Shown here: in pieces, positions 1-20,078 of the stretch
Layout: each line of letters begins with the position of its first letter
How positions within the stretch are numbered: position 1 is the stretch's first letter
The notes under the pieces: model-generated
Database searches by the model: none
Told to the model about the DNA's origin: nothing
What the model saw: only the letters and a program-made list of their open reading frames with translations
Position numbers and translations under genes: made by a program
DNA from: a virus
Strand: one strand, 5' to 3'
DNA: 20,078 nt
Virus record (IMG/VR): IMGVR_UViG_3300044491_000761
Coordinates: 1-20,078 of that record

Positions 1-1169
1 TATCTTCTCCACAGAAGACATACTACAAGAACTATCTTGCACTTGCTTCTCAGTATATCTTTGCAGGCAAAAACCCATCCGGAGCCGCTGATACATATCA
101 TGGTTCAGAACCACTAGCAACTGGATTCTCCTCGGGATTCACCCCGATAACAACTTCTGCAGGACTTTGGGGACAGAAAACTCAAGGAATTACCTTTAAC
201 GCACTTGGTAACATTACATACACCTTTGGTGGTGGTGTTGACTATTCTGCAGTTGGTGGAATGGTTGCAACTCTAGGTAACTTGTCTACTGCATATGACT
301 TGTTCTCCAATAAAGATGAGATTGCAGTTGACTTCCTTATCAATGGCCCTGGACTTGGCGCAGAAGATCTTTCGCAGGCGAAGGCAAATAAACTGATTTC
401 GATTGCAGAATCGAGACAGGATTGTATTGCAGTTATTTCTCCATATAGAGAAACTATCGTTAACATCACAAGCGCGGCAGATCAGACGAATAACATTATC
501 AAGTTCTTCTCTCCACTGTCCAGTTCTTCTTACGCTGTCTTCGATAGCGGATATAAGTACATGTATGACAGATTTAATGATTCTTTCCAATATATTCCAA
601 CCAACGCTGATGTTGCTGGACTAATGGTTAGAACGGACATCGAGCAGTTCCCATGGTATTCGCCTGCTGGACAGCAAAGAGGTGTTCTTAACAATGCAAT
701 TAAACTTGCATACAACCCTAACAAAGCACAGAGAGATTCACTTTACGAGGCAAGAGTTAACCCAATCGTTAATCAACCTGGTACTGGTATTGTCCTCTTT
801 GGTGATAAGACGGCACTATCGTTCGCTTCTGCATTCGACAGAATCAACGTTCGTCGTTTGTTCCTGACGGTTGAGAAATCCCTTGAGAGTGTTGCTAACG
901 CACAACTCTTTGAGTTCAACGATCAAATCACGAGAGCAAACTTCACAAACGTCGTAGAGCCTTTCCTCCGCGATGTACAGGCAAAGAGAGGACTCTTCGA
1001 CTTCCGTGTCATTTGTGATGAAAGCAACAACACTGCTGATGTTGTTGATAATAATGAGTTTAGAGCGGACATCTTCCTGAAACCAACCAAGTCAATTAAT
1101 TATGTCACTCTCACTTTCGTTGCTACCAGAACTGGTGTCAGTTTTGAAGAAGTAACTGGCAGAGTTTGA
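1..1169 (+). CDS. 18: Tail sheath protein gp18, C-terminal part (5' end outside window)
   Basis: The reading frame is open from base 3 of the window to the TGA at 1167-1169, about 388 residues, so only the C-terminal part of the contractile tail sheath is present. The ATG at 261 is internal: the 86 codons before it are open and protein-like (they contain KTYYKNYLALASQYIFAGK and later NALGNITYTFGGGVDYS). The C-terminal region has the sheath pattern of a long domain ending in a beta strand pair (FRADIFLKPTKSINYVTLTF, then TRTGVSFEEV). Sheath subunits polymerise around the tail tube and contract on infection. The position directly before gp19 matches T4. Codon use favours C-ending codons (AAC, TTC, GAC), as expected for a very highly expressed virion gene. 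Identification rests on synteny plus general resemblance to T4 gp18. Confidence 0.9.
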   Translation, partial: SSPQKTYYKNYLALASQYIFAGKNPSGAADTYHGSEPLATGFSSGFTPITTSAGLWGQKTQGITFNALGNITYTFGGGVDYSAVGGMVATLGNLSTAYDLFSNKDEIAVDFLINGPGLGAEDLSQAKANKLISIAESRQDCIAVISPYRETIVNITSAADQTNNIIKFFSPLSSSSYAVFDSGYKYMYDRFNDSFQYIPTNADVAGLMVRTDIEQFPWYSPAGQQRGVLNNAIKLAYNPNKAQRDSLYEARVNPIVNQPGTGIVLFGDKTALSFASAFDRINVRRLFLTVEKSLESVANAQLFEFNDQITRANFTNVVEPFLRDVQAKRGLFDFRVICDESNNTADVVDNNEFRADIFLKPTKSINYVTLTFVATRTGVSFEEVTGRV

Positions 1170-1208
1170 TTGAACACATAATTAATTAACACGGAGTACA
1201 ATTCTAAA

Positions 1209-1847
1209 ATGGCAAACCTAAAGACAATCTCTCAGTTTAAATCCAGATTACAGGGCGGCGGCGCTCGCCCTAATCTGTTTGAAGTCAATATTAATGACTT
1301 CAAGTTTTCGGAATGGGATAATGAAACTTTCCAATTCCTTTGTAAGGCAGCACAGTTGCCTTCTTCTAACGTAACTCCTATTGAAGTTCCTTTCAGAGGA
1401 CGCTCACTGAAAGTTGCTGGAGACAGAACCTTTGATGAGTGGACTGTTTCCATCATTAACGATGAAGACTTCAGACTCAGAACCTCTTTTGAGAACTGGA
1501 TGAACGGAATCAGCAAATTGTCTGATGCATCTGGAGCAACTAACCCCAATTCCTACATGGGTAACGCAGTTGTTAATCAACTTGGTAGAGGTTACAATCA
1601 GGGACGTTTCTCTACTAATAATAGTGGAGATGGAAACAATGCAGGTGGTGAGACTGGTGTCGCACCACTGAGAAGTTACTACTTCGATGGTATCTTCCCA
1701 ACTAACATTTCCCCAATCGACTTATCCTATGAGTCTAGCGATGTAATTGAGGAGTACACCGTCACATTCCAGGTTCAGTACTGGATTGCAGGTACCAATT
1801 CTACAAATGGTTCGCCATCTGATCAGAACGGTACTGTAATTGTTTGA
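1209..1847 (+). CDS. 19: Tail tube protein gp19
   Basis: This 212-residue protein forms the inner tail tube on which the sheath polymerises. It aligns by eye with T4 gp19 (163 residues): ARPNLFEVNI at about 19-28, FLCKAAQLP at 43-51, VAGDRTFDEWTV at 69-80, a charged NDED turn, then FENWMNG, and near the C-terminus a strand FQVQYW. It is about 50 residues longer than T4 gp19. Much of the difference is a Gly/Asn/Ser-rich stretch at roughly 105-150 between the two halves, plus a Ser/Asn/Gly tail after residue 195; both are probably exposed loops. A GGAG at 1193-1196 lies 12 bases before the ATG and is the likely ribosome site. No late box is seen in the short gap after gp18, so it is probably co-transcribed with gp18. 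Confidence 0.95.
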   Translation: MANLKTISQFKSRLQGGGARPNLFEVNINDFKFSEWDNETFQFLCKAAQLPSSNVTPIEVPFRGRSLKVAGDRTFDEWTVSIINDEDFRLRTSFENWMNGISKLSDASGATNPNSYMGNAVVNQLGRGYNQGRFSTNNSGDGNNAGGETGVAPLRSYYFDGIFPTNISPIDLSYESSDVIEEYTVTFQVQYWIAGTNSTNGSPSDQNGTVIV

Positions 1848-1853
1848 TAAATA
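1846..1853 (+). promoter_or_regulatory. Late-promoter box GATAAATA before gp20
   Basis: GATAAATA overlaps the stop codon of gp19 and lies 31 bases before the gp20 ATG. T4 late promoters are TATAAATA, recognised by gp55 with the host RNA polymerase; cyanophage relatives tolerate any first base. Position just upstream of a late gene supports the call. Confidence 0.65.
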
Positions 1854-1883
1854 GAATCAGGTAAAAGGTTCATATCAGAAATC

Positions 1884-3545
1884 ATGGCGAAATTATTTGG
1901 GTTCTCTATCGAGGACAAAGACCCAAAGCAATCACCAGGAGTCGTCAGCCCCGTTCCTCCCAACAACGAGGATGGGGTTGATCACTATCTCTCTGGTGGT
2001 TTTTTTGGTTCATATGTTGATATTGAAGGAATTTACCGAACGGAGTTTGATCTCCTAAAAAGGTATCGCGAAATGGCACTACATCCTGAGTGTGATAGTG
2101 CTATTGAAGATATTGTAAATGAAGCAGTTGTTTCAGATTCTAATGACAGTCCTGTAGAGATTGAACTGTCAAATCTCAATGCTAGTGATGGCATTAAGAA
2201 AAAAATTCGTCAAGAGTTTAAATACATTCTTGACTTGCTCGACTTTGATAAAAAAGCGCACGAAATTTATAGGAATTGGTACGTTGATGGTAGATTGTTC
2301 TACCACAAAATTATTGACTTTAAAAATCCTAGCGCAGGTATTCAAGAATTACGTTACATTGACGCAATGAAGATGCGTTATGTACGTCAACAGAAGAAAA
2401 AACCAAACGATGGTAGAAATAATCAACTAGTAAACAGAAATGATAATCCTATGGATTATGATTTCCCAGAAATTGAAGAGTATTTTATTTACAATCCTAA
2501 AACTGGATATGGTGCAAACCCAATGTCCAGTGGAAGTCAAGGAATTAAGATTTCAAAGGACGCAATCACCTATTGCACATCTGGACTTGTAGATAGAAAT
2601 AAGGGAACGACTCTTTCATATCTTCACAAAGCAATTAAGTCACTTAATCAACTAAGAATGATTGAGGATAGTCTTGTAATCTATAGACTATCAAGAGCAC
2701 CAGAACGTAGAATTTTCTACATTGATGTTGGTAATCTACCTAAAGTAAAAGCGGAACAATATCTTCGTGATGTTATGTCTCGTTATCGTAATAAAATGGT
2801 TTACGATGCAAGTACTGGAGAAATTCGTGATGACAAAAAACATATGTCGATGCTTGAGGACTTCTGGCTTCCCAGGCGTGAAGGTGGAAGAGGAACCGAA
2901 ATCACCACTCTCCCTGGCGGACAAAACCTGGGCGAAATCACTGATATTGAGTACTTTAAAAAGAAACTCTACCGTTCGCTTAACGTCCCACCATCACGAA
3001 TGGATGGAGAAGGTGGGTTTAACTTGGGGAGATCTTCTGAGATCTTGAGAGATGAACTTAAGTTCACCAAGTTTGTTTCTCGTTTAAGAAAGAGATTCTC
3101 CAACATGTTTAATGATATGTTGAAGACACAACTTTTACTGAAGAATGTAATTACTCCCGAAGATTGGGATGCAATGAATGAGCATATTCAGTATGACTTT
3201 CTTTATGATAACCACTTCTCCGAACTAAAAGAAGCAGAATTAATGAATGAGAGACTCTCTCTTGTTGCAACTGCAGAACCATATATCGGCAAATACTACT
3301 CTCAAGATTATGTTCGTCGTAAGATTCTGCGTCAAACCGATTTAGAAATTATTGAGCAGGATAATCTGATTGATAAGGAAATCAAGGCAGGTGTCATTTT
3401 AGATCCTGCAACTATAGATCCTTCAACAGGACTGCCATTTGAATCAGAAGGTGCTGGTGGGGATTTAGGTGCTTCAGTGATGGAACCTGAAATTGACGGT
3501 TCTGCAACCGAGGCACCAGAAATGCCTAAGGGTGGAGAGATATAA
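1884..3545 (+). CDS. 20: Portal vertex protein gp20
   Basis: This 553-residue protein is close to the 524 of T4 gp20. It forms the dodecameric portal through which DNA is packaged and to which the neck attaches. Recognisable stretches include HYLSGGFFGSYVDIEG near the N-terminus, DSAIEDIVNEAVV at about 72-84, RNWYVDGRLFYHKIIDF at about 130-146, RAPERRIFYIDVGNLP at about 271-286, LEDFWLPRREGGRGTEI, and DGEGGFNLGRSSEILRDELKF. The DNA around 2707-2731 matches the conserved site long used as a g20 cyanophage marker in environmental surveys, supporting a cyanophage origin. The C-terminal ~40 residues are low-complexity, rich in Gly, Glu and Pro. The gene has its own late box at 1846-1853, and the next late box overlaps its stop codon. 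Confidence 0.97.
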   Translation: MAKLFGFSIEDKDPKQSPGVVSPVPPNNEDGVDHYLSGGFFGSYVDIEGIYRTEFDLLKRYREMALHPECDSAIEDIVNEAVVSDSNDSPVEIELSNLNASDGIKKKIRQEFKYILDLLDFDKKAHEIYRNWYVDGRLFYHKIIDFKNPSAGIQELRYIDAMKMRYVRQQKKKPNDGRNNQLVNRNDNPMDYDFPEIEEYFIYNPKTGYGANPMSSGSQGIKISKDAITYCTSGLVDRNKGTTLSYLHKAIKSLNQLRMIEDSLVIYRLSRAPERRIFYIDVGNLPKVKAEQYLRDVMSRYRNKMVYDASTGEIRDDKKHMSMLEDFWLPRREGGRGTEITTLPGGQNLGEITDIEYFKKKLYRSLNVPPSRMDGEGGFNLGRSSEILRDELKFTKFVSRLRKRFSNMFNDMLKTQLLLKNVITPEDWDAMNEHIQYDFLYDNHFSELKEAELMNERLSLVATAEPYIGKYYSQDYVRRKILRQTDLEIIEQDNLIDKEIKAGVILDPATIDPSTGLPFESEGAGGDLGASVMEPEIDGSATEAPEMPKGGEI

Positions 3546-3548
3546 ATA
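3541..3548 (+). promoter_or_regulatory. Late-promoter box TATAAATA before gp67
   Basis: An exact TATAAATA overlaps the gp20 stop codon and ends 28 bases before the gp67 start. It is identical to the T4 late consensus. Confidence 0.75.
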
Positions 3549-3576
3549 ACCGCAGTTGTTTTTATTTTACTAATAA

Positions 3577-3768
3577 ATGGATGATCTTTTAGATATGATT
3601 GTTAGTGATGAGTCTCCCTCACAAATTAGCGATAAGATTAAAGATATTTTGTTTGCAAAATCCGCTGAAAGGGTAGATGCATTCCGCCCTGTAGCAGCAA
3701 ACTCGGTATTTGGCTATGACGAAATCAGTGCTGAATTAGATGCAGAGACAGATTCTGAAGGTGAATAA
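3577..3768 (+). CDS. 67: Prohead core protein gp67
   Basis: This 63-residue acidic protein sits immediately downstream of the portal gene, where T4 encodes gp67, a small internal scaffold component cleaved to peptides during head maturation. It follows the gp67 layout: an N-terminal amphipathic start (MDDLLDMIVSDE), a central helix with basic residues (KIKDILFAKSAERV), and an acidic tail (ELDAETDSEGE). It is shorter than T4 gp67 (80 residues) and lacks that protein's long Asp/Glu run. LDAE and similar L/I-X-E-like tripeptides could be gp21 targets. There is no clear Shine-Dalgarno. The assignment is mainly by synteny and charge pattern, since so short a protein gives little direct similarity. 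Confidence 0.75.
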   Translation: MDDLLDMIVSDESPSQISDKIKDILFAKSAERVDAFRPVAANSVFGYDEISAELDAETDSEGE

Positions 3769-3769
3769 T

Positions 3770-3777
3770 AATAAATA
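3770..3777 (+). promoter_or_regulatory. Late-promoter box AATAAATA
   Basis: AATAAATA begins two bases after the gp67 stop codon and ends 27 bases before the next ATG, the same placement as the other late boxes in this cluster. A second near match, TATAAATG, follows at about 3783-3790. Confidence 0.6.
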
Positions 3778-3804
3778 ACTATTATAAATGGACTTTAAAG
3801 GATA

Positions 3805-4368
3805 ATGGCGCATAAACCAGTTGGCCTAGGGTTGAGTATTGCAACTACAGCTAGTTCCACAAGAACTGATGCAATCAAAGTAACATCTAGTGTATTGAGA
3901 ATTACCGCTCTCAATACTGATGCATATGTTGCGGTTGGTGGAGCACCTAATGCAAGTCTAAATGACTATATTATTCCTGCAGGAACTTCTGCAGGTATTG
4001 GTGTCACTAAGGGATCTCAAAAAGTTACTGGCATTACAACTGGCGCGACAACAGTCGTCACATGTCCTGAGGGAACGGCATTTGGATTTGGAGTTGGAGA
4101 TTTTGTAAGTCTTGAGGCAGATAATATCAGTGAGGTACAATACCTTAGCGATTTATCACATGTTGCAGTCGCTTCTCTTGATACAACAGCAGACGTAAAT
4201 GGTTTCTTCCAAACCAGAGCAACACTCACTGCAGACACTTCAGGAATTGTTACTGACTTTGCTGCAACTGATGCACGATTGATTTCCTCTGTTAAAGTTG
4301 CCGCCATTTCTTATGGTACCGGCGGTTCTATTCATGTCCAACCCATTCAAACCACAGGAATTGCCTAA
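3805..4368 (+). CDS. Unrecognised beta-rich protein in the head cluster
   Basis: This 187-residue protein is rich in Thr, Ala, Val, Ser and Gly, with few charged residues, no Cys, no signal peptide and no membrane helix. It reads as alternating short strands and turns, for example VLRITALNTDAYVAVGG, GVTKGSQKVTGITTGATTVV and FGVGDFVSLEADN, which is typical of a compact phage structural fold. It lies between gp67 and the protease gene gp21, where T4 encodes gp68, but has none of the helical, charged character of gp68. It has its own late box (3770-3777) and an AAAGGA just before the ATG, and its stop lies one base before the gp21 start. I infer a late virion component, possibly a capsid-surface or head-associated protein, but I do not recognise the family and claim no specific function. 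Confidence 0.8.
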   Translation: MAHKPVGLGLSIATTASSTRTDAIKVTSSVLRITALNTDAYVAVGGAPNASLNDYIIPAGTSAGIGVTKGSQKVTGITTGATTVVTCPEGTAFGFGVGDFVSLEADNISEVQYLSDLSHVAVASLDTTADVNGFFQTRATLTADTSGIVTDFAATDARLISSVKVAAISYGTGGSIHVQPIQTTGIA

Positions 4369-4369
4369 A

Positions 4370-5020
4370 ATGAAACTCATTAGAGAAGAAATCGAAACGG
4401 TAGAGTTTCTTGTCGAAAATAAGAACGGCAAGAAATCCATGTATATTGAAGGTGTTTTCCTCCAGGGAAACATCAAAAATCGTAATGGGCGTATGTATCC
4501 TATGGAGACTCTCCGTAAGGAAGTTAGTAGATACAACGAAAATCACGTTGCTGCTGGTAGAGCACTTGGCGAACTTGGACATCCTGATGGCCCAACCGTC
4601 AACTTAGACAGAGTATCTCACAAGATTGTATCTTTGAGAGAGAGTGGTTCTAACTTTATCGGCAAGGCAAAACTGCTGAGTACCCCAATGGGTAAAATCG
4701 CATCTTCTCTCGTAGAAGAGGGCGTAAAACTCGGAGTTTCTTCTCGCGGCATTGGTTCTCTCAAAATGACGAGAGAGGGAATCAATGTTGTCGGTGATGA
4801 CTTCATGTTAGCAACTGCTGCTGATATTGTTGCAGATCCTTCTGCACCTGATGCTTTCGTTGAAGGTATTATGGAAGGAAAAGATTGGGTATGGGACGGC
4901 GGCATTCTTCGTGAGAAGTATGCTCAAAAAACATACAAGCAGATTAACACTTTAGTTAATCAAAAGCAACTTGATGAAAACAAATTGAATTTATTTAATG
5001 ATTTTTTAAATAGTATTTAA
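4370..5020 (+). CDS. 21: Prohead core scaffold protease gp21
   Basis: This 216-residue serine protease (T4 gp21: 212) matures the prohead by cutting scaffold, core and capsid proteins at L/I-X-E sites. Visible signatures are NRNGRMYP at 37-44, the His motif GELGHPDGP around His71, and the serine motif GVSSRG at 122-127, with the nucleophile Ser124 or Ser125, equivalent to His85 and Ser140 of T4. The C-terminal third (from ~175) is a charged, probably helical tail that is likely removed on activation. The frame is open further upstream (an ATG at 4298), but that would overlap the previous gene by 71 bases and lacks family resemblance. The ATG at 4370, two bases after the upstream stop codon and preceded by AGGA at 4356-4359, is the better start. 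Confidence 0.94.
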   Translation: MKLIREEIETVEFLVENKNGKKSMYIEGVFLQGNIKNRNGRMYPMETLRKEVSRYNENHVAAGRALGELGHPDGPTVNLDRVSHKIVSLRESGSNFIGKAKLLSTPMGKIASSLVEEGVKLGVSSRGIGSLKMTREGINVVGDDFMLATAADIVADPSAPDAFVEGIMEGKDWVWDGGILREKYAQKTYKQINTLVNQKQLDENKLNLFNDFLNSI

Positions 5021-5045
5021 TTTCATTGTATAAAATATTATAATT

Positions 5046-5053
5046 TATAAATA
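5046..5053 (+). promoter_or_regulatory. Late-promoter box TATAAATA before gp22
   Basis: An exact TATAAATA lies in the 75-base gp21-gp22 gap, with an overlapping AATAAATA at 5050-5057. The gap is otherwise very AT-rich. A good ribosome site, GGAG at 5085-5088, lies 7 bases before the gp22 ATG. Confidence 0.75.
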
Positions 5054-5095
5054 AATATAGATTTAATTAATACCACGGTAAATCGGAGAGTTCAA

Positions 5096-6163
5096 ATGTC
5101 TCGTGACAAACAATTACAAGAAATGGAAGTAGGCACTGCTCAATCTAAGACTGCTGTCAATGCTAATGCAGGACCTGCAGATCCTATGACAAAGCTTCAA
5201 GGTGATGGTTCCCAACTGGCTGCTATCGAAGATCTAGGAGGTCCTACTCCAGAAAACTATCGTCCTGACGACGATTCTGCCAAGCTTAAAGATCCTGGAA
5301 TGAATCTGAAGCAAGTTAGGGATGTAGTCAATAAAGGTGCCAAACCTGCAGAAGCTATGAAGAGTGTTAAAGAAGAAGAAATTCTTGAAGACGAAGTAGT
5401 CACTGAAGAAGAGACTACTGAAGAAGTCGTTGCCGAGTACGACATCGAAGAGGACGTAAATGCTCTCCTCGGTGGCGAAGAACTCTCCGAAGAATTCAAA
5501 GAAAAGGCAAAGACAATCTTTGAATCAGCAATCAATTCTAAGGTTGCTGATATTAAAGAAGAACTGGAGCAGGCTTATGCCAGTGCTCTGGAAGAAGAAC
5601 TCTCTGAAGCAAAAGAAGCACTTTCCGAGCGCGTCGATTCTTATCTTGAGTACGTTTCTGACGAGTGGTTCAATGAGAACTCACTTGCAATTGAAGCAGG
5701 TCTTAAGACAGAAATGACTGAATCATTCCTTGAAGGAATGAAAGGACTTTTTGAAGAACATTATGTATCAATCCCTGAAGAAAAATATGATGTGCTTGAG
5801 AGCATGGTAGAAAAATTAGATGATATGGAGACAAAACTCAATGAGCAGATTGAGAAAAATATCCAACTGAACGGCAGACTCGGTGAGTCTGTAGCAGATG
5901 GCATTCTCAATCAAGTTTCTGAGGGACTTGCTGCCACTCAGAAAGAAAAACTCACCTCACTTGCTGAAAGTGTTGAGTTTGAAAGTGAAGCACAATATCG
6001 TGAAAAACTGGAGACTCTGAAAGAGTCATATTTCTCTGGCAAGAAGGAGTCATCCGTTGCTAAAACTGAAACCCTTTCTGAGGGAGTAGACAATGCTATT
6101 CATGAACCAGTAACTGGTTCCATGGAAGCGTATTTGAGAACCTTGGGTTCTTTTAGCAAATAA
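5096..6163 (+). CDS. 22: Prohead scaffold protein gp22
   Basis: This 355-residue, strongly acidic, Glu-rich, coiled-coil-prone protein is the main scaffold of the prohead, assembling with gp23 and later digested by gp21. The central part aligns with T4 gp22: DEWFNENSLAIEAGLKTEM, then FLEGMKGLFEEHYVSIPEE, and later LAATQKEKLTSLAESVEF. It is about 85 residues longer than T4 gp22 (269), mostly through an N-terminal extension of ~110 residues: a Gln/Asn/Asp/Pro-rich opening followed by an acidic block (EEEILEDEVVTEEETTEEVV). Many L-X-E tripeptides (LSE, LEE, LGE) are candidate gp21 cleavage points. It has its own late box and a strong GGAG ribosome site. A 20-bp palindrome starts directly after the stop codon. 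Confidence 0.93.
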   Translation: MSRDKQLQEMEVGTAQSKTAVNANAGPADPMTKLQGDGSQLAAIEDLGGPTPENYRPDDDSAKLKDPGMNLKQVRDVVNKGAKPAEAMKSVKEEEILEDEVVTEEETTEEVVAEYDIEEDVNALLGGEELSEEFKEKAKTIFESAINSKVADIKEELEQAYASALEEELSEAKEALSERVDSYLEYVSDEWFNENSLAIEAGLKTEMTESFLEGMKGLFEEHYVSIPEEKYDVLESMVEKLDDMETKLNEQIEKNIQLNGRLGESVADGILNQVSEGLAATQKEKLTSLAESVEFESEAQYREKLETLKESYFSGKKESSVAKTETLSEGVDNAIHEPVTGSMEAYLRTLGSFSK

Positions 6164-6183
6164 TTGAATTTTATAAAATTCAA
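6164..6183. repeat. Perfect 20-bp AT-rich palindrome between gp22 and gp23
   Basis: Bases 6164-6183 read the same on both strands (TTGAATTTTA followed by its reverse complement) and start right after the gp22 stop codon. As RNA it could form an 8-bp stem with a TATA loop. There is no T-run behind it, so it is not a standard terminator. It could be an RNA-processing or stability element, or a protein site, separating the scaffold and capsid messages. Confidence 0.7.
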
Positions 6184-6217
6184 ACGTAAACACAATCACT
6201 TTTAAGGTAAAAAGCAA

Positions 6218-7627
6218 ATGTTTCAATCTGAGCATCTGCAGGAAAAGTGGGCCCCTCTCCTCAACTACGAGGGACTCGATCCAATTAAGGATTCCCACAG
6301 AAAGGCAGTAACTGCCGTCCTGCTTGAAAACCAAGAAAAATTTCTTCGTGAGCAATCCGCATTCAACGATGGCGGAATGCTTACTGAGCAACCAACCAAC
6401 GCAGTTGGTAACGGCGGATTCAGTGGTTCTTCTGCTGCTGCAGGCCCTACCGCTGGTTTCGATCCCGTTCTGATTTCACTAATCAGACGCTCTATGCCCA
6501 ACCTGATCGCTTACGATCTGGCCGGTGTTCAACCAATGAGCGGACCTACTGGACTCATCTTCGCGATGCGTTCACGTTATCAGAATCAGTCTGGTACCGA
6601 GTCATTCTACAACGAAGCAGACACCGCATTCTCTGGACAACCCTTCGGCCGTGACGACGAGAATGGATTCTCTGACGGCACAGCTGGTATGGGTACTACG
6701 AGCCAAGATGGTTCGAACCCCTCTGTCCTCAACCCCGTAGGCACTGCCAACTCCAACGCATATAACGTTGGACAAGGTATGCGTACCGATAGCGCAGAAG
6801 CACTTGACACTGGTGCTAATGCGTTCAACCAGATGGCATTCTCGATTGAGAAAGTCACTGTAACCGCTAAGTCCAGAGCACTGAAGGCAGAATACAGCCT
6901 TGAGCTCGCACAGGATTTGAAGGCAATTCACGGACTGAATGCTGAAGCAGAACTCGCTAACATCCTTAGCACTGAGATTCTTGCTGAAATCAACCGTGAA
7001 GTCATCAGAACCATTTACAAGGTTGCTGAACAGGGTGCTGTCGCTAACACTGCTACCCAAGGCGTCTTCGACCTAGACATCGACTCTAACGGACGTTGGA
7101 GTGTTGAGAAGTTCAAAGGACTTCTGTTCCAAATCGAGCGCGATGCTAACGCAATCGCACAAAGAACTCGTCGTGGAAAGGGTAACATCATCCTCTGCTC
7201 TGCAGACGTTGCATCCGCCCTCACCATGGCAGGCGTTCTCGATTACACCCCTGCACTCAACGCTAACCTTAACGTTGATGACACAGGTAACACCTTCGCT
7301 GGTGTCCTCCAAGGTAAGTATCGCGTATATATCGATCCTTATTCTGCTAACCTCACCTCTGGTAATGGTCCAAACGGTAACCAGTATTATGTTGTAGGTT
7401 ATAAGGGTTCTTCACCTTATGACGCAGGCATCTTCTACTGCCCATACGTTCCTCTTCAGATGGTTCGTGCAGTTGGAGAGAACTCCTTCCAGCCCAAAAT
7501 TGGATTCAAGACTCGCTACGGCCTCGTCGCGAACCCATTTGCTGAAGGAACTGCTCAAGGACTTGGTTCACTTAACGTCAACCAGAACCGTTACTACAGA
7601 CGTGTTGCAGTTAAGAACCTCATGTGA
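6218..7627 (+). CDS. 23: Major capsid protein gp23
   Basis: This 469-residue HK97-fold major capsid protein (T4 gp23: 521) is recognised by FDPVLISLIRRSMPNLIAYDLAGVQPMSGPTGLIFAMRSRY at about 81-121 (described here as the conserved post-cleavage arm), by the helix-rich LKAEYSLELAQDLKAIHGLNAEAELANIL region, and by YVVGYKGSSPYDAGIFYCPYVPLQ near the C-terminus. The tripeptide LTE at 55-57 fits the gp21 rule L/I-X-E, so the N-terminal 57 residues are probably removed, as at residue 65 in T4. AAGG at 6204-6207 is the likely ribosome site. There is no exact late box in the gp22-gp23 gap, only a weak TATAAAAT inside the palindrome. Codon choice is the most GC-ending of the window, fitting its extreme expression. 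No gp24 homologue follows. Confidence 0.97.
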   Translation: MFQSEHLQEKWAPLLNYEGLDPIKDSHRKAVTAVLLENQEKFLREQSAFNDGGMLTEQPTNAVGNGGFSGSSAAAGPTAGFDPVLISLIRRSMPNLIAYDLAGVQPMSGPTGLIFAMRSRYQNQSGTESFYNEADTAFSGQPFGRDDENGFSDGTAGMGTTSQDGSNPSVLNPVGTANSNAYNVGQGMRTDSAEALDTGANAFNQMAFSIEKVTVTAKSRALKAEYSLELAQDLKAIHGLNAEAELANILSTEILAEINREVIRTIYKVAEQGAVANTATQGVFDLDIDSNGRWSVEKFKGLLFQIERDANAIAQRTRRGKGNIILCSADVASALTMAGVLDYTPALNANLNVDDTGNTFAGVLQGKYRVYIDPYSANLTSGNGPNGNQYYVVGYKGSSPYDAGIFYCPYVPLQMVRAVGENSFQPKIGFKTRYGLVANPFAEGTAQGLGSLNVNQNRYYRRVAVKNLM

Positions 7628-7651
7628 TTCATACTCGCAAGAGTTTTATGG

Positions 7652-7676
7652 GGGAGGCGAAAGCCTCCCTTTTTTT
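7652..7676 (+). terminator. Intrinsic terminator after gp23
   Basis: A perfect 7-bp GC-rich stem (GGGAGGC / GCCTCCC) with a stable GAAA tetraloop is followed by seven T residues. It begins 24 bases after the gp23 stop codon and would end the capsid transcript. Confidence 0.95.
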
Positions 7677-7677
7677 A

Positions 7678-7685
7678 TCTAAATA
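7678..7685 (+). promoter_or_regulatory. Possible late box TCTAAATA before the gp3-like gene
   Basis: TCTAAATA differs from TATAAATA at one position. It follows the terminator directly and ends ten bases before the next ATG. Promoter activity here would restart late transcription after the terminator. Confidence 0.45.
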
Positions 7686-7695
7686 ATTAGAAAAA

Positions 7696-8253
7696 ATGGT
7701 AGGAAATCCTTACGACAATCAACCTAGTAACAGAAATTTCCTGTCCCCTACTGGGTTTAAATTTACAGTCAACAGATCACCAAAGGTTGCATTCCTTGGC
7801 AACACTGCCAACATACCATCATTGACTCTTGGTAGTGCAATTCAACCAACTTATCTGAAGGACATCGATGTTCCTGGTGATAAGATTCAATTTGAAGATT
7901 TTACTCTTCAATTCTTGGTTGATGAAAACCTTGAGAACTACATGGAAATCCAAAATTGGATTAGAGGGCTTGGATTCCCTGATAGTCTGCAAGAAATCTA
8001 CGATTGGCAGCAGAAGTCAATAACATTCCAAGAAACTGCAAAGGGAATGGACTTGTTCTCAGATGGAACACTTCAGGTTCAAACCAGCAACTTTGTTCCT
8101 AATTTTCAAGTGAAGTTCAAAGATTTGTGGCCTTACTCCTTGTCATCTCTGCCATTTGATGCTACTAATACAGATGTAGAGTACTTTACAGCAGAGGTAT
8201 TATTCAAGTATACTATCTACGAGATAACTGACTTAAGTGGCAATCCTTTATGA
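7696..8253 (+). CDS. 3: Tail-tube-fold protein, probable gp3 (tail completion / sheath stabiliser)
   Basis: This 185-residue protein is laid out like gp19 of this same phage: FKFTVNRSPKVAF for the first strand, then NIPSLTLGSA, VPGDKIQFEDFTLQFLVDE, YMEIQNWIRGLG, and near the end LWPYSLSSLPFDAT with a strand EVLFKYTIYEI. The gp19 counterparts are LFEVNI, QLPSSN, VAGDRTFDEWTVSIINDE, FENWMNG, IFPTNISPIDLSYES and FQVQYWIAG. I therefore infer a tail-tube-like fold. In cyanophages the gene following gp23 is usually called gp3, the protein that caps the tail tube and stabilises the sheath, and I adopt that name by context. Another tube-related protein is possible. It overlaps the uvsY start by four bases (ATGA). 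Confidence 0.7.
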   Translation: MVGNPYDNQPSNRNFLSPTGFKFTVNRSPKVAFLGNTANIPSLTLGSAIQPTYLKDIDVPGDKIQFEDFTLQFLVDENLENYMEIQNWIRGLGFPDSLQEIYDWQQKSITFQETAKGMDLFSDGTLQVQTSNFVPNFQVKFKDLWPYSLSSLPFDATNTDVEYFTAEVLFKYTIYEITDLSGNPL

Positions 8254-8684
8254 TTGATCTTGATAAACTTCAAGAGATGTGGGAGAAAGATTCAAAAATT
8301 GATAGAGACAATCTACATGATGAATCACTGAGTATCCCCTCTCTACATGCAAAATACTTTGAACTTTATAATACACTTTTCCTTTTAAGAAAAAAAGCAG
8401 AGCAACAAAGAAAAAATATAAGACACGAAAGATATGAGTACTTCAGTGGTAAAGCAGATCCTGAAGTATATGTTGAAGCTCCGTTTCCCAAAAAAATCAG
8501 AGATAAAGATACTATGCAAAAATATCTTGATGCAGACGAAAAACTTTCTACAGTATGTTTAAAGATTGATTACTATGATACTATGCTTGTCTATATTGAG
8601 AGCATACTGAAGCAGATAACTAATAGAACCTATCAAATCAAAAATGCAATAGAATTCATGAGGTTTAATTCAGGACTAGGATAA
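8250..8684 (+). CDS. uvsY: Recombination mediator UvsY
   Basis: This 144-residue protein (T4: 137) is the mediator that loads UvsX recombinase onto ssDNA covered by gp32. It is predicted to be mostly helical. It aligns with T4 UvsY in its N-terminal LDKLQEMWEKDSKID, in the helix RKKAEQQRKNIRHERYEYFSGKADP around 45-69 (T4 has a similar basic helix then YYSGRGD), and in the final helix with NAIEFMRFNSG. The start overlaps the gp3-like stop and its stop overlaps the next start by one base, so translation is probably coupled along gp3-uvsY-8684 ORF. Confidence 0.92.
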   Translation: MIDLDKLQEMWEKDSKIDRDNLHDESLSIPSLHAKYFELYNTLFLLRKKAEQQRKNIRHERYEYFSGKADPEVYVEAPFPKKIRDKDTMQKYLDADEKLSTVCLKIDYYDTMLVYIESILKQITNRTYQIKNAIEFMRFNSGLG

Positions 8685-8866
8685 TGGATGAAGAAGGATA
8701 TTACCATCTAGAATTACCCATAGAAGGAATTCGTCTTATTCACTCAGGTTTATCTCAAGCTGTAGAAAAATGGCCTGGTGGAGATCCATATGAACAAGAG
8801 GGTTTAATTGCTATGAGGGATAATTTTTATAGAATTATCCTAGAACATCAGTTTGACAATATGTAA
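8684..8866 (+). CDS. Small protein between uvsY and uvsW (unrecognised)
   Basis: This 60-residue acidic protein begins at the last base of the uvsY stop codon. It reads as a short strand start (YYHLELPIEG), a helix (IRLIHSGLSQAVEKW), a Gly/Pro turn with acidic residues (PGGDPYEQE) and a second helix (LIAMRDNFYRIILEHQF), i.e. a plausible helix-turn-helix hairpin. No Cys cluster, signal or membrane segment. Tight coupling to uvsY suggests a real, co-expressed product, perhaps linked to recombination, but I do not recognise the family. Confidence 0.75.
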   Translation: MDEEGYYHLELPIEGIRLIHSGLSQAVEKWPGGDPYEQEGLIAMRDNFYRIILEHQFDNM

Positions 8867-8872
8867 TAAATA
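8865..8872 (+). promoter_or_regulatory. Late-promoter box AATAAATA before uvsW
   Basis: AATAAATA overlaps the stop of the 60-residue ORF and ends 21 bases before the uvsW start. T4 uvsW is itself a late gene, so a late box here fits known biology. Confidence 0.6.
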
Positions 8873-8893
8873 TTATCAGATGAATGAATCATC

Positions 8894-10381
8894 GTGATTG
8901 ATACGACTACCAGCAGATCTGCTGACATTGTTATTTCTAAATCAAACGAAGTATTTTTAAAAATTAATACGGAACCTCATATAGAATACGAACTTAGAGA
9001 TCACTTTAAGTTCGAGGTTCCCAATGCAAAATTTATGCCACAGTATCGTGGTAGAAATTGGAACGGAGAGATTCATCTCTTTGATATGCGTTCCAAACAA
9101 ATCTACGTCGGACTGTTAGATAAGATTATTAGTTTCTGCAATCAATACGGTTACACGTATCAGTTTGAAGATAACAAATATTATGGAACACCATATGAGG
9201 AAAATGAGCACATCTCTTATGAGGGTGTTAAAGACTACATGCACTCCATTTGTTCACATACTCCTAGGAAGTACCAAGTTGAGGGAGTATACGGAGCTCT
9301 AAAGCATAATAGAAAGCTATTGATAAGCCCCACTGCTTCTGGCAAATCATTGATGATTTATTCTCTTGTGAGATATTATGTATCCCTAGGAGAAAAAATT
9401 CTTTTAGTTGTTCCAACGACATCTCTTGTAGAGCAGATGTACAAGGATTTTCTTGATTATGGTTGGGATGCTGATTCATATTGTCACCGTATCTATTCTG
9501 GTAGGGAAAAAAGTAATGAAGCCCCAGTGACAATTACGACCTGGCAATCTGTATATAAACTAGAGAGATCTTTCTTTGAAGAGTATGGTGTCATTATAGG
9601 TGATGAAGCACATTTATTCAAGTCTAAGTCATTGATTAACATCATGACTAAACTTCATCATGCCAAGTATAGGTTTGGGTTTACGGGAACTTTAGACGGC
9701 ACACAGACGCATAAGTGGGTGTTAGAGGGGTTGTTTGGCCCGTCCTATAAAGTGACACGAACAGAAGAATTGATGAGACAGGGACATCTATCACAACTTG
9801 ATATTCAATGTCTTGTACTTAAACATCCTCCACAAAAGTTTGATGCATATGAAGATGAGATTCAATATCTAATCTCTCATGAGCAGAGAAATAAGTTTAT
9901 TAAAAACCTTGCATTAGATTTAAAAGGTAACACTCTTGTTTTATATGCAAGGGTTGAATCTCATGGCGCTATACTTTATGAAGGGATAAATAATAACAAA
10001 GCAGATAATAGAAAAACTTTCTTCGTCCATGGTGGAGTTAATGCTGAAGAGAGAGAATCAGTTAGAGAGATAACTGAAAGAGAATCTAACGCTATTATTG
10101 TTGCCTCTTATGGAACTTTTAGTACAGGTATCAATATTAAAAATCTGCATAATGTTATCTTTGCCTCTCCAAGTAAGTCCAGAGTCCGTAATCTTCAAAG
10201 TATTGGACGAGTTCTTAGAAAAGGAAAAGATAAAGTAAAAGCAACGTTGTACGATATTTCAGACGATTGTACAATTAATTCAAGAAGGAACTACACTCTT
10301 AATCATTTTATTGAAAGAATTAAAACTTATAATGAAGAGAAGTTTAATTATGACATAATAACTATTAACATAAAGGTATGA
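8894..10381 (+). CDS. uvsW: UvsW-type SF2 helicase
   Basis: This 495-residue protein (T4 UvsW: 503) is an SF2 RNA-DNA and DNA helicase that unwinds R-loops and remodels branched recombination intermediates, helping the switch to recombination-dependent replication. After an N-terminal domain (~1-110) comes the Q-motif-like PRKYQVEGV, Walker A SPTASGKS at 145-152, motif Ia VVPTTSLVEQM, DEAH at 237-240, GFTGTLDG (motif III), and in the second RecA domain ASYGTFSTGINIKNLHNVIFASPSKSRVRNLQSIGRVLRKG (motifs V and VI, described rather than quoted in full for alignment). The start is a GTG: an in-frame TGA at 8885-8887 lies only two codons upstream and no ATG lies between. The stop overlaps the next gene by ATGA. 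Confidence 0.95.
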   Translation: MIDTTTSRSADIVISKSNEVFLKINTEPHIEYELRDHFKFEVPNAKFMPQYRGRNWNGEIHLFDMRSKQIYVGLLDKIISFCNQYGYTYQFEDNKYYGTPYEENEHISYEGVKDYMHSICSHTPRKYQVEGVYGALKHNRKLLISPTASGKSLMIYSLVRYYVSLGEKILLVVPTTSLVEQMYKDFLDYGWDADSYCHRIYSGREKSNEAPVTITTWQSVYKLERSFFEEYGVIIGDEAHLFKSKSLINIMTKLHHAKYRFGFTGTLDGTQTHKWVLEGLFGPSYKVTRTEELMRQGHLSQLDIQCLVLKHPPQKFDAYEDEIQYLISHEQRNKFIKNLALDLKGNTLVLYARVESHGAILYEGINNNKADNRKTFFVHGGVNAEERESVREITERESNAIIVASYGTFSTGINIKNLHNVIFASPSKSRVRNLQSIGRVLRKGKDKVKATLYDISDDCTINSRRNYTLNHFIERIKTYNEEKFNYDIITINIKV

Positions 10382-10770
10382 TGGAAGATGATTTTTACGC
10401 AACAGTTAAATTAAAAACAGGAGAAGAAGTATTTGCCAAAGTATCTGCTTCTGAAGAAGAAGACAGAACAATGTTAGTTATTTCACATCCTATTATAGTA
10501 AATGAAATAAAAGGAAAATCTGGGACGATTGGTTACAAGGTAGAACCTTGGTTGAAAACCACTACAGAAGATATGTTTATTATTAATATGAACGATGTTC
10601 TTACTTTATCCGAATCAAGTGATATTGAAATGATAATGATGTATCAGAGTTTTGTAAGAAGTCATGATATTGTTACACCAAATCAACATAAATTGAGTCC
10701 GAAAATGGGTTACTTAGGTAATGTGAATGATACTAAAGAAATTCTAGAGAAGCTTTATAAAAGCAGCTAA
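10378..10770 (+). CDS. Small beta-rich protein, possibly Sm/LSm-like
   Basis: This 130-residue protein is coupled to uvsW by an ATGA overlap; a second ATG directly follows the first. The N-terminal ~80 residues read as a small beta barrel: DFYATVKLKTGEEVFAKV (bent strand pair with a TGE turn, as in the Sm1 motif), TMLVISHPIIVNEI, GYKVEPWL, then MFIINMNDVLTLSE (resembling an Sm2 strand pair). The order and spacing resemble LSm/Hfq-like proteins, which bind RNA. The C-terminal ~45 residues are a helical or extended tail. This is fold-level pattern reading only; the family name is an inference and I know of no demonstrated function. The 87-base gap after it holds a host-type promoter for gp55. 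Confidence 0.8.
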   Translation: MMEDDFYATVKLKTGEEVFAKVSASEEEDRTMLVISHPIIVNEIKGKSGTIGYKVEPWLKTTTEDMFIINMNDVLTLSESSDIEMIMMYQSFVRSHDIVTPNQHKLSPKMGYLGNVNDTKEILEKLYKSS

Positions 10771-10819
10771 GTGATATCCATCAAAGGCGACAAACCTAGT
10801 CTACACATGATTTAAGAAC

Positions 10820-10848
10820 TTGTCAAGTAATGAGTTCAGTGGTATACT
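10820..10848 (+). promoter_or_regulatory. Host-type (sigma70) promoter for gp55
   Basis: TTGTCA (10820-10825), a 17-base spacer and TATACT (10843-10848) give 5/6 and 5/6 matches to the sigma70 boxes. Transcription would start near 10855, about 19 bases before the gp55 ATG at 10874. A host-type promoter is what a gene encoding the late sigma factor needs, since it must be made before late transcription. Confidence 0.7.
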
Positions 10849-10873
10849 TTATACATAATGATGAGTAAAGATT

Positions 10874-11413
10874 ATGATTCCACCAGCAACTATGGTAAAA
10901 AGAAAAAGATCTGAACATTATGTGAATAATAAAGAGTTTCTTGCTGCTCTGGTGAAATATCGTGAAGATGTGGAGATTGCTTTTATAAAGAAGAACGGTA
11001 GAGAGCCCACTAAGGCAGACAGAGCGACTAGGTGGGATACAAAACCTACTATCCCTCGTTATGTTGGGGAGTGTTTTCTAAAGATTGCTAATCATCTCTC
11101 ATTTAAACCCAACTTCGTTAACTATATGTTTAAGGAGGATATGATTTCTGACGGTATTGAAAATTGCGTTCAATATATTCACAATTTTAATCCTGAGAAG
11201 TCTCAGAATCCTTTTGCTTACTTTACTCAAATCATCCACTATGCTTTTCTTCGTCGTATTCAACGTGAGAAGCGTCAACTAGAAATTAAAAATAAGATTC
11301 TTGAGAAGTCTGGTTTTTCGGAAGTCTTTGATGATAGTAATACCCTTGACTCAAACAATTTTTCCGAATATAATAGCATTAAAGACGCAGTACATTCCAA
11401 GCTTCGTAACTAG
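10874..11413 (+). CDS. 55: Late sigma factor gp55
   Basis: This 179-residue protein (T4 gp55: 185) is a minimal sigma factor that directs host RNA polymerase to late NATAAATA promoters. It matches T4 gp55 at the N-terminus (HYVNNKEFLAALVKYR at 15-30) and in the sigma region-2-like core (MISDGIENCVQYIHNFNPEK, then NPFAYFTQIIHYAFLRRIQREKR, about 90-134). The start is uncertain. The listed ATG gives the odd opening MIPPATMVKRKR; an in-frame ATG at 10892 is possible. In the +2 frame an ATG at 10858/10861 gives MSKDYDSTSNYGKKKK, a more gp55-like opening that runs into a stop at 10912 and would join SEHYVNNKEF if one A were removed. The C-terminus lacks an evident SLDFL-like clamp-binding motif known in T4. 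Confidence 0.92.
   Translation: MIPPATMVKRKRSEHYVNNKEFLAALVKYREDVEIAFIKKNGREPTKADRATRWDTKPTIPRYVGECFLKIANHLSFKPNFVNYMFKEDMISDGIENCVQYIHNFNPEKSQNPFAYFTQIIHYAFLRRIQREKRQLEIKNKILEKSGFSEVFDDSNTLDSNNFSEYNSIKDAVHSKLRN
11346..11374 (+). promoter_or_regulatory. Host-type promoter inside the 3' end of gp55
   Basis: TTGACT (11346-11351), 17-base spacer, TATAAT (11369-11374): 5/6 and 6/6 matches. Predicted start near 11381 gives an RNA carrying the whole inverted repeat 11435-11500 in front of the HNH gene. Lies inside coding sequence, so chance cannot be excluded. Confidence 0.5.
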
Positions 11414-11448
11414 TAATTAAGCGGCAGCAATGGGGTCGGGGGATTTTA

Positions 11449-11477
11449 TTGCATAAGTCCGCATAATATGATATAAT
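11449..11477 (+). promoter_or_regulatory. Extended -10 promoter inside the HNH leader loop
   Basis: A perfect TATAAT (11472-11477) preceded by TGA (extended -10 element) sits 17 bases after a weak -35, TTGCAT (11449-11454, 3/6). Start near 11484 would give an RNA lacking the 5' arm of the inverted repeat. Confidence 0.5.
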
Positions 11478-11479
11478 AA

Positions 11480-11487
11480 TATAAATA
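11480..11487 (+). promoter_or_regulatory. Late-promoter box TATAAATA before the HNH endonuclease
   Basis: An exact TATAAATA ends 23 bases before the HNH ATG and lies inside the loop of the inverted repeat. By T4 geometry transcription would start at about 11492-11494, within the C-run of the 3' arm, leaving a short unstructured leader. A start in C is less favourable than the usual purine. Confidence 0.65.
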
Positions 11488-11510
11488 GTTTTCCCCCGAC
11501 TATAAGAATA

Positions 11511-12026
11511 ATGACTCGCTGTAACCAGAATAGATTACAAGCCATAGAAGAAGGTAAGAAAACTTACACTAGTCCTACGCCGTGTAAGCACTGTGGAAGC
11601 TGCGAGAAATATGTTAGTAGTTATGGGTGTTATCCGTGTAATTATAAAAGAGGAGTTAAACGACTTCTTGAGGGTTGTTGTGATGGGTATATGACTAAGG
11701 AGAAGTGGGATGCTAATAGAGAAAGAAGACGAGAGGACCTTAGAGAAATTAATAAAAGGTATAGTCAAACAGAAGGTGGTAAATTAAGGAATAATGTAAG
11801 AGCCGCAAAGAGAAGAGCAGCAAAGAGATTCCAGACTCCAACTCTTACACCGGACGAAAAGGAGGCAATCTTGACTATTTACGAAAAGTGTGCTATAATG
11901 ACTTCTACAACTGGGGTGCTCTATGAGGTCGATCACATTACTCCCATATGTAAAGGAGGACTCCATCATCCAGACAATTTACAGATTTTAACTATGAAAG
12001 AAAATAGACGGAAGGGTGGTAAATGA
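11511..12026 (+). CDS. Free-standing HNH homing endonuclease
   Basis: This 171-residue protein has a C-terminal HNH nuclease motif: YEVDHITPICKGG (catalytic His in VDHI at about 140), then HHPDNLQILTMKENRRKGG (Asn of the NLQ segment and the final N-R-R-K-G helix). Upstream are a Cys-rich probable zinc element (CKHCGSC at about 25-31, then CYPCNY and CC) and a long basic helical region with many Arg and Lys (RRAAKRF). Such proteins nick or cut DNA at sites absent from element-bearing genomes and spread by gene conversion. It separates gp55 from gp47, neighbours in T4's transcription order, and ends with an ATGA overlap on gp47, whose ribosome site (GGGTGG region) it supplies. Weak TAAGAA is the only candidate ribosome site. 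Codon use is rich in AGA and AGG, unlike the capsid genes. Confidence 0.88.
   Translation: MTRCNQNRLQAIEEGKKTYTSPTPCKHCGSCEKYVSSYGCYPCNYKRGVKRLLEGCCDGYMTKEKWDANRERRREDLREINKRYSQTEGGKLRNNVRAAKRRAAKRFQTPTLTPDEKEAILTIYEKCAIMTSTTGVLYEVDHITPICKGGLHHPDNLQILTMKENRRKGGK
11871..11899 (+). promoter_or_regulatory. Host-type promoter inside the HNH gene, facing gp47
   Basis: TTGACT (11871-11876, 5/6), 17-base spacer, TATAAT (11894-11899, 6/6), with TGC just before the -10 (extended -10). Predicted start near 11906, about 117 bases before the gp47 ATG. It could supply gp47-DUF3110-gp46 transcription independently of the HNH leader. Confidence 0.55.
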
Positions 12027-13063
12027 AAGTCGTCATTATTAGCGACCAGCATTTCGGGGCCAGAAAGAACTCTAAGTTATTTCACGATTACTTTCTAAAG
12101 TTCTATAATGATATTTTCTTCCCATACTTGGAAGAGTATGGTATTACTACGATTGTAGATATGGGTGATACTTTTGATAGTCGTAAAGGTATTGACTTCT
12201 CTGCACTAGCATGGGCAAAGAATAATTACTACGATAGACTAAGGGACATGGGCATTCGTGTTCATACTATTGTTGGCAATCATACTGCATACTATAAAAA
12301 TACTAATGATGTAAATGCTGTAGATCTTCTTCTTCGTGAGTATGATAATGTTACGGTTTATTCAGAAGCAACCGAAGTTAAGATAGATGATAGTAATATA
12401 CTTTTTATTCCCTGGATCAATCAAGATAATGAGGAAAAGACTTTCAAGATTATTCAAAATTCAAATAGCAAGTGTGCGATGGGGCACCTTGAACTCTCAG
12501 GATTTAGAGCTCATAGAGGCATCATCATGGATCATGGCCATGCAAGTGAGTTATATTCAAAGTTTGAGAAAGTCTTCTCCGGTCACTATCACACTCGATC
12601 GGATGATGGACGAATCTATTACTTGGGCAATCCCTATGAAATGTTTTGGAACGATGTAAATGATACTCGTGGATTTCATATCTTTGACACAGAAACTCTG
12701 GAACATACTCCAGTAAATAATCCTTATAGAATTTTTTATAATATCTATTATGAAGATACTCCTCACCAAACTTTTGATACTCGCGAGTATGAAGGTAAGA
12801 TTGTCAAAGTCATTGTAAGAACAAAATCAAATAGCAAAAAGTTTGAGAAATTTATTGATAAGTTGTATGAGTCTAATGTATCAGAATTAAAAATTGTAGA
12901 AAATTTTGTTATAGAGGAAGCAGAAGATTTTGAAGCATTTGAATCGGAAGATACTCTTTCTATTCTAAACCGATACATTCATGAGGCTGAAATAAATCTT
13001 GACAAATCTGTAGTTCAAAGAATTATGCAAGATGTATATCAGGAAGCATGTGAGTTAGTCTAA
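12023..13063 (+). CDS. 47: Recombination endonuclease subunit gp47 (Mre11/SbcD type)
   Basis: This 346-residue metallophosphoesterase (T4 gp47: 339) is the nuclease partner of gp46; together they resect DNA ends for recombination-dependent replication and degrade host DNA. The two-metal motifs are in order: SDQH at 7-10, DMGDTFDSR at 46-54, GNH at 85-87, MGHLELSGF near 153, and GHYH near 187. The C-terminal third (~240-346) is a charged, helix-rich region like the Mre11 capping and Rad50-binding parts. The ATG overlaps the HNH stop codon (ATGA), and the stop overlaps the next gene's ATG, so gp47 sits in a translationally coupled run to gp46. A host-type promoter at 11871-11899 may drive it. 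Confidence 0.95.
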   Translation: MKVVIISDQHFGARKNSKLFHDYFLKFYNDIFFPYLEEYGITTIVDMGDTFDSRKGIDFSALAWAKNNYYDRLRDMGIRVHTIVGNHTAYYKNTNDVNAVDLLLREYDNVTVYSEATEVKIDDSNILFIPWINQDNEEKTFKIIQNSNSKCAMGHLELSGFRAHRGIIMDHGHASELYSKFEKVFSGHYHTRSDDGRIYYLGNPYEMFWNDVNDTRGFHIFDTETLEHTPVNNPYRIFYNIYYEDTPHQTFDTREYEGKIVKVIVRTKSNSKKFEKFIDKLYESNVSELKIVENFVIEEAEDFEAFESEDTLSILNRYIHEAEINLDKSVVQRIMQDVYQEACELV

Positions 13064-13335
13064 TGTATATTCTAACTGTGCTAGGTAAAGAATCTCAAGG
13101 AGCATATTCTGTAGAAAATGAAGATGGTGAAAAAGTGCTTTACCTCTTTGAAGAAGAGGATGATGCTACAAGATATGCTATGATGCTAGAGGAGGATGAT
13201 TCTCCCGAGATGCACATTATAGAAATAGAAGATGATTTGATGATTAAATCTTGCGAAATTCATAATTATCGATACTGTGTAATTTCTGCGAATGATATTG
13301 TAATCCCGCCCAAAACAGAACATGATTTTATTTGA
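13063..13335 (+). CDS. DUF3110-family small protein between gp47 and gp46
   Basis: This 90-residue acidic protein matches the pattern of DUF3110, a family common in cyanobacteria: a first strand and GAYSVENEDGEKVLYLFEEEDDA, RYAMMLEEDDSPE, an Ile/Asp-Glu segment (IIEIEDDLMIKSCEI, where the family has an FC-like position) and a C-terminal IVIPP. The hallmark is the acidic DDATRYAMMLEEDD block. The function of the family is unknown. Start and stop overlap gp47 (1 base) and gp46 (14 bases), so it is part of the recombination operon. T4 has small unrelated ORFs at this place (46.1, 46.2). A cyanobacterial origin is an inference from the family's distribution as I know it. Confidence 0.8.
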   Translation: MYILTVLGKESQGAYSVENEDGEKVLYLFEEEDDATRYAMMLEEDDSPEMHIIEIEDDLMIKSCEIHNYRYCVISANDIVIPPKTEHDFI

Positions 13336-15031
13336 AAAAATTCGTTGGAAAAACTTTCTTAGTACTGGTAATCAGTTTACTGAGATGAGTTTAAATCAGA
13401 ATAAAACAAATTTAGTTGTTGGAACAAATGGTGCAGGTAAATCTACTGTATTAGACGCTCTAACTTTTGCTTTATTTGGAAAACCTTTCCGCAAAATTAA
13501 CAAACCTCAACTACTTAATTCTGTAAATGAAAAGGATTGTGTTGTTGAAGTAGAGTTTTCTGTTGGCAATGTTTCCTGGAAAGTTATCAGAGGAATTAAA
13601 CCAAATAAGTTTGAAATTTATCGAGATGATGTTGTTCTAGATCAGTCTTCTGCTGTAAACGATCAGCAGAAATGGTTTGAACAAAATGTAATCAAGATGA
13701 ATTATAAGTCTTTCACTCAGATTGTAATTCTAGGTAGTAGTACATTCGTCCCTTTCATGCAACTATCTGCTACCAATCGCAGAGAAGTGATTGAAGATTT
13801 GTTGGATATTCGTATCTTCTCAAATATGAATACAATCATTAAGGATAAAATTCGTGAATTAAAAGATGAAACTAAAGTTCTTGAATTAAAGAAAGAGTCT
13901 TTAAATGATAAAGTTCAAATGCAAGAGAATTTTATTGAGGAACTTGAAAAGCGCGGTAAGAAAAATATTGAGGATAAGGAAACTTCTATCAGCAATCTTC
14001 TCACAGAAGAAAATAATTTAATTAATCGTAATGAAGTTCTGACAAATCAAGTTGACGAATTTAATGATGAGATGGAAAAATTTTCTGGAGCAACTACCAA
14101 ATTGCGTAAACTTGGCAATCTTAAGGGTAAGATTTCTAACAAAGTATCAACAATTACGAAGGAACATAAATTTTTCACAGAGAATATGGTTTGTCCTACC
14201 TGTACACAATCTATAGAAGAGGACTTCAGAATAAATAAGATTGACGACGCTCAAAATAAAGCGAAAGAGTTGCAATCTGGTTATAAAGAACTAGAGCAGG
14301 CAATTAAAGAAGAAGAAGAGCGAGAGCGTCAATTCTCTAATCTATCAAAGGAGGTAACTTCCCTAACACATGACATTTCTCAAAACAATGTTAGGATTTC
14401 TGGATGTCAACGACAAGTCAGGGATTTGGAATCGGAAATTCAAAGAATTACCGAGAACTTTGCAAACCGAAATAGTGAACATGAGAAGTTAACATCTTTT
14501 AAAGACACCTTACAAACTACATACGACGAACTCGCTTCCAAAAGAGATAATATAAACTATTACGATTTTTCGTATAGTTTGCTCAAGGACGGTGGAGTCA
14601 AAACTAAAATCATCAAAAAGTATCTACCGCTGATAAATCAGCAAGTAAACCGTTATCTACAGATGATGGACTTCTTCATTAATTTTACTTTAGATGAAGA
14701 GTTTAACGAAACCGTCCAGTCTCCTATACATGACAACTTTTCTTATGCTTCTTTCAGCGAGGGGGAGAAGATGAGAATCGACTTAGCACTGCTATTCACA
14801 TGGCGTGAAGTAGCACGATTGAAGAACTCTGTTAATACAAATCTTCTTATCATGGACGAGGTGTTCGACAGTTCTTTGGATGGATTTGGTACTGAAGAGT
14901 TTCTGAAGATTATTCGATTCGTTATCCAGGATGCAAATGTCTTTGTTATCTCTCACAAGCAGGGGATGGAAGATAGATTTGAAAAGTGCATTCAATTTGA
15001 AAAGGTGAAAGGGTTTAGTAGAATGGTATGA
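13322..15031 (+). CDS. 46: Recombination endonuclease subunit gp46 (Rad50/SbcC type)
   Basis: This 569-residue protein (T4 gp46: 560) is the SMC-like ATPase of the gp46-gp47 complex. Walker A GTNGAGKST lies at 34-42, the Q-loop region at about 137-142 (FTQIVIL), a long coiled coil from ~180, the zinc-hook CPTC at 291-294 at its apex, the returning coiled coil to ~430, the ABC signature FSEGEKMR at 478-485, Walker B LLIMDE with Asp512-Glu513, and a D-loop SSLDG and switch His (VISHKQ). All key residues are present. The ATG at 13322 overlaps the upstream gene by 14 bases. Its stop lies two bases before the sulfotransferase-like start, so read-through transcription into the accessory island is likely. 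Confidence 0.96.
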   Translation: MILFEKIRWKNFLSTGNQFTEMSLNQNKTNLVVGTNGAGKSTVLDALTFALFGKPFRKINKPQLLNSVNEKDCVVEVEFSVGNVSWKVIRGIKPNKFEIYRDDVVLDQSSAVNDQQKWFEQNVIKMNYKSFTQIVILGSSTFVPFMQLSATNRREVIEDLLDIRIFSNMNTIIKDKIRELKDETKVLELKKESLNDKVQMQENFIEELEKRGKKNIEDKETSISNLLTEENNLINRNEVLTNQVDEFNDEMEKFSGATTKLRKLGNLKGKISNKVSTITKEHKFFTENMVCPTCTQSIEEDFRINKIDDAQNKAKELQSGYKELEQAIKEEEERERQFSNLSKEVTSLTHDISQNNVRISGCQRQVRDLESEIQRITENFANRNSEHEKLTSFKDTLQTTYDELASKRDNINYYDFSYSLLKDGGVKTKIIKKYLPLINQQVNRYLQMMDFFINFTLDEEFNETVQSPIHDNFSYASFSEGEKMRIDLALLFTWREVARLKNSVNTNLLIMDEVFDSSLDGFGTEEFLKIIRFVIQDANVFVISHKQGMEDRFEKCIQFEKVKGFSRMV

Positions 15032-15032
15032 T

Positions 15033-15650
15033 ATGGCAGTCTTCAAGCATAGAGAAACTGGTAAAAGATTCTTGTTTGTTCATATTCCTAGAACTGCAGG
15101 AAGATTTGTTGAAAGAAACTTAGAGGCACAGGGTTGGGACTGGGATAACAATCTAAATCTAACTACGATGTATCATAGCTTTAATGGTATCGAAGTAGCT
15201 CATTTTCATAGAGAATATTATCAGGAGTATTTGGAATCTAATGATATTCCACATGTATCGATTATCAGAAACCCGATTGATAGATTTATATCCGCATCAT
15301 TCTTTCTAACATACATGTATGGTTCAGATATTCAAGAGTCTGTGGAAGATCCGTTTTACTTCTATAATATGCTTGAGAACTATCCAATCACTGAATCGAA
15401 AAGTTGGTATCGTAATCAACTTGATTTCTTATCAAAAAAGACTCATACTTGGAAATTTGAAGATGGGTTTGAAAAATCATTTGATGAATGGTTGAGTAAT
15501 ATTGTTGGTGTTGATATAAAAATGAATGCATTAATTAAATATACAACCAGAAATGAGGGGCAGAAACTAAAGAAAACAGATGCTCTCACATCAAATATAA
15601 AAAAATTATATAGAAATGACATCGAAAAACTCTATCCAGAACTAGGGTGA
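15033..15650 (+). CDS. Sulfotransferase-family protein
   Basis: This 205-residue protein resembles the Sulfotransfer family, which moves sulfate from PAPS to sugars, lipids or proteins. The N-terminal LFVHIPRTAGRFVERNL (14-30) fits the PAPS 5'-phosphosulfate loop, usually HIPKTAG, and VSIIRNPIDRFISASFF (about 75-91) fits the 3'-phosphate motif (RNPxxRxxS). The catalytic Lys of the loop is Arg (Arg20) here. The middle contains HFHREYYQEYL, where a catalytic base could lie. No signal peptide or membrane segment. It is the first gene of the island between gp46 and gp45, directly behind gp46. The acceptor cannot be told from sequence; host surface polysaccharide or a phage component are both possible. 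Whether it is active with Arg20 is open. Confidence 0.75.
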   Translation: MAVFKHRETGKRFLFVHIPRTAGRFVERNLEAQGWDWDNNLNLTTMYHSFNGIEVAHFHREYYQEYLESNDIPHVSIIRNPIDRFISASFFLTYMYGSDIQESVEDPFYFYNMLENYPITESKSWYRNQLDFLSKKTHTWKFEDGFEKSFDEWLSNIVGVDIKMNALIKYTTRNEGQKLKKTDALTSNIKKLYRNDIEKLYPELG

Positions 15651-15680
15651 CAGTTTTTCGATTGGAAGCCTTCCAGAAGG

Positions 15681-17831
15681 ATGCTTTTGGTGTATGATGA
15701 GCCCATACGAAACGAACTTATGGCAGTTAAGCACGAAATTAAATCTCAACTTGCTAAACTGCTTGCCACAGAAGACTTGATTGTTGAGCATCGTCAAACT
15801 GAAACTGCTTGTTTCAATGTTGAGACTCGTGTCCTGACACTACCACTTTGGGATAAAGCAAGTGGTACTGTGTATGACATGCTGGTTGGACACGAGGTTG
15901 GACATGCCTTGTTTACTCCTAACCTTGACACTCCCAAAGGTATTCCCATGCAGTTTGTGAACATTGTTGAGGATGTTCGCATTGAAAAACTAATCAAGAG
16001 AAGATTTCCAGGACTCACCAAATCTTTCTTCAAAGGTTATGGCGAAATGCATGAGGATGATTTTTTTGAACTTGACGAACAAGACGTAGATAAAATGAAT
16101 CTTGCGGACAGAGCAAACCTGTACTTCAAGATTGGTAATCATATTGATATTAAATTTAATTCTGTTCAAGAAGATACTCTGATTCGTAAAATTGCCGATA
16201 CTGAAACTTGGGAAGAAGTCCTAGAAGTATCCAAAGAACTTTACGATTATTGTAAACAGAATCATGATGAAAAAGTAGATATTGATATGCCTCAGCAACC
16301 CAATAATGTTGGTGGTGCTAATGAAATGGAAAATCAGGAAAAGACTGAGGAAGAGTCTCCTACTAATTCTTCGGAGAAAACATATAGTAGTGGTGGCGGA
16401 GATGCCGAATTTACATCTGATTCTGTAGATGAAGATGGCATTGAAGAACCAAAAGTTCAAACTGCAGACTCTCTAGAGAAGAATCTCCGGGATTTGATGA
16501 ATGAAGAATCTATTAATAATATCTATTGTGAACTTCCTCAACTCAATCTGAACTCAGTTATTGCCACTAATACGGAAGTTCATGCCGAGTGTGAAAATCA
16601 TGCGTTGCTAAACTACCCCAAAGTATATGATATTATTGATAATCAGTTTCTTGAATTCAAACGTTCCACCCAAAAGGAAGTGAGTTATCTCGTAAAAGAG
16701 TTTGAATGTAAAAAATCTGCAGATGCCTATGCTCGCGCTACCACTGCTCGCACAGGTGTTCTTGATTGTACCAAACTCCACACTTACAAATACAATGAAG
16801 ACTTATTCAGAAAGGTTACTACTCTTGCTGACGGGAAGAGTCATGGATTGGTGTTTGTTCTGGATTGGAGTGGTTCAATGGGGCCCTTTCTTAAAGATAC
16901 TCTAAAACAACTCTTCAATCTGATGTGGTTCTGTAAAAAAGTGAATATTCCTTTTGAGGTTTATGCTTTTACTAATGAGTGGAATCGTTCTTTCTTTGAT
17001 CCCATCACTCGTAAGATGAAAACTTATAGTACAAAGAACCACTATGAGAGAAAAGAATATCTTCTCTCTGTGGATGATTCCTTTGCCATGATGAATATCT
17101 TTACTAGTCGAGTGAATGGTAAAGTGATGGAACAGCAGATGAAGAATATCTTTCGTATATCTCATTATTATTCTTCTTATGCTTACAATGCCTACACCAT
17201 TCCAGAAAGACTTCAACTTTCTGGAACTCCTTTGAATGAGGCAATTGTTGCACTACATCAGATTCTTCCTGAGTTTCAAAGAGAAACTAAACTTCAGAAG
17301 GTTCACTGTGTTATTTTGACTGATGGTGAGGCAAATCATTTGAACTATCATCGTCTAGTTCATCGTCACTGGGATCCTGAACCTGTTATGGGAACATCTC
17401 ATATGAGGTTAGGTGTTCATATCCGAGATAGGAAACTAGGCACTACTTATCGTGTTACTGGTTCATGGAGTAATTTCACTAAGATAATGCTTAATAATTT
17501 AAAAGATAAGTTTCCTAACATGAGTGTCGTGGGTATTCGTATCCTTGGTGGTAGAGACGCTAATGCGTTTATCAGAGAACACTGTAAAGCATATAGTGAT
17601 GTTTATCTAAAGACTCTTTCTGATTGGCAGAAACATCGTTCTTTTAATATTAAAACCGCTGGATATGATGCATATTTTGCTTTGTCTGCAACCTCTCTTA
17701 ATCAAGACACTGAATTTGAAGTTGCTGAAGGAGCATCCAAAGCAAAAATTAAATCGGCATTTGCTAAGAGTTTGAAGACTAAAAAACTAAATAAGAAAGT
17801 TCTTGGCGAATTTATTTCTTTGGTGGCATGA
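15681..17831 (+). CDS. CobT-like protein: HExxH metallopeptidase-like domain plus VWA domain
   Basis: This 716-residue protein has three parts. The N-terminal region holds HEVGH at 71-75 and, 20 residues on, NIVEDVRIE (94-102), the arrangement of a zinc gluzincin (HExxH with a downstream Glu). Residues ~195-270 are an acidic, Ser/Glu/Asn-rich linker. The C-terminal half is a von Willebrand A domain with a MIDAS DWSGS at 395-399 and TDGE at 547-550. CobT of cobaltochelatase, and other VWA partners of MoxR-type ATPases, share this layout, and a CobS-like ATPase follows at 18041, so a working pair is likely. Real chelation is uncertain because no CobN-like subunit is seen. Start is uncertain: AGAAGG touches the ATG at 15681 but is 9 bases before a GTG at 15690; an ATG at 15720 gives MAVKHEIKSQL. 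Confidence 0.82.
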   Translation: MLLVYDEPIRNELMAVKHEIKSQLAKLLATEDLIVEHRQTETACFNVETRVLTLPLWDKASGTVYDMLVGHEVGHALFTPNLDTPKGIPMQFVNIVEDVRIEKLIKRRFPGLTKSFFKGYGEMHEDDFFELDEQDVDKMNLADRANLYFKIGNHIDIKFNSVQEDTLIRKIADTETWEEVLEVSKELYDYCKQNHDEKVDIDMPQQPNNVGGANEMENQEKTEEESPTNSSEKTYSSGGGDAEFTSDSVDEDGIEEPKVQTADSLEKNLRDLMNEESINNIYCELPQLNLNSVIATNTEVHAECENHALLNYPKVYDIIDNQFLEFKRSTQKEVSYLVKEFECKKSADAYARATTARTGVLDCTKLHTYKYNEDLFRKVTTLADGKSHGLVFVLDWSGSMGPFLKDTLKQLFNLMWFCKKVNIPFEVYAFTNEWNRSFFDPITRKMKTYSTKNHYERKEYLLSVDDSFAMMNIFTSRVNGKVMEQQMKNIFRISHYYSSYAYNAYTIPERLQLSGTPLNEAIVALHQILPEFQRETKLQKVHCVILTDGEANHLNYHRLVHRHWDPEPVMGTSHMRLGVHIRDRKLGTTYRVTGSWSNFTKIMLNNLKDKFPNMSVVGIRILGGRDANAFIREHCKAYSDVYLKTLSDWQKHRSFNIKTAGYDAYFALSATSLNQDTEFEVAEGASKAKIKSAFAKSLKTKKLNKKVLGEFISLVA

Positions 17832-17971
17832 AAATGACTTGGAAAGAAATTGCACTTCAGATGGAAACCGATCCCAAAGTACGCAAAGTTTTAATTGAAG
17901 GGCCAAAGAGTCTTGCTCAGGCATGGATGATGCAAGTGATGAAATTTAAATACCTTAGGTGGACACTTTAA
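17828..17971 (+). CDS. Small 47-residue basic protein after the CobT-like gene
   Basis: An ATG overlapping the CobT-like stop codon (ATGA) opens a 47-residue frame that ends at TAA 17969-17971, 13 bases before a terminator. It is amphipathic: a helix with MTWKEIALQMETDPKVRKVLI, a GPKS turn and a Met/Trp/Lys-rich C-terminal helix (QAWMMQVMKFKYLRWTL, 31-47). Overlap-coupled placement and filling of the gap up to the terminator suggest a real gene, but it is too short to identify; function unknown. Confidence 0.6.
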   Translation: MKMTWKEIALQMETDPKVRKVLIEGPKSLAQAWMMQVMKFKYLRWTL

Positions 17972-17984
17972 ACCAGTGGTACAC

Positions 17985-18007
17985 GGGGGGCGAAATGCCC
18001 CCTTTTT
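17985..18007 (+). terminator. Intrinsic terminator between the CobT-like unit and cobS
   Basis: A 6-bp all-GC stem (GGGGGC / GCCCCC) with a GAAAT loop is followed by five T residues; an extra G-T pair can extend it at the base. It would end transcripts from gp46 or the CobT-like gene and set cobS apart as its own unit. Confidence 0.9.
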
Positions 18008-18040
18008 CGTTTATAATAAATTCAGTTCAGACAAAAGGAA

Positions 18041-19129
18041 ATGGCGCTCTCATCCGACTTTATCATCACAGCACTCCAGAACTCCTTCGGTTCCGAAGTT
18101 ACTTCTGGTGACATCCGTGGGTGGTGTGCAATGAATGGTTTTAATTACCAAACAGTTACTAATAAACTGTCTGACTATAAAGTTGGACGTGGTAAGTGGA
18201 ACATGGAAGTAACAAAGGGAGCAGTAAAAGAGTTGGAAACATCTTACAATTCTCCGGCAGCGATTCCTGCAATTAAACAAAACCTTATTCCTCATAAAGA
18301 TGATACCTTCGTCAAGTTTGGTAACTTCGGTGATATTAAAAAAATTATTAAGTCCTGCTTATTCTATCCTACATTTATTACGGGATTGTCTGGTAATGGT
18401 AAGACGTTTAGTGTTGAACAAGCGTGTGCCCAACTCGATAGAGAACTGATTCGTGTTAATATCACAATTGAGACTGATGAAGATGATCTCATTGGCGGAT
18501 TTCGTCTGGTGGGAGGTGAGACTGTTTGGCATAATGGCCCAGTCATCGAAGCCTTGGAGCGCGGTGCGATTCTACTACTTGACGAGGTTGACTTGGCTTC
18601 CAACAAAATTCTTTGCCTTCAATCAATCTTGGAAGGTAAAGGAGTTTTCTTGAAAAAGATTGGTAAGTTTGTCAAACCTGCTGCTGGTTTCAATGTTATT
18701 GCTACTGCTAATACCAAGGGTAAAGGTTCTGATGATGGACGCTTTATCGGAACTAACGTCCTGAATGAAGCGTTTCTGGAGCGTTTTCCTGTGACTCTAG
18801 AGCAAGAATATCCCACCCCTTCTGTTGAGCAGAACATTCTATCCAAACTCTGCAGCGATACCGACTTCTGTAAGCGTCTCTGTGACTGGGCAGACATCAT
18901 TCGTAAGACATTCTATGATGGTGGTATTGAAGAAATCATCAGCACCCGCCGTCTGGTTCATATTGTGAAGGCATATAGTATCTTCAATGACAAGGCAAAA
19001 GCAATTCAGGTTTGTGTCAATCGTTTTGATGATGAAACAAAGCAAGCATTTCTGGAACTGTACGACAAGGTTGATGCTGACTTTGTTCTGCCCTCCGAGG
19101 GTGGTATTGACACATCAGTTGTGTATTGA
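18041..19129 (+). CDS. cobS: CobS/MoxR-type AAA+ ATPase
   Basis: This 362-residue protein has a short N-terminal helical domain (~1-90, with a GWCAMNGFNYQTV segment) and an AAA+ core: Walker A GLSGNGKT at 115-122, Walker B LLLDEVD with Asp181-Glu182, sensor-1 IATANT near 225, and an arginine-finger region LNEAFLERF near 243-251. The family includes cobaltochelatase subunit CobS, and cyanophage copies are commonly named cobS; more cautiously it is a MoxR-like remodelling ATPase acting on a VWA partner, here probably the CobT-like protein upstream. AAAGGA directly before the ATG is a strong, closely spaced ribosome site. A TATAAT-like stretch at 18012-18017 lacks a -35. A perfect host promoter lies in its last codons. 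Confidence 0.88.
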   Translation: MALSSDFIITALQNSFGSEVTSGDIRGWCAMNGFNYQTVTNKLSDYKVGRGKWNMEVTKGAVKELETSYNSPAAIPAIKQNLIPHKDDTFVKFGNFGDIKKIIKSCLFYPTFITGLSGNGKTFSVEQACAQLDRELIRVNITIETDEDDLIGGFRLVGGETVWHNGPVIEALERGAILLLDEVDLASNKILCLQSILEGKGVFLKKIGKFVKPAAGFNVIATANTKGKGSDDGRFIGTNVLNEAFLERFPVTLEQEYPTPSVEQNILSKLCSDTDFCKRLCDWADIIRKTFYDGGIEEIISTRRLVHIVKAYSIFNDKAKAIQVCVNRFDDETKQAFLELYDKVDADFVLPSEGGIDTSVVY

Positions 19130-19135
19130 TATAAT
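19107..19135 (+). promoter_or_regulatory. Perfect sigma70 promoter at the end of cobS
   Basis: TTGACA (19107-19112), exactly 17 bases, TATAAT (19130-19135): 12 of 12 consensus bases, plus TGA before the -10 (extended -10). Predicted start near 19142, so it drives the DUF3310-like gene and gp45. The ATG at 19136 abuts the -10 and would be upstream of the RNA start. Confidence 0.8.
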
Positions 19136-19672
19136 ATGGTGAACGCTTGGAGTCTCTTATCCGACACTATGGATGAACTTAAAAATGATGTTGTCACTCT
19201 TGGTGGCACTACAGGTGAAACAACAAAAGAAGACTGGAATGATTTTTGGGAAGGAGATGGTATTAGCATGACAGGTAATCCTTACGGACGTTTCCCTGAT
19301 ATTATTGATTTCTCATCTTCAGTCACTGGTTCAAGAATTGTTGGTGGTGACTATACTTATTCAAATAATACCTTGGAATTCTCTAAAAGATACAAGTACA
19401 ATGAGGATGCCATCCTCAAAGAACTGAAAGATTATATTACTGGAACATATAATCAGCACTACTCTGCTGGTTCCGATAAAATTCAAACACTTGATTTGAT
19501 TGAAGCATGTGGTGATGGTGAATCCTTCTGCCGCAGCAATATCCTCAAGTATGCTTCTCGTTATGACAAGAAAGGCACTGCACGACGTGACATTACAAAA
19601 ATTTTGCACTATGCTGTGCTTCTGATGCATTTCAACGACAAAAATGCTCAACGTGAAACCTATCCACAATGA
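19136..19672 (+). CDS. DUF3310-like protein upstream of gp45
   Basis: The listed frame gives 178 residues. The C-terminal ~70 match the DUF3310 pattern seen in many phages: QHYSAGSDKIQTLDLIEACG (HY, then a helix with a Leu/Ile-Glu-A core), FCRSNILKYASRYDKKG (the N-x-x-K-Y-x-x-R helix) and a final helix DITKILHYAVLLMHF. In typical members this reads HY...E.IEA...F..GNAIKYI.RAG.K...ED..KA..YL. The function is unknown. Residues 1-100 are polar and Gly/Thr-rich. The ATG at 19136 lies directly against a perfect -10 box, so RNA from that promoter would start after it; translation from the ATG at 19169 (MDELKNDVV) is then likely, giving 167 residues. No clear ribosome site is seen for either. Confidence 0.75.
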   Translation: MVNAWSLLSDTMDELKNDVVTLGGTTGETTKEDWNDFWEGDGISMTGNPYGRFPDIIDFSSSVTGSRIVGGDYTYSNNTLEFSKRYKYNEDAILKELKDYITGTYNQHYSAGSDKIQTLDLIEACGDGESFCRSNILKYASRYDKKGTARRDITKILHYAVLLMHFNDKNAQRETYPQ

Positions 19673-19692
19673 TGATGAAAACCCGTCCCTCT

Positions 19693-20078
19693 ATGAAACT
19701 GTCTGATAAAACCTTTTCTGTCCTGAAGAACTTTTCTTCTATTAATCAATCTATTCTTTTTAAAGAGGGTAACAAACTTCGCACTATCAGTGTGATGAAA
19801 AATATCCTTGCAGAGGCAACTGTCTCTGAGGATTTTCCTAAAGACTTTGGTATCTATGATTTGAATCAATTTCTTAATGGAATTGACTTGCACGATAATC
19901 CTGAACTAGACTTTGCAACTGATGGTTATGTAACTATCAAGGAAGGTAAGTCTCGTTCCAAGTATTTCTTTGCAGATCCTGCAGTCATTGTGACTCCTCC
20001 TGAGAAAGAAATCGCTCTCCCTACTGAAGATGTTTGTTTTGAAGTAAACACCGATCAACTTCATCAACTGTTCAAGGC
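19693..20078 (+). CDS. 45: Sliding clamp gp45, N-terminal part (3' end outside window)
   Basis: The first 128 codons of the DNA polymerase processivity clamp are present; the gene continues beyond the window. The sequence aligns with T4 gp45: MKLSDKTFSVLKNFSSIN against MKLSKDTTALLKNFATIN, then IYDLNQFL, and the FFADPAVIVTPP segment. gp45 is loaded by gp44/62, tethers the polymerase and, in T4, activates late transcription with gp55 and gp33. ATG codons at 19669, 19672 and 19675 also open this frame, the first pair overlapping the upstream stop; I chose 19693 because it matches the T4 N-terminus. No strong ribosome site precedes any of them. The perfect promoter at 19107-19135 probably serves it. 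Confidence 0.93.
   Translation, partial: MKLSDKTFSVLKNFSSINQSILFKEGNKLRTISVMKNILAEATVSEDFPKDFGIYDLNQFLNGIDLHDNPELDFATDGYVTIKEGKSRSKYFFADPAVIVTPPEKEIALPTEDVCFEVNTDQLHQLFK

Follow-up and report, generated by a model that had tools for sequence, protein, structure and literature searches.

A probable self-locking leader with promoters between its arms upstream of an HNH endonuclease-like gene in a T4-like cyanophage fragment

How is an endonuclease gene expressed once it has been inserted between genes that are read from upstream? This question is raised by a 20-kb fragment of a T4-like cyanophage (20,078 nucleotides, hereafter the window), whose closest isolates are Bellamy and S-SM2 with 75-79% identity. 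In the window an HNH endonuclease-like ORF occupies the slot between gp55 and gp47 (Table 1). In Bellamy this slot is empty, and the gp55 stop and the gp47 start overlap as TGATG. In S-SM2 it is occupied by an oxygenase gene. The slot is occupied in some genomes and empty in others, and homing by the encoded protein is putative. The best PHROG match of the ORF is PHROG 1035 ‘endonuclease VII’ (8e-22), and HNH PHROGs also match. The match to Pfam HNH is weak (0.007, below the Pfam curated cut-off), and the DH...GG...N motif of an HNH/His-Me finger domain is visible in the alignment. Judging from the order gp55-HNH-gp47-gp46, the gene would lie on a transcript read from early/middle promoters upstream. 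The gp55 product should read the TATAAATA box that is located downstream of gp55, and the late sigma factor gene and the nuclease gene inserted next to it may share regulation. An earlier note on this DNA had proposed an early/late translation switch as in T4 I-TevI, in which RNA from upstream forms the stem and blocks the ribosome and RNA begun in the loop is translated.

The overlap of the HNH stop with the gp47 start is also found in relatives, where the ribosome site often reads AGGAGG. In the window, GGAAGGGTGG at the end of the HNH gene can serve as the ribosome site of gp47. The last codons of the endonuclease supply this site in place of the gp55-gp47 overlap of empty genomes, and silencing of the endonuclease may uncouple gp47. 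A second sigma70-like match (11/12, TTGACT-17-TATAAT with TG) inside the HNH gene at 11871-11899 could serve gp47. At 19107-19135, directly 5′ of an ORF at 19136, the sigma70 consensus is matched at all 12/12 positions and the -10 element is extended. The gp55-gp47 slot also carries endonuclease VII-like ORFs in two distant T4-like phages, Rhizobium phage RHph_I1_18 (L207, 2016-2558) and RB11-B (L206, 1989-2369), both without the class I-type hairpin of the HNH relatives described below.

Table 1. Features of the gp55-gp47 locus and of the leader, in positions of the window
Feature	Position	Strand	Basis
gp55, late sigma factor gene	10874..11413	+	BLAST to annotated gp55 of Bellamy/S-SM2
Conserved 5′ hairpin	11421..11462	+	R2 covariance model; P1 and P2 covary in relatives
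P1 of the 5′ hairpin, GCGG / CCGC	11421-11424 / 11459-11462	+	
Internal loop between P1 and P2, CA / AUAAGU		+	
P2 of the 5′ hairpin, GCAAU / AUUGC	11427-11431 / 11448-11452	+	
5′ arm GGTCGGGGGA, in apical loop of the 5′ hairpin	11434..11443	+	Complementary to 11492-11501
Sigma70-type promoter in the loop, TTGCAT, 17 nt, (TGA)TATAAT	11449..11477	+	Same spacing in relatives
Late promoter box TATAAATA, gp55-type	11480..11487	+	Exact match; late-type box in relatives too
3′ arm TCCCCCGACT, 9 nt before ATG	11492..11501	+	Pairs with 11434-11443
Free-standing HNH endonuclease-like ORF of 171 aa in the gp55-gp47 slot	11511..12026	+	PHROG, motif
gp47 start ATG overlapping the HNH stop	12010..12025	+	Sequence; gp47 at 12023

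The GC-rich inverted repeat of 9 bp described in the earlier note was recovered at the same coordinates (GTCGGGGGA at 11435-11443 with TCCCCCGAC at 11492-11500), and the G-U pair G11434-U11501 extends it to 10 pairs. The late box, the TATAAT at 11472-11477 preceded by TG and the ATG at 11511 were likewise found where they had been placed, and the late box stands between the two arms as in the I-TevI layout. This repeat is the only perfect one in the window with at least 9 bp, at least 7 GC and a loop of at most 60. A mean of 0.017 repeats of this strength is expected per 20 kb (60 dinucleotide shuffles of the whole window). When the late box was fixed and its flanks were shuffled locally, at least 9 bp was reached in about 1.3% (40/3000). 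Among nine late-type boxes in the window, the 11480 box alone is enclosed by a strong helix; boxes were ranked by a contiguous-helix score, since duplex energies taken over a wide upstream region gave a noisy ranking. The fold of the 137-nt leader as a whole is unexceptional (z = -0.8); the significance of the repeat comes from its position and from comparison with relatives.

In upstream-initiated RNA the stem is predicted to form (P > 0.98), in agreement with the earlier claim, and RNA begun in the loop would lack the 5′ arm since the promoters stand between the arms. Folding of both RNA classes gave the expected difference: opening the start region (-15..+5) is predicted to cost 7.0 kcal/mol in read-through RNA and 0.9 kcal/mol in loop-started RNA. 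However, the read-through cost (7.0; about 5-9 kcal/mol) is within the range of ordinary genes in the phage. The C-rich 3′ arm ends 9-10 nt short of the ATG and leaves the Shine-Dalgarno region outside the stem, from which a partial, weaker block is predicted for the window. The proposed identity with I-TevI applies to the late box between the arms, but not to the position of the stem. In an alternative fold the 5′ arm is paired locally, within the P2 hairpin (-18.1 kcal/mol, 5′ part of the leader), and an incomplete or bistable lock is therefore possible.

Relatives of the leader were reached through the HNH protein and then through sequence patterns; blastn of the whole leader DNA against phage records gave only chance AT matches. 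A pattern of the shared part was found in 29, then 90 IMG/VR stretches, giving 48 distinct leaders, and in the cultured Synechococcus phages S-SRM01, S-B05 and RB11-B. The 5′ part consists of P1 (GUGGG/CCCAC and variants), an internal loop CA / GUAAGU and P2 (GCAAC/GUUGC; GUCA/UGAC in S-B05). It is followed by an apical loop with a hypervariable arm, the promoters, a complementary second arm and the start codon, which in most leaders is within -1 to 9 nt of the second arm. The window shows P1, the CA/RUAAGU internal loop and P2 (GCAAY/RUUGC) of this GCAGCAA/RTAAGT leader family, together with an apical-loop arm that pairs over 10 bp with the arm before the ORF start. The covariance model of P1/P2, which was built without the window (R2), gave one match in it, at 11417-11466 (37.5 bits, E 4e-10).

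P1 and P2 covary across the family: 90.9% of cells are paired and 6/11 pairs show double changes (reached in 0/500 shuffles). The conservation of GGGCAGCAA and GCGTAAGTCCC (part of P1/P2) is by construction because the pattern fixed these bases. A complementary arm pair of 9-16 bp with the second arm before the start codon is present in 47/48 distinct leaders. Leaders share descent, and the counts given here therefore do not represent independent events, a limit that the swapped-arm and slide controls address in part. There are 22 different arm pairs, and the two arms of one leader score 18.3 together, compared to 9.1 for arms exchanged among leaders and 6.7 for shuffled arms. The single exception, L276, lacks the 3′ arm and is not followed by an endonuclease ORF; next to it is the gene that, in a related contig of 211 kb (G002), stands behind the leader and a 101-aa ORF. 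A clear Shine-Dalgarno sequence was seen in 7/48 leaders. The median opening cost in the family is 11.2 kcal/mol for read-through RNA, compared to 2.2 and 2.6 kcal/mol for RNA begun at the late and the sigma70-type start, respectively.

Most ORFs behind the family leaders are of the GIY-YIG type, several HNH families are represented and some are short ORFs without a match. The phrog_5018 ORFs we read as PD-(D/E)XK-like from their motif. For some ORFs, e.g. the 101-aa MLNVSGIN type, no nuclease family was matched. In S-SRM01 the leader extends from 77571 to the ATG at 77663 of a GIY-YIG gene (QPX48117.1). S-B05 carries two family leaders (L344/L348), one of them before an annotated homing endonuclease and the other (155474) before an uncharacterised ORF. 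Some candidates were set aside. An R2 match in Bellamy (22 bits) has neither a late box nor a matching arm before an ORF, 3/10 TTGCAT-pattern matches (L336, L337, L341) were taken as chance because they lack a late box, and five scattered matches in a pattern scan of bacterial genomes are probably chance.

The relatives of the HNH gene itself carry a different hairpin, which we call class I and which is unrelated to the fold of the window leader. Relatives of the protein are encoded at 47 IMG/VR loci, and among 64 distinct gene copies gp55 is the preceding gene in 60 and gp47 the next gene in 62. Nearly all have an upstream inverted repeat such as GCTCCGTAATGT..TATAAATA..ACATTACGGAGCattATG. 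Its loop contains the late box, and its 3′ arm includes a Shine-Dalgarno motif (GGAG) at 2-4 nt from the ATG. In contrast to the window, the class I stem contains GGAGC and thus sequesters the Shine-Dalgarno sequence. Among 45 distinct class I leaders 92.8% of cells are paired, and 6/12 pairs changed on both sides, including an exchange within the Shine-Dalgarno pair (GCTCC/GGAGC to GCACC/GGTGC). Double-change cells number 38 compared to 12.4 in shuffles, with 0/500 shuffles reaching the observed value, and the signal is lost when the partner is slid. The median opening cost (-15..+5) is 16.8 kcal/mol for read-through RNA and 4.6 kcal/mol for RNA begun after the late box. Exact-pattern scans for late box and 3′ arm gave 43 matches, 42 of them directly 5′ of this endonuclease family. 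For this gene family, evolutionary comparison thus supports an I-TevI-type layout well. The hairpin is not found throughout, since the ACG-2014f copies of the gene (50% identity) have a small upstream ORF and no hairpin. The covariance model of the class I hairpin (R1) gave no match in the window, and the idea that its leader is a diverged class I leader was rejected.

Two further observations concern individual leaders. L028 and L046-L048 share an identical 56-nt leader and a near-identical N-terminal zinc-ribbon domain, the only shared part of the proteins, and differ in their nuclease domains (HNH in L028, an endonuclease VII catalytic domain in L046-L048). This amounts to a naturally occurring exchange of domains near residue 72. 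In L045 and L174-L176 the hairpin arms are retained and the loop with the late box is absent. The loop is still present in L069, on another contig from the sample set of L045, and its loss reflects either genuine deletion or a collapse of the assembly at the hairpin.

In a scan of G002, GIY-YIG and HNH ORFs were seen to be preceded by late boxes enclosed in strong repeats, with a stem sequence of its own in each leader. All 10 endonuclease-like ORFs found there by homology have an enclosing repeat and, at a distance of 21-28 nt from the ATG, an upstream late-type box, in a set that is biased because most queries were chosen by the same leader scan. In a less biased count of 43 late-box ORFs, a strong enclosing helix was found for 7/14 endonuclease-like ORFs, as classed by PHROGs and motifs, compared to 2/29 others (p = 0.003). 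The window leader has a homologue in G002, located 5′ of the 101-aa ORF (nhmmer 2e-4), and two compensatory substitutions preserve all 10 pairs between them (GGTCGGGGGA/TCCCCCGACT compared to GGTAGGGGTA/TACCCCTACT). GIY-YIG leaders of another type are located at 8679, 35515, 142711 and 164959 (- strand) of G002, in the order small stem-loop holding the 5′ arm, terminator-like hairpin, late box and 3′ arm. The layout that the earlier note had suggested looking for before HNH genes of other cyanophages recurs before endonuclease genes, with strong covariation.

The loop of the window leader carries more than a late box. A TATAAT-like hexamer (at least 5/6) is located exactly 17 nt after TTGCGT in 41/48 family leaders, compared to at most 14 for any other spacing. 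In 19 of the 41 this hexamer is the late box or its first six bases, and in 22 it is a separate TATAAT/TATTAT-like element. In S-B05, where P2 is altered, the TTGCGT position reads TTGACG. The window has the same arrangement, from TTGCAT at 11449 to TATAAT at 11472, with the late box behind it. In cyanophages, late promoters read NATAAATA, and a sigma70-like form has been described for the early ones (PMC2984593). Two promoters, one sigma70-type and one late, appear to stand in tandem between the arms, and early expression of the gene from a promoter of its own is possible as well. The host-type promoter that the earlier note had placed upstream of the repeat (TTGACT-17-TATAAT, 11346-11374) is present as a sequence, but lies within the gp55 codons for (V/I)D...YN, and a match of at least 11/12 occurs in only 13% of relatives. 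It was rejected as a conserved element.

These findings bear on a strict early/late timer as in I-TevI, in which the late promoter alone matters, early read-through RNA is silent and the enzyme is made late only. An exact late box between the arms, gp55 as the gene just upstream, class I relatives whose short loops have space for a late box only, and the precedents of I-TevI, segB and mobE (PMC2988022) all fit such a timer. The hexamer at 17 nt, which in 22 leaders is separate from the late box, implies a host-type promoter in addition and makes a strict timer rather unlikely for this leader. As the loop also holds a sigma70-type promoter, ‘read-through lock’ fits better than ‘early/late switch’.

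We consider a self-locking leader with its own promoters between the arms the best explanation overall, and a probable one. In read-through RNA from gp55 and beyond, the arm GGTCGGGGGA in the loop of the 5′ hairpin would pair with the arm near the start codon and hinder the ribosome. RNA begun at either loop promoter, sigma70-type or gp55-type late, would lack the first arm and be translated. The endonuclease gene would thus be read only from its own promoters and remain silent in messages from upstream, so that a compact mobile leader makes an inserted gene independent of neighbouring transcription. The elements, the pairing with its covariation in the family, the promoter spacing, the family membership and the association with several endonuclease families are computed directly. 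Firing of the promoters, the translation block by pairing and the timing in infection are what these features suggest. The arm pairs in 47/48 leaders, the preference for own over swapped arms, the 22 different pairs and the covarying P1/P2 strongly support, by comparison, the core logic of locked read-through RNA and free loop-started RNA. From the earlier interpretation, stem formation, free loop-started RNA and the recurring layout are retained; the upstream promoter, the timing and the details of the I-TevI match are not.

Alternatively, the leader might contain a DNA operator, with the dyad GGGCAGCAAC..GTTGCGTAAGTCCC, the arm repeat or both serving as a protein site that controls the embedded promoter, e.g. 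for autorepression by the endonuclease. The dyad overlaps the -35 element, and I-TevI represses its own late promoter (PMC2988022). We regard this as improbable, since the arms are hypervariable yet complementary across unrelated nucleases, contain G-U pairs and vary in length, as does the loop. The half sites are moreover asymmetric (2 vs 6 nt) and the 3′ arm adjoins the ATG. Slightly less probable still is a transcription terminator or mRNA stabiliser formed by the repeat or the P1/P2 hairpin, which would act without translational control. P1 is often followed by a U-rich stretch in relatives (CCCACTTTTAT), and the GIY-YIG leaders of G002 hold a separate terminator-like hairpin. The window repeat, however, was not called as an intrinsic terminator and lacks U's after it, the 3′ arm being followed by ATAAGAAT, and a terminator needs no second complementary arm beside the ATG. 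A chance repeat without function in this genome, compatible with the local shuffles and the ordinary whole-leader fold, is very improbable in view of the family membership, the compensatory changes relative to the G002 homologue and the 22 arm pairs.

A wider version of the self-locking leader is more tentative, and we give it somewhat less than an even chance: an undescribed mobile dual-promoter RNA lock, used by endonucleases of several superfamilies in T4-like aquatic phages, that may be bistable and swapped as a cassette. Identical bases of the variable arm are used in each of two mutually exclusive folds, the local P2-side hairpin and the long-range start-site stem. Compared to the common form, the window has four coordinated substitutions with both folds kept, so that a two-state leader is possible. 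Switching would then possibly be co-transcriptional or depend on a ligand or protein.

If these readings hold, a few T4 case studies extend to a general rule with natural covariation as evidence. Unrelated phage endonuclease families would carry private locks against read-through translation, built in at least three ways and once as a portable leader. The convergence proposed earlier is seen in that several unrelated leader types share the same logic, but the window leader is itself shared and mobile and no independent invention. No Rfam family exceeded the gathering cut-off for the window leader or the other leader families searched, which marks a new RNA element for which the cultured cyanophages S-SRM01 and S-B05 offer test cases. 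Such leaders are also a means of finding hidden mobile endonuclease genes.

SAM-II-like riboswitches, which form H-type pseudoknots, resemble the present leader in the pairing of a 5′ hairpin loop with the start region. The leader has no Rfam match, and a ligand for it would be hypothetical. In T4, late promoters with hairpins that sequester the ribosome-binding site control I-TevI, I-TevII and I-TevIII, segB, e and soc, and the same is found for mobE of Aeh1 (PMC2988022, PMC3014915). As in I-TevI, the late box stands between the arms, read-through RNA is predicted to fold over the start region and late RNA would lack the 5′ arm (PMC2988022, PMC3014915). Unlike I-TevI, the present leaders have a constant hairpin framework with a variable arm and an embedded sigma70-type promoter, are common to several endonuclease families and, in the window, leave the Shine-Dalgarno sequence uncovered. 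According to PMC2988022, mobE of Aeromonas phage Aeh1 is also a free-standing HNH gene of a T4-like phage with a late promoter and a hairpin over the ribosome-binding site. It differs in its insertion site (nrdA) and its hairpin, with no shared framework family known. The seg43(25) gene of Aeromonas phage 25 has a stable hairpin just 5′ of an uncovered ribosome-binding site, as in the window, and partial repression is suspected there. The passages of PMC2988022 on this gene describe no promoter between the arms. In the open-access papers searched, no report of such leaders on cyanophage endonucleases was found. The principle is already known; what looks new is a mobile framework that combines variable arms with tandem promoters.
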